This document shows, in pieces, positions 1 through 64,000 of a stretch of 64,000 bases of DNA. The notes beneath the pieces are model-generated. The model had not been told where the DNA came from. It ran no database searches and was given only the letters and a program-made list of their open reading frames with translations. Source of the stretch: Vibrio stylophorae (GTDB taxonomy: Bacteria > Pseudomonadota > Gammaproteobacteria > Enterobacterales > Vibrionaceae); contig NZ_CAKLDI010000001.1 in the NCBI RefSeq assembly GCF_921293875.1, forward strand, positions 2,109,915 through 2,173,914, written 5' to 3'. Every line of letters begins with the position of its first letter. The first letter of the stretch is position 1. The position numbers and the translations under genes are program-made.

Positions 1-179
1 TACTGCATCTGCGGGTTAAACAGATCATTGAGCTCAAAATCAGGCATGGGTTGTCCCACCAACACAGACTCCAACTTAGTTGGTCCCTCGCCCTGTGCAT
101 TGCGCATTAACTGCACCGCAAAAAACGCCACAAAGGCAAGGAAGATCACCAAAGGAATAAAGAGTAATGGTCGTTTCAT
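1..179 (-). CDS. ccmG: CcmG/DsbE thiol:disulfide interchange protein (partial, N-terminal part only)
   Basis: The visible 59 codons read MKRPLLFIPLVIFLAF..., followed by a segment ending ...VGQPMPDFELNDL. This is the N-terminal membrane anchor and the start of the thioredoxin fold of CcmG (DsbE), the periplasmic reductant that keeps apocytochrome c cysteines reduced for heme attachment. The CxxC active site lies beyond the window edge and cannot be checked. The ATG is 3 nt downstream of the ccmF stop, so it is the next gene of the ccm operon. Identity rests on position plus close resemblance of the N-terminus to enterobacterial DsbE. Confidence 0.9.
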   Translation of the reverse strand, partial: MKRPLLFIPLVIFLAFVAFFAVQLMRNAQGEGPTKLESVLVGQPMPDFELNDLFNPQMQ

Positions 180-182
180 CGG

Positions 183-2150
183 CTACGCCTTCTCATCTGC
201 TTGCTTGGCTGTGCGCGTTTTACGAAAGCGATAACGCTTATCGGTCAGTGCAATCAACGCCGCAATGGCCATCAAGATCGAGCCACCCCAAATCCAGCGA
301 ATAAAGGGTTTGTAGTACACCCGCACTTCCCAAGCATTGTTTTCCACTTGCGCGCCCAAAGCGACATAAAGATCGCGAGTGAGCCCCCAATCAATGGCCG
401 CTTCTGTCATCATCGAGCGCTGCACGTCATAAAAACGTTTTTCAGCATTCAAAATCGCAACCAAGTGGTCATCGTGGGTGACATTAAACTGACCAGTAAA
501 ACCTTGGTAGTTCGGACCATCACTTTGCAGCAAGCCTTTAAAGGTAAAATCGTAACCCGCCACTTCTACATGCTGACCCGGTTTAAGCAGCACATCGCGC
601 TCAATGCCATGATTTTCAGTCAGGGTGATACCAATCATGGTCACAGCCAAACCAATATGGCCCAGCACCATCGCCCAGTGACTATTGCCGAGCTTACCTA
701 AGCCCGTCGCCAATGAATGACGATGGGTCGCGCGCAAATAGGTTTCATAGCCATGCCACAACACAATCCACCATGCGAGGAATATCCCCATGGCCGTCAT
801 GCCTTGCGCTGGCTCATCCATTTGCCACATGCAAAATGCGGTCAGTAGTGCGGCAATCAAACCCATAATCAACGATGGCTTGATAAAATCGCGCCAGTTG
901 TCTTTACGCCAGCGCACCAAAGGCCCAACACCCAAGAGCAGTGCAAATGGCAACATCAGCCAAGCAAATAAGCTATCAAAGAAAGGCTTACCAATGGAGA
1001 TTGAGCCAAGTCCCAAGGATTTGTGAAACAGCGGTAGCAAGGTGCCAAGCAGCACCACAATAAGGCTTGCAACCAACAATAGGTTGTTGCCGAGCAGCAT
1101 ATTTTCACGGGAAAACAGTTGATAGTTGCCGGGCGTGCGCACCTGCGCACCTTTGAGCGCATAAAGCAGCAAAGAACCGCCAATAACCACCACAAGGAAA
1201 CCGAGGATAAACATGCCACGCGCAGGATCGGAAGCAAAGGCATGCACTGATACCAAAACCCCAGAGCGCACTAAAAATGTGCCGAGCAAACTCAATGAGA
1301 ACGCCGCAATAGCCAAAAAGACAGTCCAAGCCTTAAAGGTGCCGCGTTTTTCAGTCACCGCCAGTGAGTGCATCAAGGCCGTACCTGCCAGCCAAGGCAT
1401 TAAAGAGGCATTTTCAACGGGATCCCAGAACCACCAGCCGCCCCAGCCAAGCTCGTAGTAAGCCCACCAAGAGCCTAGTGCGATACCCAAGGTTAAAAAT
1501 AGCCACGCTGCTTGTGTCCAAGGGCGAGACCAACGTGCCCATGCGGTATCCAAACGCCCTGTCATCAAAGAGGCGATGGCAAAGGCAAAGGCCACAGAGA
1601 AGCCCACATAGCCCATGTAAAGCATTGGTGGATGGATAATCAAACCCGGATCTTGCAGCAGCGGATTAAGGTCACGACCATCCACAGGGAACAGTGGCAA
1701 TGTGCGGGTAAATGGGTTGGAGGTCAGCAAAATAAACAGTAAAAATCCGACACAAATCATCCCCATCACCGCCAATACGCGGGCAACTGCTGCATCTGGC
1801 ATACCGCGACTAAAGCGCGCTACCGCAACCGCCCACAGCGATTGAATCAATACCCAAAGCAGCAATGATCCTTCATGCGCGCCCCAAACAGCAGTTAAAC
1901 GGTAATACCAAGGCAGCAAACTGTTGGAGTTTGATGCCACATAGTTCAGGGTAAAATCGTTGCTATAAAAAGCATAAAGCAAGCATAAAAAGGAGAGCAG
2001 CAAGGCCGCGAACATGCCATAGCTCAATGGTCTGGCAAGTCGTACATAGGGCAAAATGCCGCGCTGAGCACCGTAGAGCGGGTAGAAGCTCAGCAAAATT
2101 GACAAGCCAAGCGCCAGAATCAGCGCAAAGTGACCCAGTTCAGCAATCAT
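183..2150 (-). CDS. ccmF: CcmF, cytochrome c heme lyase subunit
   Basis: A 655-residue polytopic membrane protein of normal family length. It joins heme carried by holo-CcmE to apocytochrome c in the periplasm, together with CcmG and CcmH. Visible family signatures are WGAHEGS (residues 90-95), an IIHPPML loop with a conserved His near 173, and the tryptophan-rich heme-handling WWD segment GWGGWWFWDPVENAS (about 235-249). Many hydrophobic segments fill the rest, with a periplasmic loop before the last one. The start overlaps the end of ccmE by 4 nt, which implies translational coupling. Confidence 0.97.
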   Translation of the reverse strand: MIAELGHFALILALGLSILLSFYPLYGAQRGILPYVRLARPLSYGMFAALLLSFLCLLYAFYSNDFTLNYVASNSNSLLPWYYRLTAVWGAHEGSLLLWVLIQSLWAVAVARFSRGMPDAAVARVLAVMGMICVGFLLFILLTSNPFTRTLPLFPVDGRDLNPLLQDPGLIIHPPMLYMGYVGFSVAFAFAIASLMTGRLDTAWARWSRPWTQAAWLFLTLGIALGSWWAYYELGWGGWWFWDPVENASLMPWLAGTALMHSLAVTEKRGTFKAWTVFLAIAAFSLSLLGTFLVRSGVLVSVHAFASDPARGMFILGFLVVVIGGSLLLYALKGAQVRTPGNYQLFSRENMLLGNNLLLVASLIVVLLGTLLPLFHKSLGLGSISIGKPFFDSLFAWLMLPFALLLGVGPLVRWRKDNWRDFIKPSLIMGLIAALLTAFCMWQMDEPAQGMTAMGIFLAWWIVLWHGYETYLRATHRHSLATGLGKLGNSHWAMVLGHIGLAVTMIGITLTENHGIERDVLLKPGQHVEVAGYDFTFKGLLQSDGPNYQGFTGQFNVTHDDHLVAILNAEKRFYDVQRSMMTEAAIDWGLTRDLYVALGAQVENNAWEVRVYYKPFIRWIWGGSILMAIAALIALTDKRYRFRKTRTAKQADEKA

Positions 2151-2629
2151 GGCGTCAGCCCTTTTTGTTGTGGGGTATATTCAAGCGGCTGATGGATTTT
2201 GCCCATCTCTTCGGCCACTTCTGGCGGCATATACTCTTCATCATGTTTAGCAAGAATGGTGCTTGCTTTTAGCTCATTTGGGCTAATCAATTCACCTTCC
2301 GCCACAATGCCCTGACCTTCACGGAACAGATCCGGCAAAATACCGCTGTAATAGATGGTCACCGCAGGTCCTACGGTAGAGACTTTAAACTGCATAGCCA
2401 AGGAGTCAGACTCGCGGATCACTGAGCCTTTTTCCACCATGCCACCAATGCGAATGCGCTGACCGACTTCAGGAATGTAACCATCCTTATTGCCGTAAAT
2501 CACTTCCGTTGGGGTAAAGAAGAAATTGATATTTTGACGCAGCGCATAAACCATCAATGCGGTGGCAACACCGGCCAATAGCAACAGCGCAACCGCCCAA
2601 ATTAAACGTTGACGACGACGTGGGGTCAT
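2147..2629 (-). CDS. ccmE: CcmE, periplasmic heme chaperone
   Basis: 160 residues. It has a short cytoplasmic Arg-rich start, one membrane anchor (about 9-30), then an OB-fold periplasmic domain. The covalent heme-binding motif LAKHDEEYMPPE is intact, with His129 as the predicted heme-linked residue and Tyr133 as the axial ligand by homology to the E. coli protein. It receives heme from CcmC/CcmD/CcmAB and delivers it to CcmF. It overlaps both ccmD and ccmF by 4 nt inside the operon. Confidence 0.97.
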   Translation of the reverse strand: MTPRRRQRLIWAVALLLLAGVATALMVYALRQNINFFFTPTEVIYGNKDGYIPEVGQRIRIGGMVEKGSVIRESDSLAMQFKVSTVGPAVTIYYSGILPDLFREGQGIVAEGELISPNELKASTILAKHDEEYMPPEVAEEMGKIHQPLEYTPQQKGLTP

Positions 2630-2832
2630 AGTGACGACTCCTTAGAAGCATCCTTGGCAGCTTGAATACGCTGCTCTCGGCGTTGCTTGGTTAAGATCAT
2701 TTGGCAAATTTGGCGGTGGTGACGATAACTACTCATCACCAACCACAGCAGCATCACAAAGGAGATACCATAGACACCCCAGATAAATCCGGCGTAAGCG
2801 CCAAAATCAAGGCGTTCAATTAGAAACTGCAT
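2626..2832 (-). CDS. ccmD: CcmD, small heme exporter subunit
   Basis: 68 residues, starting MQFLIERLDFGAYAGF, with one transmembrane helix (about 13-33) and a basic cytoplasmic tail. This is the normal size and layout of CcmD, which stabilises the CcmC-CcmE complex and helps release holo-CcmE. I chose the ATG that overlaps the ccmC stop as TAATG. A longer in-frame extension exists upstream but it runs into ccmC and does not look like the family. The gene overlaps ccmE by 4 nt. Confidence 0.9.
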   Translation of the reverse strand: MQFLIERLDFGAYAGFIWGVYGISFVMLLWLVMSSYRHHRQICQMILTKQRREQRIQAAKDASKESSL

Positions 2833-3575
2833 TAGCGCTTCTCCTTCGCAGCAATGGCTTGCGCCCATGGGCGATTGATATCTTGTAGTAAGAGCTGATT
2901 GCGAAAACGCACCACACTCAGCCATGCAAAAATAAGGGCAAAGGCCGCCAAGTTAATGAGCAATGGCCATAGCATTTCAGGTGCGATGGAAGGCTTGGCA
3001 AATTTGGTGATCGACGCGCCTTGGTGCAGCGTTTTCCACCACTCTACTGAGAAGTGAATAATTGGAATATTGACCACACCCACCAAGGTTAAAATGGCCG
3101 CCGCTTTAGCGCCTGTTTTCTGATCGTCAAAGGCTTGGTAAAGCGCAATCACACCAATATAGAGAAATAGCAGAATGAGCTCTGCGGTGAGTCGTGCATC
3201 CCACACCCACCATGCGCCCCACATCGGCTTGCCCCAAAGCGCACCAGAGATAAGAGCGATAGCAGTAAACACCGCGCCAATGGGGGCCATGGCAGCAATC
3301 GCCATGCTGGACATGCGATGCTGCCAAACCAAAGCGATAAAAGCAGCAATCGCCATGGACATATAAACGCCCATGGACCAAACCGCCGCAGGAACGTGGA
3401 TATACATGATTCGTGCTGTGCTGCTTTGCTGGTAATCATCCGGCGCTAAAACAAGCCCCCAAAATGATCCCACCACGAGGGCAGCAAGCGCACAAATCGC
3501 CAATGGTGTTTGTAATCGCTGGCACAGCTGGTAGCTGTTCTCAGCCTTAGTAAATGGATGCAACCATTTCCACAT
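2832..3575 (-). CDS. ccmC: CcmC, heme transporter/heme-loading subunit
   Basis: 247 residues with six predicted membrane helices. The WWD heme-handling segment WGAWWVWDARLTAEL lies at about 119-133. The flanking histidines His60 (in MYIHVP) and His184 sit at the positions known to ligate heme in E. coli CcmC. The protein loads heme onto CcmE in the periplasm. It is followed directly by ccmD (TAATG overlap) and preceded by ccmB with a 54-nt gap. Confidence 0.96.
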   Translation of the reverse strand: MWKWLHPFTKAENSYQLCQRLQTPLAICALAALVVGSFWGLVLAPDDYQQSSTARIMYIHVPAAVWSMGVYMSMAIAAFIALVWQHRMSSMAIAAMAPIGAVFTAIALISGALWGKPMWGAWWVWDARLTAELILLFLYIGVIALYQAFDDQKTGAKAAAILTLVGVVNIPIIHFSVEWWKTLHQGASITKFAKPSIAPEMLWPLLINLAAFALIFAWLSVVRFRNQLLLQDINRPWAQAIAAKEKR

Positions 3576-3629
3576 TCTCGTTACCTACATTGCTCAAAAT
3601 TCAAAATTATTTTCTGTTAAGCGTAGCGG

Positions 3630-4295
3630 TTATTGCACGCTGACGCGCAGAGCCGCGGCGGTGGCAAAAGGCGCAAGACCCACCGCAACCAACATCATTG
3701 CCGCCAGCATCGCCAGCTGACCGCTATAGGGCATGCCAAGCTGCGCCGCTTGAATAATGCCCGTTGAAAAAATTAGCACTGGAATATACAGCGGCATCAC
3801 CAACAAGGTCAGCAATACACCGCCGCGACGCAGGGCAACCGTCAAGCCCACACCAATGGCGCCAATCAAGCTTAAAATCGGTGTCCCCACCAGCAAAGAG
3901 AGCGCCGTGGCCTGCCAAACTTGCATATCAAGTCCCAGTAGCAGCGCCAAAATTGGACTGAATAAAATCAGCGGCACGCCTGTGAGTAACCAATGGGCAA
4001 ACACCTTTGCCAATACCACTAAAGACAAACTGCTAGGCATCAGCATCTGCTGCTCTAAGCTGCCATCGAGATAATCATCGCGAAACAGACGTTCCAGCGA
4101 GAGCATCGCAGCCAGCAAAGCCGCGACCCAAATAATGCCCGGTGCAAAGATTTGTAGATTCTCAAGAGCCGGACCAATGGACAGTGGAAACAGCGTTACC
4201 ACCATCACGAAAAACCACAGCGGATTTACAATGTCAGCGCGCTGGCGAAAAGCGATCAACATTTCGCGGCGCAGCACCTGCCAAAACACATTCAT
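3630..4295 (-). CDS. ccmB: CcmB, heme exporter membrane subunit
   Basis: 221 residues from the ATG at 4295 (MNVFWQVLRREML). A TTG one codon upstream is also open, but the ATG overlaps the ccmA stop as TGATG, the expected coupled arrangement. It has six hydrophobic segments and is the permease half of the CcmAB ABC complex, whose ATP hydrolysis drives release of holo-CcmE from CcmC. Length and order match the family. Confidence 0.95.
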   Translation of the reverse strand: MNVFWQVLRREMLIAFRQRADIVNPLWFFVMVVTLFPLSIGPALENLQIFAPGIIWVAALLAAMLSLERLFRDDYLDGSLEQQMLMPSSLSLVVLAKVFAHWLLTGVPLILFSPILALLLGLDMQVWQATALSLLVGTPILSLIGAIGVGLTVALRRGGVLLTLLVMPLYIPVLIFSTGIIQAAQLGMPYSGQLAMLAAMMLVAVGLAPFATAAALRVSVQ

Positions 4296-4915
4296 CAAGA
4301 TGCTCCCAATCGAATTCGCTTAATTTCGCCTTGCGGTAACACCAAATCTTGGTGCGTGGTCATCACAATGCTGCCGCCCGCGGCAACATGCGCGACAAAA
4401 CGCGCGGTCAAATGCTTGACCCCTTGTTTATCAATAGCAGTTAATGGCTCATCAAGAATCCATAACGGCTTATCACTGAGCCAAAGTCGTGCCAATGACA
4501 CGCGGCGCTGCTGACCGGCTGAAAGCTGCCCTGCTGGCACATGTTCAAATCCCAACAGCCCCACATCGGCAAGCGCTTGTTCGATAGCGTCCACATCCGC
4601 TTGGTGGCCGTGACATTGGGAGTAAAAGGCTAGATTTTCATAGGCACTGAGCTGCGCCTTTAAGCCGGGTTGATGACCGAGAAAGAGTAAGGCATCATGA
4701 AAAAGCAAACGATTGTCTGACGTGCGCTCGCCTTGCCAGCGCACACTGCCGCTATCTGCTTGAGATAAGCCAGCAAGAATACGTAGAAGAGTGGTTTTAC
4801 CTGCCCCGTTGGCACCTTCAATTTGGACCAGCTCGCCAGGATGAACCGAGAAACTCAAGTGCTCAAATAAGCACAAGTCACCGCGTTGGCAACTGAGGGC
4901 ATCGACATCAAGCAT
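4295..4915 (-). CDS. ccmA: CcmA, ATP-binding subunit of heme exporter
   Basis: 206 residues from the ATG at 4915 (MLDVDALSCQRGDL). A TTG four codons earlier is possible, but CcmA proteins normally start near this ATG. ABC ATPase motifs are complete: Walker A GANGAGKTT (34-42), signature LSAGQQRRVSLARL, Walker B LWILDEP, and a switch-region TTHQD. It energises the CcmAB complex. It is the first gene of the ccm operon and is divergent from the FliK-like gene across about 110 nt. Confidence 0.95.
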   Translation of the reverse strand: MLDVDALSCQRGDLCLFEHLSFSVHPGELVQIEGANGAGKTTLLRILAGLSQADSGSVRWQGERTSDNRLLFHDALLFLGHQPGLKAQLSAYENLAFYSQCHGHQADVDAIEQALADVGLLGFEHVPAGQLSAGQQRRVSLARLWLSDKPLWILDEPLTAIDKQGVKHLTARFVAHVAAGGSIVMTTHQDLVLPQGEIKRIRLGAS

Positions 4916-5025
4916 GAAATATTGCAAAGCTGTTATTATTTTTGCTTACTTTATCACAACAATGCGTTAATCGTTAGCATTCTGCAGTCATTCCGTCTGC
5001 TTTCCCTTCGCCATTGGTATGATTT

Positions 5026-5799
5026 ATGAGCAATTCTTTAACTTTAAATTTTAACAATGCAACAATTTCGCAACTATCGCGAATCCTGTCACCAAATTTA
5101 ACTGCGCCTGAGCTGACAAATTCAAATCAGACTACAACGCAGAGCGCGCCGAGCAGCCCGCAACTCAACCTTCAACAGCTGAATCCGCAACAACTGAGCC
5201 AGCTGCTTACCCACCAGCAAAGCCTGTTACCTATTTTGTTGGCACTGAAAAGTCCGCAGCTACTGCCTTTAGTGCAAAGCCTGATGATGCCACGCGATCC
5301 AGCCCAGCTTGCGCAGTGGCTCAAACAGCGCCCTGAAGATCAGCAGCTACAACAGCTCATGGCGCAACTCACATCCGAAGATACTTTCAGCGATGTCGAG
5401 CAAGCGCTGATTCGTCTTTTTTCAGAGCGTCGCAGCAGCGAGCAAACACCCACTCATTTGCATTGGCAAATGAATCAGCCCTTTGCGCCGCACCTGCCCA
5501 TCAGTGTGTCGGTGGAGCCACCGCCAGCACAAAAGCCCGAGCAAGGCTGGCACCTCACCCTTTGTTATATTTGCCAAAATGGCGATAGCCTCTATTGCAA
5601 GGTGGGTCTGAAACAAACCCTTTCGCTGCATTTCCAAAGTGAATCGGCAGCGCTTTTAGAGCGTGCCAAAACGCACCAACAACTGCTGTGTGATCACTTA
5701 GCCAAAGCGGGCGTACAATGCCAAGCCCTGCAATTTAGCTTGCAACCCAAACGCAACCCATCGGACAACCAACCACCTCATTACCTTGCCAAGGTTTAG
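5026..5799 (+). CDS. FliK-like hook-length control domain protein
   Basis: 257 residues. The N-terminal half is rich in Gln, Leu, Ser and Pro (many LNLQQLNPQQL-type stretches) and looks disordered. The C-terminal part (about 165-245) is a globular beta-rich region with the pattern LHFQSESAALLERAKTH then LAKAGVQCQALQFSL, which resembles the C-terminal domain of FliK. The true fliK is elsewhere (25493-27175), so this is a paralogue. It lies 8 nt upstream of a FlhB C-domain-like gene. The pairing suggests a substrate-switch role in export, which is an inference. No strong ribosome-binding site is seen. Confidence 0.7.
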   Translation: MSNSLTLNFNNATISQLSRILSPNLTAPELTNSNQTTTQSAPSSPQLNLQQLNPQQLSQLLTHQQSLLPILLALKSPQLLPLVQSLMMPRDPAQLAQWLKQRPEDQQLQQLMAQLTSEDTFSDVEQALIRLFSERRSSEQTPTHLHWQMNQPFAPHLPISVSVEPPPAQKPEQGWHLTLCYICQNGDSLYCKVGLKQTLSLHFQSESAALLERAKTHQQLLCDHLAKAGVQCQALQFSLQPKRNPSDNQPPHYLAKV

Positions 5800-5807
5800 G
5801 AGCCATC

Positions 5808-6104
5808 ATGACCAATCGCAAGAAAACGCATCGCGCCATTGCGCTTCATTATGATGGTATTCAACCGCCCAAGGTGCAGGCAAAAGCCTACCAAGAGCGT
5901 GCACAAGCATTAGTTGAAGCGGTGCGAGAACAAGGTGGCCTGATTCATCAAGATGAACAGCTAAGCCAATGGCTGAACCACCTCAATGTGGGTGAGGAAA
6001 TTCCTGAACAACTCTATCGGGTGATCGCCGAGCTGATCGCCTACGCCTGGTTTCTCGATGGCAAACAACCGCCCAACTATGACGGGATAAATACCAAGGT
6101 TTAA
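5808..6104 (+). CDS. FlhB C-domain-like (EscU/YscU/HrcU family) protein
   Basis: 98 residues, preceded by a good ribosome-binding site (aggag). It aligns with the part of FlhB that follows the autocleavage site: AIALHYDG near the start, PKVQAKA, then a helix, GLIHQDEQLSQWL, and GEEIPEQLYRVIAELIAY. The NPTH cleavage motif and the membrane domain are both absent, so it is a stand-alone version of the cleaved FlhB C-terminal fragment. In other bacteria such short homologues can partly replace that fragment. Here it is co-transcribed with a FliK-like protein, its natural functional partner. Confidence 0.85.
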   Translation: MTNRKKTHRAIALHYDGIQPPKVQAKAYQERAQALVEAVREQGGLIHQDEQLSQWLNHLNVGEEIPEQLYRVIAELIAYAWFLDGKQPPNYDGINTKV

Positions 6105-6253
6105 AGCGCAGCAACAGTGCGGAAAGTTTCAATGAGAAATGCGGAGTGAGCCAATGAATGAATGGCGATTTCGCGCTAAATTGATGAAAATACTTGATTG
6201 TACAAACCATACATGCAGCTGAATATACTGTTAGCACTACAAGGAGATATATC

Positions 6254-6613
6254 GTGACAATTAGCAATGAAGCAGACTTAGGTGAAGCCCTAAAAAGTGA
6301 GCAGGACACTATCGAAATTGAGGGTGACTTAAAAAATAAGGTATTGAAAATTAAAGCGACCGGCAAAGCAGCCTGGACAATAGCTATTGGTGCAATAGGA
6401 ATCGCAGTAACTGTGTTAATTACTTCAGGAGGAACCGGTGCTCCAGCAAGTGGAATTATTGGTAGTGGTGCTGTAGCTGTATTAGGGCTACCAACAGCTA
6501 TTTCAGCAATCTCTATCGCTGTAGCCGCGGGAGGGGTAGGAGCACTCAACTCTCTACGGAATTATGAAATAGCCGATCAATCCAATGGCAGATTAGTGCT
6601 AAAAAGGAAGTAG
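6254..6613 (+). CDS. Small glycine-rich membrane protein, function unknown
   Basis: 119 residues from a GTG at 6254, chosen because AAGGAG (6241-6246) sits 7 nt upstream. An open frame continues further up but lacks such a signal. The N-terminus is acidic and charged (EALKSEQDTIEIEGDLKNKV). A strongly hydrophobic Gly/Ala/Ile-rich region at about 40-98 reads as two membrane hairpin segments, and a basic tail ends KRK. I do not recognise a characterised family. The gene is visibly more AT-rich than its neighbours and is coupled to the following zinc-ribbon gene, which suggests a horizontally acquired two-gene unit. Pore or holin-like action is possible but unproven. Confidence 0.75.
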   Translation: MTISNEADLGEALKSEQDTIEIEGDLKNKVLKIKATGKAAWTIAIGAIGIAVTVLITSGGTGAPASGIIGSGAVAVLGLPTAISAISIAVAAGGVGALNSLRNYEIADQSNGRLVLKRK

Positions 6614-6615
6614 CT

Positions 6616-6759
6616 ATGCCTGGCTTTTTTCCGGGCGCACCGTATTTTTTTGTTTGTAAGAGTTGCGGTCACAAGTTTTGCCGCAAAATAAAACTAGGGA
6701 TTATGTGTCCCAAGTGTAAATCACTAAAAGTTCAAAGTGATCTTCCCGTGTGTAAGTAG
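6616..6759 (+). CDS. 47-residue zinc-ribbon microprotein
   Basis: The frame starts at the ATG at 6616, 2 nt after the stop of the membrane-protein gene, with AAGGAAG (6604-6610) as ribosome-binding site. It encodes 47 residues starting MPGFFPGAPYFF. Two CxxC knuckles (Cys14/Cys17 in CKSC, Cys31/Cys34 in CPKC) plus Cys22 and Cys46 make a treble or ribbon-type zinc site likely. The spacing resembles rubredoxin-like and small zinc-ribbon proteins. Function is unknown. The tight coupling implies it works with the upstream membrane protein. Confidence 0.7.
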   Translation: MPGFFPGAPYFFVCKSCGHKFCRKIKLGIMCPKCKSLKVQSDLPVCK

Positions 6760-6950
6760 TACTAATAAGTTTCTCAAAAATACATAAACGCTTGGCTTGC
6801 GCTCCTTCATTGCTCATTTTAGCCACATATTTACGCCTCTTCACAAGGAATTAGGAAAACAAAAAATGAGGGCGCAGGTCATGTATTTTGTGCAACATGC
6901 AAGACCCGTCTCTATTGCGACTCGTCTCTTAACTCATAAAAAACACCTTC

Positions 6951-7169
6951 ATGAAAATAACCCAAGCAGAATTATCAACGAGTCTCTGCCCCCTCTGTGG
7001 CAGAGGTAACGCCTGCGGTAATCTGAACCCCAAAAATGGGCAATGCTGGTGTGCGGATCCAAGCGTAACCTTTCCAAGTGGGCTGTTAGTGCTGGTGCCG
7101 CCAAGCTTAAAGGGGAAAGCCTGTATTTGCCGTACATGCGTTGAAAAATACCATAAAGGTTTAACGTAA
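6951..7169 (+). CDS. Cysteine-rich CWC family small protein
   Basis: 72 residues with the full CWC-family pattern: CPLCGRGNACG near residue 13, CWC at about 32-34, and a C-terminal CICRTCVEKY. Such proteins are presumed metal-binding, but no function is established. The ATG has no obvious ribosome-binding site, so the start is by length and family. A strong intrinsic terminator follows at 7202-7227. It is convergent with the DUF2802 gene of the chemotaxis operon. Confidence 0.75.
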   Translation: MKITQAELSTSLCPLCGRGNACGNLNPKNGQCWCADPSVTFPSGLLVLVPPSLKGKACICRTCVEKYHKGLT

Positions 7170-7201
7170 CGGCCTGCGATTTTTCCCATATGACAGGCAA
7201 T

Positions 7202-7227
7202 AAAAAACCACCTTGCGGTGGTTTTTT
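7202..7227. terminator. Bidirectional intrinsic terminator
   Basis: A perfect 11-bp stem AAAAAACCACC / GGTGGTTTTTT with loop TTGC. The A-tract on one arm and T-tract on the other let it terminate both the plus-strand CWC gene and the convergent chemotaxis operon. Confidence 0.85.
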
Positions 7228-7291
7228 ATTGTTCTTGATATGAGCAGTGGTGCAAATAATGCGCGGGGCTCTAGGCGCTATGCTCTAGACA

Positions 7292-7720
7292 CTATGAATT
7301 GCGCATTCTTTTTTGCAGGTTCATCAGCAGTTCGGCTTCAGCCTTTGGCAATTCGCACTCGGTCATCAGCTCTTCGATATCAGCGCCCAGTTGCACCATT
7401 TTACTGGCGCGGCTGTAGAGTCGGCCTTCTGGGTCATTACGCTGCGCATCTTGCTGACGGGCTTCGATCTCTTGCATCTCCTGCGCAAGTTGAGTCACCT
7501 TTTGACTCATGCTGATCACACCAGTACGCAGCTCATTGAACTGCTTGGTGATGCTATCATTTTGCTTGCGAAAGGCGCGCAGCAGGATCTCGGCATTTTG
7601 GAACTTCTGCTCCAATTTTTGCCGCGCTCGGCGCTCCATCGCAATGGCCACCACCGCATACAAAAAAGTGCAGATGGTGATCGCGAGAGTAATGTAAGCA
7701 AGATAATCGAGGATCGCCAT
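7292..7720 (-). CDS. DUF2802 domain protein at the end of the chemotaxis operon
   Basis: 142 residues from the ATG at 7720 that overlaps the cheW stop (TAATG). It has one N-terminal membrane helix (about 5-25), then a long coiled coil (about 28-95) and a short C-terminal helical region ending in LPKAEAELLMNLQKRMR. This layout is that of DUF2802 proteins, which regularly sit next to cheW in polar-flagellate Gammaproteobacteria. The last part resembles a winged-helix-like DUF2802 module. The role is unknown; position suggests membrane-linked chemotaxis or flagellar function. Confidence 0.85.
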   Translation of the reverse strand: MAILDYLAYITLAITICTFLYAVVAIAMERRARQKLEQKFQNAEILLRAFRKQNDSITKQFNELRTGVISMSQKVTQLAQEMQEIEARQQDAQRNDPEGRLYSRASKMVQLGADIEELMTECELPKAEAELLMNLQKRMRNS

Positions 7721-8214
7721 TACAGCATGCTCATCTCTTCCCACTCTTCATCAGAGAGCAGTTTGTTTAAATCAACAAGGATCAACAACTGACCATCGCG
7801 ATTGCTCACGCCCTGAATAAAGCGTGCGCTTTCTTCGGTACCAACGCTTGGTGTAGTGTCGATGTCTGAACCTTTCAGATCAACCACTTCGGCAACGCTA
7901 TCCACCAAAATACCAATCACTTGTTTTTCAGCTTCAATAATCACGATACGGGTATTGTCTGTGATCTCACCAGGCATCAAACCAAAGCGAGCACGGGTAT
8001 CAATCACAGTGACCACGTTACCGCGAAGGTTGATGATCCCTAGTACATAATCCGGCGCACCAGGTACAGGTGCAATTTCAGTATAACGCAGCACTTCACG
8101 TACTTGCATAACATTGATACCGTAGATTTCTGCTTCCAATTGGAAGGTAACCCACTGAATCACACGATCATTGCTATCTTCTTTATACATTTCAGCAGCA
8201 TTAACCTGAGTCAT
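7720..8214 (-). CDS. cheW: CheW, chemotaxis coupling protein
   Basis: 164 residues forming one CheW/SH3-like domain: QWVTFQLEAEIYGINVMQVREVLRYTEI, then VPGAPDYVLGIINLRGNVVTVIDTR and a C-terminal LILVDLNKLLSDEE. It links methyl-accepting receptors to the CheA kinase in polar arrays. The ribosome-binding site AGAGGAC precedes the ATG. It lies 21 nt after parP and overlaps the DUF2802 gene. Confidence 0.97.
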   Translation of the reverse strand: MTQVNAAEMYKEDSNDRVIQWVTFQLEAEIYGINVMQVREVLRYTEIAPVPGAPDYVLGIINLRGNVVTVIDTRARFGLMPGEITDNTRIVIIEAEKQVIGILVDSVAEVVDLKGSDIDTTPSVGTEESARFIQGVSNRDGQLLILVDLNKLLSDEEWEEMSML

Positions 8215-8235
8215 TTGTTGTCCTCTTTGTACAAA

Positions 8236-9273
8236 CTAGGCGACGCCGTTAACATCCAGTCCAGCGTTCAACATGTTAATCATCGCTTCAACATGGATCA
8301 AAGCACACATTTTCTCTTTGACCATGCCGGCTAGCCAAGGTCGTTTTCCTTCCGACTCGCGCCAGCGCACATCTTCTTTTACGAGAGTTTCGGTGCCCAT
8401 CAGTTTATCACTGGCGAGCCCCCATTTGCTGTCACCCAGCATTACAATATATTGATAATCTTCACGATGTTGATCATCAGTGATCTTATCTGGCATCACC
8501 CAGCGGGCTGTATCTACCACGTCGAGCTGTTGCTCTCTTGAGGTTTGCAAACCCAAATACCATGCAGGGCGACCTAGAAGAATATTGGTTTCAGCGAGTC
8601 GGTGAATGCCCCCTAAATTGTTCAGCGGCACAGCAAAGGTGACGCCAGCAATCAGGAAGTAAAGCACCTGAAACTCATAACCTGTTTCAATATTATGCCA
8701 ATCAGAATCCAAGGCTTTTTCAGCCGGTGCAAGCTCAGTTGCGACCTCAGTGTCCACTGCGATATCAACCGCGGTTGTCTCTAAGGCTTCAACAACTGTT
8801 TCCGCTTTAGTTTCAACTTCAGTTTCAACGACAGTATCGACCAGCGTCTCAACAGCCACTTCAGGCTCAGCAAGTTGCACTTGCGTTGCGGCGTCGTGGG
8901 CCGCTTCTTCAACCAGCGCGGCTTGCCAATCAGGATCGAGCTGATCCGAGAGCGTCTCGGTCTCAACCTTGGTTTCTGTTTCAGTTTTAGTTTCTGTTTC
9001 AACTGCCACGGCAAGCTGTGGCACCGTCTCTGTCGAGACTTGGCTAAGCAGTCGTTGCAGCTGAATTTGCTTATCGCTTTCAAGCTCTACATAGGGCTTA
9101 GCGCTCGCACTGACCGCAGCGGGCTGAGGTTGAACGGCAAGTTGAACCTCAGGCGGCACTTCAGACTCGGTCGGCATCTCAAGTTGAGCCGGTACCTCAT
9201 CTTCTTCCAGCAGCGCCATGAAGTAATCATCAAGCGCCTGCTCACTATTTAAAGGTGCCCGATTAGTGCTCAT
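8236..9273 (-). CDS. parP: ParP, CheW-like polar array protein
   Basis: 345 residues. The N-terminus (NSEQALDDYFMALLEEDE) is followed by a long low-complexity region dominated by Val-Glu-Thr repeats (about 90-185). The C-terminal part (about 200-340) is a CheW-like domain (FQVLYFLIAGVTFAVPLNNLGG...). This is the ParP architecture: the N-terminal region binds ParC and the C-terminal AIF domain integrates with CheA and receptors to hold arrays at the cell pole. It overlaps the parC end by 11 nt, as in Vibrio. Confidence 0.9.
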   Translation of the reverse strand: MSTNRAPLNSEQALDDYFMALLEEDEVPAQLEMPTESEVPPEVQLAVQPQPAAVSASAKPYVELESDKQIQLQRLLSQVSTETVPQLAVAVETETKTETETKVETETLSDQLDPDWQAALVEEAAHDAATQVQLAEPEVAVETLVDTVVETEVETKAETVVEALETTAVDIAVDTEVATELAPAEKALDSDWHNIETGYEFQVLYFLIAGVTFAVPLNNLGGIHRLAETNILLGRPAWYLGLQTSREQQLDVVDTARWVMPDKITDDQHREDYQYIVMLGDSKWGLASDKLMGTETLVKEDVRWRESEGKRPWLAGMVKEKMCALIHVEAMINMLNAGLDVNGVA

Positions 9274-10042
9274 CTTGCTCTAAGCGCTCCAGATAATTCA
9301 GTAGTGTCTTATAGGCAAAAACGCCGCGACAGCCCTTGGCATAAAGTGATGGCGGCATGTTTTTCAAGCTCGCATCACGGAATTTAGTATCGATTGGAAT
9401 GGCGGAAGCCCACACCTGCTCTTGAAAACTCTGTTTTAAAGACTGCAAAGTTTCTAGAGAAGCGCGCGTTCGCTTGTCATACATGGTCGGCACAATACAG
9501 ACTTTAAAAGGCGCAGGACGCGATTTTTGCATGATTTGCAAAGTGCGCATCATTCGCTCCAAACCTTTCATCGCCAAAAATTCCGTTTGTACCGGAATCA
9601 AAATACGACGACTCGCCGCCAAGGCGTTGACCATCATCACCCCCAAAATAGGTGGGCAATCGATGAGCACGTAGTCATATTCATCTTCAATGGTGGCCAG
9701 TGCTTTTTTCAGCACCAGCCCCATACCGCCCTTGGTTCCCATGACACGGTCAAGGGTCGCCAAGGACATATGCGCAGGAATCAAATCAATGCGATCATAC
9801 TTGGTTTGAATGATCAGCTTTTGTACTGCGTCGCGTGTCACTTCTGGCACTTGAAACAGGTCAAACAGACTTAATTTCAGCTCATCACTTTCATAGTTGA
9901 AATAAGTGGTGAGCGATGCATGAGGATCAGTATCAACCAACAACACGCGCTTTTTGCGTTCACTTAAAAGCCCCGCCAAAGAGACGGTTGTGGTGGTTTT
10001 CCCTACCCCACCTTTTTGGTTCGCGACACTCCAAACGATCAC
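9263..10042 (-). CDS. parC: ParC, ParA-like ATPase for polar chemotaxis arrays
   Basis: 259 residues. The deviant Walker A KGGVGKTTT (10-18), ILIPVQTEFLAMKGLER and the Walker B-type DCPP show a ParA/MinD-type ATPase. Next to parP, cheA and cheB, this is ParC, which recruits arrays to the cell pole and gives both daughters one. It starts with GTG sharing a base with the cheB stop (TAGTG); AGGAA lies 7 nt upstream, supporting that start. A plasmid or chromosome ParA is unlikely given the context. Confidence 0.93.
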   Translation of the reverse strand: MIVWSVANQKGGVGKTTTTVSLAGLLSERKKRVLLVDTDPHASLTTYFNYESDELKLSLFDLFQVPEVTRDAVQKLIIQTKYDRIDLIPAHMSLATLDRVMGTKGGMGLVLKKALATIEDEYDYVLIDCPPILGVMMVNALAASRRILIPVQTEFLAMKGLERMMRTLQIMQKSRPAPFKVCIVPTMYDKRTRASLETLQSLKQSFQEQVWASAIPIDTKFRDASLKNMPPSLYAKGCRGVFAYKTLLNYLERLEQDEH

Positions 10043-11226
10043 TATGCGATTCCTAATTCAACTTTAATCCGTTCAGCGATGCGGTCGATGGGTAGGTCTT
10101 CTGTGGAAATACCTGCTTTTGCCACCGCCTGTGGCATACCATAAACCACACAGCTTTCCTCGTCCTGAGCCCAGATTGTGGCGCCCGCTTGCTTAAGCAT
10201 GCGTGCACCTTCGCGGCCATCGGCCCCCATCCCGGTCAGGATCATGGAGAGCACTTTATCACCAAAGACTTTGGCAGCAGAGCCAAAGGTGACGTCAACG
10301 CAGGGCTTGTAATTCATTTTGTCGCCGCCATCAAGAATTTTGAGGCGAGCGCTACCTGGGCGACCATCCAACATCATTTGCAAACCGCCTGGAGCCAAAT
10401 AAGCCACACCCGGACGAAGTAGATCGCCGTCCTGTGCTTCCTTGACTTCAATCTGGCATAGATTGTTCAAACGGCTAGCGAACGCATTGGTAAAGGTTCC
10501 CGGCATATGCTGAATCAGCACAATCGGCAGTGGGAAATTACGCGGTAAAAGCGTCAAAATTTTCTGCAATGCCACTGGACCACCGGTTGATGTACCAATG
10601 GCCACCAACTGATAGTTTTTACCCGTTGCACGAAAACGTGCTGGCGCCATGCTTGCAGCAGGGGCACGCATTGGCGCCGCTGTTTGCGTTGGCGCATGGG
10701 CTGTGGTGTGCGCGGTTGTATGCGCAGCACTTGCCGCTGGCGTGCTGGTGCGAAGCGGTGTACGCGCAGCAGGTGCTGGCGCAGCGGTATGCGCTTCAAC
10801 TGATGGGCGTACTGGGCGCATGCCCAGACGCTTGCGAGATAATTCCACCACGCGTTTTTGTAGCAAGCTGACGGCTTCTTCGCGATCGCGGGCGATGTCT
10901 TCAAACTTTTTCGGAATGAAGTCTAAAGCACCGGCATCCAAAGCATCTAAAGTTGCTTGCGCGCCTTCATGGGTCAGTGATGAAAACATCAAAATCGGCA
11001 CAGGGCGCTGCTTCATAATTTCGCGCACTGCGGTAATCCCATCCATCACTGGCATCTCGATGTCCATGGTAATGACATCAGGACGCAGTGAAAGCGCCTT
11101 TTCTACACCTTCTTTGCCATTGTTGGCGGTGTCGATCACCTCAAGGCGTGCATCTGCATTGAGGATCTCACTCACACGGCGGCGAAAAAAACTTGAATCG
11201 TCGACGACTAAAACCTTAATTGCCAT
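10042..11226 (-). CDS. cheB: CheB, receptor methylesterase/deamidase
   Basis: 394 residues. The N-terminal receiver domain has acidic pocket DD at 9-10 and phospho-acceptor Asp55 (ITMDIEMP). A long Ala/Thr/Pro-rich linker (about 145-200) follows. The C-terminal esterase domain carries GTSTGGP (Ser nucleophile), LIQHMP (His) and the late GMGADG (Asp), the catalytic triad. It removes methyl groups from receptors for adaptation. The linker is longer than in E. coli CheB (whole protein about 350 residues). Confidence 0.97.
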
Positions 11227-11248
11227 TGCGTCTTTTGACTCCTATTTT

Positions 11249-13468
11249 TTAGTGGGCGTAGCGCTTCAACAAGCTAGGAACGTCCAAAATCAAAGCGATA
11301 TGACCATCACTAGTGATGGTCGCCCCAGCCATACCTGGGGTTCCTTGGAGCAGGTTATCCAGTGGCTTAATCACCACCTCTTCCTGACCGATCAAGGAAT
11401 CGACCACAAAGCCGATACGTTGGTGACCGATTTGCACAATCACCACATGCCCTTGATCGCGGCTATGTTGACAACCTGATCTATCCAACCAATCTTGTAG
11501 ATAGAACAGTGGAATCGCCTTATCTCGCACAATAATGGTCAGTTGACCATCCACAGTGTTGGTTTTGGTTAAATCCAAATGGAAAATTTCGTTCACACTG
11601 GCCAAAGGCAGCGCAAATGGCTGTTGACCAATACCCACCATCAGCGTTGGCAAAATCGCCAAAGTCAGTGGCACTTTAATCGCAATAACGGTACCGCGAC
11701 CTAAACCTGAATCGATATTGATGGTGCCGTTCAACTGGCTAATGCCGGTTTTCACCACATCCATGCCAACGCCACGACCTGAGATATCTGAGATCTCTTT
11801 TTTAGTCGAAAAGCCCGGTGCAAAGATGAGATTGTAGGCTTCAGTGTCGCTTAAACGCGCCGCTGCATCGCTATCCATCAAGCCACGCTCAATCGCAATT
11901 GAGCGCAATTTATCTGGGTCCATACCGCCGCCATCATCAGAAATGGTCAGCAAGATGTGATCGCCTTCTTGTGACGCTGCAAGGGTCACCGTACCTTTAC
12001 GTGGTTTACCAGCTTTCTCACGGACATCTGGCATCTCGATGCCATGGTCAACGGAGTTGCGCACCAAGTGGACCAAAGGATCGGCCAAGGCCTCAACCAG
12101 GTTTTTATCCAAGTCGGTTTCTTCGCCGCGCAGTTCAAGACTGATCTCTTTATTCAAGCTACGCGCCAAATCACGAACCACGCGAGGGAAGCGGCCAAAC
12201 ACTTTTTTGATTGGCTGCATGCGGGTTTTCATCACCGCGCCTTGCAGATCAGCGGTCACCACATCTAGGTTGGCAACAGCTTTCGACATCTCTTCATCGT
12301 TGCTGTTCAGACCAAGGCTCACCAAGCGGTTGCGCACCAACACCAGCTCACCCACCATATTCATAATGGTATCGAGGGTTTGGGTATCCACACGCACAGT
12401 GGCTTCTGCTTGCGGTTTGGCTTTATCCGCTGCTTTTGCCGCAGGCGCTGCGGATGCAGCTGGTGCAGGCGTTGACGCAGGGACTGATTTCGCCGCTTCA
12501 ATTTTCTCAACCACAGCTTGCGCCGCAGCAAGGTTGGCAGAGGCCGGTTTGGTTGCTGCTTCTAACTCTTCTGCACTTGGGCCTTTACCCGCACCATGCA
12601 GTTCGTCCAGCAGCTTTTCAAACTCAGCATCGGTCATGATATCGCTATCGCCGCTGGCTGCGGGTGCTGCGGGTGCGACTGGCGCAGGTTCGCTGTGACC
12701 TGATGGGCCATTACCGGCACCATGCAGCTCATCAAGCAAACGTTCGAACTCATCATCAGTAATGTCACCGCTTTCGCTGATCACCGATGCTGCCGGCGCT
12801 GCAGGTGCAGCTGGCGCAGGTTCGCTATGAGCCGATGGGCCTTTACCGGCGCCATGGAGCTCATCCAATAGCTTTTCAAATTCGTCGTCAGTGATGTCAT
12901 CGACAGACTGGCCTGAAGTGATCTCTGCATGCGGCGCTGCTGAAGCGGCTGGCGCTTCAACATGAGTTTCAACGCTCGTTTCAACAACAGGCGCTGGCGC
13001 TTCGATGACAGGCTCAGGCTCGACAACAGGGGCTGGCGCACCGCCTCCCAACGCAGCTTCCGCTTGCTCTTGGGTCAGGCTGGCATCACTTAATTTGTGT
13101 AGCGCTTCTAGCAATTCAGCTGGCGCTGGCGACAGGGGTTCGCGCTGCTGCACCAATTCAAACATTGCATTGATGGTGTCTAGCGCTTGCAGAATCACAT
13201 CCATCAAGGTGGTTGTAACGCGGCGTTTGTCATTGCGCAGCAAGTCAAAGACGTTTTCTGCACCGTGACAAGCATCCACGAGCTCACCCAAGGAAAGAAA
13301 GCCTGCACCACCTTTTACGGTGTGGAAACCACGGAAAATTGCGTTTAGTAAATCGCGATCATCTGGACTTTGTTCAAGTTCCACCAGCTGCTCAGAAAGT
13401 TGCTCTAAGATTTCACCGGCTTCAATTAAAAAGTCCTGAAGAATATCTTCATCCACTTCGAAACTCAT
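11249..13468 (-). CDS. cheA: CheA, chemotaxis histidine kinase
   Basis: 739 residues. The P1 domain has phospho-His49 (FRGFHTVKGGAGF). A long linker replaces a classical P2 and holds three tandem copies of a 22-residue motif containing DEFEKLLDELHGAG (about 191-298), separated by Pro/Ala-rich spacers. After that come P3 dimerisation, the P4 ATPase with N-box (HLVRNSVDHGIE), G1 (DDGGGMD) and G2 (SGRGVGMDVVK), and the P5 CheW-like domain to the end. It phosphorylates CheY and CheB in response to receptors. It follows cheZ by 9 nt. Confidence 0.97.
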   Translation of the reverse strand: MSFEVDEDILQDFLIEAGEILEQLSEQLVELEQSPDDRDLLNAIFRGFHTVKGGAGFLSLGELVDACHGAENVFDLLRNDKRRVTTTLMDVILQALDTINAMFELVQQREPLSPAPAELLEALHKLSDASLTQEQAEAALGGGAPAPVVEPEPVIEAPAPVVETSVETHVEAPAASAAPHAEITSGQSVDDITDDEFEKLLDELHGAGKGPSAHSEPAPAAPAAPAASVISESGDITDDEFERLLDELHGAGNGPSGHSEPAPVAPAAPAASGDSDIMTDAEFEKLLDELHGAGKGPSAEELEAATKPASANLAAAQAVVEKIEAAKSVPASTPAPAASAAPAAKAADKAKPQAEATVRVDTQTLDTIMNMVGELVLVRNRLVSLGLNSNDEEMSKAVANLDVVTADLQGAVMKTRMQPIKKVFGRFPRVVRDLARSLNKEISLELRGEETDLDKNLVEALADPLVHLVRNSVDHGIEMPDVREKAGKPRKGTVTLAASQEGDHILLTISDDGGGMDPDKLRSIAIERGLMDSDAAARLSDTEAYNLIFAPGFSTKKEISDISGRGVGMDVVKTGISQLNGTINIDSGLGRGTVIAIKVPLTLAILPTLMVGIGQQPFALPLASVNEIFHLDLTKTNTVDGQLTIIVRDKAIPLFYLQDWLDRSGCQHSRDQGHVVIVQIGHQRIGFVVDSLIGQEEVVIKPLDNLLQGTPGMAGATITSDGHIALILDVPSLLKRYAH
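12575..12898 (-). repeat. Triplicated FliM/CheZ-like motif inside cheA
   Basis: Three in-frame copies of D-I-x-T-D-x-E-F-E-[KR]-L-L-D-E-L-H-G-A-G-x-G-P-S at CheA residues 191-212, 235-256 and 276-298, joined by spacers rich in Ala and Pro. The core resembles the N-terminus of FliM in this window (LTQDEIDALLHGV) and the C-terminus of CheZ (VDDLLSSLGF), both known CheY-binding peptides. Confidence 0.85.
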
Positions 13469-13477
13469 ACTATTCCC

Positions 13478-14191
13478 CTAGAACCCGAGACTTGATAGCA
13501 AGTCGTCGACATCATCCTGGCCATTGACCACATCCTGACGTTGATCCGGATGGATAATGGGCCCTTCTGCTTGCGCTGAGTCCACAGTGGGTTGCTCAAC
13601 CTGCTCAGGCTCAATACCAAAGGCTTTTAAAATCTCAACCAGCTGCTCTTCAACTTCATGAACCAAAACGATCACGCGGCGAATGGTTTGCCCCGTGAGA
13701 TCCTGAAAGTCCTGTGCCATCAAAATTTCAGTCAGTTGATGTTTCACTTCCCCGCTATCGCCCTCAATGTGCGTCAGCAGGTCTTCAACTTCGTGACATA
13801 GATTTTTAAATTCAGCTAGTTTTAAGTCGCCGCGCATCAGCTGATTCCAGCTAGGACGCACCTGACCAATGTGTTCCCCAAGTTGCTCTGCCATAGGAAG
13901 GCAGCGCTCAACGGCATCCATGGTACGGTTTGCCGCTTCTTCTGTTTTATCGATCACATAGGTCAAACGATCCCGAGCGTCTGGAATTTCATAGGTCGCC
14001 AAAGCGCCTAGTCTCGGATCAATTCGAAATTCAGCTAAAGAGTCATGAAGCTGACGCGTGATGCGCCCAACTTCGTGATAAATCGGCAGCGTACTTGCTT
14101 CAATAATTTCTCCAATCAATTGATTGGCTTGGCCCTGTTCACCCTGTTCTAACAAGGTAACTAGCTGTTGGGCCTGCTCGAGCGTTATCAT
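13478..14191 (-). CDS. cheZ: CheZ, CheY-P phosphatase
   Basis: 237 residues, long helical protein. The catalytic region MAQDFQDLTGQTIRR is present, with Asp164 and Gln168 matching E. coli Asp143 and Gln147. The C-terminus ends DDVDDLLSSLGF, the peptide that tethers CheY-P. It dephosphorylates CheY-P to shorten signals. It sits between cheY (37 nt) and cheA (9 nt). Confidence 0.96.
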   Translation of the reverse strand: MITLEQAQQLVTLLEQGEQGQANQLIGEIIEASTLPIYHEVGRITRQLHDSLAEFRIDPRLGALATYEIPDARDRLTYVIDKTEEAANRTMDAVERCLPMAEQLGEHIGQVRPSWNQLMRGDLKLAEFKNLCHEVEDLLTHIEGDSGEVKHQLTEILMAQDFQDLTGQTIRRVIVLVHEVEEQLVEILKAFGIEPEQVEQPTVDSAQAEGPIIHPDQRQDVVNGQDDVDDLLSSLGF

Positions 14192-14228
14192 TCGTTTTTC
14201 CTTCTTTCGCTCGTGACATCAACAGCGG

Positions 14229-14621
14229 TTACATACGCTCAAAAATTTTATCGAGCTTCTCTTTCAAGGTGGCTGCTGTAAATGGTTTCACGATATACCC
14301 GTTCACCCCGGCTTGCGCCGCTTCAATGATCTGTTCGCGTTTTGCTTCCGCGGTGATCATCAAGACAGGGAGATGTTTGAGGCTATCGTCAGCGCGAATA
14401 TGACGCAGCAGGTCGATGCCCTGCATGCCTGGCATATTCCAGTCGGTAACGACAAAATCAAATCCACCCTTGTTGAGCATAGGTAACGCTGTCAGGCCAT
14501 CATCCGCTTCATGGGTGTTGTTAAAACCCAAGTCACGAAGAAGGTTTTTGACGATACGACGCATTGTTGAGAAATCATCAACAATCAGGATTTTCATATT
14601 TTTATTCAAAGTTGCCTCCAC
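14229..14621 (-). CDS. cheY: CheY, motor response regulator
   Basis: 130 residues, single receiver domain. Acidic pair at 15-16 (IVDDF), phospho-acceptor Asp60 (VVTDWNMPG), Thr/Ser in MITAEA, and Lys in [10 protein letters not shown]. Phospho-CheY binds FliM and FliN to reverse the motor. I place the start at GTG 14621 because this N-terminal MEA...[12 protein letters not shown] extension matches Vibrio CheY. An ATG eight codons later is the alternative but lacks a ribosome-binding site. Confidence 0.96.
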
Positions 14622-14639
14622 TGAGGTCTCGTTATTGCT

Positions 14640-15371
14640 TTAGTATTCATCGTCGCGCCAAGCCGATAGCTTGGCTCGTAGGCGTTGCATAGCTTGACTG
14701 TGAATCTGGCTTACACGAGATTCACTCACACCAAGCACAGCACCAATCTCTTTTAAGTTCAGTTCTTCGTCGTAGTACAGCGATAGAACCAAAGCTTCTC
14801 GCTCAGGTAGGGTCTTAATTGACTCGATCAAAGCCAATCGAAAACTCTCCTCAGCAACCCCGGCAAAGGGAATGTTCTCTTCTGACTGATCTTCATGATG
14901 GATGGCATCTTCCGATACCCCCAGATCTTCAATCCCCAACAGACGACCACAACTGACGTCGTTGAGCATTTGGTGATATTGACTCACCGAAACTTCTAGA
15001 TGTGCTGCAATTTCCACATCCGTTGGATCGCGGCCCAATTCATGCTCAAGCAGATTGATGGCCTGGCTGATCGCACGGCTATTGCGATGCACAGAACGCG
15101 GCACCCAATCGCCGCGACGAATTTCATCAAGCATGGCACCGCGAATACGAATGCCTGCAAATGTTTCAAAACTTGCGCCTTTGGTGGCGTCATAGTTTTG
15201 CTGCGCTTCAATCAAGCCAATCATCCCGGCTTGAATCAGGTCTTCGAGCAAAACGTTTGGTGGTAAGCGGCCAATTAAATGATGGGCAATTCGTTTCACC
15301 AAATCACGATGGCGCTCAATAAACGCATGCGGACTCTCCTTGACCTGATGATAGGTTGCCATTTTATTCAC
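14640..15371 (-). CDS. fliA: FliA, flagellar sigma-28 factor
   Basis: 243 residues. Region 2 contains LIQAGMIGLIEAQQNYD and FETFAGIRIRGAMLDEIRRGDWVPRS; region 4 ends with LKEIGAVLGVSESRVSQIHSQ (helix-turn-helix). It directs late flagellar transcription and is held by FlgM until the hook is finished. GTG at 15371 is chosen because GGGGGAG lies 7 nt upstream, although an ATG three codons later is also possible. The start overlaps the end of flhG. Its target-type promoters are seen at 41589 and 60429. Confidence 0.97.
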   Translation of the reverse strand: MNKMATYHQVKESPHAFIERHRDLVKRIAHHLIGRLPPNVLLEDLIQAGMIGLIEAQQNYDATKGASFETFAGIRIRGAMLDEIRRGDWVPRSVHRNSRAISQAINLLEHELGRDPTDVEIAAHLEVSVSQYHQMLNDVSCGRLLGIEDLGVSEDAIHHEDQSEENIPFAGVAEESFRLALIESIKTLPEREALVLSLYYDEELNLKEIGAVLGVSESRVSQIHSQAMQRLRAKLSAWRDDEY

Positions 15372-16257
15372 TCAGCCGCTCCCCCATCATCTCACTTTGT
15401 GGTCGCATCAATAGTTTCTCAACGAAAAACTCAAGATGCCCACTTGGATTCGACGGTACTGGCCAGGTGGCCGCTTTGGTCGCCAAGGAGTTCAAAGCCA
15501 AGGCGGCAGGTGAACGCGGCGCGGCGTCAACCACCAATTTTTGGCGCTTCACCGATTGGCGCACATTGTCGTCCAATGGAATACAAGCCACCAACTCTAG
15601 ATTGGCGGTCAAGAAGCGCTCAGTTACGCGAGTGAGCTTAGTAAATAGCTCACGTCCTTCGCGGTAGCTACGCACCATATTGGCCACCACTTTAAAGCGC
15701 GGCACTTGATACTCACGACTCAGTATTTTTATCAAAGCGTAAGCATCGGTAATAGACGTTGGTTCATCACAAACGACCACAATCACATCTTGCGCCGCTC
15801 GTGAGAAGCTGAGCACCATATCAGAGATACCCGCCGCTGTATCGACAATCATCACATCGACATGCTCTTCAAGCGAACTAAATGCGCGGATAAGACCGGC
15901 ATGTTGCGCTTCATTGAGCTCTGCCATGGAACGTGTGCCTGAGGCAGCCGGCACAATTTTGACGCCGTATGGGCCTTCAACAATGATGTCTTCCAGCTCG
16001 CAACGACCGGCAAGGACGTGCGATAGGTTCAAAGTCGAACGCAGACCCAACATCACATCGACGTTGGCCAAACCTAAGTCGGCATCAAAGACCATCACTT
16101 TTTTGCCCTGTTTGGCCATGGCAACGGCCATGTTTAGGCTGACGTTGGTTTTACCAACACCACCCTTGCCACCAGTCACAGTAATGACTTTGGTTGAGGT
16201 CGGCTGAGTTAAACGGCGGAGGCCGCTGGCTTGATCATGCATATTGGTTTCAATCAT
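15364..16257 (-). CDS. flhG: FlhG (FleN), MinD-like flagellar number regulator
   Basis: 297 residues from the ATG at 16257, which overlaps the flhF end by 8 nt and has GGCGGA upstream. A longer frame exists but lies within flhF. It shows DQASGLR (8-14), the DQAxxLR motif known to stimulate FlhF GTPase; deviant Walker A KGGVGKT (31-37); and a C-terminal amphipathic stretch (GHLEFFVEKLL). FlhG restrains the number of polar flagella and, in Vibrio and Pseudomonas, antagonises FlrA/FleQ. Confidence 0.95.
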   Translation of the reverse strand: MIETNMHDQASGLRRLTQPTSTKVITVTGGKGGVGKTNVSLNMAVAMAKQGKKVMVFDADLGLANVDVMLGLRSTLNLSHVLAGRCELEDIIVEGPYGVKIVPAASGTRSMAELNEAQHAGLIRAFSSLEEHVDVMIVDTAAGISDMVLSFSRAAQDVIVVVCDEPTSITDAYALIKILSREYQVPRFKVVANMVRSYREGRELFTKLTRVTERFLTANLELVACIPLDDNVRQSVKRQKLVVDAAPRSPAALALNSLATKAATWPVPSNPSGHLEFFVEKLLMRPQSEMMGERLSE

Positions 16258-17752
16258 AACTGTCCGCCACCGAGTAATCTGATGGGTCATTCCCCCAGAA
16301 ATGAGTCTGCTGTTCTAAATCATATTCGAGCAACTTTTCTGCTCGAGATACTAAATTCTGGCCTGTCGCAGGCTTAATATCTTCCGGTACACGCTGACCA
16401 TCGGCCAAATAGGCCACAGGGAGTGCATTGCGAATGGTGACGCAAAGCAGTTCACCCAAACTCAATGACTCATCCAACTTGGTCAAAACGCAGCCCGATA
16501 ATGGAATTCTGCGGAAATGATCAATGGTTTCTTGCAACACACGGCGCTGCGCGGTTGCGGGTAAAACCAAGAAGCTTTTGATCTTGGCACCACTGTTCAT
16601 CATTAATGTATCTAGTTGTTCTGAAAGACGAATATCACGCTGACCCATACCTGCGGTATCCACCAGAACTAAGCGTCGATGGCGCAATTGATACAATATA
16701 TCGGCCAGTTCATCCGCATCTTTAGCAACTTTTACGGTGCAACCCATGATTCGTCCATAGGTTGCCAATTGTTCGTGGGCACCAATCCGGTAAGTGTCTG
16801 TTGTCACTAGTGCCACTTCGTCAGGGCCATGCTCCATCGCTGCGCGTGCAGCCAGCTTTGCGATAGTGGTGGTTTTACCCACACCCGTTGGGCCAAGTAG
16901 CGCCACAACGCCGCCTGTTTCGATGATGCACTCATCCAAAGTAAGAATCTGATCCGACAGCATTTCCATCAGTGTCGGCCAGGCTTCATGTGGGGTCATG
17001 ACTTCTGGAATATAACTTGCGAGCTGGTCAGCCAACTCTTCAGACAATCCCATACGCTGCAAGCGTTTAATCAGCAGGGCGCGAAGTGGCTCTTTGCGCT
17101 CCACCTCTTGCCACATCAAACCAGACAACTGGTGTTCGAGCAGGCTTCGAATGGAAGCCATCTCTTGGCGCATGGTGGTCAGTTCATCAGGCTGCTGCTC
17201 ACGGCGACGCATTGGTGAGTCATCGTGACGTGCACGGCGCTCTTGACCACGGTTAAAGGTCTCTTGCGCTTTTTGATGACGCTGCTCTTTACTGCGCGTC
17301 AAATCATAACGGTCATCTTGCGCTTGGCGACGTGGCGCTGGCGCGCGACCGCCACCTTGCTGACGCTGCTGGCGTTCAAGCAAAGCCGCCAAAGAATCGG
17401 CTTCGGTTTCTTCATGGCGCGGGCTTGTTTGCTGCATCTGATCCAGCATCCCAGCAAAGCGGCTATTGCCATGGCTTGGTGCTGACTGTGATTGACGCAT
17501 CGAGCGCTGCGACAACTGAACTTGGTCGTCGAGCAATTTACGGCGCGCAGAGCTATAACCGCGATCAAGTTGCGCTTCAGCTTGCTGCTTTTGCACCGAT
17601 GGTGCAGCGGGTTCATTGTCCACTGCTGCAACAATTTCTACGCCGCCGGTCACACGCTTATTGGACATGATCACTGCATCTGGGCCGAGCTCTTCTTTCA
17701 CCTCAGCCAAGGCAGTGCGCATATCTTTGGCAAAAAATCGTTTTATTTTCAA
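16250..17752 (-). CDS. flhF: FlhF, SRP-type GTPase placing the polar flagellum
   Basis: 500 residues: basic N-terminus (MKIKRFFAKDMRTALAEVKEE), a Gln/Arg-rich low-complexity B region (about 60-190), then NG domain with P-loop GPTGVGKTTT, VTTDTYRIGAHEQL, DTAGM and TKLDES. It localises the polar flagellum and FliF. The start codon is TTG at 17752. The family N-terminus requires it, and AGGTAG lies about 8 nt upstream; the next ATG would remove nine conserved residues. It follows flhA by 39 nt. Confidence 0.95.
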   Translation of the reverse strand: MKIKRFFAKDMRTALAEVKEELGPDAVIMSNKRVTGGVEIVAAVDNEPAAPSVQKQQAEAQLDRGYSSARRKLLDDQVQLSQRSMRQSQSAPSHGNSRFAGMLDQMQQTSPRHEETEADSLAALLERQQRQQGGGRAPAPRRQAQDDRYDLTRSKEQRHQKAQETFNRGQERRARHDDSPMRRREQQPDELTTMRQEMASIRSLLEHQLSGLMWQEVERKEPLRALLIKRLQRMGLSEELADQLASYIPEVMTPHEAWPTLMEMLSDQILTLDECIIETGGVVALLGPTGVGKTTTIAKLAARAAMEHGPDEVALVTTDTYRIGAHEQLATYGRIMGCTVKVAKDADELADILYQLRHRRLVLVDTAGMGQRDIRLSEQLDTLMMNSGAKIKSFLVLPATAQRRVLQETIDHFRRIPLSGCVLTKLDESLSLGELLCVTIRNALPVAYLADGQRVPEDIKPATGQNLVSRAEKLLEYDLEQQTHFWGNDPSDYSVADSYD

Positions 17753-17791
17753 AGTGACTACCTAAGTGTTATGCCCATAAGAGCGCTCGTA

Positions 17792-19888
17792 TCAATTGCC
17801 GACCGCGTGCACGATTCGAATCTGTTTCTCATCCGGAATCTCTTGGTAAGAGAGCACGCGAATACTAGGAATCGTGTTTTTCACAAACTTAGCGAGTGTG
17901 CTACGCAGCACCCCGGAAGTAAGCAAAATAGCTGGCTCGCCCTGCAGTTCCTGTTTCTGAGTTGCTTCCATCAAGGACTGCTGCATACGCTCTGCCAAAC
18001 CCGGTTCAATACCGGTGGATTCGCCGCCTGACGCTTGCATAGTTTTATGCAATAACTGTTCCAACTCTGGCGTCAGAGTAATGACTGGCACTTCCGGCGA
18101 GATACCATTGATTTCCTGTACGATCATCCGCTTCAAGGCAATGCGCACAGCGGCTGTCAGAATGTCAGGATCTTGACTCTTTGGTGCGTATTCGGCCAAG
18201 GTTTGGACAATGGTGCGAATATCGCGAATCGGAATATGCTCATGCAGCAAGTTCTGCAAGGTCTTGACCACAGCACCCAAAGGCACCTGATCGGGAATAA
18301 AGTTCTCCACCAATTTCGGCGCACTGCGACCCAGCATCTCCATCAAGTTCTGCACCTCTTCATGGCCAAGTAATTGCGCCGCATGGTTGGTCAGCACTTG
18401 ACTCATATGGGTTGCCAGCACAGTCGCGGCATCCACCACGGTGTAGCCCAAGGCCTGCGCATGCTCTTGCTGTGGTCCGCGAATCCAAACCGCTTCAAGA
18501 CCAAAGGCGGGATCGCGGGTATGCTCCCCTTCTAATGGGCCGTAGACTTGGCCTGGGTTAATCGCCAGCTCTTGATCTGGGCGAATTTCAGCTTCGCCGC
18601 ACGCCACCCCCATGAGCATAATGCGATAACCATTGGGCGGCAGTTCAAGGTTGTCTCGAATATGAACCGGTGGAATCAAAAAGCCAAAGTCCTGAGAAAG
18701 CTTCTTGCGCACCCCTTTGACCCGCTCAAGCAATTCACCACCTTGCTCACGGTCAACCAAGGTAATCAGGCGATAGCCCACTTCAAGGCCGATAATATCC
18801 ACGGGTTGTACGTCATCCCAAGAGAGCTCTTTGGGTTTTGGCGGCTCAACAGGCTCAAGCGCCATGGCTTCTGTTTTTTCTTCTTGCTCTTTTTGCTTGC
18901 GAATTTTCCAATAAGCCGCGCCCCCTGCGAGTAGCGCAAAGAGCAAAAAGGCGAAGTGCGGCATGCCGGGGATAATCCCCATGATGAACAAAATACCCGC
19001 GGTGATGCTCAGCGCTTTCGGGCTGTCAAACATCTGACTCACCATGGCCTCGCCCATATCTTCTTCGGTATTCTGACGCGTCACCATAATGGCTGCGCCG
19101 ATGGAAAGAAGGAGCGATGGGATCTGAGCAACCAGACCGTCACCAATGGTCAACAAGGTATAGATTTGCATCGCTTCGCCAAAGGGCAAACCGTATTGCG
19201 CAATACCGATACTTAAACCGCCAATGATGTTGATAAACAAAATCAAAATACCGGCGATGGCATCCCCTTTGACAAACTTCGAGGCACCATCCATAGAACC
19301 GTAGAAGTCAGCTTCTTTGGTTACTTCAAAACGACGAAGGCGCGCTTGCTCTTGGTCAATCAAACCGGCGTTTAAGTCGGCATCGATGGCCATTTGCTTA
19401 CCGGGTAATGCATCCAAGGTAAAGCGAGCACTCACTTCTGAAATACGGCCTGCACCTTTGGTGACAACCATGAAGTTAATGATCATCAAGATCAAGAACA
19501 CCACCATACCCACGGCATAGTTACCGCCGATCACCACGTTACCAAAGGCCTCAATCACCTGACCGGCCGCGCCATCACCCTCATGACCGCGCAGTAACAC
19601 CACCCGCGTCGAGGCCACGTTCAATGCCAAGCGCAGCAAGGTTGCGACCAACAGCACCGTTGGGAAAGCAGCAAAGTCCAAGGGGCGACGGGTATAAATC
19701 GTCACCAAAAGCACCACCATGGCCAGCGCGATATTGAATGAGAACATCATATCGAGCAAAAACGGCGGCATTGGCAGCACAATCATGCCCAAGGTTGCCA
19801 GCACGATAAAAGGCGCACCGATCCCTTGAATCGAACGCAGACGCTGCAGCGGCAATTTATTTGCCAGTGTTGAGGTAAATTGTTTCAT
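17792..19888 (-). CDS. flhA: FlhA, flagellar type III export gate
   Basis: 698 residues. The N-terminal half has about eight membrane helices with the conserved cytoplasmic loop (GRISEVSARFTLDALPGKQM...DADLNAGLID). The C-terminal cytoplasmic half (about 340-698) binds chaperone-substrate complexes. It forms the export gate with FlhB and FliPQR. It is the first gene of the flhA-flhF-flhG-fliA-che unit. A sigma-54 type promoter lies about 65 nt upstream (19954-19969). Confidence 0.97.
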   Translation of the reverse strand: MKQFTSTLANKLPLQRLRSIQGIGAPFIVLATLGMIVLPMPPFLLDMMFSFNIALAMVVLLVTIYTRRPLDFAAFPTVLLVATLLRLALNVASTRVVLLRGHEGDGAAGQVIEAFGNVVIGGNYAVGMVVFLILMIINFMVVTKGAGRISEVSARFTLDALPGKQMAIDADLNAGLIDQEQARLRRFEVTKEADFYGSMDGASKFVKGDAIAGILILFINIIGGLSIGIAQYGLPFGEAMQIYTLLTIGDGLVAQIPSLLLSIGAAIMVTRQNTEEDMGEAMVSQMFDSPKALSITAGILFIMGIIPGMPHFAFLLFALLAGGAAYWKIRKQKEQEEKTEAMALEPVEPPKPKELSWDDVQPVDIIGLEVGYRLITLVDREQGGELLERVKGVRKKLSQDFGFLIPPVHIRDNLELPPNGYRIMLMGVACGEAEIRPDQELAINPGQVYGPLEGEHTRDPAFGLEAVWIRGPQQEHAQALGYTVVDAATVLATHMSQVLTNHAAQLLGHEEVQNLMEMLGRSAPKLVENFIPDQVPLGAVVKTLQNLLHEHIPIRDIRTIVQTLAEYAPKSQDPDILTAAVRIALKRMIVQEINGISPEVPVITLTPELEQLLHKTMQASGGESTGIEPGLAERMQQSLMEATQKQELQGEPAILLTSGVLRSTLAKFVKNTIPSIRVLSYQEIPDEKQIRIVHAVGN

Positions 19889-19953
19889 CTATGTGCAAGC
19901 ACCGAAATAGGTGAAATTTGAAACGGGTTATGCCCGTCGATTACAGGGAAGGA

Positions 19954-19969
19954 AGCAAAAAGGATACCA
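19954..19969 (-). promoter_or_regulatory. Sigma-54 promoter upstream of flhA
   Basis: On the minus strand: TGGTATCCTTTTTGCT. The GG and GC dinucleotides are at exact 12-nt register, with TTGCT at -12. It lies in the 144-nt gap between flhB and flhA and points at flhA. Confidence 0.7.
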
Positions 19970-20032
19970 AGATCAAGCCAATAAATTGACTCTGCGGTGA
20001 CTGAATCACATTTCACTTACATAAACAGAAGG

Positions 20033-21163
20033 TTAGTAGCGCATATCTTTTGGAATATCGATCTTCTGACCATCGAATTTCGGCCTTGGCGCCCGCCCTT
20101 TTTGGAACTGTTTGAGCTGGTAGATGTAGGCTAAAACCTGCGCGACAGCGACAAACAAACCGTCAGGAATTTGCTGCTCAAGCTCCGTGGTGTGGTACAG
20201 CGCACGAGTCAGTGGCGGCGCCGGTAATATCGGAATATCGTACTGGGCGGCGATTTCACGAATCTTCATCGCATTGTGGTCAATCCCCTTGGCGATCACA
20301 ATCGGCGCACTATCGACACTTTGGTCATAGCGAAGCGCCACTGAATAGTGCTCCGGGTTGGTGATCACAACATCAGCCTTAGGCACTTCAGCCATCATAC
20401 GCCGCTGCGCCATTTCACGTTGCAACTGACGAATTCGCCCTTTGACTTCGGGACGACCTTCGGTCTCTTTGTATTCGTCGCGCACTTCTTGCTTGGTCAT
20501 TTTCAATTGCTCATTGTGCTGACGAATTTGAAAAGGCACATCGATCGCCACCACAATCAGCAGCGAGCAGCAGATCAACAGCACAAAGTCCATCAGCATA
20601 TCCAGCGCATGATAAACATTACTTGGGTAGTGTTCGCGATTAAGCAAAAAGAACTCTTCAACGCTGTCGGTGATCAGGGAATAGGCCACCCCCACCACCA
20701 AAGCCACTTTCAGAATGGATTTGAGAAGCTCTACCAGGCTTTGCTTACCAAACATCCGTTTGACCCCAGTCAGCGGGTTCATTTTGGACATTTTCGGCAT
20801 TGCCGCTTCGGTGGAAAAGCTAATGCCACCTAAACCAGAGGCGCCGATAAAGCCAGCAATAAACAGCAAAATCAACACGATGGACATGGGGATCAGCAGT
20901 GAGCCCAAAGCCTGAAATAGAATATTGAGCAGCTTAGGGAAATCGAACACTTCATCGCGAGAAAGCGAAAAAAGGCGGCGCATCACCGCAGCCAATCCCT
21001 CGCCAATACTTTGACCAAACCACATCAATGCCAAAGCGCCAGCGACCATCACTGCAACGGATGCCAATTCTCTTGAGCGCGGTACTTGACCCTTCTCCCG
21101 CGCCTGCTGAAGCCTTCGGGCTGAGGCGTCTTCTGTTCTTTCTTGACCGTCGGACTCTGCCAT
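20033..21163 (-). CDS. flhB: FlhB, export switch protein
   Basis: 376 residues. The membrane domain has four helices (about 33-210), followed by a charged linker and the cytoplasmic domain. The autocleavage motif reads NPEH (Asn269-Pro270-Glu271-His272, in VVITNPEHYSVALRYD) instead of the usual NPTH. The Asn-Pro pair where cleavage occurs is kept. FlhB changes export specificity from hook to filament after contact with FliK. It overlaps nothing and closes the fliK...fliR-flhB unit. Confidence 0.97.
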   Translation of the reverse strand: MAESDGQERTEDASARRLQQAREKGQVPRSRELASVAVMVAGALALMWFGQSIGEGLAAVMRRLFSLSRDEVFDFPKLLNILFQALGSLLIPMSIVLILLFIAGFIGASGLGGISFSTEAAMPKMSKMNPLTGVKRMFGKQSLVELLKSILKVALVVGVAYSLITDSVEEFFLLNREHYPSNVYHALDMLMDFVLLICCSLLIVVAIDVPFQIRQHNEQLKMTKQEVRDEYKETEGRPEVKGRIRQLQREMAQRRMMAEVPKADVVITNPEHYSVALRYDQSVDSAPIVIAKGIDHNAMKIREIAAQYDIPILPAPPLTRALYHTTELEQQIPDGLFVAVAQVLAYIYQLKQFQKGRAPRPKFDGQKIDIPKDMRY

Positions 21164-21180
21164 ACCTCACTCCTTGCGCG

Positions 21181-21960
21181 TTAAGCGCAATCAACGCCAA
21201 TGAGATTACAGATTTGCTCCACCCCAAACTGCCAGTGCTGGCTGTAATGCGGATAGAGCTCAAGTAGCAAATACCAGCTGATCATCAAACCGATCAACAA
21301 GGTAAAAGCAAAGCCCAGCGAGAAAATATTCAGCTGTGGTGCCGCGCGGGTCATCACACCAAAAGAGATATTGATGGTAAGCAAGGCGATGATCCCAGCC
21401 AGCGACATGCTCAGTGCGGCCTGAAACATCCAACCAAACCATTTCGATAAATTGAGAAAATCACCGACCTGCAAAAATTGCCCCACGGGAAGTGAGGTAA
21501 AACTGTGCACCACCATTTGTAGCATCAACAGATGCCCATCAGTGACCAAAAAGAACATCACCGCCAACATCATATACAGCTGGCCCAGCACCGGGGTGTT
21601 TTGACCATTAGCGGGATCCACCATGGAGGCGAAACCCAAGCTCGATTGCATCCCGAGAATTTGACCAAGAATGACGAAGGTCTGAGTGACAAACTGGGTA
21701 ATAATGCCCATGGCCACACCGATCAGCAGCTGCTGCGCGGTGATCAAAAAACCATGCAGTGAGAAGAGTTCAATATCTGGCACGATGGGCAGCGCAGGCA
21801 TCACCGCAAAAGTAATAGCAAGCGCGAGAAACAGGCGAATGCGAGCGGGCACAAAACGCGCACCAAAGAAGGTCATTACCATCATCATTGCAGAGATGCG
21901 TGTCAGCGGCCAAAAATAGTTGGCCAGCCAAGTTAGCACCACATCTGCTGAATAGGACAC
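21181..21960 (-). CDS. fliR: FliR, export apparatus membrane protein
   Basis: 259 residues with about six hydrophobic helices (MMMVMTFFGARFVP..., LLIGVAMGIITQF, TLLIGLMISWYLLL). It assembles with FliP and FliQ into the export channel. The start is GTG at 21960 with AGGTGAG just upstream. It is 8 nt after fliQ and 17 nt before flhB. Confidence 0.95.
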   Translation of the reverse strand: MSYSADVVLTWLANYFWPLTRISAMMMVMTFFGARFVPARIRLFLALAITFAVMPALPIVPDIELFSLHGFLITAQQLLIGVAMGIITQFVTQTFVILGQILGMQSSLGFASMVDPANGQNTPVLGQLYMMLAVMFFLVTDGHLLMLQMVVHSFTSLPVGQFLQVGDFLNLSKWFGWMFQAALSMSLAGIIALLTINISFGVMTRAAPQLNIFSLGFAFTLLIGLMISWYLLLELYPHYSQHWQFGVEQICNLIGVDCA

Positions 21961-21968
21961 TCGCTCAC

Positions 21969-22238
21969 CTAATAGAGAAGATTAGGGATCTCTTCAATCA
22001 ATCGAAAGAAGTATTCCATCAACATCCGCACCATCCAATGACCAAAAAACATCAAGGCCAATAAGGTCACAATCAAGCGCGGCAAAAAGCTTAAGGTTTG
22101 TTCGTTAATCGAGGTGGCCGCCTGAAATACAGCCACCACCAAACCAATCAGCAAACCGGGGATCACGATCGCCGATACCAGAATCAGCACTAAATAAAGG
22201 GCATCTCGAAAGATATCGACGAAATACTCTGGGGTCAT
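21969..22238 (-). CDS. fliQ: FliQ, export apparatus membrane protein
   Basis: 89 residues, starting [14 protein letters not shown], with two membrane helices (about 17-40 and 52-75). This is the standard FliQ size. I chose the ATG that overlaps the fliP stop as ATGA. A longer open frame upstream lies inside fliP and is not the gene. Confidence 0.95.
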
Positions 22239-23056
22239 GGCCCACCTCCGCCAAAACTTGCGGCCAGTGTCGATAGAATCAAATTCCAACCATCCACCAG
22301 CACAAACAACATCAGTTTAAATGGCAAAGAAACGATCATCGGAGACAACATCATCATACCCATGGCCATCAAAATGGAGGCCACCACCAAGTCGATAATC
22401 AAAAATGGCAAAAACAGCATAAAGCCAATTTGAAAGGCGGTTTTAAGCTCCGAGGTGACAAAGGCAGGGATCAGTACCGTCATCGGCACTTCTTCTGGAT
22501 CTTTGGCAGTTGAGCCTGACATATTGACGAAGGTTTCCAGATCTTTGACCCGCGTCTGCTTGAGCATAAAGGCGCGCAGCGGTTTTTGTGCTTCTGTAAA
22601 TGCCTGACGTGCCGTCATCTGCTCATTGAGATAGGGCTGAACCGCCTTGGTATTAATCTGATCGATCACCGGCGACATAATAAAGAAGGTCAAAAACAGC
22701 GAAATACCGATCACCACCTGATTCGATGGCGTTTGTTGCAAACCCAAGGCTTGACGCAAAATCGCCATCACCACCACAATACGGGTAAAAGAGGTCATCA
22801 AAATGACGATGGCCGGCAAAAAGCCGAGCATGGTCATTAAGGCCAGAATTTGTAGGGTAACCGAGTAATCCTCGGTGCCATCCGGGTTGACAGTAACCGT
22901 CATCGCCGGAATACCGCCACCACCTTGCATTGGTAGTTCTATGGTTGGCTCGGGTACTGCCAGGGTTACAGGCTCAGGCGCAGCATGGGCGGCGCTGGCA
23001 AAATAGGAACACAGTAGCAAGATGAGGGTGAGGGTCATCACGACATGGCGACTCAT
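22235..23056 (-). CDS. fliP: FliP, export apparatus membrane protein
   Basis: 273 residues with a cleavable signal peptide (about 1-25, ending ASAAHAA) as usual for FliP. Core motifs are [23 protein letters not shown] split over 85-107, and [15 protein letters not shown]. The C-terminal helices contain [16 protein letters not shown]. It forms the pentameric entry of the export channel with FliR and FliQ. It overlaps both fliO and fliQ by 4 nt (ATGA). Confidence 0.96.
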
Positions 23057-23505
23057 TGCGATGACTCCTGTGAATGGGTCGACTCAGTATCTTCAGAAAC
23101 TGAGGCTGACACTTTGGTTTTCTTACCTTTTTGCCCCTGCTGTTTGAGCAAGCGGCCAAGCTGGCTGGCAAAATCCGATGAGCTTGGCTGACTGAGTGGC
23201 TGCTCCAACACGGCTAATTGATTGATTTGCTGCGCAGTGACACCGAGCAATACCTGTTGCTCGCCCACTTGTACCACCATTAAACGCTCTTTGGGGCCAA
23301 TGGGAAGCTGCGCCACCACTTGTAGTTCTTGATGACGCACGGCCACACCCGGTAAACGCATTTTGCGCACCACGGCCGCCAGCACAAAAATTAGCACCAG
23401 CACAAAAAACAGCGCGCTCACCGTGCTGAATAGATCTAATTTTTCAGATTCTACTGCCCACGCGCTGGGCGAAAACAGCAGAGCAATCCATAGCAATCGC
23501 GCCAT
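23053..23505 (-). CDS. fliO: FliO, export apparatus assembly protein
   Basis: 150 residues: signal-like N-terminus, one membrane helix (about 25-47), then a small domain with [24 protein letters not shown], typical of FliO, and a Lys/Ser-rich tail. It helps FliP assemble. It lies between fliN and fliP and is translationally coupled to fliP. Confidence 0.93.
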
Positions 23506-23515
23506 GTTTCGAATC

Positions 23516-23926
23516 CTATCGTAGTTTTTTGATGCGCTCTGTTTGGCTGATCACGTCGGTCAAACGAATACCAAATTTATCGTTGACCACCACCACTTCG
23601 CCGTGGGCAATCAAGGTGCCGTTGACCAAAACATCCAATGACTCACCGGCAACGCGATCAAGCTCGACCACGGAGCCCTGGTTAAGCTGCAGCAAATTAC
23701 GAATATTGATTTGCGAGCGCCCCACTTCCATGGAGATGGTCACCGGAATATCGAGAATCGCATCCAATTTGCGACGCTCATCATCGCTAATTGGGCTGCT
23801 TTCATCAGAAAGCTCTTCCAGCGGAGCTTGCGCCACACTGTCATTTAAGATCGCATCTGCATCACCTTGTTCAGCAAGTGCTGCGGCCCATTCATCGGCC
23901 ATTTGTTGTTGATCATCAGTTGCCAT
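23516..23926 (-). CDS. fliN: FliN, motor switch protein
   Basis: 136 residues: an acidic N-terminus and a C-terminal SpoA domain (about 58-135, with ILDIPVTISMEVGRSQINIR, LNQGSVVELDR, DVLVNGTLIAHGEVVVV). It forms the lower C-ring with FliM, binds FliH for export docking, and has the length usual for polar-flagellate bacteria. Confidence 0.96.
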   Translation of the reverse strand: MATDDQQQMADEWAAALAEQGDADAILNDSVAQAPLEELSDESSPISDDERRKLDAILDIPVTISMEVGRSQINIRNLLQLNQGSVVELDRVAGESLDVLVNGTLIAHGEVVVVNDKFGIRLTDVISQTERIKKLR

Positions 23927-23940
23927 GGCATGAACCTCAT

Positions 23941-24987
23941 TTAATCATTATCGAGCGGAATACTGTCGATAAGCTCTTCAGCGAGCCCATCATCCAAAAA
24001 GGCCAGATCGGTTTTTACCATTTCGGGCCGCTTCAATTTTTCTGTAATTTTGAGCGCAATATGATCGTTGCGCTGTCCCATCTTGGCGTGATAGGTCGGT
24101 AAATCTTCAACAAAGACGGTGATATTTTCAGGCATATCAATAGGGATAATATCGCCCGCCTGCAGTTCCATTAGATCGCGCAGTGCCAAGTCCATATCTA
24201 GCAGCTTGGCACGCAATGACACAGGCACATCCAAAATTTCATCGCGCAGCGCCATGCTCCAGCGCATGTCGGTATCCATCTTGTCACTTTGCACACCAGC
24301 ATCGAGCAATTCACGAATCGGCTCGACCATGGAGTACGGCATCACCACGTGGAAATCGCCGCCGCCGCCATCGAGTTCAATATGGAAAGAACTCACCACG
24401 ATCACTTCCGTGGGGCTGACAATGTTCGCCATGGTTGGGTTCACTTCAGAGTCAAGATACTCAAACTCAACCCCCATTACTGGCGACCAGGCTTCTTTGT
24501 AATCTTCAAACACCAACTTGAGTAGCATTTGAATAATGCGGCGCTCTGTTGGGGTAAATTCGCGACCTTCAATTTTGGCGTGGAATCGACCATCACCACC
24601 AAAGAAGTTCTCCACCAAAATAAACACCAAACGCGCTTCCATGGTGACCAAGGCGGTCCCCTTCAGCGGGCGAAAACGCACCATGTTTAAACTGGTGGGG
24701 ACATAGAGGGTATTTTGGTATTCACCAAATTTGAGCATCTGCACGCCATTGATCGACACCTCCGCTGTTTTACGCAGCATATTAAAGAGGCTAATGCGCA
24801 TATGCCGCGCGAAGCGTTCATTAATAAGCTCCAGCGTCGGCATGCGGCCACGCACAATGCGGTCTTGTGATGAAAAGTCAAAGGAGGTCGCACCATCATG
24901 TGATTCCTCAATGGTCTCTGTCTCATCAACATCATCGACCCCGTGCAGCAGGGCATCAATTTCGTCTTGGGTCAGCAGATCGCTCAC
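23941..24987 (-). CDS. fliM: FliM, motor switch protein
   Basis: 348 residues. The N-terminal CheY-P binding peptide is MSDLLTQDEIDALLHGV. The middle CheC-like domain includes FGGDGRFHAK, and the C-terminal SpoA domain includes VFVEDLPTYHAKMGQRNDHIALKI. The start is GTG at 24987 with AAGGT about 7 nt upstream. It sits between fliL (11 nt) and fliN (14 nt). Confidence 0.97.
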   Translation of the reverse strand: MSDLLTQDEIDALLHGVDDVDETETIEESHDGATSFDFSSQDRIVRGRMPTLELINERFARHMRISLFNMLRKTAEVSINGVQMLKFGEYQNTLYVPTSLNMVRFRPLKGTALVTMEARLVFILVENFFGGDGRFHAKIEGREFTPTERRIIQMLLKLVFEDYKEAWSPVMGVEFEYLDSEVNPTMANIVSPTEVIVVSSFHIELDGGGGDFHVVMPYSMVEPIRELLDAGVQSDKMDTDMRWSMALRDEILDVPVSLRAKLLDMDLALRDLMELQAGDIIPIDMPENITVFVEDLPTYHAKMGQRNDHIALKITEKLKRPEMVKTDLAFLDDGLAEELIDSIPLDND

Positions 24988-24998
24988 AGTTTACCTTC

Positions 24999-25472
24999 TT
25001 ATTGCATCACAAAACCGGTGAATAATACGCGCTCCACCACAGGGCGACCAGCCACTTTTTGCATCGCATCTTGGACGGCTTTGGTCGCTTTATCGCGCAG
25101 CGTCGTCAGGCCATCTGTCGCGCGAAGCTCTTCTACCGTAGCACTGGAGAAGGTCGACAAAATTTGGCTCTGAATCAATGGAATATTGTTATTCGCCACT
25201 TGGTAATTGGCATCGCCACGCACCATCAGCTGAACACTAATTTGTGCCACGCGATCGCGGTTACTACCGCTCACATTAAAGATAAATGGCTCAGGAAGAT
25301 CGACATACAAAGCTGGGCCGCCAACATCAACTTGTGGCTTGGTTGTGCCTGGCGCTTGCTCTGGTGGCACATCCGCTTTATCGCCACCGCTCAAGAACAT
25401 CCAACCGCCCACAGCAAGTAGCACGACCACAAGGCCAATACCGGCAAATATAATCAGCTTCTTTTTGTTCAT
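24999..25472 (-). CDS. fliL: FliL, basal body-associated stator support protein
   Basis: 157 residues: short cytoplasmic start (MNKKKLIIFAGIG), one membrane helix (about 5-27), a flexible linker and a periplasmic stomatin-like domain (about 55-157). It supports stator units under load in polar flagella. It follows fliK and precedes fliM. Confidence 0.95.
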   Translation of the reverse strand: MNKKKLIIFAGIGLVVVLLAVGGWMFLSGGDKADVPPEQAPGTTKPQVDVGGPALYVDLPEPFIFNVSGSNRDRVAQISVQLMVRGDANYQVANNNIPLIQSQILSTFSSATVEELRATDGLTTLRDKATKAVQDAMQKVAGRPVVERVLFTGFVMQ

Positions 25473-25492
25473 GATTTTTCCTAGCTTATCTC

Positions 25493-27175
25493 TTAAACAT
25501 AGTCGTCAATTCCGTCGCGACGACGGCTGACCCACATTTCGACGGCGGATTCTTGCTGCTCCATCCCATCATCTCGCCAGCGCCAGCTCGATTGCTGATG
25601 CTGACTTTGTTGTCCTTGCTGATGCTGCTGGCCCTGCTGCTGCGCAAAATGGCGAGAGCTATCTTGCTGCACTGAGCTTTGAGCCAATTGCAGACCATGC
25701 TGCTGCATCAGTTCGCGCAAACGTGGCATCGCTTGTTCCACCACATCGCGGGCTTGTGAATTGGTCACATGAAATTGCACATTGGCCTGATCTTGATTGA
25801 GCGAAAGGCGAATTTGCATCCGTCCCAACTCAGGCGGATCCAAGCGAATATCCACATGACGCAAATTTTTTGACGCCATCATCTGCACTTTATCTGCGAG
25901 CTCTTCTGCGGCTTGTTCGCGATGCAATTGCAGCGTTAAATTTGGTGTTTCACCTTTGCCTTGAACATGCAAATGTTGCGCGGCTTGGTTGTTAGAAACC
26001 CCAAGCGCGGCCGAAAGAGAGGCCAGCGTGCTATCGCTTTCTGGTTTTTTATCTTGGCTGCGCAGTGGCTGTTGACCCAATTGGCCTAGGCCGCCATTAA
26101 CGCCAGCAAGTTGCGCGGCCAATTCAGGTTTCACCGCCTCAGCGCTTGGCTGCATACCTAGCACAGCCATGCCATCGGTTTTACCTGTCAGTTGCTGAGC
26201 GGCTGACTGCTGAAGTAGATTTGCACCTTGCTCAGCGCTACCTTTACTATCCACTGCCGCATCAGCGGCCGTCACACCTTGCGCACTAGCCGATTGGCCA
26301 TTGAGCGCTTGCCCTGGTAAACCCGCTTGCTGTGCTAAATGACCGGCCAAAAGTTTAGCGGAAGCACCATCCAAGCTGCCATCAACTTTTCCCGCGGCCT
26401 CGCTGCTAGCTTGCGCCAGCAGTGGCGAGCCTTGCAAAGCAAATCCACCTGTATCGGCAAGCTGAAGACTCGCTAAATCATGGCCATCGGTATTCGCCTC
26501 AGCGCTGCTAGATGCGCCTTCATGCGGCAATGCTTTGCCAGTCGCTGCGCCACTTGTCGCAGCCGCTTTATCACTCAGTACCGCTTCCGATGCCGCAAGC
26601 CATGCCAGTAATTCATCACTGGCGGCTACAGCCGCTTCGGCATCATCGGTTTTGCCATCACTTGAATCGCTAGCAAGCTTGGCTAAATCCGCCTCAGACA
26701 GCGCCTTATCGGCGCCCTGATTATCGGCTTTGCCCTGCACTTTACCATCGGCTACCAGCAAAGACGCAACATCGCCTTGTGCATGTGGGGTCTGTTCGCT
26801 GGCTTGCTCAAGCGCCGCGTCATGATCGGCTGTGGTTTTCGCATGGGCTGTTTTGCCATCTGATTTTTTCAACGCCTCTGCTTTAACATCTGATGTGGCT
26901 TTCGCTTTTTCATTGGATGCACTTGCTTTGGCTGCCGCTTTGTCATTGGCAGGCGCTTGCTTTTTCTGAGCAGGCTCGCTTTGCTGCGGCTTTTTAGTCG
27001 CTTGCGACTGATGAGGCTCTTTGGCTGATGTTTTTGAACTGCGACGCTCATGAGCCGAGTGCAGTGCGTGAGAGAAACGATGATCTTCAGATGAAGGGCG
27101 CGCAGTCGAGGCCGTCGATGTGCTGCGACGACTCACTGGGGCGAACTCTTTCAGTAATACGGAAGATTGCGTCAT
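25493..27175 (-). CDS. fliK: FliK, hook-length control protein
   Basis: 560 residues. A very long low-complexity Ala/Ser/Lys/Gln-rich N-terminal ruler region (about 1-390) is followed by the folded C-terminal domain (about 410-500) with NLRHVDIRLDPPELGRMQIRL split around 438-458 and VQFHVTNSQARDVVEQAMPRLRELM. A Gln/His-rich tail follows. It measures hook length and triggers the FlhB switch. It is preceded by a sigma-54 type promoter at 27287. Confidence 0.95.
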   Translation of the reverse strand: MTQSSVLLKEFAPVSRRSTSTASTARPSSEDHRFSHALHSAHERRSSKTSAKEPHQSQATKKPQQSEPAQKKQAPANDKAAAKASASNEKAKATSDVKAEALKKSDGKTAHAKTTADHDAALEQASEQTPHAQGDVASLLVADGKVQGKADNQGADKALSEADLAKLASDSSDGKTDDAEAAVAASDELLAWLAASEAVLSDKAAATSGAATGKALPHEGASSSAEANTDGHDLASLQLADTGGFALQGSPLLAQASSEAAGKVDGSLDGASAKLLAGHLAQQAGLPGQALNGQSASAQGVTAADAAVDSKGSAEQGANLLQQSAAQQLTGKTDGMAVLGMQPSAEAVKPELAAQLAGVNGGLGQLGQQPLRSQDKKPESDSTLASLSAALGVSNNQAAQHLHVQGKGETPNLTLQLHREQAAEELADKVQMMASKNLRHVDIRLDPPELGRMQIRLSLNQDQANVQFHVTNSQARDVVEQAMPRLRELMQQHGLQLAQSSVQQDSSRHFAQQQGQQHQQGQQSQHQQSSWRWRDDGMEQQESAVEMWVSRRRDGIDDYV

Positions 27176-27286
27176 GAAAATGGGCTCTGTTTTTGTTCAG
27201 CCAGCGTTTGAAATGCTTGCCTGTGGCATTCCCCGCATCTGCGGTGTCTGGCATGGTGACTACATAAATTGGCGATACAAAAACAA

Positions 27287-27302
27287 TGCAAAAATCGAAC
27301 CA
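27287..27302 (-). promoter_or_regulatory. Sigma-54 promoter upstream of fliK
   Basis: Minus strand TGGTTCGATTTTTGCA, with perfect GG/GC register and the full TTGCA -12 element. It lies in the 241-nt gap between fliJ and fliK, about 110 nt before the fliK ATG, and would make fliK-flhB a separate transcription unit. Confidence 0.75.
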
Positions 27303-27416
27303 ACAATATGATTTATTTTCATTAAAACCCAATCAATCCAAAATCAAGCTCGCGATCTGGACTAAACACCAATCAATCAAACACGCCAAAGGGGCTCATC
27401 ACAGACATGCCGAGGA

Positions 27417-27866
27417 TTAGTCACGTCCTTGCATACGCCGAGCAAACTGAATGGTCGCCAGCTCATCCAACATTTTTTGCTGCTGTTTCTCTTCGCGAAT
27501 TCGCTTTTCCTGCGCTTTTTTATCCAGCATCCATTGATAGGATTTTTTATCTTGCCGAGCCTGCTGCCAAGCTTGGGTTTTCTCTTCAACAGCCTGCTTA
27601 AAGTGCCACTCAGCTTGCCGCTGCTGCGAAAGGGTTTCATCCAGCTGGTTGAGGAATTTATGCAAATGACCATAGCTGCTCGCGGTCAAACCCTGTTGAC
27701 CGCGCTCTGCCATTTGTCGGCTGTATTCCAAACGATACTGTTCGATTTGTGCCAGCTGCTGATAATAGTTTTCAAGTGACAGCCGCGCTTGATGCAGTGC
27801 CACTGCCGCGTTGTGTTCACGCTGCTCAGCTTGCTCTAATAATAGTTGAAGTGCGTTGGTTGACAT
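27417..27866 (-). CDS. fliJ: FliJ, export chaperone escort
   Basis: 149 residues, almost entirely two long antiparallel coiled-coil helices (Gln/Glu/Arg/Lys-rich heptads). This is the usual FliJ size and shape; FliJ acts as the central stalk of the FliI ATPase ring and recycles chaperones. It follows fliI by 12 nt and is the last gene of the fliE-J unit. Confidence 0.93.
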   Translation of the reverse strand: MSTNALQLLLEQAEQREHNAAVALHQARLSLENYYQQLAQIEQYRLEYSRQMAERGQQGLTASSYGHLHKFLNQLDETLSQQRQAEWHFKQAVEEKTQAWQQARQDKKSYQWMLDKKAQEKRIREEKQQQKMLDELATIQFARRMQGRD

Positions 27867-27878
27867 GACGGTGCCCTA

Positions 27879-29198
27879 TTAGCCCTGTAATGTTGCGCGC
27901 AGCATATTGACGCACATCTCGTAAGGCACCACCTCTTTCATCCCCTGCTGCAAGTATTGGTCGAGGCGAGGTTTTAACGTAAAGGCTTGGTCGATGCCCG
28001 GATCGCTGCCGGGCTTATAGGCACCAATGGAAACTAAATCTTGGTTTTTACGGCAAATAGAGAGGATTTGGCGCACCGCTTTGGCCATCAATTGATGCTC
28101 CGCATCGGTAATTTGCGGCATGACACGACTGACCGAGCGTTCAACATCAATGGCAGGATAGTGACCGGCATCTGCCATCTCACGCGACAAGACAATGTGA
28201 CCATCCAAGATCGCGCGCGAAGCATCGGCAATGGGATCTTGAAGGTCATCCCCTTCCGTCAGGACGGTGAAAAATGCAGTGATAGAGCCTTGACCTTCGC
28301 CGCCATTCCCCGCACGTTCCACCAGCGCAGGCAGTTTCGCAAACACCGATGGCGGATAACCTTTGGTGGCCGGCGGCTCACCCACAGACAGCGCGATTTC
28401 ACGCTGTGCCTGAGCAAAACGGGTGAGTGAGTCGAGCATCAACAATACATCGAGCCCTTGGTCACGAAAATATTCAGCAATGGTCAGCGCGGTTTGACAG
28501 CCTTTTAAACGCATCAAAGGTGATGCATCGGCAGGCGCGGCGACCACCACGGCGCGATGACGGCCATCAGGCCCTAAGATCTCTTCAATAAATTCTTTGA
28601 CTTCTCGGCCACGCTCACCAATCAGCCCTACCACCACCACTTGCGCTGTAGTGCCCTGCGCCATCATGCCAAGGGTTACCGATTTACCCACACCGGAGCC
28701 GGCAAACAGACCAATACGCTGGCCTTTGCCCACCGTCAATAATCCGTTGATCGCTTTAATGCCCACATCAAGCGGGGTATCGATAGGTTTTCGTGCCAGC
28801 GGGTTTAAACGCACCCCGGTAAAATTAGCGGTTTGGTCAGTAAAAATCTCGCCCAAACCATCCAAAGGATTACCCACGCCATCAATCACCCGCCCCAATA
28901 ATTCAGGACCAACTGGTAAGCCTTGCTCACCCGCAATGGGGGTCACCTTAGCGCCGGGCAATACGCCGGAAATCTGTTCGCTGGGCATCAAGTACAGTAC
29001 GTCACCCGAAAAGCCCACCACTTCGGCTTCCATGCTGCCCGTCAAGGTTTCCACTTGGCATAAGCTACCAATGGGCGCGCGGCAGCCAATGGCCTCTAGA
29101 GTCAAGCCAACCACGCGAACTAAACGGCCAGAAGCCACAGCTCTTGCACCAAGACCTGTGGTTTTTAATGCTTTTAATCGCTGACTAAAGTGATTCAT
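27879..29198 (-). CDS. fliI: FliI, flagellar export ATPase
   Basis: About 439 residues from the ATG at 29198 ([12 protein letters not shown]). ATGs at 29210 and 29225 are also in frame and the choice is uncertain; all overlap the fliH end. F1-beta-like ATPase motifs are Walker [27 protein letters not shown], and Walker [17 protein letters not shown]. It energises export with FliH and FliJ. Confidence 0.96.
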
Positions 29199-30087
29199 CT
29201 GGCTGCTCATTGACCGAATCAACATCGCTCATAGGCGCATCCTGCGCGGGCATCGGCTGATCAATGGAGGAGGCGGCTGGACTGGTTTGCACTGAAGGCG
29301 TGGGACGCCCTTGCAATTGATTGGCACCGATAAAGCGCTGCATAAGATCAGCAATGCGCTGATCCATATTGTAATCTACCGTGGAATCGCCCGCTTGCAC
29401 GAGCACATCACCGCGATTGAGCGATGGATCGAGGCTCAATTGCCACTGCTTTTGCGCCAGCGTCTTGGCATCATAGGTTTGCTGCATTAAAGCCAAATCG
29501 GCTTCACTCAGCGCAATGGTGATCTGCTGCTTTTGCATCGGCAGTGAGGCGATGGCCTCTTTGACCGTTTGGTGCAAAATTTGCGGATTAGTACTGAGCT
29601 CGACACGAAATAGCTCTTTGGCCAAACTCATGGCAACAGAGACCACGCAAGCCTCAGCATCGTGATCAAAGGCCGCCAATGGCATGGCCATTTGCTCCAT
29701 CACCGAGCTTAGCGCAGCCAAATGGGTTTCAATTTCCCCTTGCGCCGCCGCTAAACCTTGCGCGTGACCTTCGCTTTGCCCTTGCTCTAGACCTTGGGCA
29801 TGACCCTCTTGCTGGCCCTGCTCAAAACCTTGTGCGTGACCTTGGGTGATCCCTTCTTGAAAGCCCTCTTCATAAGCGGACTGACGAATGGATTCCAAAT
29901 CTTCTGCGGTCAATGGCGCTGGCGCGGGTTCATCCAGCGGCTCGTCAAAATCTTGCCACTGCGGATCGTAATTGAAGGCGGTCTCACGCGGTCCATGCTC
30001 TGACTGCTCATAGTTTGGCAACTGCCAACGCTCTAGCTCATCAGACAGTTGCTCCGAAACACGCAAATAGCCACGACGTGGATTCAT
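29185..30087 (-). CDS. fliH: FliH, export ATPase regulator
   Basis: 300 residues. N-terminal region binds the C-ring. A central run of GxxxG repeats ([18 protein letters not shown] and two further [11 protein letters not shown]-like units, about 75-118) forms the helical stalk, and the C-terminal domain (about 130-255) resembles the V/F-ATPase peripheral stalk. It holds FliI and docks it to FliN. It overlaps fliI. Confidence 0.94.
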
Positions 30088-30107
30088 GGTGTCGCCTCAA
30101 TGATCAA

Positions 30108-31154
30108 TTATAAAAATTCGTCTGCGCCGCCACTGCTTAGCATGATCTCGCCTGAGTCAGCCAAACGACGGGCAATAGATAGGATCTCTTTTTGTGCCGA
30201 TTCTACATCTGCCACACGAATTGGTCCCATCGCTTCCAAGTCATCTTCCATCATTTCCGCTGCACGTTTCGACATGTTGCGCAGCATCTTCTGTTTCACT
30301 TGGTCATCAGCACCTTTCAGTGCTTTTTGTAGCAACTCTTGCGGCACTTCACGCAGCAAGGATTGGATGCCGCGATCGTCCACTTCTGAGAGATTCTCAA
30401 AGACAAACATCAAGTCTTGAATCTGAGTTGCCATATCTTCATCGTTGTCACGAATCTGATCCATGAGCAACCCTTCAACGTTATTGTCGAGGTAGTTCAT
30501 GATTTCAGCCGCAGCCTTCAAGCCGCCAATTTTCGCAGCCTGTGCACCAGCTTGGCCTGCAAACTGTTTCTCCATGATTTCGTTCAGCTCGTTCAATGCC
30601 GCTGGCTGAACTTCCTCAAGGTTGGCAATACGCATCATCAGATCTAAGCGCACACGCTCAGGGAACTGAGACAAAATTTCAGCCGATTGCTCTGGATCCA
30701 AATAGGACAAGACGATGGTCTGAATCTGCGGGTGCTCATTATAGATAATGCTAGCCACTTGACGCGGATCCATCCATTTCAGTGATTCCAGACCTTTGGC
30801 ACCACTGCCCATGAGGATTTGGTCGACCAAGTTATTGGCTTTGTCTTCACCCAGTGCAGCCACCAGCGCATTACGCACAAAGTCTTCGCTGCCCATACCA
30901 ATGGCAGTGTATTTTTGAATATCTTCAATAAAGGCGCGATGCACTGCCGCGACCTTGTCTTGACTCAAATCACGCATGCTCGCCATGGCACCACCCACAC
31001 GCTGTACCTGCTTTGGTTCAAGGTGGCGAATAATGCTAGCGGCATCTTGCTCGGTCAGCGACAGCAATAAAATGGCTGCACGCTCGGTTCCCGTTAAGCT
31101 GGAAGGGTCAAACCCTTCGGTTGTTTGTTCAACCTCAACGACTTGATTTGCCAT
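30108..31154 (-). CDS. fliG: FliG, rotor/switch protein
   Basis: 348 residues with N-terminal FliF-binding domain (LTGTERAAILLLSL), middle domain (EHPQIQTIVLSYLDPEQSAEIL), and the C-terminal torque helix containing FVFENLSEVDDRGIQSLLREV plus the MRNMSKRAAEMMEDDLEAMG segment with charged residues that face the stator. It overlaps the fliF end by 20 nt. Confidence 0.97.
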   Translation of the reverse strand: MANQVVEVEQTTEGFDPSSLTGTERAAILLLSLTEQDAASIIRHLEPKQVQRVGGAMASMRDLSQDKVAAVHRAFIEDIQKYTAIGMGSEDFVRNALVAALGEDKANNLVDQILMGSGAKGLESLKWMDPRQVASIIYNEHPQIQTIVLSYLDPEQSAEILSQFPERVRLDLMMRIANLEEVQPAALNELNEIMEKQFAGQAGAQAAKIGGLKAAAEIMNYLDNNVEGLLMDQIRDNDEDMATQIQDLMFVFENLSEVDDRGIQSLLREVPQELLQKALKGADDQVKQKMLRNMSKRAAEMMEDDLEAMGPIRVADVESAQKEILSIARRLADSGEIMLSSGGADEFL

Positions 31155-32886
31155 CTTCCATCACCCAATTCTTAATTACTTGTGCGGATAGATCTGGCTC
31201 GTTAGCCACCAAGGCACGAACCGCTTTCAGTAGATCTTCATCTTTGTGCAAGTTTGGTAAATCCAATGCACTGCTTAAATCGAAATTGTCACTGCCATCA
31301 AGCTCGCTACCAATCAGGCCAATCTCTTCGCCATCCGATGTGGTTGCCAAGCCATCAGAGCCCATAGGCCCGCCTTTCTCGTTGAGATTTGGATACAGTA
31401 GTTTGCGCATTGCTGGGCGCACCAAGACCAAAATCACCACGATAATCACCAGCGCAGCGGCTAGCCAGCGAACCCAATCATTAAAGTTTTGATGTTCCCA
31501 AATCGGCGTCGCCACTGGCTCCAGATCTTCCACCGATGCAAAGGGAACAGAGACCACTTCAATACTATCGCCGCGTGCTTTTGAAAAGCCGATACTGCCT
31601 TCCAGTAGGCGACGAATTTTATCCAGTTCCGCTTGCGGAATTGGCGTGAAGGTAGTTTTACCATCGGCACCTTTAACGGCATCTTCTTTCAGTGCCACAG
31701 ACACAGTTTGACGGGTCACGGTACCGGTTTGGTTACGGCGATGCTGAATGGTGGTATCCAATTCAAAGTTACGGGTCGCTTCACGATGCACCGAGCCTTC
31801 AGGTGTACGCTGACCGTCCTTCATTTGCTCGATATCTTCAGGGATCGCAGAATCAGCCGGCGGCTGGTTACTGAGCGCTCCCGGAATCCCCGCAACCACA
31901 TTGCCACTGTTGTAATCTTCTAGGGTAAATTCACTGCGCGTTGACGGTGTTTTGGGGTCAAAACGTTTTTGGGTTTCTTCTACAGCGCTGAAATCCAGGG
32001 TGACATCCACCTGCGCGGTGTAATTACCCATACCCAAAATCGGAATCAAAATTGCGTCAATTTTTTCCTGCAGCGCCATCTCTTGCTTGCGCTCAAGCTC
32101 ATACTCTTTACGACGGGCACTGGTCATTGGATCTTCCGTACCCGAGCTGAGCAAACGGCCATTTTGGTCTGTCACTGTCACGCGTGTCGGCTCAAGGCCA
32201 GGAACCGCAGTGGCAACCATATCGACGATGGAGTCCACCTCTTGTTGGCCCAAGGTGCCGCCACTGCGCAAGGTCAAAAAGACAGTGGCAGAGGCATCTT
32301 GATTATGACGAACAAACACGCTTTGCTGCGGCAATGCGAGCATCACCTGCGCTTTTCGCACTTGGCGAATACGCTCAATGGCACTGGCAATTTGACGCTC
32401 ACGACTAAGCTTTAAACGCTCTTTTTCAAGGCGCTGAGAAACACCAAAGCCCATATCTTGCAGCAGAATATCGTCACCATCATTGGTGGGGGCATTGAGC
32501 CCTGCGCGCGCAAGATTCAGTTTCAGTTGTTCATATTGGCTGGCTTCCACACGAATGGTGTTGCCATTGAGGTCATAGGTCACCCCAGATTGATCCAGTT
32601 GGTCGAGAACGGCAATCAACTCATCTGTTTCATAGGTGCCAAGAGGACGCATCTCGGGCTCTTTAACCCAGAGAAAAAGCATCACAATTAAAGAAACGCA
32701 GATAGCGACAGCAAGCACCAAAATAACCTGGCGCAGCAGATCAAGGTTGCCAAGTGCATCTAGTCCAGATGAACTCTTCTCACCAGCGTCAAGATTTTGT
32801 TCAGTCAAACCGTCACCATCGGTGGCCGCAGGCATCGCCCCACCATCGTGTATTGCTAGGTTTGAATTAGTCGTTGCTTCAGCCAC
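31135..32886 (-). CDS. fliF: FliF, MS-ring protein
   Basis: 583 residues: two membrane helices (about 48-70 and 452-475) enclose the periplasmic ring-building domains (YEQLKLNLARAGL..., KAQVMLALPQQSVF, EPTRVTVTDQNGRLLS). The C-terminal cytoplasmic tail ends with the FliG-binding region (AQVIKNWVMEDGK). The start is GTG at 32886 with GAGAG upstream. It is the scaffold for basal-body assembly. Confidence 0.97.
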   Translation of the reverse strand: MAEATTNSNLAIHDGGAMPAATDGDGLTEQNLDAGEKSSSGLDALGNLDLLRQVILVLAVAICVSLIVMLFLWVKEPEMRPLGTYETDELIAVLDQLDQSGVTYDLNGNTIRVEASQYEQLKLNLARAGLNAPTNDGDDILLQDMGFGVSQRLEKERLKLSRERQIASAIERIRQVRKAQVMLALPQQSVFVRHNQDASATVFLTLRSGGTLGQQEVDSIVDMVATAVPGLEPTRVTVTDQNGRLLSSGTEDPMTSARRKEYELERKQEMALQEKIDAILIPILGMGNYTAQVDVTLDFSAVEETQKRFDPKTPSTRSEFTLEDYNSGNVVAGIPGALSNQPPADSAIPEDIEQMKDGQRTPEGSVHREATRNFELDTTIQHRRNQTGTVTRQTVSVALKEDAVKGADGKTTFTPIPQAELDKIRRLLEGSIGFSKARGDSIEVVSVPFASVEDLEPVATPIWEHQNFNDWVRWLAAALVIIVVILVLVRPAMRKLLYPNLNEKGGPMGSDGLATTSDGEEIGLIGSELDGSDNFDLSSALDLPNLHKDEDLLKAVRALVANEPDLSAQVIKNWVMEDGKSSR

Positions 32887-32903
32887 AGGCGTGCTCTCTT
32901 AAA

Positions 32904-33215
32904 TTAAACCGGCATACTCATGATTTCTTTATAAGCTTCAACCAGCTTATTGCGAACTTGTACGGTGGCATCAAAGGCGACGCCCGCTTTATTTCGCGCA
33001 ATCATGACATCAGCAAGGGAGATGGTTCGATCGCCTTGGTCAAAGCGAGTCGCCAAATCACTGGAGCTTTGTTGCAGCGAATTGACGTTATTCACTGCTT
33101 GATTCAATAAATTTGCAAAGGTTTCCGATACCTGTTGCCCCGTTACCGGAACAGTTTGGCTTCCTGCCGCAAGCTTCATCGCTTGCATCTCTTGTTGTAG
33201 GTTTTGTACTTTCAT
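32904..33215 (-). CDS. fliE: FliE, MS-ring/rod junction protein
   Basis: 103 residues from the ATG at 33215 ([16 protein letters not shown]). Upstream in-frame codons do not fit the family. C-terminal helices include [27 protein letters not shown] (split over 70-96), the FliE signature. It links MS ring and rod. It is the first gene of fliE-F-G-H-I-J, with a sigma-54 site about 70 nt upstream. Confidence 0.95.
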
Positions 33216-33285
33216 CGGATTGCCGTCCTGTAAGCCAATTAATTGACAGAAAAACATTCAAACTGGACACTTTCTCATCAGTTCT

Positions 33286-33301
33286 TGCAATTGTGAGGCC
33301 A
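33286..33301 (-). promoter_or_regulatory. Sigma-54 promoter of fliEFGHIJ
   Basis: Minus strand TGGCCTCACAATTGCA: full -24 TGGC and -12 TTGCA with exact register, between the flrC terminator and fliE. Confidence 0.8.
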
Positions 33302-33328
33302 ACATTTTCCGGCATAGCTAAAAATATA

Positions 33329-33376
33329 AATTCGGCGCAAACATTGATAATGATATCAATAAATTTGCGCCGAATT
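33329..33376 (-). terminator. flrBC terminator
   Basis: A 13-bp perfect stem AATTCGGCGCAAA / TTTGCGCCGAATT with a loop that itself contains ATTGAT/ATCAAT. It is 22 nt past the flrC stop and is followed on the minus strand by a T-rich run (TTTATATTTTT). Confidence 0.85.
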
Positions 33377-33398
33377 AAACTACAGAGCGTAAGTTTAT

Positions 33399-34907
33399 TT
33401 AGCTCGGGATCTCGATTCCGGCATCACGCATCTTGGCTAATTTATAACGAAGGGTACGCGGGCTGATCCCCAACTTCTCAGCAACTTCTTTACGCTTACC
33501 ATCACAGGCACGTAATGTGTCCATAATGATCGCAAATTCTTGCTCGCGCAGCTCTCCGCCAAGGCCTGAATCCCCAGATGGCAATTGACCCGATGGAACA
33601 TGAATTGACGCGCCGCGCTCAGAGGTGCCCAGTGGCGACGCTGGCACGGCGCTTGGCATCTCTGCTGGTGTGCTTGATACCGCAGCTGCACCTGCATAAG
33701 GAGAAGCCGCCGATGCCACATTGGCCACTTGTACCTGCGTCAATTCACTGACTGCGTGCTGCAATCCTGACGCATGTTGCCAATCGAGCCCTTCCAGCAA
33801 AATATGCTCTGCACCAATTTGCCCTGCTTCGGCCAAAATCAGCGCCCGCTGCATCACGTTATCAAGCTCTCGCACGTTGCCCGGCCATGGGTAGCACTCT
33901 AACTTGGCAATGGCGTTGGCTTGTAGCTGCGGCATCGCGCAGCCCTGCTTCTTGCAATGACGCTCGATCAGATGCTGCGCCAGTGGCGCGATATCTTTTT
34001 GGCGCTCACAAAGCGCAGGCCACGTCAGTGGGAAAACATTGAGGCGATAGTACAAATCTTCACGAAAATGCCCTTCGCTGACGTACTGTTTTAAGTCGCG
34101 GTTACTGGTCGCGAGCACACGCACATTAAGCTTAATGCTCTTGCGACCACCCAAGCGTTCCACTTCACGCTCTTGTAACACGCGCAGTAGCTTGGCTTGC
34201 AGATTGAGATCCATTTCGCTGATCTCATCAAGCAAGATGGTGCCATCTTGCGCCTGTTCAAATTTACCTGGGCAGGCTTGCACCGCGCCAGTAAAGGCGC
34301 CTTTTTCGTAGCCAAATAGCGTCGCTTCAAGCATGTTATCTGGAATTGCGGCGCAGTTAATGGCAACAAAAGGACCATTCACCCGCGGTGAGGCTTGGTG
34401 AATATGACGCGCCATCACCTCTTTACCCGAACCGCTTGGTCCAAGAATCATCACGTTGGCTTCTGTAGCGGCCACTTTATCGGCCAGCGCCATCAAGGCA
34501 AGACTCTTCTCATCAGCCACCACAGCCGCGGTGCTTTCAGTACGAACTGGCGCATAGCGGCTGACCATATTGAGCAACACTTCAGGGGCAAAAGGCTTGG
34601 CCATATAGTCAATGGCACCCTCTTTCATCGCTGAAACTGCATCTTCAATATTGGCGTAAGCGGTCATCAACAAGACTGGCAATTTAGGATAAAGCGCGCG
34701 AATACTACGCAGCAGCGCTAAACCGTCCATCCCCGCCATCTGCACATCAGAAACCACGATATCAACCGCTTCGCTTTTCAGCATGATCAGCGCTTCTTCT
34801 GCGCTTTCCGCTTCAAGCCATTGGTAACCGGCTAAGGCCAAAGTGTCGACAAGCGCTTCGCGCAATCCTTCATCATCTTCAACCACTAACACGCGACTTT
34901 GATTCAT
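33399..34907 (-). CDS. flrC: FlrC, sigma-54 response regulator for class III genes
   Basis: 502 residues from the ATG at 34907, which overlaps the flrB stop (ATGA). Receiver domain with Asp54 as phosphorylation site (VVSDVQMAGMD); AAA+ domain with Walker A GPSGSGKE and the sigma-54 contact loop GAFTGA; then an Ala/Ser/Pro-rich linker and a Fis-type helix-turn-helix ending KLGISPRTLRYKLAKMR. It activates sigma-54 hook and flaA promoters. Confidence 0.96.
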   Translation of the reverse strand: MNQSRVLVVEDDEGLREALVDTLALAGYQWLEAESAEEALIMLKSEAVDIVVSDVQMAGMDGLALLRSIRALYPKLPVLLMTAYANIEDAVSAMKEGAIDYMAKPFAPEVLLNMVSRYAPVRTESTAAVVADEKSLALMALADKVAATEANVMILGPSGSGKEVMARHIHQASPRVNGPFVAINCAAIPDNMLEATLFGYEKGAFTGAVQACPGKFEQAQDGTILLDEISEMDLNLQAKLLRVLQEREVERLGGRKSIKLNVRVLATSNRDLKQYVSEGHFREDLYYRLNVFPLTWPALCERQKDIAPLAQHLIERHCKKQGCAMPQLQANAIAKLECYPWPGNVRELDNVMQRALILAEAGQIGAEHILLEGLDWQHASGLQHAVSELTQVQVANVASAASPYAGAAAVSSTPAEMPSAVPASPLGTSERGASIHVPSGQLPSGDSGLGGELREQEFAIIMDTLRACDGKRKEVAEKLGISPRTLRYKLAKMRDAGIEIPS

Positions 34908-35947
34908 TGATTGGCTCCTACAGCTTGATTGAGAGGCAAAACTAAGCTGAAGCATGCCCCTTTTCCGACTTCTGAGATCACTTTCAGCTGCCCTTTATGG
35001 GCATGACACACCATTTGCACCACGGCCAAACCAAGGCCTGTGCCCTGTTTGCGGGTGGTGAAAAATGGCTCGATAATTTTTTGTTGAATTTCGGGCGCAA
35101 TCCCTGGCCCATTGTCGGTGACACTAATCAGTAAGTGCTCACCTTGCACAGTCAGGTGCAGCGCAATGGCGCACCCCTTACCGGCAACTTGAATGGCATT
35201 GACGATCAGGTTACTCACCGCGCTTGCCAGCGCATTGACATTACCCAAAAGCTGCGCGCCTTCAGCCAATTGATGAACGTGATAATCCACCTGATTTTTT
35301 TGCACCAACATTTCAACCATGGGTGCTAGTTCAGTCAAAAATTCGTCACTACTAAAGGTATTGACCACTTTATTGTCACCGCCCTTGGCAAAGAGCAGCA
35401 TATCGTTGACCTGTTTTTCGAGATCTTGCAGACGATCGAGCAACTTACTTTGAAAACGGGTTCGCGTCGCCTCAGGCAGATTAGGCGCGCCCAAATTAGC
35501 GGCATAAAGCATGGCGCTCGATAAGGGCGTACGAACTTGGTGCGCCAATGAAGCCACCATTTTTCCTAGTGAAGACAAGCGCTGCAGATCGCTGACACGA
35601 GACTGAAGCAGACGGGTCTCGGTCATATCGGTAATCAAAATCAGCTGGCCACTTTCTGAAGCCGAAATCGCCAACTTAACGCGACCGCCACTACGCAGGG
35701 ACACTTCGTGGCCATCGTCATCTTTGGGGTCAAAGTCACGCTGAATCACTTCAAACCAACGCTGGCCCACCAAGGGTTCAGAGAGAAGGCGCTGCGCTTC
35801 AGGATTGGCTTCTGCAACCACACCTTGGTTGTTGAGCAAAATGACGCCTGCAGGCATCACATCGATCACCTGTTTATAGCGAATCAATTGTTCATTGATT
35901 GAGCCCAAGGCTGGGTTACTCTGCGCGCAGGCAGCTTCAGACAGCAT
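34904..35947 (-). CDS. flrB: FlrB, sensor histidine kinase
   Basis: 347 residues from the ATG at 35947 (MLSEAACAQSNP), preceded by GGAAA. A longer frame reaches into the promoter hairpin and is rejected. A PAS-like region (about 20-110, VMPAGVILLNNQGVVAEANPEA split) is followed by the H-box with His136 (LAHQVRTPLSS) and the ATPase N-box (NLIVNAIQ), G1 (DNGPGI) and G2 (GTGLGLAV). It has no membrane helix and is a cytosolic partner of FlrC. Confidence 0.95.
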   Translation of the reverse strand: MLSEAACAQSNPALGSINEQLIRYKQVIDVMPAGVILLNNQGVVAEANPEAQRLLSEPLVGQRWFEVIQRDFDPKDDDGHEVSLRSGGRVKLAISASESGQLILITDMTETRLLQSRVSDLQRLSSLGKMVASLAHQVRTPLSSAMLYAANLGAPNLPEATRTRFQSKLLDRLQDLEKQVNDMLLFAKGGDNKVVNTFSSDEFLTELAPMVEMLVQKNQVDYHVHQLAEGAQLLGNVNALASAVSNLIVNAIQVAGKGCAIALHLTVQGEHLLISVTDNGPGIAPEIQQKIIEPFFTTRKQGTGLGLAVVQMVCHAHKGQLKVISEVGKGACFSLVLPLNQAVGANQ

Positions 35948-35967
35948 GCTTTTTTCCGAGCAATAAA

Positions 35968-36013
35968 AAAGGATAATAGAGATATGCATTTTACATACCA
36001 ACTATTATCCTTT
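35968..36013 (-). terminator. flrA terminator enclosing the flrB promoter
   Basis: A 12-bp perfect stem AAAGGATAATAG / CTATTATCCTTT with a 22-nt loop, followed on the minus strand by a T-run (TTTTTT). It is about 70 nt past the flrA stop. The loop contains the sigma-54 element at 35985-36000. Confidence 0.8.
35985..36000 (-). promoter_or_regulatory. Sigma-54 promoter of flrBC
   Basis: Minus strand TGGTATGTAAAATGCA. GG and GC are in exact register; -12 reads ATGCA rather than TTGCA. Predicted start about 35974, some 27 nt before the flrB ATG. FlrA is the expected activator. Confidence 0.75.
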
Positions 36014-36041
36014 ATTTTCAGTTACTTATCGGTTTATTTTC

Positions 36042-36057
36042 GGTCAAATTATTGACC
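36042..36057. promoter_or_regulatory. Palindrome upstream of the flrB promoter (candidate FlrA site)
   Basis: A perfect GGTCAA-N4-TTGACC inverted repeat, about 42 nt upstream of the -24 element of flrB and 29 nt beyond the flrA stop. An enhancer-binding protein dimer site is a reasonable reading, but no experimental motif is available here. Confidence 0.4.
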
Positions 36058-36085
36058 AATCCGTAAGCAAGGTGCTCGCACTCAA

Positions 36086-37549
36086 TTAGATATAAGCGCG
36101 ATCGTCTCGGTTATTCAGGCCATATTTGCGCATTTTTTCCACCAAGGTGGTTCGGCGCATGCCGAGCATGTCTGCTGCGCGCGCCACAACACCGGCTTGC
36201 GCGTCTAAAGCTTGGCGAATCATATCGACCTCAAGGTCAGCCAGCATCTCTTTGAGATTCAATCCTTCTGGCGGTAAGTCAGACGCCGTCGTGTGGTGCG
36301 GTTCTGAAGCCTGATTACCAAAGATATCGGCAAAAATCTGTTGCTCTGCCATCTGCTCATTAAAGGCATCTTGCTCTGGCTGGAACTGAGGCACATCACC
36401 GTAGCGATATTTAGCCGGTAGATGATTCACATCCACCAGATCGCCGGGATACAAAATCACCAAGCGCTCCACCAAGTTGGCAAGCTCACGCACATTACCT
36501 GGCCAATCATGTTCCATCAATGAGGTGATCGCGCGCGGTGTAAAGTGCACCGCGTTCGCGCCTTCTGCTTCAAGGCGCGTCAGTAGCTCTTGCAGCAGCA
36601 ATGGAATATCTTCGCTGCGATCGCGCAGTGCTGGCATCTCGATAGGGAAAACATTGAGGCGATAATAGAGGTCTTCACGGAACAAGCCTTCCTGAATCAT
36701 GCGTTCAAGATGACAATGGGTTGCCGCGACGATGCGAACATCGGCCTTAATACTCTTATTGCCACCCACGCGCTCAAAGCAGCGCTCTTGAATCACCCGC
36801 AATAACTTCACTTGCATTGGCAACGGCATATCACCAATTTCATCCAAGAACAAAGTGCCGCCACTGGCTAGCTCAAAACGCCCTTTACGCGACGAAATTG
36901 CGCCTGTAAAGGCACCCTTTTCATGGCCAAAGAGTTCACTTTCCAGCAAATCTGGCGGAATTGCGCCGCAGTTCACGGGCACAAATGGCCCTTCACCACG
37001 GTTTGAATGGTAATGAATATTACGCGCCACCACCTCTTTGCCCGTACCTGACTCACCTAAAATAAGGACGCTGGCATCGGTTTTCGCCACTTGGCTAATC
37101 AAAGTGCGCACTTCACTAATGGCGTGACTGCGGCCCACCATACTGCGAAACAGTGTGGTTTTACGTCCGAGTTGAGGCACTTGATAGGCACGGCGGCCGA
37201 GGAATTCCTGACAATGACGCAAAGCATCTGTCAGTTGAGGATAATTAAGTGGCAACTCTAACTCACCGACATAGCTCGGTGTTCCAACCAAGCTTTGGTG
37301 ATGGTGAGTCAGTGCGATAATTGGAATATGGTTATGCAGACGAAGCTTTTCGAGCACCTTCCCATGCTGTTTAGCAGAGTCGATATGGCCCACCAAGCTG
37401 GCCGCCCATGCTTGTGTCCAATCGACAGATTCTAGATCGTCAGAAGACACAAACTCCGATGGTTCGCCAACAAATTGAAGAATGACACTAAGGTCATGTC
37501 TGAACTGTTCGTTATCATCGATAACGAGAATTTTTGATAAGCCCTGCAT
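36086..37549 (-). CDS. flrA: FlrA, sigma-54 master regulator of flagellar genes
   Basis: 487 residues. An atypical receiver-like N-terminus (about 1-120) has the acidic pair DD at 11-12 but I see no phospho-Asp at the usual place. LFRSMVG at 133-139 is the known c-di-GMP contact motif (Arg135). The AAA+ domain has Walker A GESGTGKE and GAFTGA, and the Fis-type C-terminus ends [17 protein letters not shown]. It starts the cascade by activating flrBC. Confidence 0.96.
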
Positions 37550-37712
37550 GAGATAGATATAGTCTGCCTTTATATCTGGATACTGAGTTCGCTAAAACAG
37601 ATACTGTCGCAAACCACTTATTGTTACTATTCTAATTAAAGAACATGATAAGGCAACTGGGGATTCACAAAAGCTGTGACCCCCGTTTCAACTCAAGCAG
37701 TATAACCCCAAA

Positions 37713-38120
37713 TTAATCAGGTGATTGTGTTAAATTGTGAAACTCAGCAGGAATTTGATCCCATGCTGATTTGATTTCACGCAAAATCTCAATCACATCA
37801 TCAATCATCTCTGGATCATTATTGGCGTTGGCAATGGTTAGACGATGAATCATAAATTCATACAATGCGTCTAAGTTTTGAGCCACTTCACCACCATCTT
37901 CCATCGATAAGCAAGCACGCAAGCTCATAATGATATCCAGCGCCTTACCCAATCGTTCACCCTTCATTGAGATATTGCCCTGCTCCATGCAGACTTTGCC
38001 TTGAATCAAACGTTCAATTGCACCAGCCATCAACATTTGCACCACGCGGTGTGGTGAGGCAGAGCTGAGCTGACTATCAACGGAAACCTTCTTGTAGGCC
38101 TGTAGCGAACCTCGCATCAT
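37713..38120 (-). CDS. fliS: FliS, flagellin chaperone
   Basis: 135 residues, all-helical: LQAYKKVSVDSQLSSASPHRVVQMLMAGAIERL (about 6-38) and CLSMEDGGEVAQNLDALYEFM are classical FliS segments. It binds the flagellin C-terminus and prevents early polymerisation. Two adjacent ATGs exist; I use the first. It is 11 nt downstream of the FliT/FlaI-like gene and is the last gene before flrA. Confidence 0.95.
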   Translation of the reverse strand: MMRGSLQAYKKVSVDSQLSSASPHRVVQMLMAGAIERLIQGKVCMEQGNISMKGERLGKALDIIMSLRACLSMEDGGEVAQNLDALYEFMIHRLTIANANNDPEMIDDVIEILREIKSAWDQIPAEFHNLTQSPD

Positions 38121-38131
38121 AATGAACTACC

Positions 38132-38437
38132 TTATCTTGAAAATTGATGATAAGCCTGAATCGAACGCCGACTATATTGTTGTTGGCGTGCGTTCTGGGC
38201 ATATCCATCGCGACATTGAATCATTTTTTGTTGCAGTTGCTCACTGCGCACAATGGCAGCTTGCCAGCGAACGGTATCCAGCGATGCTTGGTAGACCGAA
38301 AACTGTGCCAACAACTGTTGTCGCGCTGTTATGAGATCTTCTATATCGGCGACCGCCACGGGAACTTTAAGCAAAATTTGTTCCAACTGCTCATCAATGT
38401 GATCCAGTTGGTCAAATAGTGCATCTTGAGACGACAT
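38132..38437 (-). CDS. flaI: FlaI/FliT-like flagellar chaperone
   Basis: 101 residues, helical and rich in Gln, with HIDEQLEQILLKVP and DIEDLITARQQLLAQF. Position between fliD and fliS is that of FlaI in Vibrio polar loci, a FliT-type protein expected to escort FliD. Sequence similarity of this family is low, so the call depends mostly on synteny and shape. Confidence 0.8.
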   Translation of the reverse strand: MSSQDALFDQLDHIDEQLEQILLKVPVAVADIEDLITARQQLLAQFSVYQASLDTVRWQAAIVRSEQLQQKMIQCRDGYAQNARQQQYSRRSIQAYHQFSR

Positions 38438-38440
38438 TGA

Positions 38441-39799
38441 TTAGCCTCCCAACATGTTGCGCATGTAATCGAGCTGCGCTTGCATCTGGCCTGTCGCCGA
38501 CTGCATGGCCGAGAATTGGTCAAATGTGCGTTTGCGCACTTGCTCCATACGCTCATCAAGCTGCGTCATATCACCGTTGAGGCTGCGCATCTGCTCATTG
38601 AGGCTTTTTTCGCGCGAGCTAATGGCACCGGTGAATTTGGTATACATGCTCAGCTGGTCACTGACCTTACGCGCAAAGCCATCTCGCCCTTCAAAAAAAG
38701 CTTCAAAAGCAGGGAAATTATTATCCAGCTGTTTGTTGAGCTGGTCTTGGTCAATTTCCAGACGCCCTTGCAAGTTGGTGGTAATCCCCACTTGGCTCAG
38801 GGTTTTCATGCTCGGTTCTGCGCTGTCGATGGGCGTACCAAAAATAGCACGCAACTGATTAATTGCACTGCGTGTGACACTCTCACCAGACAGTGGACCC
38901 GCTTCACCCGTGGCTTTATTGACCCCACCTAACTGCTGGGAAACATCATAAAACTGGTTATAAGCATTGACGAAAGCTTCCAACGACTGATGCACAGCAT
39001 CTCGGTTGTAGCCAACCGTAATTTCTGGCGGTGGTTGATTGGGATCTGACAATTTTTTGACTGTCAGTGTCACCCCTTCGATGGCGGTATCAATAGTATT
39101 GGTTGGGCTGGATACATGCGACAAACCATCAATCAGCAATTCAGCATCTTGCGGGGCCTGCATCTCCGTCATGGGGTTGAGCGATTGTGCGGGATTAAAG
39201 CCAAGCGCTTGCAATGGACTATCTGGTGGCGCTTTCACATTAATATCAAGGCGATTGTCTTTGCCCGTTTTATCAGAAGCAAGCACCAAACGAGAGCCCA
39301 AATCATCCTGCACCACAGTGGCGCGAATGCCCGGGTTTTTCTCTTCACTATTAATGGCGCGAACCAGATCGATCAATTGATCGCGGGGCGAGGTCAAACT
39401 GATATTCATCACCTCACCGCCTAAACGAAGGCTGACATCACCGCCTGAGAATTTGGCATCTTCAGGTAGCGGACGAGACACCAGCTTATGACCTGCGGCC
39501 AATTGTTTGACTTCAACGTTATAACTGGCAGGCATCGCCTGATAGGTGACCGATGCATCAAACAGCTCATCATCGGCAGCGATGGTGCGCGCTGAAAATA
39601 CATGGTCTCGGTCGAGGCTCGTCATCAGGTCTTCGACACCTGACATCGACTCTTTCAATTTACCGTAGGCGCTAATATCCGTTTGAATATCAGCTTGTTT
39701 TTTCTCAATTCGCTCTGCTTTTGGATCGCGCTCAGCCGCCACGATCTTATTGACCATGGCTTTTATATCTTGGCCACCACCAATTGCACCTATCGACAT
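38441..39799 (-). CDS. fliD: FliD, filament cap (HAP2)
   Basis: 452 residues. N-terminal D0/D1 (MSIGAIGGGQDIKAMVNKIVAAERDPK), central domains with the repeated beta pattern, and C-terminal coiled coil ([27 protein letters not shown]). It caps the filament and folds incoming flagellin. It is close to enterobacterial length and clearly shorter than the roughly 660-residue FliD I know from Vibrio cholerae. Confidence 0.95.
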   Translation of the reverse strand: MSIGAIGGGQDIKAMVNKIVAAERDPKAERIEKKQADIQTDISAYGKLKESMSGVEDLMTSLDRDHVFSARTIAADDELFDASVTYQAMPASYNVEVKQLAAGHKLVSRPLPEDAKFSGGDVSLRLGGEVMNISLTSPRDQLIDLVRAINSEEKNPGIRATVVQDDLGSRLVLASDKTGKDNRLDINVKAPPDSPLQALGFNPAQSLNPMTEMQAPQDAELLIDGLSHVSSPTNTIDTAIEGVTLTVKKLSDPNQPPPEITVGYNRDAVHQSLEAFVNAYNQFYDVSQQLGGVNKATGEAGPLSGESVTRSAINQLRAIFGTPIDSAEPSMKTLSQVGITTNLQGRLEIDQDQLNKQLDNNFPAFEAFFEGRDGFARKVSDQLSMYTKFTGAISSREKSLNEQMRSLNGDMTQLDERMEQVRKRTFDQFSAMQSATGQMQAQLDYMRNMLGG

Positions 39800-39815
39800 T
39801 GTCTCAACCTACGTT

Positions 39816-40298
39816 TTACACTTTGGTACGCACCAATGCGCTGGCATGACGCGCAAGCTCATTGGCGATATCAAGCATCTCTTGTTCTGGAATTTGGCGA
39901 ATTACATCGCCACTTTGCACCTCAAAAATCGTCACAACCTGACGACCCGATTCTTCATCGATTCGAAATGCCAAGCCCTTATTGATCGAACTTAAAAAAT
40001 CATCCATTCGCGAAACAATAAGTGACATACGCTCTTGCTGTGCCTGTTGCCGTTCATCTAACAGTTCAGCCGCTTTGGCTTTGCCCGTGACCGCTTCTGC
40101 ATGTGCAATGGGATCACTGGCTTTTAATGCCGCGAGCGCCTCTAGCGGCGGTCGCTGTTGAAGCGGCAAGTGACCTGAAACGGACGAACGCAAACCATCC
40201 GGTTGTCGATCGCTTTGTCGATTATTAACAGCAATATTCGTGCCAGTCCCCTGAGCCTGGGACGGAATAGCAGGCGCAATGGATGCTGACTTATCCAT
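39816..40298 (-). CDS. flaG: FlaG, filament length-related protein
   Basis: 160 residues. A variable Gln/Pro/Ser-rich N-terminus precedes the conserved FlaG C-terminal domain (about 90-160: FLSSINKGLAFRIDEESGRQVVTIFEVQSGDVIRQIPEQEML, split). FlaG affects filament length in polar flagellates. It sits between the second flagellin and fliD, just beyond the flagellin terminator. No own promoter was recognised. Confidence 0.92.
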   Translation of the reverse strand: MDKSASIAPAIPSQAQGTGTNIAVNNRQSDRQPDGLRSSVSGHLPLQQRPPLEALAALKASDPIAHAEAVTGKAKAAELLDERQQAQQERMSLIVSRMDDFLSSINKGLAFRIDEESGRQVVTIFEVQSGDVIRQIPEQEMLDIANELARHASALVRTKV

Positions 40299-40324
40299 AA
40301 CCTTCTCCTATGGCTAACGAAAAA

Positions 40325-40352
40325 AACGGCAAGGCGCGAAGGCCTTGCCGTT
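40325..40352 (-). terminator. Flagellin terminator
   Basis: Perfect 11-bp stem AACGGCAAGGC / GCCTTGCCGTT with loop GCGAAG and a T-run on the minus strand (TTTTTTTC). It lies 28 nt past the second flagellin stop and should reduce readthrough into flaG. Confidence 0.9.
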
Positions 40353-40379
40353 TGTGTTGCTTGGTCAAGCCCTTACAGA

Positions 40380-41507
40380 TTAGCCAAGAAGGCTAAGTGC
40401 TGTAGATGGTGCTTGTTTTGCCTGAGCAAGAATCGAAGTAGATGCTTGCTGTAGGATTTGATCCTTGGTCATCTTCGTGGTTTCTTTCGCGTAGTCCACA
40501 TCACGGATACGACCGTTAGATGCCGCTACGTTCTCTTGAACGTTTGCAAGGTTGCTTACAGCGTGGTCCAAACGGTTTTGGCTTGCACCTAGCTCTGAAC
40601 GGTGCGCATCGATGTAGCCCATTGCTGAGTCAAGGATACCCACAGCCATTTGCGCGCCGCCAACTGTACTTACGTCGATGTCAGCAACAGTTTTTGCTGC
40701 ACCAGCACCCATTGCCAGTGAACCTGCAAGTTTACCGCCAAAGGTTACTGTGCTTGAACCTGCGCCAGTAAACACTTGAAGGTTACCTTTGCCATCAACA
40801 GAAGCTTTTACTTTGTCAGTTTGACCGTTGATGTAAGTTGCTAGTTCTTCAATGTTGTCGCCAGCTTTAGCGTCAATTTGAAGGTCAACTGTTTTACCTT
40901 TTGCATCAGTAAACTTCATAGTCAAAGTTGCAGCTGCGCCGTCTACGGTCCAGTTTGCATCTTTGCCTTTCGTTGCAACATAGCCAGTACCGCCCATTTT
41001 TTCTTCGTCGGCACGGATGTTGTTGATTGAAATCATCATCGCCTCACCGGAATCAGAACCGATTTGGAATGATTTAGTTTGAAAAGAACCGTTCAATAGT
41101 TTCGCACCACCGAAAGAAGTTGTTTCGGCAATACGGTTCAATTCGTCTTGAAGCTGAACCACTTCGTCTTGGATTGACGCGCGGTCTTCGTCGCTGTTTG
41201 AGCCGTTCGCAGACTGTAGGGATAGGTCACGCATACGAGTGATAATGCTCGTTGCTTCGTCCATTGCACCTTCTGCAGTTTGCGCAATTGAGATACCGTC
41301 GTTGGCGTTACGCATTGCAACGTCCAAACCGCGGCTCTGTGCAGTCAAACGGTTAGAAATTTGTAGGCCAGCTGCGTCATCTTTTGCACTGTTGATGCGG
41401 TAACCTGAAGACAAGCGCTCCATTGAAGTATCAAGTTCATTGGTTGCCTTGTTAAGGTAACGCTGAGCGGTCATTGCTGGTACGTTAGTATTCACTGAAA
41501 CGGCCAT
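40380..41507 (-). CDS. flaC: Flagellin (second gene; sigma-28 type promoter)
   Basis: 375 residues. Conserved N-terminal D0/D1 ([19 protein letters not shown]) and C-terminal D1/D0 (ending [20 protein letters not shown]) flank a short variable middle. ATG 41507 is preferred over ATG 41513 because AGGAG is 8 nt upstream of it. By place next to flaG and its sigma-28 promoter it corresponds to FlaC of Vibrio; the letter is by synteny, not proof. Confidence 0.93.
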
Positions 41508-41588
41508 GGTCATATCTCCTTTGGCATATACTCTTGGCTTCGCCCAGCGTATCCGGGAAAACCAACCTGTTTATCTCTTACACCTTCT

Positions 41589-41615
41589 TTAACGGCATGG
41601 TTTGGAAAACCTTTA
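41589..41615 (-). promoter_or_regulatory. Sigma-28 promoter of the second flagellin gene
   Basis: Minus strand -35 TAAA, 15-nt spacer, -10 GCCGTTAA, an exact match to the Vibrio-type FliA consensus, about 80 nt before the flagellin ATG. Confidence 0.8.
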
Positions 41616-41792
41616 AGCTTTTTTTGAAAATTTTTTTATTTTTTTCTAAAAGCCTGTCGAAATCTGGTGCTGCAAGTTTCTTGTGCCTAATACATCGACT
41701 CAAACTGACAAAACTTGAGTATTTTTCTATGTGAGTTTGCGCACATTTTGTAAACACTGGGTAATCGGCTATAGAGAAAGACAACCATAGGC

Positions 41793-41866
41793 CGCAGGAA
41801 CGCAGGAACGCAGGAACGCAGGAACGCAGGAAGCGTAAAAAAGAAAGAGAAAGAGAAAGAGAAAGA
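41793..41866. repeat. Short tandem repeats between flagellin genes
   Basis: Five perfect copies of CGCAGGAA (41793-41832), then four perfect copies of GAAAGA (41843-41866). They lie between the flaA terminator and the sigma-28 promoter of the next flagellin. Such arrays are prone to copy-number change. Confidence 0.9.
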
Positions 41867-41888
41867 CCAATTAGCCAAAAATAAAAAA

Positions 41889-41914
41889 GCGGCAAGAGGT
41901 TGCCCTGTTGCCGC
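41889..41914 (-). terminator. flaA terminator
   Basis: Stem GCGGCAA / TTGCCGC with a 12-nt loop, 39 nt past the flaA stop; the minus strand continues with TTTTTTATTTTT. Confidence 0.85.
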
Positions 41915-41952
41915 AAAAAGTAGTGACGTAATTATCGCGAGGCGATGATTTG

Positions 41953-43113
41953 TTATTGCAGTAGGTTGAGTGCCGCCTGCGGAATTTTCTTTGCCTGTGC
42001 CAAAATAGAGGTACTGGCTTGTTGTAGAATTTGGTTTTTCGCGAGATCGGTTGTCTCTTTTGCGAAATCCGTATCTCGAATACGACTATTCGAGGCCGAT
42101 ACGTTCTCCTGAACATTCGACAAGTTACTAATGGTGTGCGACAAACGGTTTTGTGCTGCACCTAGCTCTGAACGTTGCTTATCGATGTAGCTCATAGCTG
42201 AGTCATAGACACCGATTGCAAGCTGCGCGCCACCGACAGTTGAAACATCGGTATTGGCAACGGCGACATCGGTTTTCACAACGTTACCAGCAGTCAAGCC
42301 CAATGATGCAGCCAAGCCACCGGTAAAGGTTACGCTGCCAGAAATCGCATTTTCAGCAACGAACACCTGCAAACGGCCATTGCTGTCAACAGATGCTTTC
42401 ACATTCTCAGACTGACCATTGATATAGGTGGCCACTTCTTCAATATCATCACCGGTTTTACCTTGGATATTGATTGAAACTGTGCTGCCTTCTTTATCAA
42501 CAAACTTCATCACTAAAGTATTGTTGGTTGCACCCACTTCCCAGCTAGAATCTTTCATCGCTTGGGTTGCAGCGGCTTTAGAAATATATTGCTGACCACC
42601 CATGCGCGAGTCATCACCACGGATATTATCGATACCCATAATGATCGCTTCACCCGCATCGGCACCAATTTGGAATGAGGCTTCACCGAAGCTACCGTTA
42701 AGTAGACGGCGGCCACCAAAGGCTGTGGTTTCAGCAATTCGGTTCAATTCAGCTTTCAGTTCACCAATTTCTTCTTGAATTGATTGGCGATCTTCGTCTG
42801 AGTTCGCGCCGTTCGCCGATTGGATGGCGAGGTCACGCATACGAACCAAAATGTTGGTTGATTCTTGCATCGCACCTTCTGCGGTCTGCGCGATGGAGAT
42901 ACCATCGTTGGCGTTACGCATTGCCACGTCAAGACCACGAGTTTGTGCAACGAGACGGTTTGAGATCTGAAGACCTGCAGCATCGTCTTTTGCGCTGTTA
43001 ATACGGCTACCCGAAGATAGTCGCTCCATATTCGTGTCAAGATCACCCGTAGCCTTGTTAAGGTAACGCTGCGCAGTCATCGCAGACACGTTGGTGTTCA
43101 CTGTTACACCCAT
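41953..43113 (-). CDS. flaA: Flagellin (first gene; sigma-54 type promoter)
   Basis: 386 residues. It begins [19 protein letters not shown] and ends [20 protein letters not shown], with D0/D1 helices conserved and a variable centre (about 165-280). It is a close paralogue of the downstream flagellin. A sigma-54 type promoter at 43253 makes it the counterpart of Vibrio flaA, the flagellin required for filament formation. The leader is about 130 nt and contains a weak hairpin. Confidence 0.94.
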
Positions 43114-43252
43114 TTTGCTCTCCTTTGACTTTCGCTCTCTGTTCTGTTGCGAAACAGCCTACCCGCAACATCACTTCGAGTGACCAACGGGACCAGCCAT
43201 AATTACGTCAATTTATTTTTTATCTCGTCGACATTGCCGACATGAGATTATA

Positions 43253-43268
43253 TTCAAATAGCGTGCCA
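43253..43268 (-). promoter_or_regulatory. Sigma-54 promoter of flaA
   Basis: Minus strand TGGCACGCTATTTGAA. The -24 element TGGCACG is perfect and spacing is exact; -12 is TTGAA instead of TTGCA. It lies about 140 nt upstream of the flaA ATG. Confidence 0.65.
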
Positions 43269-43310
43269 ACTTTTTATTTATCTTGAAAATCATCAGGTTA
43301 AACATTTAAC

Positions 43311-43437
43311 TTGCCGCTTTTCAAATTTAAGCCGACTCAAATCACGCTGCTTTTGCCACCGACTTGCCGCTTTTTACGGCAATCTTGCCGATGGCCTGTA
43401 TTCCTAGCTCAGCAAAAAGCTTGCCAATTTATGGCAA
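43311..43437. promoter_or_regulatory. Cluster of TTGCC palindromes upstream of flaA (candidate FlrC sites)
   Basis: TTGCCG occurs at 43311, 43364 and 43385. Two perfect palindromes are present: TTGCCG-N7-CGGCAA (43364-43382) and TTGCCA-N5-TGGCAA (43421-43437). All lie 45-170 nt upstream of the flaA sigma-54 element, at enhancer distance. The rest of the 483-nt gap between flaA and the TPR gene shows no further gene. Confidence 0.45.
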
Positions 43438-43596
43438 ATATAAAAAACGGCTTAAATTTTGCATTGATTTGCGATGAAAATGGGCATGTAAACTCAGTGT
43501 TTTTAACTCGCCGACAAGGTAAGAAAAACCGCACTGTAGCCCATAAAAATAGCGGCCTTTCGCTTCGATTAACCCCTCAGCAATCAGGGAGTTGCC

Positions 43597-45723
43597 ATGA
43601 CGACACAAACACCCTCGACCGACGGTCGTGACCGTGAACCAATGACATTTCAACAGGCCTTTGATTTAGGTGTTCGTCATTACCAACAAGGTGACAAAGC
43701 GCAAGCGCAAGCGATCTTTGAGCAGATCCTTGCCGCCCTGCCCGATTCATTGCCAACCTTGCAAGTTCTTGCCACCCTGATGATGGAACAGCAGCACTGG
43801 CAACAGGCGCAGCGTTATCTTGAGCAGGCGCTCAGCCACCATGGGGATAATCTCTCGGTGTGGTTTGATATGGCACAGCTTTGCCGCGCTCAGGGGAAAA
43901 ATATTGAAGCGCTGCAATGGGTCGAGCAAGTTCTTGAACAAGCGCCAACCAATACCGACGCCCTTGCCCTGCGGCAAGCCTTAACCGCCACCATGGGGCA
44001 ACGTAAGGCCAGTCAGCAAAGTAAACAGCAGCTCGACACAGTGCTGCAAGCGCAAGACAGCACCTTTGCCAATGAAATGGCGCAATCCCTTGAGGCCGCC
44101 CACCAGCTTCACCAGCAGGGCCATACAGAGCAAGCCAAGCAACTATTGCAAGCGCTGGTGATGGTCAGCCCTGACCAACCTATGGTGCGCTTAGCATTGG
44201 CGCGCATTTTGGGCGATCAAGGCCACTTTGATGACGCCATTGTACATTTAGAGCATGCGCAAAAATTAAGTGATGATCGCGGCTTGTTATTGCTGCTTAT
44301 CGCTTGTTACGCCAAAGCCGAGCGTTATCAAGCGGGCCGTCGCTGCGCCATTGCCGCCCTGAAAATATACCCACAGGATCTCGACCTGCAAATTCAACAG
44401 CTGCGTATTTTTTGCTTAGGCAAATATTGGCCAGAAGCAGAAAAGCTGGCCATTCAGCTGATGCGCCAACATCCTGAAAATGTCGATATTCACTATCGCT
44501 TAGCACAAGCGAGCTACTACCTTTTGACCAGCAAGCATCGCTTTGAGCCTGAATATACGCAAACCACCTTAGAGCGCTTGCACTACAGCATGAGCCGCTG
44601 TTTGCCAGAACAAGCGGTGACGCTACAAAAATATATGGGCGAGGTATTGTTCTATTGCGGTGAGCTTGAGGCGGCAAGAGATATCCTTGAAGACAGCCTG
44701 AAAGTCACTGGGGAAGATGCCGACCTGCTATGGAATTTAAGCTTTATTCAGCGCGCCCAAGAGGATTGGGATAACTACTATCGCAATTTTGAGCTCGGTA
44801 TTCCTCTCGGCAAGCGTATTAATGCCTACGGTAATAAGCCAATTTGGCACCCAGAAAGACAGGATCAATGCGTGCTGATTTTGGGTGAACAGGGCGTGGG
44901 TGATGAGCTGCGTTACTACCACAGTCTTGACATCGTATTAAAGCGCGTCGCCGAAGTGCATTTGGTCTGCGATCCTCGCCTGATCCCAGCCCTACAGCTG
45001 GCCTACCCGCAGGTGCATTACATTGGCTCAAAACGTGAAGAGGGGAAAACCATTGCCATTGACGCGGCATTGCTTGAGCGCATCGACAGTTGGGTGCTTG
45101 CCGGCAGCTTGCCAGGCATGGTTTATGCGCAAAGCGGCAAACACCTTGCCCTGCCCTACTATTTAAAAGCGCCAGAAGCCCTGCAAACCACTTGGCTGCA
45201 ACGCATTGCCGCGCTGAAAAAAGCGCAGGGGCCAGTGATTGGTCTTTGCTGGCGCAGTGGCATGCTGGCATCAAGTCGCAATATGCACTATCTCAACATG
45301 GATGAGCTCTGTCATTTAATTCAAACCCTGACCAAGCTCAACCCAAATGTCACCTTGGTCAATCTGCAATATGGCGATACCAGCAAAGAGCGCAAACAGA
45401 TTGAAAAACGCACCGGCGTCACTTTGGTCGATTTTGCCGATCTCGATCTCAAGGATGATTTTCTCTCCACTTGCGCGCTGATGCGCTCACTGGACTGGGT
45501 GATCTCAGCCTGTACGGCGGTTCATATGCTCGCCGTGGCCAGCGATGTCCCGGTGGATCTCTTTGCCGCACGCGGCAATCAAGATCAGTTTGAGGGGCAA
45601 ACATTGTCCCACGACAAAGAGTTTGGCTTTTTCTATCCACCGCTGATTCGCTCCAAATACGCCCTTCTTGAGCGTATTGCCGAGCATGCGCTGACGCAAT
45701 CAGCAAAAGCGGCCAAACACTAA
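43597..45723 (+). CDS. TPR-glycosyltransferase, candidate flagellin-modifying enzyme
   Basis: 708 residues. The N-terminal two thirds (about 17-400) is a run of TPR helices (YQQGDKAQAQAIFEQILAALP and similar). The C-terminal third matches the TPR-linked glycosyltransferase fold: LGEQGVGDE (429-437), IGLCWRSG (548-555) and LDWVISACTAVHMLAVA (632-648), which correspond to the EQGxGD, IGLxW and LDxVISxxTxxAHLAG signatures of that family. No membrane segment. It starts with ATG after AGGGAG, stands alone on the plus strand between flagellins and flgL, and has its own terminator. Flagellin O-glycosylation is an inference from place and fold. Confidence 0.75.
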   Translation: MTTQTPSTDGRDREPMTFQQAFDLGVRHYQQGDKAQAQAIFEQILAALPDSLPTLQVLATLMMEQQHWQQAQRYLEQALSHHGDNLSVWFDMAQLCRAQGKNIEALQWVEQVLEQAPTNTDALALRQALTATMGQRKASQQSKQQLDTVLQAQDSTFANEMAQSLEAAHQLHQQGHTEQAKQLLQALVMVSPDQPMVRLALARILGDQGHFDDAIVHLEHAQKLSDDRGLLLLLIACYAKAERYQAGRRCAIAALKIYPQDLDLQIQQLRIFCLGKYWPEAEKLAIQLMRQHPENVDIHYRLAQASYYLLTSKHRFEPEYTQTTLERLHYSMSRCLPEQAVTLQKYMGEVLFYCGELEAARDILEDSLKVTGEDADLLWNLSFIQRAQEDWDNYYRNFELGIPLGKRINAYGNKPIWHPERQDQCVLILGEQGVGDELRYYHSLDIVLKRVAEVHLVCDPRLIPALQLAYPQVHYIGSKREEGKTIAIDAALLERIDSWVLAGSLPGMVYAQSGKHLALPYYLKAPEALQTTWLQRIAALKKAQGPVIGLCWRSGMLASSRNMHYLNMDELCHLIQTLTKLNPNVTLVNLQYGDTSKERKQIEKRTGVTLVDFADLDLKDDFLSTCALMRSLDWVISACTAVHMLAVASDVPVDLFAARGNQDQFEGQTLSHDKEFGFFYPPLIRSKYALLERIAEHALTQSAKAAKH

Positions 45724-45747
45724 GTACAAATTTCTCAGTCCAAACAC

Positions 45748-45778
45748 AAAAAAGCTGAGCTCAGTGCTCAGCTTTTTT
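45748..45778 (+). terminator. Terminator of the TPR-glycosyltransferase gene
   Basis: Stem GCTGAGC / GCTCAGC extended by an A-tract and T-tract, loop TCAGT, 25 nt after the stop codon. Confidence 0.88.
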
Positions 45779-45902
45779 ATACCCCTTCGATTTGAGACAA
45801 CTTGAAGGCCTATTGGTCCAAAACGCATGCCCCAAAGAAACCAATCGAGTACGCAACGCCTTTGCTATTAGTACCTTTTCTATGAGCGCTCTACCTAAAC
45901 TT

Positions 45903-45957
45903 AAAGTACCTAAACACAAAATAACGAAGCATCAAACACCTAAACATCAAACACCTA
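45903..45957. repeat. Short degenerate repeats between convergent genes
   Basis: AAAGTACCTA (45903-45912) is followed by two perfect copies of CATCAAACACCTA (45930-45942, 45945-45957). The first 10-mer also occurs in the repeat block at 61441-61450. No coding potential is seen. Confidence 0.6.
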
Positions 45958-45967
45958 GCATCAACAG

Positions 45968-46474
45968 CTAGGCGTAGAGCGGGCCAATGCGCTCTAAATG
46001 GGTTAAATAAAGGCGGGTATCTAACTCTAGCTGATGATAGTTCGGCTCCATATGGCAGCAAAGTTGATAAAAACTCTTGTTGTGATCTTTTTCTTTTAAA
46101 TGTGCCAGCTCATGGACCACGATCATACGCAGCATCTCTAGAGGGGCGCGCTGAAACACTTTGCCGATACGAATTTCATGTTTGGCTTTGAGCTTATTGC
46201 CCTGCACGCGCGAGGCGTAGGTATGCAATCCCAATGCGCGGTGCACCAATTGAAGGCTGCCATCAAAACAAACTTTACTTAGCGGCGCTGATTTTTTTAG
46301 GTATTGGCGCTGTAGCCCCACCACATAGTCATAAAGTCGCTTTTCAGTACTGTATTCATGCACCTTGGGATATTTGTTTTGCAGATAAGCGGTCAATTTT
46401 TGCTGCGCCAGCAACTGCTCGACTTGGCTCAAAATCGATTCGGGGTATCCCGCAAGATAAGTTAATTCAGACAT
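45968..46474 (-). CDS. YgjP-like M48-type metallopeptidase domain protein
   Basis: 168 residues from the ATG at 46474 (MSELTYLAGYPES); the longer upstream frame does not match the family. The zinc motif HELAH (121-125) and His131 in EKDHNKSF give the HExxH...H site of YgjP/WLM-related proteases, with LEMLRMIVV before it. It is a stand-alone housekeeping-type gene convergent with the TPR-glycosyltransferase, and its substrate is unknown. A link to flagella is not suggested by sequence. Confidence 0.85.
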   Translation of the reverse strand: MSELTYLAGYPESILSQVEQLLAQQKLTAYLQNKYPKVHEYSTEKRLYDYVVGLQRQYLKKSAPLSKVCFDGSLQLVHRALGLHTYASRVQGNKLKAKHEIRIGKVFQRAPLEMLRMIVVHELAHLKEKDHNKSFYQLCCHMEPNYHQLELDTRLYLTHLERIGPLYA

Positions 46475-46576
46475 CACTAGGCTTCTACCTTTGACCACAA
46501 CAAACAACCGGCATCCATCATCAATGCGCAGCGCAAAAACAATCCCTCGATTGTACCGAGAGTTGGCGCAAAACAA

Positions 46577-46599
46577 AAAACCACGCCAAGCGTGGTTTT
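46577..46599 (-). terminator. flgKL terminator
   Basis: 10-bp stem AAAACCACGC / GCGTGGTTTT with loop CAA, about 42 nt past the flgL stop; the minus strand continues T-rich (TTTTTTGTTTT). Confidence 0.88.
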
Positions 46600-46640
46600 C
46601 AAAACAGGGGAGCATCACACCAAAATTTTAGGCGTTCGCA

Positions 46641-47834
46641 CTAGATATAGTTAAACAAAGACAACTGCTTGGTTTTTTGGAACGCCTGCTGCGATGCTTT
46701 AAGCGCCATCATGTTCTCATTAAGATCGATCACCGCAGAGGAGTAATCCAAATCTTCCAAGGTGCCGCGCGCCTTTTCAAGCTCTAGGTTAAAGTCTTGG
46801 TGCATAGAGTCTTGGCGATCCAAGGTTTTCAAACGCGTGCCTAACTCTGAGCGCACTCGGTTAAAGTGCTTAAAGGAAGCACTAAACTCTTCCGCCACTT
46901 TATTAAGCTCTGCGGTTGCGGATGCATCCGAAACAGGGGCATTGGCCAGTTTTAAACCGCGCTTAAATGAGTCAAAAATATTCACGGTTTCTTGGCGTTT
47001 TAAAGCGATGGTATCGCCATCTTTGATATCGCCTTCAAAACGCAGCGCCATACCGTTCCAATCAATACCGGTTTTAGCGTTATACGCTGCGGTATTGACC
47101 ACCTTGCCATCTTGCGACAGTTCATAATTTAAACCTGTCGCACCTTGCACAAAACGCACCTGATAACTGGCGTTATCGGCGCCATTGCTATTGAGCGCAC
47201 TGGCAAGCTGAACCGTAGAGCCCATTTTCAAATCGTAACTTGGTGAATAATCGCCATAGGGGTTTTCCACCTCCATAAACACCCTGTCACCCGCATCACT
47301 GGTTTGCACCTTGACCGATGGCGCAACAATGGCATAGCGCTGGCTGCTATCGCCGGTATAAGTCACCTGATTATCACGATCGACAAAGAAAGGACGATTG
47401 CTGACTAACGTACCAGAAAACAGATAGTTACCAGATTCATCACGAATATTAGCCACTTCTAATAGAGCTTCAAAATTACTGTGCAGATCTTGGCGGTGCG
47501 CTTCACGGTCATCAGCAGATAACGAACCGTTAATCATCAACATCACCCGGCGCTTGGCTTCATCGGCAATCTGCTCAATCTCATTCACCGCGGTCTCTTC
47601 ACGGGTTAAGCGATTTCGCGCCAAGTTAATGGTGTCTTGATATTGCTTCAGCTCCACCTGCTGTTGGTGAAAGTTCTGAATCGAGATGGAAGCCACGGGA
47701 TCATCGGCCGCAGTATTGACCCGCTTACCCGTCGCGAGCTGCTCTTGGTTATGTGCCACTTTCACCTGCTGGCGCATGGTGTCATTGGCCACCGATTGGT
47801 AGTTATGAAAACTGGCGATACGACTACTGATCAT
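46641..47834 (-). CDS. flgL: FlgL, hook-filament junction protein HAP3
   Basis: 397 residues. Flagellin-like N-terminus (MISSRIASFHNYQSVANDTM...NQEQLATGKRVNTAADDP, split) and C-terminal helix (YSSAVIDLNENMMALKASQQAFQ). It joins the hook-side FlgK ring to the filament. It lies 9 nt after flgK in the same operon and ends before a clear terminator. Confidence 0.96.
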   Translation of the reverse strand: MISSRIASFHNYQSVANDTMRQQVKVAHNQEQLATGKRVNTAADDPVASISIQNFHQQQVELKQYQDTINLARNRLTREETAVNEIEQIADEAKRRVMLMINGSLSADDREAHRQDLHSNFEALLEVANIRDESGNYLFSGTLVSNRPFFVDRDNQVTYTGDSSQRYAIVAPSVKVQTSDAGDRVFMEVENPYGDYSPSYDLKMGSTVQLASALNSNGADNASYQVRFVQGATGLNYELSQDGKVVNTAAYNAKTGIDWNGMALRFEGDIKDGDTIALKRQETVNIFDSFKRGLKLANAPVSDASATAELNKVAEEFSASFKHFNRVRSELGTRLKTLDRQDSMHQDFNLELEKARGTLEDLDYSSAVIDLNENMMALKASQQAFQKTKQLSLFNYI

Positions 47835-47843
47835 GACTTACTC

Positions 47844-49724
47844 CTATCGCGTGGCATTGAGCAAAGCATCAAAGGTTTCATTGGCGGCGGTCATAATCCG
47901 TGATGACGCCATATAGGCTTGCTGAAATTTCATTAAATTTGCCGCCTCTTCATCAAGGTTGACCCCTGATACCGCTGCAACGCGCTCTGCCGCAGCATTG
48001 TTTTCTGCTTTTGCCACCTGCCCCATTTTGTCCACCGTGGATTTATCCACACCAATCTCAGTGGTGATCGCCTGATACAAGTCGATAATGGTGGAGCGGT
48101 GATCGTCCGTGGTTTTCTTGGTTTGTAGCTGCTGCATCGTCAGCAAGTTACTGTTGTCACCATCAGCCAATTCCATATTGATGGTAAACATATCCTGAGG
48201 ATGCGCGCCGCTGGATAGCGAAAACACCGTGCCGCCTACAGTAATATCCCCTTTCGGTGGATAGGCCTGATTCGCGAGTAGTAGATTGCCCTGCATATCC
48301 AGCACATTAAATTTGTCAGCGGTATCATTGATGGCCACATGAAACTGCTTCAGCGGTCCCACGGTTTTTACTTCCAATGAAGCGCCGCCCAAGGTATGGC
48401 TGGCGTTACCGACAAAAGCTTGCGCGGCAATGTCCGCAGCATCCTTCATCACCATGGCAATATCTTGCGCGCCAGTACGTGTCGGTCTTAATAAAATTTT
48501 CTCGCCCACTTCTGGCGGCGTTTTCATCTCAACGCGCAAACCATCCAGATTAAAGGTTGGTGGCGTGCCCGTTGGCGTCACCGTGATGGTTTTGCCATCT
48601 GGATTTTTTACATGGTATTGGCTGCCATCAAATTTCAGCGCATATTCACCGGATTTCAGCGCATTCACATCGTCGATATAAACGCTGATGCGGGTTTTCG
48701 AATCAGCTGGAATTAGAGCGCGCGAGGCCGCAATTTTCGGATCATTCACGTCGGTAAACATATCGCCACCGACCGCGTTTTTCAGGGTGATCCCTTGCTT
48801 TTGCAGCGCATTGACTTGATCGGAAAACGCGATGGACATACGACCAAGCTGATCCATCACCTTTGGAATCACTTTATCGCGATACTGTGAAAGCGCCGCC
48901 AAGCGACCATCAATACCATCGGTTTGAATGGTTTTGAGCGATTTACCTTCCACTAGCGCAAATGCAAGCTGCTGTGAGTCTGGGTGCCCAGGGACCAAAC
49001 GAAGCTCAGAGGACATCGGGCCTGACACCAAGTTATGGCCACTACCAATTAAAATATTAAAACCGCCATCTTCACGGCGATTTTCAGAAACGCGGGTATA
49101 TTGCGATAGCTCTTTAATCAGCGAGTCGTGACGGTCCAGCAAATCATTGGCCGTGCCCGTCGGCGCAGACATCAAAGCATGGTTAATGTCACGCAGCTCA
49201 TTGGCAAGGCCATTAACGCGATCAACAGCCGCATGAATCTCTTGGTTGGAGTCGAAATATTGTTGCTGCAGCGTGCTATACACATCGTTCATATTGGCGG
49301 CAAAGAGTTTGCCTTGCTCAAACAGCACCTTGCGTGAGCCCATATCATTAGGGCTATCGGCCAAGGCTTTCAGCGCTTCATACCAATCATTCATCGACTG
49401 CGGCACTTTGCTGCCACTTTGTGACAACAAGTTGTTGACGATGCCAAGACCATTATCCAGCTCATCAAAGTGGCTGACTTGGGTGGTGGTATGGTTGAGC
49501 TCACGCACCGCAAATTGGTCATAGAGTCGGCGGACACTTTCAATATGAACGCCATCACCGTAAGCATTGCCCCCCCAGAATCGCGCATCATTGGCCTGCT
49601 GCACGACTTGCTGGCGACTATAGCCCTCAGTGTTGACGTTATTGATGTTGTGACCTGTTGTATTAAGCTGGCGCTGAGTGGTCAACACCCCTTGCGAGCC
49701 GAGCGATAACAGATCAAATCCCAT
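47844..49724 (-). CDS. flgK: FlgK, hook-filament junction protein HAP1
   Basis: 626 residues from ATG 49724 (MGFDLLSLGSQGVLTTQRQL), with GGAGG 6 nt upstream; earlier in-frame ATG codons are not needed. N-terminal NTTGHNINNVNTEGYSRQ and C-terminal LDEEAANLMKFQQAYMASS are the HAP1 signatures. It forms the first junction ring after the hook. A sigma-54 promoter lies at 49785. Confidence 0.96.
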   Translation of the reverse strand: MGFDLLSLGSQGVLTTQRQLNTTGHNINNVNTEGYSRQQVVQQANDARFWGGNAYGDGVHIESVRRLYDQFAVRELNHTTTQVSHFDELDNGLGIVNNLLSQSGSKVPQSMNDWYEALKALADSPNDMGSRKVLFEQGKLFAANMNDVYSTLQQQYFDSNQEIHAAVDRVNGLANELRDINHALMSAPTGTANDLLDRHDSLIKELSQYTRVSENRREDGGFNILIGSGHNLVSGPMSSELRLVPGHPDSQQLAFALVEGKSLKTIQTDGIDGRLAALSQYRDKVIPKVMDQLGRMSIAFSDQVNALQKQGITLKNAVGGDMFTDVNDPKIAASRALIPADSKTRISVYIDDVNALKSGEYALKFDGSQYHVKNPDGKTITVTPTGTPPTFNLDGLRVEMKTPPEVGEKILLRPTRTGAQDIAMVMKDAADIAAQAFVGNASHTLGGASLEVKTVGPLKQFHVAINDTADKFNVLDMQGNLLLANQAYPPKGDITVGGTVFSLSSGAHPQDMFTINMELADGDNSNLLTMQQLQTKKTTDDHRSTIIDLYQAITTEIGVDKSTVDKMGQVAKAENNAAAERVAAVSGVNLDEEAANLMKFQQAYMASSRIMTAANETFDALLNATR

Positions 49725-49784
49725 GTGTGCCTCCGAATATTGGCATCCTTTGCTCAATCAAATGAGCGAACCTAAGGAATACCT

Positions 49785-49800
49785 AGCAATTTTAAGGCCA
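49785..49800 (-). promoter_or_regulatory. Sigma-54 promoter of flgKL
   Basis: Minus strand TGGCCTTAAAATTGCT: TGGC at -24 and TTGCT at -12 with exact register, about 60 nt before the flgK ATG. Confidence 0.8.
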
Positions 49801-50096
49801 ACTTTTAAGTTGTTTATTTTCAATAAATTAGATGAAGTTCATTCTTGAGCGGCAAGGCATTGCCAATGAAAAATAGCGGGGAACGCATGGGTGAATGACA
49901 TATAAGAAATGGATCAAAGTTCCAAAGGATAAGATGAAGACAGAGAATGATGCTAAGGCTGAGTCCAAGTTCAGCAGCCGCCGCAGCCATTACCGTAGCC
50001 ATCATGATGCCGATTGACAAAAGACATCGACCTCAGGACATCGACTTCAAATAACCGACGAGAGCCTAACAGCTCTCGTGCTGCGGTCACTTAACC
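49801..50096. other. flgJ-flgK intergenic region
   Basis: About 300 nt without a credible gene. It holds GGCAA-N4-TTGCC (49851-49864) about 50 nt upstream of the flgK -24 element, a possible activator site, and a hairpin ACGAGAGC / GCTCTCGT (50058-50079) just past the flgJ stop that could be a weak terminator because its T-tail is poor. Confidence 0.5.
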
Positions 50097-51020
50097 TTAA
50101 ATCGAAACCACTCGCTGATAGACGCCCATCACTTTTTCGGCGTATTTCGGGTCCGTCGCATAGCCAGCTTGGTGAATGGCATTCACGAACTGCTCTGGCG
50201 ACTCCGTTTGCGTCAGTGCATGTTGATAGCGTGGGTTTTGCTGCAAAAAGTTCACATAGTCATGAAAACTTTGCTGGTAGTTATCATAGGCGCGAAATGC
50301 TGCGCGCTCTTGCACGGGAATATCGTTGTAAAATTCCAAAGTCTGGGTATTAATTCGCTCACCCTGCCAGCGTGGATCGGCCTTGATGTTAAATAGGTTG
50401 TGGCTAGAGCGCTGGGCATTAGCAATCACCTTTTTACCCCAACCGGTTTCAAGCGCCGCTTGCGCAATCAAAATCGCTGGATCAACACCCAACATTTTGC
50501 CCGCCTTTTCCGCATAAGGGCGAAGCGCCTTTACGAAATCTTCAGGGGAATCAAAACGTGTCGGCAACTTGGCCATCACCTGTTCCAGCGCTTTTTGCTG
50601 CTCCATTCGGGTCGCTGCTGCCTCCGCACTCTTACGGGCTAAATCAGGATCCACAGGCAAACGCAGTGAGTTATCCATGGCCACATTGCGCATCGCTTGC
50701 GGTGTTGGCTTATCGGTTTTACCGCCAAGCTGCGCCACAATCATATCAGCCAACCCAAGCGAGCCGTTTTGGCTTAGCTCAAGTGACAACTGCTCATCGC
50801 GCATCTGCTCATAAAATCGCGTGTTTTTATCGCCAAACAGATCGGTACGAAATCCCTCGTTGGCATCACGCATCGATTTAAACAGCATCTGAGTAAAGAT
50901 CGCTTCAAACTGTCTTGCCGCTTGTTTAAGCGCCGTTTGATCATCGCCCTTTGACGCTTGACGAATTCGGTCAAGGCTGGAGAGATCATTGAAAAAACCG
51001 ACATCCACTGGCTCTTGCAT
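50097..51020 (-). CDS. flgJ: FlgJ, rod cap and peptidoglycan hydrolase
   Basis: 307 residues, the two-domain form. The N-terminal rod-capping part (about 1-110: AARQFEAIFTQMLFKSMRDAN) is followed by a C-terminal glucosaminidase domain (about 150-305) with ILIAQAALETGWGKK, where the Glu is the expected catalytic acid, and YDNYQQSFHDYVNFL. It opens the cell wall for the rod. It follows flgI by 8 nt. Confidence 0.96.
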   Translation of the reverse strand: MQEPVDVGFFNDLSSLDRIRQASKGDDQTALKQAARQFEAIFTQMLFKSMRDANEGFRTDLFGDKNTRFYEQMRDEQLSLELSQNGSLGLADMIVAQLGGKTDKPTPQAMRNVAMDNSLRLPVDPDLARKSAEAAATRMEQQKALEQVMAKLPTRFDSPEDFVKALRPYAEKAGKMLGVDPAILIAQAALETGWGKKVIANAQRSSHNLFNIKADPRWQGERINTQTLEFYNDIPVQERAAFRAYDNYQQSFHDYVNFLQQNPRYQHALTQTESPEQFVNAIHQAGYATDPKYAEKVMGVYQRVVSI

Positions 51021-51028
51021 GCTGCCTC

Positions 51029-52120
51029 CTAGATAATGATCAGTTGGCCTTCGATAGCGCCGGCCTGTTTTAGCGCCTGCAAAATCGACATCAAATCTGA
51101 AGGTGCTGCGCCCACCTGATTCACCGCACGCACCAAATCATCTAAGGTCGCGCCCGGCTCAAACTTAAACATGCGCGCTTTTTCTTCATCCACATCCACA
51201 TTGGAGTTGGGGACCAATTTCGTCTGGCCACCAGAAAATGAGTTCGGCTGACTGGCTTTCCAGTTTTCCTTGATGGTCACGGTCAAGCCACCATGGGTAA
51301 TAGCCGCAGGCTTCAAACGCACATGCTGGCCCACCACAATGGTACCGGTTTTCGAGTTAACGATGATTTTTGCCGCGCCTTCAGCGGTATTAAATTCGAT
51401 ATTTTCCACCACAGATAAAAAGGCCACGCGCTGACTCACTTCGCGGGGGGCTCGCACCTGAATTGAGGTGGCATCAAGCGCCTTGGCGGTTTCTGGGCCA
51501 AGGAAATTATTGATCGCATTCACCATATTCTGCGCCGTTGAGAAATCGGCATTAAATAGGTTAAAGGTAATAAAATCACCGCGCGCAAAGGGGTTCGGAA
51601 TTTCACGCTCAACAATGGCGCCGCCGGAAATTCGACCCGCCGTTGGCGTATTGCCCACCACGCTAGAGCCATCGGCGCCGCTGGCACTAAAGCCACCCAC
51701 CACCAAGCTGCCCTGTGCGACGGCATAGATTTGCCCATCCAAACCTTTGAGGAAGGTTTGCACCAAGGTACCACCGCGCAAACTCTTAGCAGAGCCAATG
51801 GAAGAGACATTGACATCAATGGTCTGCCCCTGCTTAGTAAATGCGGGTAGCTCAGCGCTCACGGCCACTGCCGCCACGTTCTTGGTCTTTGGCTTGGTGC
51901 CTGGCGGCAATTGAATGCCAAAATTTTGTAGCATGGCATTGAAGCTTTGATCGGTAAAAGGTGTGGACTCACCAGTGCCGGGCAAACCAACCACAAGGCC
52001 ATAACCAATCAATTGGTTACTGCGCACGCCAGCAACACTCGACACATCTTTAATGCGCGCAGCATGGGCTGGGCTCAGCAGAAAACTAAAACTAATGATC
52101 AGGGTAAGCCATCTTTTCAC
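51029..52120 (-). CDS. flgI: FlgI, P-ring protein
   Basis: 363 residues with an N-terminal signal peptide (cleavage near AHAARIKD). Family segments include [29 protein letters not shown] (split over 22-50) and [26 protein letters not shown]. It forms the periplasmic P ring. The start is GTG at 52120 with GGAG 7 nt upstream. Confidence 0.97.
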
Positions 52121-52148
52121 GTCAAAACTCCGTCGCTCACGATTGCGA

Positions 52149-52919
52149 TTAGATGGTTACATTGAAGAATCGTGCCAACCATCCCTGCTCTTGTGTATCT
52201 TGTCGATCACCCGTGCCGGAATATTGGATTCTTGCGTTAGAAATACGTGTTGAAGCAACGGTGTTGTCATGGGCAATATCGTCAGGACGAATGGTGCCAC
52301 TTAAACGAATGTACTCTTCACCCGTATTTAAGGTGAGCCATTTTTCACCGCGGATCACTAAGTTGCCATTGGCCAAGACTTCCACCACTTCGACGGTGAT
52401 CGACCCTTTGATGCTGTTGCTTTGGTCAGCCGTGGCTGAACCCGTGAATTTATTGTCATTGCTCATTTTATAGGACAAGGTGCGATCTTTGATTTTCACC
52501 TCTTGGCCACCCAATGACAGTGGATCCATGGATAAATCGTTGGATTTTTCCATATCTGAAGTGGCACTTTTTTTCGCTTGCGTGCGCTCTTCAAGCATCA
52601 CCGTCACAATGTCACCTACCCCATGTGGTTTGGTGTCATCGTAGAGATCTTGCACTTTACCCGCATTAAACAAAGAGCCTGTGGCTGCGGTATAACTTTC
52701 TTCTGGCTGCTGCGGCTTTACTGGCGCCCAAGATGGGTCGCCTGCCACGGGATCATCACGGCGACGAATGGCATCCACCAAACCACCGCTTTGATCTTGA
52801 TTGCCTTCTACGGCATCCACCGTGGTATTGGCAACTTCCTGTTTTTCAGGCTCAACGGGTTGTAGCAAAGAAGCACAACCGCTCAGCGATAATAGAACAA
52901 GCATCCATAAGATACGCAT
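52149..52919 (-). CDS. flgH: FlgH, L-ring lipoprotein
   Basis: 256 residues from ATG 52919; a GTG one codon earlier is also open but is too close to the AAGGGGA site. The lipobox LSGC gives lipidated Cys15. The C-terminal ring domain contains [19 protein letters not shown] and [22 protein letters not shown] (split). It makes the outer-membrane L ring. It is followed by flgI and preceded by flgG. Confidence 0.96.
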
Positions 52920-52934
52920 CACAGTCCCCTTAAA

Positions 52935-53723
52935 TTAGAGTTGCTGGTTGACGTAAGAGAGCATCTGGTCAACTGAAGAGATCACTTTTGAGTTCATCTC
53001 ATAAACGCGCTGCGCTTCAATCATATTCACCAGCTCTTCGGTTACATTGACGTTTGAGGTTTCAAGCATCGATTGACGGATGGCGCCCAAGCCATCAATC
53101 CCTGGAATCCCTTCAACGGCATCGCCACTGGCACCCGTTGGCAAATAGAGGTTTTGACCAATAGGCTCCAAGCCGCCGGGATTGATAAAGCTCACGGTAT
53201 TGATCTGACCCAAGACTTGGTTTTCGGTCTGGCCACGAATACGTGCCGACACTTCACCGTCATTGCCCACGGTCACTTGCACCGCATCTTCAGGAATTTG
53301 AATTTCAGGTTGCAACACGTAGCCACTGCCCGTGGTGACCATCATCCCTTCATCATTGACGGTAAATTGACCATTTCGGGTATAACCGATGTTGCCATCT
53401 GGCAATTGAATTTGGAAAAAGCCTTTGCCTTCAATCATCATATCCATGGCGTTGTTGGTGGTTTGCGCATTGCCCGGGGTGAACACTTTCTGTGTTGCCA
53501 CCACTTTGGAGCCAGCCCCCAACATCAAGCCACTTGGTAGCTCGGTATCTTGCGACGAGCGGCCACCCGGTTGGTTGATATTTTGATAAAACAAATCTTC
53601 AAACACCGCACGACTCTTTTTAAAGCCAATGGTTGAGGCGTTGGCCAAGTTGTTTGAAATGGTTGAGATATTGGTTTGTTGGGCATCTAAACCTGTTTTA
53701 CTAACCCATAATGCTGGATGCAT
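52935..53723 (-). CDS. flgG: FlgG, distal rod protein
   Basis: 262 residues. MHPALWVSKTGLDAQQTNIS and NNLANASTIGFKKSRAVFED form the N-terminal rod/hook signature; the C-terminal helix is ETSNVNVTEELVNMIEAQR. The length is the normal 260-262. It makes the distal rod. It lies between flgF (25 nt) and flgH (12 nt). Confidence 0.97.
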   Translation of the reverse strand: MHPALWVSKTGLDAQQTNISTISNNLANASTIGFKKSRAVFEDLFYQNINQPGGRSSQDTELPSGLMLGAGSKVVATQKVFTPGNAQTTNNAMDMMIEGKGFFQIQLPDGNIGYTRNGQFTVNDEGMMVTTGSGYVLQPEIQIPEDAVQVTVGNDGEVSARIRGQTENQVLGQINTVSFINPGGLEPIGQNLYLPTGASGDAVEGIPGIDGLGAIRQSMLETSNVNVTEELVNMIEAQRVYEMNSKVISSVDQMLSYVNQQL

Positions 53724-53748
53724 GTGCGTTATCTCCTGAACTCAGACC

Positions 53749-54498
53749 TTAACTTAGGCGCAACAACGACGCAGAGGACTCATCCATCTGTTCGGCGGTT
53801 TTCATCAGCTTCACTTGGGTTTCAAAGTGACGCTGCAAATCAATTAAATGTGTCATTTCGCCCACGGCGTTGACGTTACTACCCTCAAGGGCGCCTGATA
53901 ACAAGCTCACGCCAGCATCAGCGGCGACAAATTGCCCCGGGGTTTTGGTCTTAAATAGACCGTCGGTATCTTTATAGAGATTTTTATTGCCTGGATTGAC
54001 CAACTTCAAGCGGTCAACAATCTCCATCGCCTCAGCAGGCGCACCTTGTGGCAATACAGAGATGGTACCGTCGGTGCCAATTTCGATTTTACTGATCGGA
54101 ATCGGCAGCAAAATTGGCCCGCCGCTTTCACCCACCATCAAATTGCCGCGGCCATTGTGTAGCAAACCGGTTTGGTCGATTTTTAAATCGCCCGCGCGGG
54201 TATAGGCTTCATTGCCGCTGGCATCTAACACCGCAAACCAACCTTGGTTTTCAATGGTCACATCCATATCGCGACCTGTGGTGATCACAGAGCCTTGCTC
54301 AAAATTTTGCGATGGGCGCTCAGTCATACTGAACACGCGAGTCGGCAAACCTTCGCCATAGGCCTGCATGGAGCGCGCATTTTCCAGATCCGCGCGAAAG
54401 CCAGTAGTGCTGACGTTGGCGAGGTTATTGGCACGAAGTTGCATCGCATACATATCTTGTTTAGCGCCACTCATGGCCAGATACAGTGCACGATCCAT
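53749..54498 (-). CDS. flgF: FlgF, proximal rod protein
   Basis: 249 residues. MDRALYLAMSGAKQDMYAMQ followed by ANNLANVSTTGFRADLENAR, and C-terminal EGSNVNAVGEMTHLIDLQR, as in FlgF. It builds the proximal rod. A sigma-54 promoter at 54538 lies about 40 nt before the ATG, so flgFGHIJ forms its own unit. Confidence 0.96.
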   Translation of the reverse strand: MDRALYLAMSGAKQDMYAMQLRANNLANVSTTGFRADLENARSMQAYGEGLPTRVFSMTERPSQNFEQGSVITTGRDMDVTIENQGWFAVLDASGNEAYTRAGDLKIDQTGLLHNGRGNLMVGESGGPILLPIPISKIEIGTDGTISVLPQGAPAEAMEIVDRLKLVNPGNKNLYKDTDGLFKTKTPGQFVAADAGVSLLSGALEGSNVNAVGEMTHLIDLQRHFETQVKLMKTAEQMDESSASLLRLS

Positions 54499-54537
54499 AA
54501 CAGATTCCTTAGCGAAAAATAGAACTAAGGAAGATAA

Positions 54538-54553
54538 AGCAAGGATGATGCCA
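54538..54553 (-). promoter_or_regulatory. Sigma-54 promoter of flgFGHIJ
   Basis: Minus strand TGGCATCATCCTTGCT, near-perfect -24 and -12 elements with exact spacing, placed in the gap between flgE and flgF. Confidence 0.82.
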
Positions 54554-54644
54554 ATTTTTTAATCAGTTGATAATTATGAGGAAAGGAGATGATTAAAGGG
54601 ATGGGAGGTCAGCTGGGAGCAACAGAATGCGCATCAAACGGCGC

Positions 54645-54678
54645 ACAGTTGCCGCCTACTCAAGTAAGCGGCAACTGT
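54645..54678. other. Strong hairpin after flgE
   Basis: A perfect 11-bp inverted repeat ACAGTTGCCGC / GCGGCAACTGT, with an inner TACT/AGTA pair, 20 nt past the flgE stop. There is no T-run after it on either strand, so it may be an mRNA-end stabiliser, a protein site or an atypical terminator. Confidence 0.6.
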
Positions 54679-54697
54679 ATATTCAGAGATCAATCGA

Positions 54698-56005
54698 TTA
54701 GCGAATTTGCAAAATCGTTTGTTGCAATTGGTTGCCCACTTCCAAAGAACGGGAGTTGGCTTGGAAGTTACGCTGGGCGGTAATCAAATCCACCAGCTCT
54801 TGGGTCATATCGATATTCGATTGCTCCAAGGTACCGCTTTTCACTTTACCAAAAGCGCCCTGCGCCGCTTCACCCCAAAGGGCTTCGCCTGATTCTTGAC
54901 TCACTTTCCATTGGGTACCGCCAATTTGCGATAGACCTTGGTCATTGGCAACGCGCACCATGGCAACGCGGCCAAGGTTGACGTTTTCACCGTTACTATA
55001 GGTGGCCATAACGTTACCGCGTGGGTCAATATCCACTTTTGATAGGTAACCTGTGGTCGCGCCATCTTCAGAGAAACGGCGAATTTCAAAAGGTGCCGCA
55101 TACTGGGTTGGTGAATCAAAATTAAAGGTCAGGGTTTGCTTTTCATCGGCACCGTTCAAGTCAATTTTTGCCCCAGTGCCGCCCAGTGGCACGGTTACAA
55201 TTGGCTTGCCGCCATTGATGCTTTTGACTGAACCATCTGGGTTAAAGGTCAACGGGTGACCCAAATGACCATTGGCACCAGCACTGGTCCCTTCTGCCAC
55301 GTTCAATGGTTTTTCACCATTGGCATCGGTCACGGTATAAAACGCCGCCCAACTATTTGGCGCCGCATTATCTTTGACGTAATAGGTGGTCATTTTATAA
55401 GGCTGACCCAGTGAGTCATAAATGGTCGCTGAGGTCGACTTGTTGTATGTGTCCGGATCTGAGAAATCAAACTTGCTGACATCTTTTGCCGCCCCTGCCG
55501 CTGGCAAGTTCATGCTGATATCCACATTTTGAGAAGGTCGTGGCTGACCAAATTTATCGGGCACATTCAATGGGCGCGGCTCGTAAGAGGTCACTTGCCC
55601 GGTGTCTTTGTCCACGTCATAACTTTGTAGATATTGCCCTTCTGAGTTGACGATATCGTTGTTTTTATCAAGGTGGAAAGCACCGTTACGGGTCAAGCTC
55701 ACATCAGCAGAGCTCAGCTTATCGTTAGACAGGGCAAAATACCCAGTCCCGGTAATTCGTAAATCCAGCGGGTTATTGGTGTAAACGCTTGAGCCCTCAT
55801 GGAACTGCTGCGCAACCGTTGAGGTTTGCACACCGCCACCCGTGGTGGTTTTGCTATTTGAAAAAATAGAGGTTGAATAAACATCGCCAAATTCGGCACG
55901 CGACTCTTTAAAGCCAAACGTATTTGAGTTAGCAATGTTATTACTGGTGGTATTCAGGTCTTTTTGTGACGCTGATAGACCACTCAATGAAATACTGAAT
56001 GACAT
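54698..56005 (-). CDS. flgE: FlgE, hook protein
   Basis: 435 residues. N-terminus MSFSISLSGLSASQKDLNTT with SNNIANSNTFGFKESRAEFG, large beta-rich middle (about 80-370), and C-terminal EQSNIDMTQELVDLITAQR. It polymerises into the universal joint. It follows flgD by 27 nt. Confidence 0.97.
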   Translation of the reverse strand: MSFSISLSGLSASQKDLNTTSNNIANSNTFGFKESRAEFGDVYSTSIFSNSKTTTGGGVQTSTVAQQFHEGSSVYTNNPLDLRITGTGYFALSNDKLSSADVSLTRNGAFHLDKNNDIVNSEGQYLQSYDVDKDTGQVTSYEPRPLNVPDKFGQPRPSQNVDISMNLPAAGAAKDVSKFDFSDPDTYNKSTSATIYDSLGQPYKMTTYYVKDNAAPNSWAAFYTVTDANGEKPLNVAEGTSAGANGHLGHPLTFNPDGSVKSINGGKPIVTVPLGGTGAKIDLNGADEKQTLTFNFDSPTQYAAPFEIRRFSEDGATTGYLSKVDIDPRGNVMATYSNGENVNLGRVAMVRVANDQGLSQIGGTQWKVSQESGEALWGEAAQGAFGKVKSGTLEQSNIDMTQELVDLITAQRNFQANSRSLEVGNQLQQTILQIR

Positions 56006-56032
56006 AGCTCGCCTCCTTTGGCGGTGTATCGG

Positions 56033-56746
56033 TTAGGCTTCGCCTACTTGTTTCACGTCAGCCAACTTCACTGGCGCATTAAAGCCGGCGAGGTTGAGTA
56101 GGACATTGCCATCCCCTTTGCCCATCAATACGCTATTGACGCTGGCAAAGACCGACATATCAAATTCCTGGTTTTCACCATTGATCAAAGCATTTGCCTT
56201 AATGCGGTAGTTCCCCGCAGGCATAACTTGTCCTTGATCATCACGGCCATCCCAATGGATGCTTTGCTCGCCCACCGCTTTAGCGCCCATATCAATGCTA
56301 CGTACCAATTCACCTTGTTGGTTTTCGATACGAACCATTAAACGGTCAACCGCTTGCGGCAAGTTTGCCACTGCATCCAAACCAGTTTCTGCGCTCTTGG
56401 TGGCTTCGTTGCCTGACACCAACACGTTGCGACCCACTAAAGAGGACGCTTGTAGTGCTTGGTTCGAAGTCATCGCGGCGTTCAAGCTGGTGAACTGACC
56501 ATTCATCTTATTGATGCCATCGACAGTGGCAAAAGATGCCATCTGCGCGATCATCTGGTCATTACTCACTGGCTTAAATGGGTCCTGCTGCGCCAGCTGT
56601 TTGGTCAGTAGCGACAAGAAGTCTTCCTGCTTGAGCTCATTTTGACCTGTGGTCTTTTGCTCTTTTTGGACTTTCTTCTCTTGCAGTTCCTTTAACTGGT
56701 CAACATAGGACAAGCCACTGTTGCCAACGCCGTTAATACCGGTCAT
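56033..56746 (-). CDS. flgD: FlgD, hook cap/assembly protein
   Basis: 237 residues. The N-terminal region contains QEDFLSLLTKQLAQQDPFKP and ISNDQMIAQMA-like segment, with a FlgD-type Ig domain (VRSIDMGAKAVGEQSIHWDGRDDQG, split) in the middle. It caps the growing hook and is then replaced by FlgK. It sits between flgC (15 nt) and flgE. Confidence 0.96.
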   Translation of the reverse strand: MTGINGVGNSGLSYVDQLKELQEKKVQKEQKTTGQNELKQEDFLSLLTKQLAQQDPFKPVSNDQMIAQMASFATVDGINKMNGQFTSLNAAMTSNQALQASSLVGRNVLVSGNEATKSAETGLDAVANLPQAVDRLMVRIENQQGELVRSIDMGAKAVGEQSIHWDGRDDQGQVMPAGNYRIKANALINGENQEFDMSVFASVNSVLMGKGDGNVLLNLAGFNAPVKLADVKQVGEA

Positions 56747-56761
56747 GACATGCTCTCCTTA

Positions 56762-57178
56762 TTACTGACCCATCTGCAATGTACGCATCAGCATTTGCTT
56801 GCTGGCATCTGCCACTTGTACATTGGTCTGATAGGAACGTGATGCAGAAATCATATTGGCCATCTCTTCAACCACATTGATATTCGGTTTGAAGATATAA
56901 CCTTCCGCATTCGCCATGGGATGGTTTGGATCGTACTCAGCCACCAAAGGCTTCTCACTTTCCACAATACCCAATACACGAACAGGTACACTGTCTTGCT
57001 GGCCAAATGTTGCCTTATCCAGTTCAGCGGCAAATACAGGGTGGCGAGCGCGGTAGGTCTCATTGGCTGAGCTACTGACGCTATTGGCGTTCGCAAGGTT
57101 ACTGGAGGTGGTGTTGAGTCGCACTGACTCTGCACTCATGGCAGATCCAGCAACATTAAAAATATTAAATAGACTCAT
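56762..57178 (-). CDS. flgC: FlgC, proximal rod protein
   Basis: 138 residues from the second of two tandem ATGs (57178, MSLFNIFNVAGSAMSAESVR), because GGAG is 7 nt from it; the first ATG overlaps the flgB stop. N-terminal SNLANANSVSSSANETYRARHPVF and C-terminal NPNIN-like NINVVEEMANMISASRSYQ are FlgC signatures. Confidence 0.96.
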   Translation of the reverse strand: MSLFNIFNVAGSAMSAESVRLNTTSSNLANANSVSSSANETYRARHPVFAAELDKATFGQQDSVPVRVLGIVESEKPLVAEYDPNHPMANAEGYIFKPNINVVEEMANMISASRSYQTNVQVADASKQMLMRTLQMGQ

Positions 57179-57180
57179 CA

Positions 57181-57576
57181 TTATTCTCCTTTAATTGCTT
57201 TACGCATGTTCTGAAACTTGCCGCCTAAGAAATCCAAAGACGCTTGGTATTCCAAGGCGTTTTGCATAAACAAGTTGCGCTCAAGTTGAACATCCACTGT
57301 GTTGCCGTCGCCGGTATCAGGCTGAGTTGGCACGCGGTAGAGGGTTTCGCCCATCACATTGGCGGTGGCAGCAATATGCCGCCCATTGGTACGACTTAGG
57401 CTAACACTTGCCCCTGCCGTTGCCGCTTCCAGTGCTTTTTGAAACACCACATCCTTTGATTTATACCCTGGGGTATTGGCATTAGCGATGTTACTCGCCA
57501 GCATTTCTGCACGTTCACCCCGTACACCAACCGTGTACTGGTGAATACCAAGCGCTTTATCAAATGAGATGGACAT
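57181..57576 (-). CDS. flgB: FlgB, proximal rod protein
   Basis: 131 residues from ATG 57576 (MSISFDKALGIHQYTVGVRG), which has GGAGG 6 nt upstream; the longer frame lacks this. N-terminal LASNIANANTPGYKSKDVVF is conserved and the rest is short as usual. It is the first rod subunit and the first gene of flgBCDE. A sigma-54 promoter lies at 57609. Confidence 0.96.
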   Translation of the reverse strand: MSISFDKALGIHQYTVGVRGERAEMLASNIANANTPGYKSKDVVFQKALEAATAGASVSLSRTNGRHIAATANVMGETLYRVPTQPDTGDGNTVDVQLERNLFMQNALEYQASLDFLGGKFQNMRKAIKGE

Positions 57577-57608
57577 GGGTTGCCTCCACAAACAGTCATG
57601 ATGTTATT

Positions 57609-57624
57609 TGCAAAGGGTGTGCCA
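57609..57624 (-). promoter_or_regulatory. Sigma-54 promoter of flgBCDE
   Basis: Minus strand TGGCACACCCTTTGCA, the closest match to the consensus in the window: TGGCAC at -24, TTGCA at -12, exact register, about 33 nt before the flgB ATG. Confidence 0.88.
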
Positions 57625-57670
57625 AGTTTATTTGAAATGGGAAAATGTGAAGAGAAAGTAGGAAAAACAA

Positions 57671-57698
57671 CATTGGCGCAGCAAAATCTGCGCCAATG
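57671..57698 (-). terminator. cheVR terminator
   Basis: Perfect 11-bp stem CATTGGCGCAG / CTGCGCCAATG with a 6-nt loop, just after the cheR stop, followed on the minus strand by TTGTTTTT. Confidence 0.88.
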
Positions 57699-57715
57699 AA
57701 GAGACAGTTAAAGCC

Positions 57716-58552
57716 TTAACGCGCCTTTAACTGGTAGATAATGCCTGGGTTGCAGCGCACCATCTCAAAACGGTCGCTTAAACCAGAAAGCGATTCAGAT
57801 GCGCCCAGCATCAAATAACCACCTGGATTCAAGCTATTGGCCATTTGATTGAGCACCTGCGCTTTCATCTCAGGTGAGAAATAGATCAGCACGTTGCGGC
57901 AAAAGATAATGTCAAATTTGCCCAGTAGCGCGTAGCTATCTTTGAGGTTTTGCGGACGGAAGTTGACCATGCTTTTCACCTTAGCGGTGACACGCATACG
58001 ACCTTCATCTGCCGCTTCAAAGAACAAACGCTTACGCTCAGGCGACAAACCGCGGCTCAATGCCAAGTTGTCATACTCACCCTTGCGGCAAGCTTCCAAC
58101 ATCGCACTTGAGATGTCCGTTGCGGTAATTTGTACACCTGCAGGCAAAATGCCTGGACGACGGCTTTGCAGTTCAAGCACAGACATCGCCATGGAGTAAG
58201 GTTCTTGACCTGAAGAGCTCGCCGCAGACCAAATTTTAATCGGACGTTTATGCTGAGCCAGCTCAGGCAGTAGCTTGTCCGTTAAAATCTCATATGGGTA
58301 CACATCACGAAACCAAAGGGTTTCGTTGGTGGTCATCGCATCAATGGCAGCAATACGCATTTCACGGTTGATCCCTTGAATCACCCCTTTAATCAACGCG
58401 CCCAAAGAGGGTTGTTGATAGCGAGCAACCAAAGGCGTTAAACGAGAGCGCACCAAATATTGCTTTGCGGCACCGAGCACGATGCCACATTGTTGTTCCA
58501 AGAATTTACTGAATTCTTGATATTCTTGTTCAGTCAGAGAAGTTGCTGTCAT
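57716..58552 (-). CDS. cheR: CheR, chemoreceptor methyltransferase
   Basis: 278 residues. N-terminal helical domain (FLEQQCGIVLGAAKQYLVRSRL) and SAM-binding Rossmann domain with IKIWSAASSSGQEPYSMAM (motif I), ITATDISSAML and FDIIFCRNVLIYFSPEM. It methylates chemoreceptors. It starts directly at the cheV stop, so the two are coupled. Confidence 0.97.
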   Translation of the reverse strand: MTATSLTEQEYQEFSKFLEQQCGIVLGAAKQYLVRSRLTPLVARYQQPSLGALIKGVIQGINREMRIAAIDAMTTNETLWFRDVYPYEILTDKLLPELAQHKRPIKIWSAASSSGQEPYSMAMSVLELQSRRPGILPAGVQITATDISSAMLEACRKGEYDNLALSRGLSPERKRLFFEAADEGRMRVTAKVKSMVNFRPQNLKDSYALLGKFDIIFCRNVLIYFSPEMKAQVLNQMANSLNPGGYLMLGASESLSGLSDRFEMVRCNPGIIYQLKAR

Positions 58553-59488
58553 CTATTTTGCTTGCTCTTGTCGTTTTTCTATTGCTTTTAGCACTGCGCC
58601 GCCTAGCTCATCCGGATTAAATTTCGGAATAAAGGCGTCCGCGCCCACACGCTCTACCATGGCTTGGTTAAACACGCCACTGAGTGAGGTATGCAAAATT
58701 ACATGCAGATCTTTTAGGCGGCTGTCACTGCGAATCTCTGCAGTTAAGGTATAGCCGTCCATTTCTGGCATTTCGATATCCGAAATCACCAGCGCCAACT
58801 GCTCAAGAATATTACCTTGAGTCGCCATCTCTTTCAGTTTATTGATCGCCTGACGGCCATCTTTCACCAGCACAGCTTCGTAACCAATGGTTTGCAGTGC
58901 TCGTTGAACTTGTTTACGCGCTACAGATGAATCATCAGCAACCAAAACAACTTTCGGGATCTCGAGGTTCGGATCCACTTGGTCAAGCAAGCCCGGATCC
59001 ATTTCAGATTTTGCTGGAGAGATCTCCTCCAAAATCTTTTCAACATCGATAATTTCCACCAATTCGTTATCGATTTCAGTGACCGCTGTCAGGTAGTTAC
59101 TACGACCCGCACCTTTTGGTGGCGGCAAAATAGATTCCCAGTTCATGTTGACGATACGTTCAACAGAAGACACCAAGAAACCCTGAATCGAACGGTTAAA
59201 TTCAGAGATGATCATAAAGCTATTTTTCACATCTTGAATTGGACGACCGCCGGTCGCCATGCTGAGATCGATCACCGACAGCGTTTGTCCGCGAATTTGC
59301 GCAATCCCTTTCACCAAAGGATTCAGGTTTGGCATCGATGTCAACGGTGGACATTGCAGTACTTCTTTTACTTTAAATACGTTAATCCCAAAACGTTGGC
59401 GTCCAACCAAACGAAAAGTGAGCAACTCTAATCGGTTTTGGCCAACCAGCTGTGTTCTTTGGTTAACCGTATCAAGAACGCCTGTCAT
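58553..59488 (-). CDS. cheV: CheV, CheW-receiver hybrid adaptor
   Basis: 311 residues. CheW-like domain (about 20-165: ELLTFRLVGRQRFGINVFKVKEVL, IAQIRGQTLSVIDLS) followed by a receiver domain (about 178-305) with VVLVADDSS and phospho-Asp in ALVISDIEMPEMDGY. It is an additional coupling/adaptation protein. It is divergent from flgA across 188 nt. A faint sigma-28-like site is present upstream. Confidence 0.97.
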   Translation of the reverse strand: MTGVLDTVNQRTQLVGQNRLELLTFRLVGRQRFGINVFKVKEVLQCPPLTSMPNLNPLVKGIAQIRGQTLSVIDLSMATGGRPIQDVKNSFMIISEFNRSIQGFLVSSVERIVNMNWESILPPPKGAGRSNYLTAVTEIDNELVEIIDVEKILEEISPAKSEMDPGLLDQVDPNLEIPKVVLVADDSSVARKQVQRALQTIGYEAVLVKDGRQAINKLKEMATQGNILEQLALVISDIEMPEMDGYTLTAEIRSDSRLKDLHVILHTSLSGVFNQAMVERVGADAFIPKFNPDELGGAVLKAIEKRQEQAK

Positions 59489-59512
59489 AACAACCCCGTT
59501 TTATTTTTAATC

Positions 59513-59540
59513 GTTTCGGTATAATTTTTGCTTGTCTTTA
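59513..59540 (-). promoter_or_regulatory. Weak sigma-28-like site upstream of cheV
   Basis: Minus strand TAAA, 16-nt spacer, ACCGAAAC. It shares only the core CCGA with the -10 consensus and the spacer is one nt too long. Low confidence; a vegetative promoter in the same gap is equally possible. Confidence 0.3.
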
Positions 59541-59676
59541 TTTATTGGTTCAATTTGTCAAAATTTTGAAGCGTAAAACCTGAGTAATTCAAGATGATAG
59601 CGGTACTGAGTTAGTCTAAGCACCTATTCAGCATAGAGAATTCTCAAGCTCAGCAATATTTCAGAGGCAAGAAAGC

Positions 59677-60402
59677 GTGATTCAGAGAACAACACATTCC
59701 AGCGGTAACAAAGTAACAAGCCTATTCCGCTTTATCGGCATTATCTCGCTTTGCTTGAGCTTTAATTTGCATGCCGCAACACAATCACAAATCGATGCGG
59801 TTCGAAGCGCTGCATTGGAAACCGTTTATGGCCAAGTTGCAGAGCCTGAACACGGGGAATTAGCATTAGAAGCCAACCGTATTGATTCCCGTTTAAAGCT
59901 CACCCATTGCCCTGAGCCACTCATCACTTCAATTCCTGGCAGCCAAAATATCCAAAGTAACGTCACAGTGCTAGTCCGCTGTGAACCAGACAACTGGCAA
60001 GTTTATGTGCCAGTCCGCGTCAAGGTTTTGGTCCCCATGGTCGTCGCCACTCGGCCATTGGCTCGCGGCGCGATGATCACCGCAGCAGATTTAGATCTAC
60101 AAATGCTCGACAGCCGACACATTCGCGGTCATATTTACACCGATGCCCGTCAAATTATTGGCTCTCGCATCAAACGCAACGTCGGCATGGGCCAGGCAGT
60201 ACAAAGTAACGATATTTGTGTGGTTTGTCGAAACGATACTGTCATTATTACTGCGCAAGGTGGTGGTTTGTCCGTAATAGCCAAGGGCACAGCACTCAGT
60301 GATGGTACCGAAGGTGAAGAGGTTCGCGTTCGTAACAGCAAATCAAGACGCATCATTGATGGCGTCGTCACCGGCGTTGGTGAAGTTCGCGTGCTGTTTT
60401 AA
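59677..60402 (+). CDS. flgA: FlgA, P-ring assembly chaperone
   Basis: 241 residues from GTG 59677 with GAGG upstream. N-terminal signal peptide (hydrophobic about 15-33, cleavage after LHA), SAF-like domain at about 124-185 (VPMVVATRPLARGAMITAADL, split) and C-terminal VRVRNSKSRRIIDGVVTGVGEVRV. It aids FlgI polymerisation in the periplasm. It precedes flgMN, which has its own sigma-28 promoter. Confidence 0.96.
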   Translation: MIQRTTHSSGNKVTSLFRFIGIISLCLSFNLHAATQSQIDAVRSAALETVYGQVAEPEHGELALEANRIDSRLKLTHCPEPLITSIPGSQNIQSNVTVLVRCEPDNWQVYVPVRVKVLVPMVVATRPLARGAMITAADLDLQMLDSRHIRGHIYTDARQIIGSRIKRNVGMGQAVQSNDICVVCRNDTVIITAQGGGLSVIAKGTALSDGTEGEEVRVRNSKSRRIIDGVVTGVGEVRVLF

Positions 60403-60428
60403 AGCCGTTTAAATTTTTGAAAAATTAC

Positions 60429-60455
60429 TAAAGTTTGCTCTCTATTCGCCGATAG
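60429..60455 (+). promoter_or_regulatory. Sigma-28 promoter of flgMN
   Basis: TAAA, exactly 15 nt, GCCGATAG: matches the FliA consensus with one change in the last base, about 43 nt before the flgM ATG. Confidence 0.85.
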
Positions 60456-60497
60456 CAGTGCAAGCAAGAAATTTAAATACAACAAAGGTTGTTTATT

Positions 60498-60806
60498 ATG
60501 ACTGGTATTGACCATCTTCGCGGCAGTGCGCATTTAACCGCCACCCGCACCAGCCAAGGCAAAAGCAGCAATGTTGCCAGCACCAGCGACAGCAGTGCGA
60601 GCCGTGCCAGCAGTAATGTTCAAGGTGATGACGTGCAACTGAGTGAGCAAAGTAAGATCCACCAGCAACTTGCAACTGAGCCTGCATTTGATAGCGATAA
60701 AGTCGCCGCCATCAAAGCCGCAATCGCCAGTGGTGCTTATCAAATTGATGCCGATAAATTGGCAGATAATATGATGAAGTTTGAAAGCGAGCTGCGCAAT
60801 GTCTGA
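60498..60806 (+). CDS. flgM: FlgM, anti-sigma-28 factor
   Basis: 102 residues from ATG 60498 (MTGIDHLRGSAHLTATR); a TTG three codons earlier is not needed. Ser-rich disordered N-terminus and C-terminal helices that bind FliA (DSDKVAAIKAAIASGAYQID, ADKLADNMMKFESEL). It is exported after hook completion, which frees FliA. It overlaps flgN by 8 nt. Confidence 0.95.
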   Translation: MTGIDHLRGSAHLTATRTSQGKSSNVASTSDSSASRASSNVQGDDVQLSEQSKIHQQLATEPAFDSDKVAAIKAAIASGAYQIDADKLADNMMKFESELRNV

Positions 60807-61230
60807 TGACTCGTTATTGGCGATTCTTGAGCGACAGCTCAGCACCGCCAAGGCATTGCAGCTTCATTTGCTCAAAGAGCGCGAAGCCATTGCTAAGCGA
60901 GATGCGAAAAATATTGAGCATCTTGCCAAAGAGAAGCTGCAGTTTTTAATTGCGCTGGAGCAAAATGACAAGCAAGCCGCTGCCCATGAGCAAGTGGCGC
61001 GTCTTCGTGAGGATCCAAATTGCCAGCAGCAAATTGATGCGATCCATGCGGTGATCGCGCAATGTCAGCAAGACAATGAGATCAATGGCGAGCTTTTACA
61101 AAACGCCCAGCTCACCTTTAATCGGCTGCACAATCTATTTCAGCAGTCGCGTGGCCGCCAAACCATGACCTATAACCAAGCAGGGCAAACTCAAAATATC
61201 CGCTCTCTGGGAACCAACCTCAAAGCCTAG
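60799..61230 (+). CDS. flgN: FlgN, HAP chaperone
   Basis: 143 residues from ATG 60799, inside the end of flgM. Helical, with LLAILERQLSTAKALQLHLLKEREAIAKRD (split) at the N-terminus and GELLQNAQLTFNRLHNLFQ near the C-terminus, the usual FlgN layout. It escorts FlgK and FlgL to the export gate. Confidence 0.93.
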   Translation: MSDDSLLAILERQLSTAKALQLHLLKEREAIAKRDAKNIEHLAKEKLQFLIALEQNDKQAAAHEQVARLREDPNCQQQIDAIHAVIAQCQQDNEINGELLQNAQLTFNRLHNLFQQSRGRQTMTYNQAGQTQNIRSLGTNLKA

Positions 61231-61411
61231 CGTTCTGGCGCCAAGTCCGTCATTTAAAATACCTTGTTTCACATATTTGTTTGCTGGATTAGCTAAACAG
61301 ACTGAACGAAGGGTATTGAAAGCACGCTGGGTCTTTGTTTTCGCCTCTCTTTATTTGTCGCTCTTTTCTTTGTCCGTCAGGCCAATTTATTCCTTTTCAA
61401 AACTCATATAC

Positions 61412-61521
61412 CAAAGTACCGACTCCAAAGTGCCTGTCGCAAAGTACCTATCACAAAGTACTATCCGTGACGATGCAAGTTCTCTATTTGATCGTTCTCT
61501 ATTTGAGAGTTCTCTTTGACG
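61412..61521. repeat. Tandem-repeat block between flgN and flgP
   Basis: Four 14-bp units beginning CAAAGT[AG]C (61412, 61426, 61440, 61454) are followed by three 15-bp units GTTCTCTATTTGAXX (61479, 61494 and a shortened one at 61509). One unit shares AAAGTACCTA with the block near 45903. Confidence 0.8.
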
Positions 61522-61544
61522 CAGGTTTTTAGGCGATAAAAAAA

Positions 61545-61564
61545 GAGCCCACCAAAGTGAGCTC
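61545..61564. terminator. flgOP terminator
   Basis: Stem GAGC-C-CAC / GTG-A-GCTC (one mismatch), loop CAAA. The minus strand continues TTTTTTTATC, so it mainly serves flgOP; in the plus direction it may also stop flgMN. Confidence 0.75.
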
Positions 61565-61644
61565 ATTTGTTTTCAGATCATTCGCTAGCCAGTCTTAAGT
61601 CATATGAGGCAATAGAGACTCACCCGCGAATTTTTATCTTTTTA

Positions 61645-62073
61645 TTAGAACAGCGTTTGTTGCTGAGCCGGTACGTGGATCGCTTCGCCGTGCTCTTTCA
61701 TCTGCTCCATAACACGAAGGTCGAGCTGCATTTCGGTGACATAACTGTCGCCCACGCGATAACTTTTCAGCACTTCCGCGCCACGAATAATGCCATCTGC
61801 GGCGGCCATGGTGCTTTCATCTTCCAGCGCAAACTCATCTAGCTCTGAGCGCGCGTTAATGCGCAAACCGTAGACTTGCTCGGTCAACTCGCGATAAGCA
61901 TCCAGCTTAGACGCGCGCATGGCACGAAGTTGCCGCTCTTCGGCCGTTTTGCCTTGCTGATCAGAGATGGTGGCGTAACCCACCGCATGGAGCAATCGCC
62001 CTTGTCCCATCGGCGTCAGCGGCTGACAGCCCACCAAGAGCAACACAAATAGATAGATAAAATGACGCATCAT
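61645..62073 (-). CDS. flgP: FlgP, outer-membrane flagellar lipoprotein
   Basis: 142 residues. Signal peptide with lipobox LVGC (Cys16), then an LPP20-type domain (HAVGYATISDQQG, LRAMRASKLDAYRELTEQVYG). With FlgO and FlgT it stabilises the outer-membrane passage of the sheathed or high-torque polar flagellum. Two adjacent ATGs exist, and either is possible. It lies 7 nt after flgO. Confidence 0.93.
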   Translation of the reverse strand: MMRHFIYLFVLLLVGCQPLTPMGQGRLLHAVGYATISDQQGKTAEERQLRAMRASKLDAYRELTEQVYGLRINARSELDEFALEDESTMAAADGIIRGAEVLKSYRVGDSYVTEMQLDLRVMEQMKEHGEAIHVPAQQQTLF

Positions 62074-62080
62074 ATTGCCC

Positions 62081-62716
62081 TTATGGTTTTAAAATCACGT
62101 TATAGCGCTCAGTCATCACCGCATCATCGCGAATGATGGCGCCATCTTCTAAACGAACGCGATTGAGGTTATCCAAATCACGGCCAATGCGATCCTGTGG
62201 CAAAAAGCCTTGAGCAGATGCCACCACCACGCGCGAGCGAATGCCCACGATGCGCGCATTGATCATCACCCCGCCACTTTGACGCAGCATAGTGCCCGTG
62301 AGTACATAATCCACCTGCTGCGACTGCGCAAGCTCTTCCCAATTTCGGCTCAGCGCAAAATCACCATCCGGGGTCACTTGAATCGAACCTGTCGCTTTAA
62401 AATCGATCACCGTAAAACCGCGCTGCTGCATTTGGTACATAAAAGCTTCGCTAACGGTATTACCCAACCAATCTGTTTCTTCAAGATTTTGCACCTCAAC
62501 AAATGAGGTGATGGCAATTGGCGTGCGCGGTGTCAGATATTGATTGGAGGCAACCAATTGATCCGCCATACCTTGCACAAAATAGTCCAGGGTGTGGCGC
62601 GGCGTATAGTCAAGCAAATAACCAGCGCCTGAATACTCCTCTTTACCGTTATACACCGGCGTGTAGGCGCATCCAGAAAGCGCGAAGCTAGCAAGCAGGA
62701 AAAACCACGGTTTCAT
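62081..62716 (-). CDS. flgO: FlgO, outer-membrane flagellar lipoprotein
   Basis: 211 residues. Signal peptide with lipobox LSGC (Cys16) and a FlgO domain (TPIAITSFVEVQNLEETDWLGN, QMQQRGFTVIDFKATGSI). It works with FlgP and FlgT in flagellar stability and motility. A sigma-54 promoter lies about 150 nt upstream, with a palindrome between promoter and gene. Confidence 0.94.
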   Translation of the reverse strand: MKPWFFLLASFALSGCAYTPVYNGKEEYSGAGYLLDYTPRHTLDYFVQGMADQLVASNQYLTPRTPIAITSFVEVQNLEETDWLGNTVSEAFMYQMQQRGFTVIDFKATGSIQVTPDGDFALSRNWEELAQSQQVDYVLTGTMLRQSGGVMINARIVGIRSRVVVASAQGFLPQDRIGRDLDNLNRVRLEDGAIIRDDAVMTERYNVILKP

Positions 62717-62790
62717 CTTTGAGCTCCAATCCTAATCCATGGCGGAATTGAGCAAAACATCTGTCTCTCCGCCGATCTAAATTCGGTCAG

Positions 62791-62816
62791 TGCAAAATTA
62801 CGGAATAAATTTTGCA
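62791..62816. promoter_or_regulatory. Palindrome downstream of the flgO promoter
   Basis: Inverted repeat TGCAAAATT-N8-AATTTTGCA, located between the sigma-54 element and flgO. FlrC is known to bind downstream of start sites at some Vibrio promoters, so an activator site is possible; an mRNA leader hairpin is the alternative. Confidence 0.4.
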
Positions 62817-62866
62817 TCTATTTTCTAGGTCTATCGGTCACGATGACCTGCCGACAAAAACAACAA

Positions 62867-62882
62867 TGCAAAATGTGTTCCA
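62867..62882 (-). promoter_or_regulatory. Sigma-54 promoter of flgOP
   Basis: Minus strand TGGAACACATTTTGCA: GG/GC register exact, TTGCA -12 intact, one change in the -24 element (TGGA for TGGC). It lies in the 179-nt divergent gap between flgO and flgT. Confidence 0.72.
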
Positions 62883-62895
62883 CTTAGGTGTAAAT

Positions 62896-64000
62896 ATGCT
62901 GAAAAAAATATTTCAGGTTAGTTTAAGCTTGCTCCTTCTGAGCTTAAGCCTTCCCTCACAGGCGATGTGGTATGAAACCACAGGCCAAGCTAATATTTTG
63001 AGCCGCAATGATAGTGGCCGTCAGGCAGCCATTGAGGACGCACTTTATCAAACCATTCAATTTGCCGGTGCTGATCTAACCGCCTTAGCCCCGATTCGCG
63101 AGTATCTTGCCGAAGATAAGGCTATTTACCAATTTAGCGGCAGCGATATTCGAACCATTCAGGTGCTCAAAAGCCAGCGCCGCGATAACAAACAATATGT
63201 GACCATTCGCGTTGACCTCTACCCAACGGCAAAGAGTTGCCATCGAAAGCAGTATCAAAAAACACTGCTACTCGGTGAGTTCCGCTTAGTTCATCAACAA
63301 CAAGCGGCATTGGGCAGCATCTATCAAGTGGGTAATGACTTTACCCGCGTGCTTGCCAATATGATCAACAAAGAGTCGCAAAGCTTTCATGTCAATGACA
63401 TTACCCGCGTCAATATTGGTCCCGACAACCCATCGGTCATGACGATGCTGGCGCAGGATCACAACAGTCAATATTTAGTCAGTGGCTATATTCACGATTT
63501 AACCGCGACGCTCGATGAAAAGATGCTGCGCGACGATCAAACCAACCGTCAATTTGCTCTCACCGTTCAAGTCCTCGATGGTAAAAATGGCGAACTGGTT
63601 TATCAGCAAGATTATCGAGATGTGGCGATCTGGCCTTTTGCTCGCAATAGCCATGTCGATACAAGCAGCGCCCGCTTTTGGGTCTCCTCCTACGGCAATA
63701 TGGTGCAGCGTGTGGGGCGCGATATTTTGCTCGACTTAGAAAATGAGCTGGCCTGTCGTATCACCATTCCTGAGATCATTGCGATTCATGGCCAAAACGT
63801 ACAAATCAATCTCGGTCGTGTTCATGGCGTCAAGCAAGGGGATCGCCTAGAGCTTTGGCATAAAGCCAGCTTTATTGACCCTTATGGCATTACCCGCACG
63901 CGCATTGTGAAATCTGATGTTCGCTTGCAGGTCGATCGCGTCTATGAAACCAGCAGTGAGCTGCGCATTTTGCAACCTGAATTGGCGCAAGGGATTCAAA
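62896..64000 (+). CDS. flgT: FlgT, H-ring protein (C-terminus cut by window end)
   Basis: At least 368 residues from ATG 62896. Signal peptide (about 1-24, ending SLPSQA), then MWYETTGQANI and the domain with SRNDSGRQAAIEDALYQTI and ITRVNIGPDNPSVMTMLAQD. The frame is open to the window edge; the known family is about 380 residues, so only the last few are missing. FlgT builds the H ring around the LP ring and is needed for motor-associated ring assembly. It is divergent from flgOP. Confidence 0.93.
   Translation, partial: MLKKIFQVSLSLLLLSLSLPSQAMWYETTGQANILSRNDSGRQAAIEDALYQTIQFAGADLTALAPIREYLAEDKAIYQFSGSDIRTIQVLKSQRRDNKQYVTIRVDLYPTAKSCHRKQYQKTLLLGEFRLVHQQQAALGSIYQVGNDFTRVLANMINKESQSFHVNDITRVNIGPDNPSVMTMLAQDHNSQYLVSGYIHDLTATLDEKMLRDDQTNRQFALTVQVLDGKNGELVYQQDYRDVAIWPFARNSHVDTSSARFWVSSYGNMVQRVGRDILLDLENELACRITIPEIIAIHGQNVQINLGRVHGVKQGDRLELWHKASFIDPYGITRTRIVKSDVRLQVDRVYETSSELRILQPELAQGIQ

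Follow-up and report, generated by a model that had tools for sequence, protein, structure and literature searches.

Three FliM-like motifs in the predicted disordered linker of a Vibrio CheA suggest that a multivalent CheY-docking array may replace P2

In the survey by Berry, Andrianova and Zhulin (2023), roughly half of the CheAs were without a P2 domain and had an unstructured stretch between their Hpt and dimerization domains, and the authors concluded that P2 may be dispensable (PMC10542144). In a review and in a paper on P. putida, the CheAs of V. cholerae and P. putida are still described as having a P2 domain. For the P2-bearing CheA-F7, Ortega et al. (2020) reported that CheY states changed on the P2-facing surface upon recruitment to the kinase (PMC7184735). 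Vibrio CheA is described as having a localization and inheritance domain (LID) immediately ahead of P3, which binds ParP at its CheW-like AIF domain and reportedly occurs only in genomes that have both ParC and ParP (PMC7534058, PMC5706961).

We analyzed a 64,000-nt stretch of the Vibrio stylophorae genome (the window), whose open reading frames include a chemotaxis cluster in the order cheY, cheZ, cheA, cheB, parC, parP, cheW. A genome search identified the 739-aa CheA encoded there as the only one in the genome. It has the domains of a CheA histidine kinase, namely Hpt with HTVKGG (residues 8-100), H-kinase_dim (dimerization, 356-415), HATPase_c (463-602) and CheW (609-736). The gammaproteobacterial gene order, found in the window and in related loci, places it among the F6-type kinases, a class name that we apply by analogy with PMC7184735. 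The genes and the linker considered here are as follows.

11249..13468, minus strand: cheA, 739 aa, F6-type chemotaxis histidine kinase with P1, motif linker, P3, P4 and P5 (ORF and Pfam)
12404..13048, minus strand: Ala/Pro-rich linker joining P1 to P3, residues 141-355; AlphaFold2 predicts disorder interrupted by four short helices, three of them at the motifs
14229..14621, minus strand: cheY, proposed ligand of the motifs (Response_reg; above the cut-off of the CheY equivalog model PRK10610)
8236..9273, minus strand: parP homologue with a CheW-like AIF domain, rival ligand (Pfam CheW at residues 202-333; adjoins parC)
9263..10042, minus strand: parC homologue, a ParA-like ATPase (AAA_31; genome search)

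Elsewhere in the window, between two minus-strand flagellin genes, a perfect (CGCAGGAA)x5 repeat followed by an AAAGAG run occupies positions 41793-41866, about 280 bp upstream of the start of the flagellin gene at 40380-41513; it is possibly a slippage-prone repeat in the flagellin promoter region.

The Ala/Pro-rich linker carries three copies of the pattern I/M-T-D-[DA]-E-F-E-[KR]-L-L-D-E-L-H-G. An earlier, sequence-only reading had placed three copies within CheA residues 191-298, and they are found there.

12851..12895, minus strand: motif copy 1, ITDDEFEKLLDELHG, residues 192-206, mean column conservation 0.91
12719..12763, minus strand: motif copy 2, ITDDEFERLLDELHG, residues 236-250, mean column conservation 0.95
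12593..12637, minus strand: motif copy 3, MTDAEFEKLLDELHG, residues 278-292, mean column conservation 0.88

The three 15-mers share 28 of 30 pairwise identities; when this linker was shuffled 2,000 times, the count never exceeded 17. The conservation values come from 37 aligned CheAs, in which P1 scored 0.84, P3 0.94 and most of the linker outside the motifs 0.28-0.42; apart from the motifs, nothing in the window CheA's linker is strongly conserved. The copies are near-identical as protein while their cores share 69-76% DNA identity, indicating that they are old and under protein-level selection. The same divergence rules out a recent tandem expansion, and the array was not reported by Tandem Repeats Finder. 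Copies 1 and 2 have part of their downstream spacer in common (AHSEPAPAAPAAPAAS and GHSEPAPVAPAAPAAS; 75% DNA identity, window 12651-12850), which points to a local duplication or conversion that left the copy number unchanged. Two Pfam families that gave matches on the repeats were rejected: SHOCT scored 20 bits against a cut-off of 27, and GemA, which scored 28 against 27 over the whole protein, had no single stretch that passed and was read as a repeat artefact.

We then consider what is missing from this linker. The sequence-only reading had seen no classical P2 domain between P1 and P3, and Pfam, a PDB sequence search and AlphaFold2 all agree. The window CheA had no Pfam P2 or CheY-binding match, no PDB chain matched its residues 140-300, and the motif profile found no match in the PDB; 6s1k, a full-length CheA of E. 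coli size, matched P3-P5 and one further stretch, outside the motif region. Because the Pfam P2 models are insensitive, the AlphaFold2 result weighs most. Calculated for the window CheA with 36 homologues, it gave pLDDT values mostly below 50 over residues 143-361, with the disorder broken by helices at 194-204, 238-248 and 280-291, which are the motifs, and by another helix at 299-306. No P2 fold was predicted between P1 and P3, at the motifs or elsewhere in the linker. That F6 CheAs lack P2 is drawn from the window CheA, from its AlphaFold2 model and from linkers that we inspected. By sequence and predicted structure, the motif array stands in the place of P2.

Another class of CheA shows the reverse arrangement. 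The motif was absent in all of ten F7-type CheAs, several of which come from genomes that have an F6 CheA as well. Nine of the ten (loci L205-L208, L210, L141, L200, L202 and L203) have a conserved, folded-looking domain of about 85 aa at the P2 position, with the pattern W-x-I-x-F-x-P ... GNDP ... LG ... FxWV. Pfam and PDB sequence searches gave this domain no name, so that we call it P2-like by position and conservation only, and its profile failed to find the Enterobacteriaceae-like CheA; it may be P2. The motif in F6 CheAs and the P2-position domain in F7 CheAs are distributed in complementary fashion.

When copies were counted across Vibrionaceae and neighboring families, exactly three were found in 110 of 110 CheAs, of which 80 came from a scan in which two of the six seeds were motif peptides and 30 from a whole-protein search. 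The suggestion that copy number may vary among strains was consequently not borne out among these close CheAs, and variation was seen only across the class. Class-wide, 91 F6-type CheAs had 0-4 strict copies, with two copies in 52; when degenerate copies were allowed, 42 had three, 30 had two and 10 had four. Ten further matches, many of them from one large-genome family, mostly had one degenerate and three strict copies. In class- and phylum-level motif searches, strong matches occurred only in CheA-like frames of Gammaproteobacteria (44 of 115 and 62 of 348 genomes). The Enterobacteriaceae-like family f19, in which the best match to CheA is a distant one, yielded no strong match. The few weak matches outside CheA that we inspected, in a DNA-ligase-like protein and an unrelated frame, were due to chance.

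In family f76, the F6-type CheA of locus L145 has a variant repeat, LPEGVDPDGEITDDEFEALLNQRD, present three times and lacking LHG, and that of locus L195 has a similar repeat present twice; no ParC or ParP ortholog was found for either. P. aeruginosa is described as lacking ParC/ParP-related genes (PMC12410967), yet most F6 clusters sampled (class loci L111-L204) carry a ParC homologue, and they usually have a CheW-like ParP homologue near cheB.

The proposed function of the motif comes from its likeness to two peptides encoded nearby. The FliM N-terminus (LTQDEIDALLHGV) and the CheZ tail (DDVDDLLSSLGF) are present in the window as the sequence-only reading had quoted them.

24940..24975, minus strand: FliM N-terminal CheY-binding peptide, LTQDEIDALLHG, which of 2,029 ORFs gives the best match to the CheA-motif profile after CheA itself
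13481..13516, minus strand: CheZ C-terminal CheY-binding tail, DDVDDLLSSLGF, a weaker match (rank 58-115 of 2,029 ORFs)

Using a 10-column profile of the CheA motif, which covers its ten-residue core, we found that the FliM N-terminus ranked first among the 2,028 ORFs besides CheA in 384 kb of the genome, in keeping with the closeness to FliM that had been claimed. A reciprocal FliM profile ranked CheA 6th of 2,029 ORFs, and a 13-column CheA-motif profile ranked FliM 4th. The full 23-column motif HMM, including the LHG extension, found only CheA in its own genome at E values up to 10, reaching neither FliM nor CheZ. Therefore, the likeness to FliM is good but confined to the core. The CheA motif has the FliM-type core [LI][ST]xxE[IV]DxLL and, according to AlphaFold2, also forms a helix within a flexible segment, as do FliM-type CheY-binding peptides. 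The claimed closeness to the CheZ tail was sustained in its acidic pattern, but the statistical likeness is weak, and the CheA motifs are internal rather than a DDLLxxLGF-like C-terminus.

The same rankings bear on whether the likeness to FliM could be a coincidence, with the motifs docking another partner (the receiver of CheB or CheV, or CheW) or an internal domain of CheA. Short amphipathic acidic helices are common, and CheB, CheW and usually CheZ are also encoded in the clusters. However, FliM was the top match of 2,028 ORFs, and in the AlphaFold2 model, read at the level of pLDDT and helices, the linker around the motifs was not ordered by any confident packing. We regard docking to these other partners as very improbable.

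We favor, with moderate confidence, a mechanism whereby the CheA motifs form a multivalent CheY-docking array that replaces P2, as suggested by their sequence and predicted structure. The three motifs would act as short helical CheY-docking peptides along a disordered tether, doing the job of the folded P2 domain in E. coli CheA. Each FliM-like motif would bind the alpha4-beta5-alpha5 face of CheY and raise the local CheY concentration near the phospho-histidine of P1, and a CheA dimer would offer six sites. Phosphorylation or exchange would then let FliM at the motor, or the phosphatase CheZ, compete for the same CheY face, leading to release. The ligand, the surface bound, the valence and the release step are the parts of this mechanism that we infer.

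A further comparison concerns the CheYs of motif-bearing clusters. Among the 112 of them with a readable surface segment, R92 is present in 100, Q94 in 111 and V103 in 110. Ortega et al. (2020) reported changes of precisely these states, on the P2-facing surface, upon recruitment of CheY to the P2-bearing CheA-F7 (PMC7184735). Their presence here fits a different docking element, though it is no proof of one.

Alternatively, the motifs could be the LID itself, binding the AIF domain of ParP and tying CheA and the chemoreceptor array to ParC at the pole. ParP binding is a published function that already maps to the motif linker in Vibrio, an assignment absent from the sequence-only reading, and the motifs lie in the linker before P3 when placed against the description in PMC7534058. 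Because strong conservation in that linker is limited to the motifs, the LID probably includes one or more of them. Moreover, ParC, usually accompanied by ParP, is found in most of the F6 clusters sampled. The ParP of the window itself begins with a short acidic hydrophobic N-terminus (NSEQALDDYFMALLEEDE), which scores weakly with the CheA-motif profile, and has a Thr/Glu-rich repetitive linker.

The motif is, however, not confined to genomes with ParC and ParP. In seven genomes with an F6 CheA, the best ParA matches had 33-37% identity and at most 148 bits, compared to 49-56% identity and at least 260 bits in genomes that have a ParC ortholog, and no ParP match was found in the same seven. 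Four of them (G303, G296, G315 and G446) retain one to four clear motif copies, with the call of absence weakest for G296, whose genome is 91% complete. Two others (G466 and G554) have the variant EFEALLNQR or one like EFELLLQMR, three and two times, respectively, and G318 has two degenerate copies. Since the motif persists in genomes in which neither a ParC nor a ParP ortholog was found, ParP binding cannot be its sole role, though it may be an added use. ParP binding also leaves the likeness to FliM unexplained. Altogether, we consider it unlikely that the motifs are simply the LID.

Such an added use would have the array dock CheY while, in lineages with ParC and ParP, ParP was also recruited to at least one copy, so that the two ligands compete. 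This arrangement would reconcile the published LID with the persistence of the motif where ParP is lacking, and the relaxed mean copy number is 2.72 at loci with ParC versus 2.26 at loci without it. The difference is, however, small and confounded by phylogeny, with some of the ParC-less loci truncated by contig ends, and we found no copy-specific signature tied to ParP. We judge this dual use to be a rather remote prospect in its own right. When it is counted together with CheY docking alone, CheY is likely to be a ligand of the motifs.

Returning to the CheY-docking array, a P2-less CheA with about three FliM-like motifs, here and in most gammaproteobacteria sampled, suggests a different way of loading CheY. 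More tentatively, and with somewhat less than even confidence, the F6 kinase array may operate across Gammaproteobacteria, where kinase, motor and phosphatase would compete for one CheY face via related peptides. Each CheA dimer would then offer two to six or more sites, and the array of polar bacteria would additionally feed the pole-tethering network of ParP. Should one large group of P2-less CheAs have a conserved motif array instead, docking would have been re-engineered, not lost, and models of CheY loading, competition and gain would change in Pseudomonas, Shewanella and Vibrio-type systems. The P2 assignment in V. cholerae and P. putida CheA deserves re-examination. A short motif that can be altered by point mutations also provides a direct means to tell docking from pole tethering.

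What would be new is that short peptides, and not a docking domain, hold CheY, and the motif strings were not found in print in the literature searched. Compared to the P2 or CheY-binding domain of E. coli and T. maritima, the array likewise lies flexibly tethered between P1 and P3 and has the same proposed role in CheY docking, but P2 is one folded domain whereas the linker of the window CheA is predicted to be disordered, with three short motifs that form helices. The FliM N-terminal peptide shares the core [LI][TS]x[DE]E[IF][DE]xLL in register and sits in a flexible segment as well; the CheA copies differ by having Phe for Ile and an invariant D-x-L-H-G after LL, and by being internal and repeated where FliM has one N-terminal copy. 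The CheZ tail shares the acidic amphipathic pattern DE[VF][DE]xLLxxL, but lacks LHG and occurs as one copy at the C-terminus. The LID of Vibrio CheA occupies the same linker just before P3 according to PMC7534058, but it is said to be confined to genomes with ParC and ParP, while the motif is not. Finally, in its main text, the survey of P2-less CheAs by Berry et al. (2023) reports no motif in the unstructured stretch, whereas the window CheA carries a conserved motif array there.
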